A stretch of DNA of 6,128 nucleotides. Origin: a bacterium (lineage in GTDB: Bacteria > T1Sed10-126). This document shows positions 1 through 6,128 of this stretch, piece after piece. The first letter of the stretch is position 1. Each line of letters begins with the position of its first letter. Below the pieces are notes generated by a model, which ran no database searches, had not been told where the DNA came from, and worked only from the letters and a program-made list of their open reading frames with translations. The position numbers and the translations under genes were made by a program. Location: assembly GCA_003557545.1 (NCBI GenBank), contig PWOD01000015.1:1-6128 (forward strand), given 5' to 3'.

Positions 1-1568
1 ACCAGACCTCCGGTCCGCTCGCCACCACTCACCTGAATATCCGCCAGAGTCAGATCCTTTACCTCCCCCTCCAGCGAACCAAACAGCCCCACATATTCAC
101 TCCCGCTGCGGCTGATATGCAGATCCCGAATCTCATGACCGTCACCGTCAAAATTACCCCTGATCGGGGCCTGATTATCATAGGGGAATCCCTGGCCGCC
201 CGCTCCCAACGGCTCCCAGCCGGCTCCACCATTGGCCACTTCCGAGGCATAGGTGTCATATCCCCGACTGCTTCCATCAAGGGTATTTTTAAGAATAAAA
301 TAATAGTTTTCCTCTGGAACCTCACGGATACTGTTCAGATGACCCCAAGCTTTAATTTCAAAAGGCTCTGTTTCACTTCCCACCCCTCCGGCAAAACCAC
401 TCTCGGCATAGATTGCCTCAACTGTCTTATCAGCTTCCAGCAATATAGTCTGACGGGGAGCGGTGTCCGACAGATCCCCTTCCCAACCCTCGAATAACCA
501 GTATTTATCACTGACAGTGTCGGCATAGTTTAATGCCTCCAAAACCACCTCCTGTCCCGAGACTCCACGAATCTCATGGGGGAAATCGGTCACCGTATCC
601 CCCTCAATAATTATCATTCCTTCACCATCAACCTCCACCGTTAACCGCAGTGAACTGGTCTGCAGCCAGTACGGTGGTCCATCCACGGCGGGGAACGGAT
701 AGCCCTGGTTGGCCACCGTCGAACTTTCCTCAATCTCCCACCCGGCTGTTTCAAAGGTTGACAGGGTTTTTAACTCAGTAGTTGTTTTTCCCTCGCCCGC
801 CCCGCTTTGCTGCTTTCCACTGGTCTGCATGTTCCAGAAACTATTGCTGACATCACCCGAAATATCCTCCCCAATCAACCCGCCCACCGATGTAGTCCCC
901 GAAACTGCTCCGATCGAATAACAATCAGTAACTGCTCCACCCAGGTTGTAGCCCACCAGACCTCCCACCCGGCTGTTCCCCTCAACTGAAGCGGCGGAAT
1001 AGGAGTTTCTTATTTCGGCTCCAGTAGCATTATGACCTGCCAGCCCACCAACACGTTCCTCGCCAACAACCTCGCCCCGTGCATAAGAATTCTTAATCTG
1101 GCCAAAATTCCCCGCATTATATCCACTTATCCCACCCACATAGCGCAATCCGGTAACTTCAATCTCCTGTAATCCAAGATTTTTTACTTCACCATTGAGA
1201 TGACCAATTAAACCGACATATTCTTCATCGGGGCGATCAATAAACAGATCACCAAGATGATTGCCAGCCCCATCAAAAATCCCATCAAACGAGCTACTCT
1301 CATCACCTATCGGTTCCCAGCCCGCCCCATTATTGGCCTGAGAACCGGCTATAGAGCTATAGCCAGAACTGGATTGATCAAGGTTGTTTTCTAAACGATA
1401 ACTGGCTTGAAGATCATCACGGATGGCGTTAAGTTCTGTCCAATCGGTTATCAGGTAGGGTTCAGAGACCGTTCCAGAACCTGCTCCCGGAAATCCATAG
1501 GAAACCGCCGGTAAACAGAACAAGATCAGCAGCAGAAAGACTGTCAAACTGCCCCGGCTTTGTTTCAT
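1..1568 (-). CDS. Secreted repeat protein with GLUG-like repeats and an InlB-B-like domain (partial, C-terminus outside window)
   Basis: The frame starts at ATG 1568 and has no stop through 522 codons to the window edge, so the protein is incomplete. Residues 1-25 form a typical signal peptide: MKQSRGS, a hydrophobic LTVFLLLILFCLPAV core, then a likely cut near SYG. Residues 30-116 form an entry module (PYLIT, NNGAGWEPIG, FDGIFDGAGN). Residues 117-251 hold about five glycine-rich repeats of roughly 27 residues of the type VGGLxGxNxxGxIxNSYxxGxVxG, resembling GLUG motifs. Residues 309-389 resemble InlB-B/Flg_new-type bacterial repeats (LTVEVDGEG, FEGWEGDLS, ADKTVEAIYAE). From about residue 395 the entry module restarts (PFEIKAW, NGGAGWEPLG, IRGNFDGDGH, EYVGLFG). 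Such proteins are generally exported and cell-surface or adhesin-like; the ligand is unknown. An AGGGAG lies 11 bases before the ATG. It has its own promoter and follows manC as a separate unit. Confidence 0.88.
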   Translation of the reverse strand, partial: MKQSRGSLTVFLLLILFCLPAVSYGFPGAGSGTVSEPYLITDWTELNAIRDDLQASYRLENNLDQSSSGYSSIAGSQANNGAGWEPIGDESSSFDGIFDGAGNHLGDLFIDRPDEEYVGLIGHLNGEVKNLGLQEIEVTGLRYVGGISGYNAGNFGQIKNSYARGEVVGEERVGGLAGHNATGAEIRNSYSAASVEGNSRVGGLVGYNLGGAVTDCYSIGAVSGTTSVGGLIGEDISGDVSNSFWNMQTSGKQQSGAGEGKTTTELKTLSTFETAGWEIEESSTVANQGYPFPAVDGPPYWLQTSSLRLTVEVDGEGMIIIEGDTVTDFPHEIRGVSGQEVVLEALNYADTVSDKYWLFEGWEGDLSDTAPRQTILLEADKTVEAIYAESGFAGGVGSETEPFEIKAWGHLNSIREVPEENYYFILKNTLDGSSRGYDTYASEVANGGAGWEPLGAGGQGFPYDNQAPIRGNFDGDGHEIRDLHISRSGSEYVGLFGSLEGEVKDLTLADIQVSGGERTGGL

Positions 1569-1620
1569 AGAGTTACTAACTCCCTGGAAACAGCTGGAAT
1601 AATCCTGAGTGCACAATCTA

Positions 1621-1649
1621 ACTATAATATATTCGCTTTTGAATTTCAA
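1621..1649 (-). promoter_or_regulatory. Sigma-70-type promoter of the secreted repeat protein
   Basis: On the minus strand TTGAAA (1649-1644) and TATAGT (1626-1621) are separated by exactly 17 bases in an AT-rich stretch. Both boxes match the housekeeping consensus in 5 of 6 positions. Transcription would begin near 1614, giving a leader of about 45 bases before ATG 1568. This suggests that the surface protein is transcribed independently of the manC cluster. Confidence 0.65.
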
Positions 1650-1718
1650 CTATTTTATAACAAAAAACAGACGGAAATATTGTTAAATCTATTTTTCAAT
1701 CATTTTTTTATCAAACCT

Positions 1719-1762
1719 GCCCCACGAACGACCTAAAACTATCTATAGAAGTTCGTGGCGGC
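1719..1762. repeat. Inverted repeat spanning the manC stop codon
   Basis: CCACGAAC at 1722-1729 is exactly complementary to GTTCGTGG at 1751-1758. Three more pairs (1719-1721 with 1760-1762) form if C1759 is bulged. The loop is 21 bases and contains the manC TAG. A U-rich tail does not follow on either strand (the minus-strand continuation is A-rich), so it is not a classical intrinsic terminator. It could be an mRNA 3'-end stabilising hairpin or a protein site. Confidence 0.4.
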
Positions 1763-2834
1763 CTTCCTCGTCAAGTTGGTTAACCAATTGTTTGACCATC
1801 TCTGACTGCTCCCGATGACAGATCAAAATAGCATCCGAACTACTGACAACTACCAGATCCTCAACCCCCACACAACCGATAAAAGAATCGCCTCTGTTTA
1901 TTAAAATGTTATTACTACTATCCAGCGCCTTCACATCACCCATGCAGAGGTTTTCTCCCTCTGTTTCGCCACTCAAGTGCTGCCCGACCGAGTCCCAGGT
2001 CCCGAGATCCTGCCAGTTAAACTCCACCGGCAGAGTCCAGACCCGGTTAGATTTTTCCAGAATCCCGTAATCAACTGAAATCCTCGGTAGTTTAGAATAA
2101 AAATCAGTCGCTGCCTGCTCCCAGTTTCCCCGTTTCTCCCAGCTTGCTTCTATTTTATTTAGTCCCTCATGGAGCTCAGGCATAAACAGTTTAATCTCCT
2201 TCAAAATCCTCCCGGCGGTCCAGAAAAACATCCCACTGTTCCAGAGATAATTTCCCGAGTCGAGAAAAGCTTGAGCCATCTTAGCTTCAGGTTTTTCAGC
2301 AAACTGCCTGACCCGAAAAAACTGTTTCCCGGCAATCTCTTCGGCATGTTTCTCGGTATAATTAATATATCCATACCCGGTAGCCGGATGATCCGGTTTG
2401 ATCCCAAAGGTGACTATTCCCTCGAGATCTACCGCCGCCTCACAGGCAGAGTTAACTGCCGCACTGAAATCTTCTTCGGGTGCTATGCTGTGATCAGCCG
2501 GAAAAACCCCAATAACCGTTTCAGGACCAAACCGTTTTTCAACGATCAATCCTCCCCATCCGGCACAGGCTGCAGTATCACGCCCTTCGGGCTCGCCAAT
2601 AATATTTTCCCGGGGAAGTTCAGAACAGACCTCAGCCACTACCTCCTCATGTTCCCGCGCGGTGATAACAAATATTCCCTGTTTTTGATAAACAGAACTC
2701 AAGCGCTCAATGGTTTTTTCAAGCATCGTCTTTTCATCCAGCAGTTTGACTACCTGTTTAGGATTATTTTTGCGAGATACCGGCCAAAATCTTTTGCCTG
2801 TACCTCCAGCCATTATCACTGCTGCTCTATCCAT
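1743..2834 (-). CDS. manC: Mannose-1-phosphate guanylyltransferase (GDP-mannose pyrophosphorylase)
   Basis: This cytoplasmic enzyme joins GTP and mannose-1-phosphate to give GDP-mannose and pyrophosphate, the mannosyl donor for polysaccharides and glycosylation and the precursor of GDP-fucose. The 363 residues show the full nucleotidyltransferase signature: MAGGTGKRFWPVSR with PKQ (8-27), EPEGRDTAA (81-89), FPADHS (111-116), ATGYGYI (151-157), FAEKP (178-182), NSGMFFW (199-205), SVDYGILEKS (253-262) and FNWQDLGTWDSV (272-283). The length matches the single-domain form; the phosphomannose isomerase cupin found in the ~480-residue bifunctional type is absent. I chose ATG 2834 because GGAGG sits 8 bases upstream and MDRAAVIMAGG is the family's usual beginning. 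The frame is open upstream to an ATG at 2945, but that extension runs through the Nudix gene. The start overlaps the Nudix stop by 8 bases, implying coupled translation. No other sugar-nucleotide gene is visible. Confidence 0.93.
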   Translation of the reverse strand: MDRAAVIMAGGTGKRFWPVSRKNNPKQVVKLLDEKTMLEKTIERLSSVYQKQGIFVITAREHEEVVAEVCSELPRENIIGEPEGRDTAACAGWGGLIVEKRFGPETVIGVFPADHSIAPEEDFSAAVNSACEAAVDLEGIVTFGIKPDHPATGYGYINYTEKHAEEIAGKQFFRVRQFAEKPEAKMAQAFLDSGNYLWNSGMFFWTAGRILKEIKLFMPELHEGLNKIEASWEKRGNWEQAATDFYSKLPRISVDYGILEKSNRVWTLPVEFNWQDLGTWDSVGQHLSGETEGENLCMGDVKALDSSNNILINRGDSFIGCVGVEDLVVVSSSDAILICHREQSEMVKQLVNQLDEEGRHELL

Positions 2835-3255
2835 CAATATCGCCTCCAGAAAACTCATAAAGATATTCCCGCAAAATCTTTTTATGATCAAACACCAGTT
2901 CCGGCAGAGAATCAGACGGCTTCCATAAACCGGTTTCAACTGCATCGGTTCCAGCCTTCAATTCCCCTCGGCCCCGACCCACAAAACAGACCGTAACAAC
3001 ATGCTTACGGGGATCTCGCTGCGGATCGGAAAAGACCCGCCACTGCTCATACTGCTCAAAAATCAGCCCTGTCTCCTCCGCCACCTCCCTTTCCACAGCT
3101 GCTTCGACAGTTTCTCCATATTCTACATAACCCCCGGGTAGAGCCCAACCAACAGGTGGATTTTTCCGCCTGATCAGAACAATTCCATCCTGCTTTTCAA
3201 CTACTGCATCAACGGTCAAATAAGGGTTACTTGGGTTTTGCTTGCCAGTAATCAT
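2827..3255 (-). CDS. Nudix hydrolase, ADP-ribose pyrophosphatase-like
   Basis: The protein has 142 residues, normal for a single Nudix domain. The Nudix box is complete at residues 42-64: G, five residues, E48, seven residues, then REVAEETGL (56-64), with all metal-binding glutamates present. The preceding NPPVGWALPGG and the later FSDPQRDPRKH and LPELVFDHKKIL segments are the pattern of the ADP-ribose pyrophosphatase group (COG1051 type). Members of that group split ADP-ribose to AMP and ribose-5-phosphate in the cytoplasm. Substrate choice cannot be fixed from sequence, and a nucleotide-sugar substrate is possible because the next gene makes GDP-mannose. The ATG at 3255 has GAGGTG 10 bases upstream. 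The start overlaps the preceding gene by 29 bases and the end overlaps manC by 8 bases, so all three probably share one mRNA. Confidence 0.9.
   Translation of the reverse strand: MITGKQNPSNPYLTVDAVVEKQDGIVLIRRKNPPVGWALPGGYVEYGETVEAAVEREVAEETGLIFEQYEQWRVFSDPQRDPRKHVVTVCFVGRGRGELKAGTDAVETGLWKPSDSLPELVFDHKKILREYLYEFSGGDIDG
2843..2847 (-). promoter_or_regulatory. Ribosome binding site deciding the manC start
   Basis: A perfect GGAGG on the minus strand stands 8 bases before ATG 2834 and lies inside the last codons of the Nudix gene. It favours 2834 over the in-frame ATGs at 2858 and 2945 and places the site where ribosomes finishing the Nudix ORF would pass. Confidence 0.7.
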
Positions 3256-3648
3256 AAGCCGCCTGCACCTCTAAATCAAATCTCTCGAACTGCCGATTAA
3301 AACGTTCAGCATAGAAGCTTTGATAGTATTCTACATAAAGTTTCCCAAATATCAGTTGTTTTTCATACAGACCCCGGCGGCGACCATAATCCACGAGCTC
3401 ATCCGCTGTCAAAACCATCGGGTTTATCAGCTTCTCACCCCCCACAACTCTCTCCCGATTCTTTAGATCAGCTAAAATTGGCTGCCCCTGCCAGATTCGA
3501 AGACGAAGATCTATTTCGCTTTGTTGGGGTTTTAAATGATAAAAATCTGCTTTGTAACGGAGAGTTGAAACTCTATAAATCTGGATAAGGGCGAACAAAA
3601 TAATCAAAAAAAAACGGCCAGTAGCAGATAAAATCTCTGGGAACTCAT
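3227..3648 (-). CDS. Membrane-anchored protein of unknown function, frame broken at a nine-T run
   Basis: I do not recognise the family. The well-formed start is ATG 3648, with GAGGTG 5 bases upstream. From there the frame reads MSSQRFYLLLAVFF and hits TGA at 3606-3604, immediately after nine consecutive T (A3606-A3614 on the plus strand). The long downstream frame (from TTG 3607 to the stop at 3227, 126 codons) continues with LIILFALIQIYRVSTL and has no ATG or GTG and no Shine-Dalgarno sequence near its 5' end. If one T were added, both parts would join into a 140-residue protein with a clean single N-terminal membrane segment (about residues 7-24). A soluble, charged, tyrosine-rich tail without cysteines would follow. 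The break may be a sequencing error, a true mutation, or slippage on the T run. The start overlaps the TAA of the small upstream ORF (TAATG), and the end overlaps the Nudix gene. Confidence 0.7.
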
Positions 3649-3827
3649 TAGCTCACCTCAACCATTCTGCCTCCAGAATATTTCTGCTCTTCATAAACAG
3701 CATAACCAATCATATTAAAGAATTCCAGTAAAAACCGGCTGGATAACCTCCCCTGATCTCCACAGACAAACTTTTTGGATGGCCATAGATTCGGCAAAAA
3801 TCTCCTGTTGTTTTGAAAACTGATCAT
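3648..3827 (-). CDS. Small ORF (59 codons or fewer), unknown function
   Basis: The frame runs from ATG 3827 to TAA 3650-3648. The translation contains LPNLWPSKKFVC, RLSSRFLLEFFNMIGYAVYE and ends EQKYSGGRMVEVS. I do not recognise it. In favour of a real gene: it lies on the same strand as its neighbours, fills an otherwise empty gap, and its TAA shares a base with the next ATG (TAATG), the usual sign of coupled translation. Against it: it is short, and ATG 3827 has no Shine-Dalgarno sequence. A TTG at 3797 has AGGAGA (3806-3801) just upstream and would give 49 residues, and an internal ATG at 3713 would give 21. The hydrophobic stretch is too short to be called a membrane helix. Confidence 0.4.
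   Translation of the reverse strand: MISFQNNRRFLPNLWPSKKFVCGDQGRLSSRFLLEFFNMIGYAVYEEQKYSGGRMVEVS
3654..3659 (-). promoter_or_regulatory. Ribosome binding site supporting the ATG at 3648
   Basis: GAGGTG on the minus strand lies 5 bases from ATG 3648 and agrees with the extended anti-Shine-Dalgarno match GGAGGTGATC. It is the main reason to believe that translation begins upstream of the nine-T run rather than at TTG 3607, which lies directly behind the T run and has no such site. Confidence 0.6.
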
Positions 3828-3857
3828 TTTTTATTTGATAACTTTGGGAGGGGTCAA
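3828..3857 (-). promoter_or_regulatory. Possible promoter of the small-ORF/Nudix/manC cluster
   Basis: On the minus strand TTGACC (3857-3852) is followed after 18 bases by TAAAAA (3833-3828). The -35 box is strong and the -10 box is weak. It lies just behind the tRNA gene and upstream of the first gene of the cluster, where a promoter is expected. A start near 3821 would exclude ATG 3827 as the translation start and favour TTG 3797. Confidence 0.3.
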
Positions 3858-3923
3858 CTTAACTTTTTCTAAAAAATCGAAAAAAACAGTTCTACCATCT
3901 ATCCGATAAGCAAACAGAGGAAA

Positions 3924-3997
3924 TCGGGACGGCCGGATTTGAACCGGCGACCTCGCGCCCCCCAGGCGCGCGCGCTACCAAGCTACGCCACGTCCCG
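3924..3997 (-). tRNA. tRNA-Pro (anticodon GGG)
   Basis: The minus-strand sequence folds as a full cloverleaf of 74 bases. The acceptor stem is CGGGACG with CGTCCCG. The D arm contains GCGTAGCTTGGTAGCGC. The anticodon stem CGCGC/GCGCG closes the loop CTGGGGG, giving anticodon GGG, which reads CCC and CCU. The T arm is GCCGG-TTCGAAT-CCGGC. The C1-G72 pair is usual for bacterial proline tRNA. The discriminator base is A, and CCA is not encoded (ATTT follows), so the CCA must be added after processing. It stands alone between merR and the small-ORF cluster with its own promoter upstream. Confidence 0.95.
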
Positions 3998-4000
3998 TAC

Positions 4001-4030
4001 AGGCCAGGCAGGCGGACACCCGCTCGGCCT
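4001..4030 (-). other. GC-rich foldable leader before tRNA-Pro
   Basis: In the 38-base leader between the predicted transcription start and the tRNA, AGGCC and GGCCT (4026-4030 and 4001-4005) form an outer stem. GCGG-gtgt-CCGC (4023-4012) forms an inner one. The segment is GC-rich between AT-rich flanks. It may keep the precursor from pairing with the very GC-rich tRNA, or act in 5' processing; both are inference. Confidence 0.35.
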
Positions 4031-4042
4031 CTTAGCTACCTA

Positions 4043-4071
4043 ATTATAATTTATCAGCAGGTTAATTTGAA
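4043..4071 (-). promoter_or_regulatory. Promoter of tRNA-Pro
   Basis: TTCAAA (4071-4066) and a perfect TATAAT (4048-4043) on the minus strand are spaced by 17 bases. Predicted initiation is near 4036, 38-40 bases before the tRNA. The -35 box touches the right arm of a GAAGAG/CTCTTC inverted repeat. Confidence 0.65.
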
Positions 4072-4100
4072 GAGCTCCGTTCTATTTTCTCTTCCTGATT

Positions 4101-4457
4101 CTATAAATTTTCCTCAACAAAACAGTTGATCTGCTCAATTCCCGCTTCACAGATTGAAATTATTTCATCTTGCTGCTTCTTCCCGCTATAAGTTGTCGAT
4201 TCATTCTCCAGCTGCTGTTTAGCACCCTCAACCGTATATTTGTCCTCTCTCAGAAATTTTTTTATCCGTCCCAACAGCTCGATATCAGACTCTCGATAAC
4301 GTCTTTGACCACCGGCTGTTTTTTTAGGATTTAACTGCTCAAACTCGGTTTCCCAGTAACGCAAATTATACGGTTCAACCTCCAGCATCTGACTGACTTC
4401 CCCTACACTGTAATAAAGTTTTTCTCCTGAAAAATTCTCTTTATTCAACCCCATCAT
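4101..4457 (-). CDS. MerR-family transcriptional regulator
   Basis: This 118-residue cytoplasmic DNA-binding protein has the MerR winged helix-turn-helix at the N-terminus. YYSVGEVSQMLEVEPYNLRYWE (15-36) is the helix-turn-helix, and KKTAGGQRRYRESDIELL (45-62) is the wing and following helix. IKKFLREDKYTVEGAKQQL (65-83) matches the third helix. The remaining 35 residues are polar and probably form the short dimer helix. There is no long effector domain. C103 and C112 are too few and poorly placed to predict metal sensing. It closely resembles the small MerR proteins found beside HU/IHF genes in many bacteria, where targets are mostly unknown. The start (ATG 4457, or the adjacent ATG 4454) lies inside the 3' end of the HU/IHF gene, with only a weak GAGAG nearby, so translation is probably coupled. 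Confidence 0.9.
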   Translation of the reverse strand: MMGLNKENFSGEKLYYSVGEVSQMLEVEPYNLRYWETEFEQLNPKKTAGGQRRYRESDIELLGRIKKFLREDKYTVEGAKQQLENESTTYSGKKQQDEIISICEAGIEQINCFVEENL

Positions 4458-4737
4458 CTCTCAGTTGATTGATCATTTCAATAAAATTATCGCTCGGACT
4501 AAACTGTAAAACATCACGGCTGGGAATGCTGTGTATCTCACCGGTCTGAGGATTTTTCATCTCACGCCCGGCGTACTGTCTCAGCTCAAACTTGCCAAAA
4601 TTCTCAATCTTCACCGCCTCCCCTTGACCGACCGACTGCTCAATCTGTTCAACAATAAACTGAATAATCTGATCCGACTCAGACCTTGTAAGCCCCAGCT
4701 CTACAAGCTGGTTGATTAAGCTACTCTTTGTTGCCAA
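4441..4737 (-). CDS. HU/IHF-family DNA-binding protein
   Basis: A 98-residue histone-like protein that bends DNA as a dimer and helps to organise the nucleoid. The N-terminal helices (MATKSSLINQLVELGLTRSE and following) form the dimer core. VKIENFGKFELRQYAGREM then KNPQTGEIHSIPSRDVLQF carries the beta arm, with the intercalating proline in NPQTG (P63). The arm differs from the common RxxRxGRNPxTG pattern, having QYAGREMKNP instead. I prefer TTG 4737 as the start because GGGAG lies 7 bases upstream and MATKSSLIN resembles family N-termini; TTG 4743 (two residues longer) is too close to it. Either start overlaps the gpsA stop, and the stop overlaps merR by 17 bases. IHF-like placement beside a MerR gene is a known arrangement, but HU versus IHF cannot be settled here. 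Confidence 0.9.
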   Translation of the reverse strand: MATKSSLINQLVELGLTRSESDQIIQFIVEQIEQSVGQGEAVKIENFGKFELRQYAGREMKNPQTGEIHSIPSRDVLQFSPSDNFIEMINQLRDDGVE

Positions 4738-5731
4738 AATCAAACTCCCTCCCTGCTTCCCGGGTCATCAACCGGTTTACTGCGTCCCGAGGAGTAATCT
4801 TCCCTTCCAGAACCTGGCTGACCATTCGAAATAACGGGGCTCGTAACCCCCCCCTGTCGACTCTTCCCATGACTATTTTGGTAGCGTTAATTCCTTCCAC
4901 AACCTGGCCAATCTTTTCCCGGGCCCCCTCCACTGATAATCCCTGCGCCAGGTAGTTTCCACACTGATAATTACGTGAAAGCTCACTGGTCGCCGTGACT
5001 ATCAAATCACCCATCCCGGAGAGGCCAAACAACGTTTGTGAATCCGCTCCTTCATAACGAGCCACCTCAATCAAATCATTCATCCCCCGGGTAATCAGAG
5101 CAGCCCGGGCATTTACTCCAAATCCCAGTCCATCGGCGACTCCGGCGGCCAGGGCAATAATGTTTTTCAAAGCACCACCCATTTCCAGACCAATCAGATC
5201 ATCATTTGTATAAACTCTAAAATAATCTCTTAACAGAAATTCCTGTAAATCTTTTCGCTGCGCTTCAATTCCACCGCCAAGTGTCACAGTTGTAGGCCGT
5301 CTTCGGGCCACCTCCGTCGCATGTGAAGGACCGGTCAGGAGATAATAGTTGTCTAAACTTCCCAGCTGTTTAAGATACAGCTCACTTAACCTCAACCCAC
5401 TCTCCGGATCAAATCCCTTGGTTAAAACAAGACAGCTCCGATGCTCTTCTAACTGGTCAGAGATCTTCTCCAGAACCGGCTTGAACCCATGGGAAGGCAC
5501 TGCTATAACCACCAGTTCAACCTGCTCGACCATCCGCTTTAATGAGCTTTCTATCTCAATATTATCCGCCAGATAAATCCCCGGTAGATAACGCTCGTTG
5601 CGTCCGGTACGGACAATTTCATCCAGGAGATTTTGTTGAATATCCCAGAGATAGATCCGGGCTGATTCGGCCATCAAAATTGCCATCGCCGTGCCCCAGC
5701 TACCGGCTCCGATAACTCCAACTTTTTTCAA
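4721..5731 (-). CDS. gpsA: Glycerol-3-phosphate dehydrogenase [NAD(P)+]
   Basis: GpsA reduces dihydroxyacetone phosphate to sn-glycerol-3-phosphate in the cytoplasm, supplying the backbone of phospholipids. With the TTG 5731 start it has 336 residues, the normal length. It shows the dinucleotide motif VIGAGSWGTAMA (6-17), AVPSH (77-81), LTKG (103-106), GPSHATEVA (134-142), the catalytic lysine in GGALKN (K189), GLGFGVNARAALITRGMND (202-220), GLSGMGDLIVTATS (236-249), SRNYQCG (252-258) and VEGINATK (278-285). In the signature RGxxE the acid is D (RGMND), a mild change. TTG 5731 is chosen over GTG 5740 because it gives MKKVGVIGAGSWG, the usual family start, and GGGTGAT lies just ahead. It follows plsY by 70 bases without a clear promoter, and its product is PlsY's co-substrate. 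Confidence 0.95.
   Translation of the reverse strand: MKKVGVIGAGSWGTAMAILMAESARIYLWDIQQNLLDEIVRTGRNERYLPGIYLADNIEIESSLKRMVEQVELVVIAVPSHGFKPVLEKISDQLEEHRSCLVLTKGFDPESGLRLSELYLKQLGSLDNYYLLTGPSHATEVARRRPTTVTLGGGIEAQRKDLQEFLLRDYFRVYTNDDLIGLEMGGALKNIIALAAGVADGLGFGVNARAALITRGMNDLIEVARYEGADSQTLFGLSGMGDLIVTATSELSRNYQCGNYLAQGLSVEGAREKIGQVVEGINATKIVMGRVDRGGLRAPLFRMVSQVLEGKITPRDAVNRLMTREAGREFDFGNKE
4745..4753 (-). promoter_or_regulatory. Ribosome binding site deciding the HU/IHF start
   Basis: GGGAGGGAG on the minus strand lies inside the last codons of gpsA. From its second GGGAG the distance to TTG 4737 is 7 bases and to TTG 4743 only 1. This supports 4737 as the start codon and coupling to gpsA translation. 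Confidence 0.55.
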
Positions 5732-5801
5732 GATTATCACCCGTATACAGAATAACTAACCGATCTAACCATCGTTTATTTTACAACAACTCCAGCCACT
5801 A

Positions 5802-6128
5802 TCAAAAAAACCTGTGCTCTTCCCCGGCAACTAATCGTTTAATATTGGACCGGTGGCTGTAAATTACCAGTAGTGCCAGCAGCAACGCAGCCAGCGTGGG
5901 CGGTTTATCAGCACCATAGATGAAAATCGAACTGATCGGCAGTGCTAAAGCCCCGCTGATCGAACCGATTGCCATGTACCTGCTGCTCAGACCAAACAGA
6001 AAAAACAGCAACGCAACCAGTAACGCCCAGGGCATCAGTATCAAAAAAGCTCCCGCCGACGTCGCCACCCCTTTCCCTCCTTTGAATCCAAGATAGAGCG
6101 GATAGATATGACCCACAATAGCCGCTCC
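5802..6128 (-). CDS. plsY: Acyl-phosphate:glycerol-3-phosphate acyltransferase (partial, N-terminus outside window)
   Basis: The last 108 residues of PlsY, about half of a typical ~200-residue protein, enter the window in frame from the right edge (GAAIVGHIYPLYLGFKG). PlsY is a membrane enzyme that transfers the acyl group of acyl phosphate to glycerol-3-phosphate, giving lysophosphatidic acid. The conserved glycine-rich phosphate loop GFKGGKGVATSAG is near the beginning of the fragment. Three hydrophobic membrane spans follow (around LILMPWALLVALLFFLFGL, ISGALALPISSIFIYG and LAALLLALLVIYS). The last conserved motif HRSNIKRLVAGEEHRF closes the protein. The fragment ends at TGA 5804-5802 after a run of T. 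The gene for the next step of glycerolipid synthesis, gpsA, lies directly downstream. Confidence 0.95.
   Translation of the reverse strand, partial: GAAIVGHIYPLYLGFKGGKGVATSAGAFLILMPWALLVALLFFLFGLSSRYMAIGSISGALALPISSIFIYGADKPPTLAALLLALLVIYSHRSNIKRLVAGEEHRFF

Follow-up and report, generated by a model that had tools for sequence, protein, structure and literature searches.

Why should what looks like a gene for a small membrane protein stop after 14 codons, at a run of nine T, and continue in another frame for 126 codons more? The window analysed here, in which this arrangement was found, is a whole contig of 6128 bases, and it belongs to a draft genome of 2.15 Mb that comprises 239 contigs and is 91.9% complete. 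The host phylum is little known and salt-loving. In the GTDB it carries the name T1Sed10-126, and the metagenome of a salt mine is among its reported sources (PMC10104926). Read along the minus strand, the window holds a partial plsY, gpsA, a gene for an HU-type protein, a MerR regulator gene and tRNA-Pro, then a coding-like stretch, the split gene, a NUDIX hydrolase gene, a mannose-1-phosphate guanylyltransferase-like gene and a gene for a GLUG-repeat protein. The split gene falls in the interval from tRNA-Pro to the NUDIX gene, and the latter overlaps the final 29 bases of the body, as we term the longer of the two parts; the shorter is called the head (Table 1).

Table 1. Features of the split gene and its surroundings, in positions of the window.
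Feature	Positions	Strand	Evidence and remarks
Run of nine T (U9 in RNA), junction of head and body frames	3606..3614	minus	sequence
14-codon head MSSQRFYLLLAVFF followed by TGA	3604..3648	minus	start ATG 3648; GAGGTG 3659-3654; Shine-Dalgarno -6.9 kcal/mol
Heptamer U_UUU_UUU in the head frame, immediately followed by TGA	3607..3613	minus	sequence; candidate -1 ribosomal slip site
126-codon body in the other frame	3227..3607	minus	hydrophobic anchor start, then charged helical region; orphan protein
Candidate independent 72-residue product from GTG 3445	3227..3445	minus	Shine-Dalgarno CGGGAGAG, -7.4 kcal/mol
Five-codon mini-ORF MVEVS-stop (or end of a 59-codon ORF)	3648..3665	minus	GGAGG 3674-3670; overlaps ATG 3648 as TAATG
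NUDIX hydrolase gene	2827..3255	minus	Pfam PF00293, E 1.9e-22; own Shine-Dalgarno -7.1 kcal/mol
Coding-like stretch, frame differs from the following ORF	3718..3831	minus	15.6 bits; 4/1000 shuffles as high
tRNA-Pro(GGG)	3924..3997	minus	conserved 5' neighbour; L004 701-774

Anatomy of the frame break

The original prediction placed a strong start at ATG 3648, and this was borne out: the GAGGTG element is separated from the ATG by a spacer of five bases, and the start codon overlaps the TAA of the preceding ORF as TAATG. The same prediction set a TGA directly behind nine consecutive T. The 14 codons and the TGA that ends them (3606-3604) were as described, but the T of this stop is itself the ninth T of the run, which begins 33 bases into the split gene. 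As had also been stated, one additional T fuses the 14-codon head with the 126-codon body into one continuous frame, and we found that the loss of two T joins the two frames as well. Within the run, the heptamer U_UUU_UUU (3613-3607) conforms in the zero frame to the X_XXY_YYZ pattern of slippery sites. A -1 ribosomal slip at this heptamer could give the identical 140-residue product, a possible rescue route in addition to those that the original prediction had listed.

The ORF in front of the split gene may be as short as five codons, and this mini-ORF may act as a leader that couples translation to the split gene. Of the Shine-Dalgarno sequences around the split gene, the strongest is the GGAGG that serves ATG 3665 of the mini-ORF, with -9.3 kcal/mol.

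Coding character of the body and its continuity with the head

The open frame of the body runs from TTG 3607 to TAA 3229-3227. It scored 0.23 bits per codon, where the other sense frames gave about 0.02-0.05, and the best coding score of the body region, 27.9 bits, was equalled by none of 1000 dinucleotide shuffles of that region. The body reads as coding sequence. The possibility raised earlier, that a slippage-prone run within coding sequence has shifted the frame by one base, was supported. From the single sequence of the body, AlphaFold2 returned a model with a pLDDT of 59.8.

The body had been described as having neither an ATG or GTG start nor a Shine-Dalgarno sequence, which is true of its first 54 codons and fails beyond them, where GTG 3445 is preceded by the Shine-Dalgarno sequence CGGGAGAG, with a pairing energy on a level with those of the NUDIX start and of ATG 3648 (Table 1). 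A 72-residue soluble product from this GTG is possible, and ATG 3418 is also present in the body. At the upstream end of the frame, TTG 3607 and TTG 3598 have no Shine-Dalgarno sequence (-1.5 and +0.6, respectively). Such starts are not rare in the host genome: a weak or missing Shine-Dalgarno sequence was seen in 47 of the 217 coding segments of a rough scan, which covered contigs chosen for holding long A/T runs.

We next compared the hydropathy of the separate and the joined reading. The original prediction had regarded the gene as clearly one unit on the strength of its hydrophobic anchor, and the most hydrophobic 19-residue stretch did rise from a hydropathy of 1.03 to one of 2.89 when head and body were joined; the word "clearly" proved too strong. 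Random heads put in front of the body matched the joined hydropathy in 1.8% of cases and yielded a plausible anchor (at least 1.9) in 77%, and they did so this often because the T-run encodes Phe and the body begins with LIILFALI. As evidence of one gene, the completed membrane anchor is no more than moderately informative.

These data bear on the alternative that head and body were never one gene, or that a 72-residue soluble protein is made from GTG 3445, with the head a chance or leader ORF. The Shine-Dalgarno sequence of GTG 3445 equals those of accepted genes, and an apparent anchor arises with most random heads, both of which would suit a separate body. However, the coding character does not begin at this GTG and reaches upstream past 3445 to about 3637, an anchor in which all 14 residues take part is unusually hydrophobic, as the small share of matching random heads indicates, and ATG 3648 has both a good Shine-Dalgarno sequence and a start region like that of a NUDIX gene in another genome of the phylum (see below). 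We consider a separate body highly improbable. Most likely, the gene at 3648-3227 on the minus strand was formerly one frame and encoded a small protein, confined to this lineage, that was anchored in the membrane by its N-terminus. We infer this continuity of head and body from the Shine-Dalgarno sequence, from hydropathy and from the weak similarity of the start region, rather than from an intact orthologue.

Relatives and homopolymer runs in the host genome

The body protein was searched for widely, with methods that could miss distant relatives. A pattern search of 84,980 species genomes gave no credible relative, and none was found in 59 genomes (its own and relatives), in the phylum, or among viral contigs, phages and plasmids; PDB, Pfam, PHROGs and NCBIfam held no credible match. 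Two matches were inspected and rejected, one to G001, the only other T1Sed10-126 phylum genome compared, at 0.08, which overlaps a HigA-like antitoxin ORF, and one to PHROG 27105 at 0.0076 over 31 residues. Orthologues, whose alignment had been proposed to see whether break and run are conserved, did not turn up in the collections searched.

The gene order gpsA-HU-MerR-tRNA-Pro-NUDIX is retained in G001, where 93 bases lead from the tRNA to the NUDIX ATG, and at this syntenic place of the only phylum relative compared the split gene is absent. Judged from the syntenic place in G001 and from the lack of relatives in the collections searched, the split gene appears to be dispensable on the scale of the phylum. 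The start region of the G001 NUDIX gene aligned ATG-to-ATG with that of the split gene (TGGTTG...ATGAGTTCC), with a score that was matched by 8 of 1000 shuffles and by 5 of 2578 anchored controls. The resemblance suggests descent of both starts from one ancestral ribosome-binding site, the body having been lost in G001 or gained here, and an exchange of start sites by deletion or insertion is possible. The similarity is also weak evidence that translation does begin at ATG 3648. In G001, the region around the NUDIX start (L005 3450-3510) resembles positions 3631-3664 of the window and not the window's own NUDIX start.

We then considered how ordinary a run of nine T is in this genome. There were 27 distinct runs of at least nine A or T in the 2.15 Mb (31 overlapping matches), where simple arithmetic from base composition leads to an expectation of 20-30 such runs; G001 had 17 (18 matches). 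The run itself is ordinary for the host genome. Twelve other runs of 9-10 A/T lie inside intact, strongly coding frames, for example in genes reading as bioB and folK, and the T-run of the window was the only one of the 27 seen to break a gene. With twelve runs in intact frames and one break, nothing suggests that the genome recodes at such runs as a rule. The rough scan mentioned above also pointed to seven further candidates for broken genes, most of them brief overlaps between adjacent genes, with weak signals for initiation. Its sample is biased, since the contigs had been chosen for holding long A/T runs.

The count of nine T comes from one draft assembly and is provisional. The main rival explanation, which we judge unlikely, is that the run was miscounted, because the consensus of this draft metagenome genome is wrong by one base or because the assembler picked a minority allele, and that the gene is in frame. 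Such errors occur most often in homopolymers, the run sits on a 6-kb contig of a fragmented and incomplete draft, and the body is without decay, all of which an assembly error would accommodate. Against it, the twelve other runs of comparable length stand in intact frames, and the genes next to the split gene in the window are unbroken. A general fault of the assembly at homopolymers was rejected, since other A/T runs sit in intact frames.

Phase variation, in which slipped-strand mispairing would change the length of the T-run at a useful frequency and so turn production of a surface or membrane protein on or off, is very improbable. The place of the run, so close behind the start of a membrane-protein gene, is typical of contingency runs, and the intact body would make an off state reversible. 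On the other side, the case is single: the 27 runs examined did not include several off-frame genes with runs near their starts, as contingency loci would have, and sister loci were not seen; nor was a second allele seen in the one assembly. Indels would not be expected to be specially frequent either, given an intact mutL and the presence of mutS, and a loss of mismatch repair as the source of frequent indels was rejected on these grounds. The mutS gene is in two pieces on two contigs and was probably split by contig ends. These pieces cover model positions 2-241 and 282-840 and are located at C101:7814-8602 and C114:6175-7836.

Slippage in known systems and the favoured explanation

Runs of this kind have a well-described background. 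Insertions prevail in A/T runs, with a frequency that climbs exponentially with run length (PMC1088944, PMC5574713), and in many genomes selection against slippage first shows at a run length of nine (PMC1088944). The locus shows two traits of genes with transcriptional slippage, in that U9 lies on the sense strand at the frame junction and that a change in the number of run bases restores the frame. Neither flank of the run had notable RNA structure; in particular, the 3' flank folded no better than shuffles (z +0.56) in stem-loop folding without pseudoknots, and no stimulatory structure was found there. The nearest Shine-Dalgarno-like element lies about 40 bases upstream of the heptamer, which is not the arrangement of a -1 frameshift stimulator, and U_UUU_UUU is less shift-prone in E. 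coli than A_AAA_AAG (PMC5009743).

Several known genes resemble the split gene in part. In Shigella flexneri mxiE, as here, two overlapping ORFs are joined by one extra U on a U run (PMC1088944), and the longer product is made via this run at 20-30% (PMC4256274, PMC1088944). The longer mxiE product needs slippage, and both its function and the slippage were shown by experiment, whereas the split gene is an orphan known from sequence. Citrobacter rodentium tssM1 is likewise a prematurely interrupted gene with a homopolymer, where slippage restores tssM1 (PMC4256274), but its run consists of eleven A, about 20% slippage was measured, and its function is known. The run of Thermus thermophilus dnaX, a slippage site, also has nine bases (PMC1088944); unlike that of the split gene, it is an A9 late in the gene, and slippage leads to a shorter product. 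The nearest precedent comes from a survey of 108 bacterial genomes, which listed 48 ORFans with 9A or 9T whose status could not be assessed (PMC1088944). Slippage at the mRNA level on a nine-T run would restore the frame in these as it would here, and the difference is in the organism only, not in kind. The split gene is another ORFan of the kind listed in that survey.

A functional mixture of 14- and 140-residue products, as the original prediction had envisaged, found support in the run alone, with no orthologue, RNA stimulator or G001 gene beside it. Programmed transcriptional slippage, in which the polymerase would add a U on U9 in a useful fraction of transcripts and so provide a 14-residue peptide together with a 140-residue anchored protein, has in its favour that U9 is a recognised slippage-prone length, that one added U fuses the frames exactly, and that mxiE offers a precedent with a U run. 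We nevertheless regard it as decidedly unlikely, as the collections searched gave no orthologue in which the run could be seen conserved, neither flank is notably structured, the 14-residue product has no evident use, and the other coding runs of 9-10 would be equally disturbed, yet their genes are intact. It is very unlikely that the gene is a lineage-specific T1Sed10-126 membrane protein, overlapping the NUDIX gene, that is made only via slippage on U9, whether by the polymerase or by the ribosome on U_UUU_UUU.

The explanation we favour, with about an even chance of being right, is a recent slipped-strand change of one base in the T-run of a dispensable orphan gene, possibly with leaky rescue. 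Slipped-strand mispairing in replication would have changed the length of the run by one base and shifted the 14 codons of the head against the frame of the body, so that the sampled allele would be mainly null for the 140-residue protein. The change would be recent because the body has no stop over 126 codons and its codon use is still gene-like; a fully open body would also fit a rescued or phase-variable gene. RNA polymerase that slips on U9, or ribosomes that slip by -1 on U_UUU_UUU, might still provide some full-length product, and this would be leakage rather than a programmed event. Here we infer the direction and recency of the change, the ancestral continuity and any leakage.

If this ordinary explanation applies, the locus adds one more orphan gene to those with a homopolymer frame break, and it calls for care when genes are predicted in draft genomes. 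Slippage, if real and useful, would be a case of recoding in a phylum for which very few genomes exist and which lacks genetics, and a route by which an orphan gene comes to two products.

The coding-like stretch upstream of the split gene has a broken-frame coding look, which fits decaying DNA around the split gene under the favoured reading of a recent slipped-strand change. It is possibly the remnant of a second broken gene between tRNA-Pro and NUDIX. Its coding-like frame stops before the next ORF.
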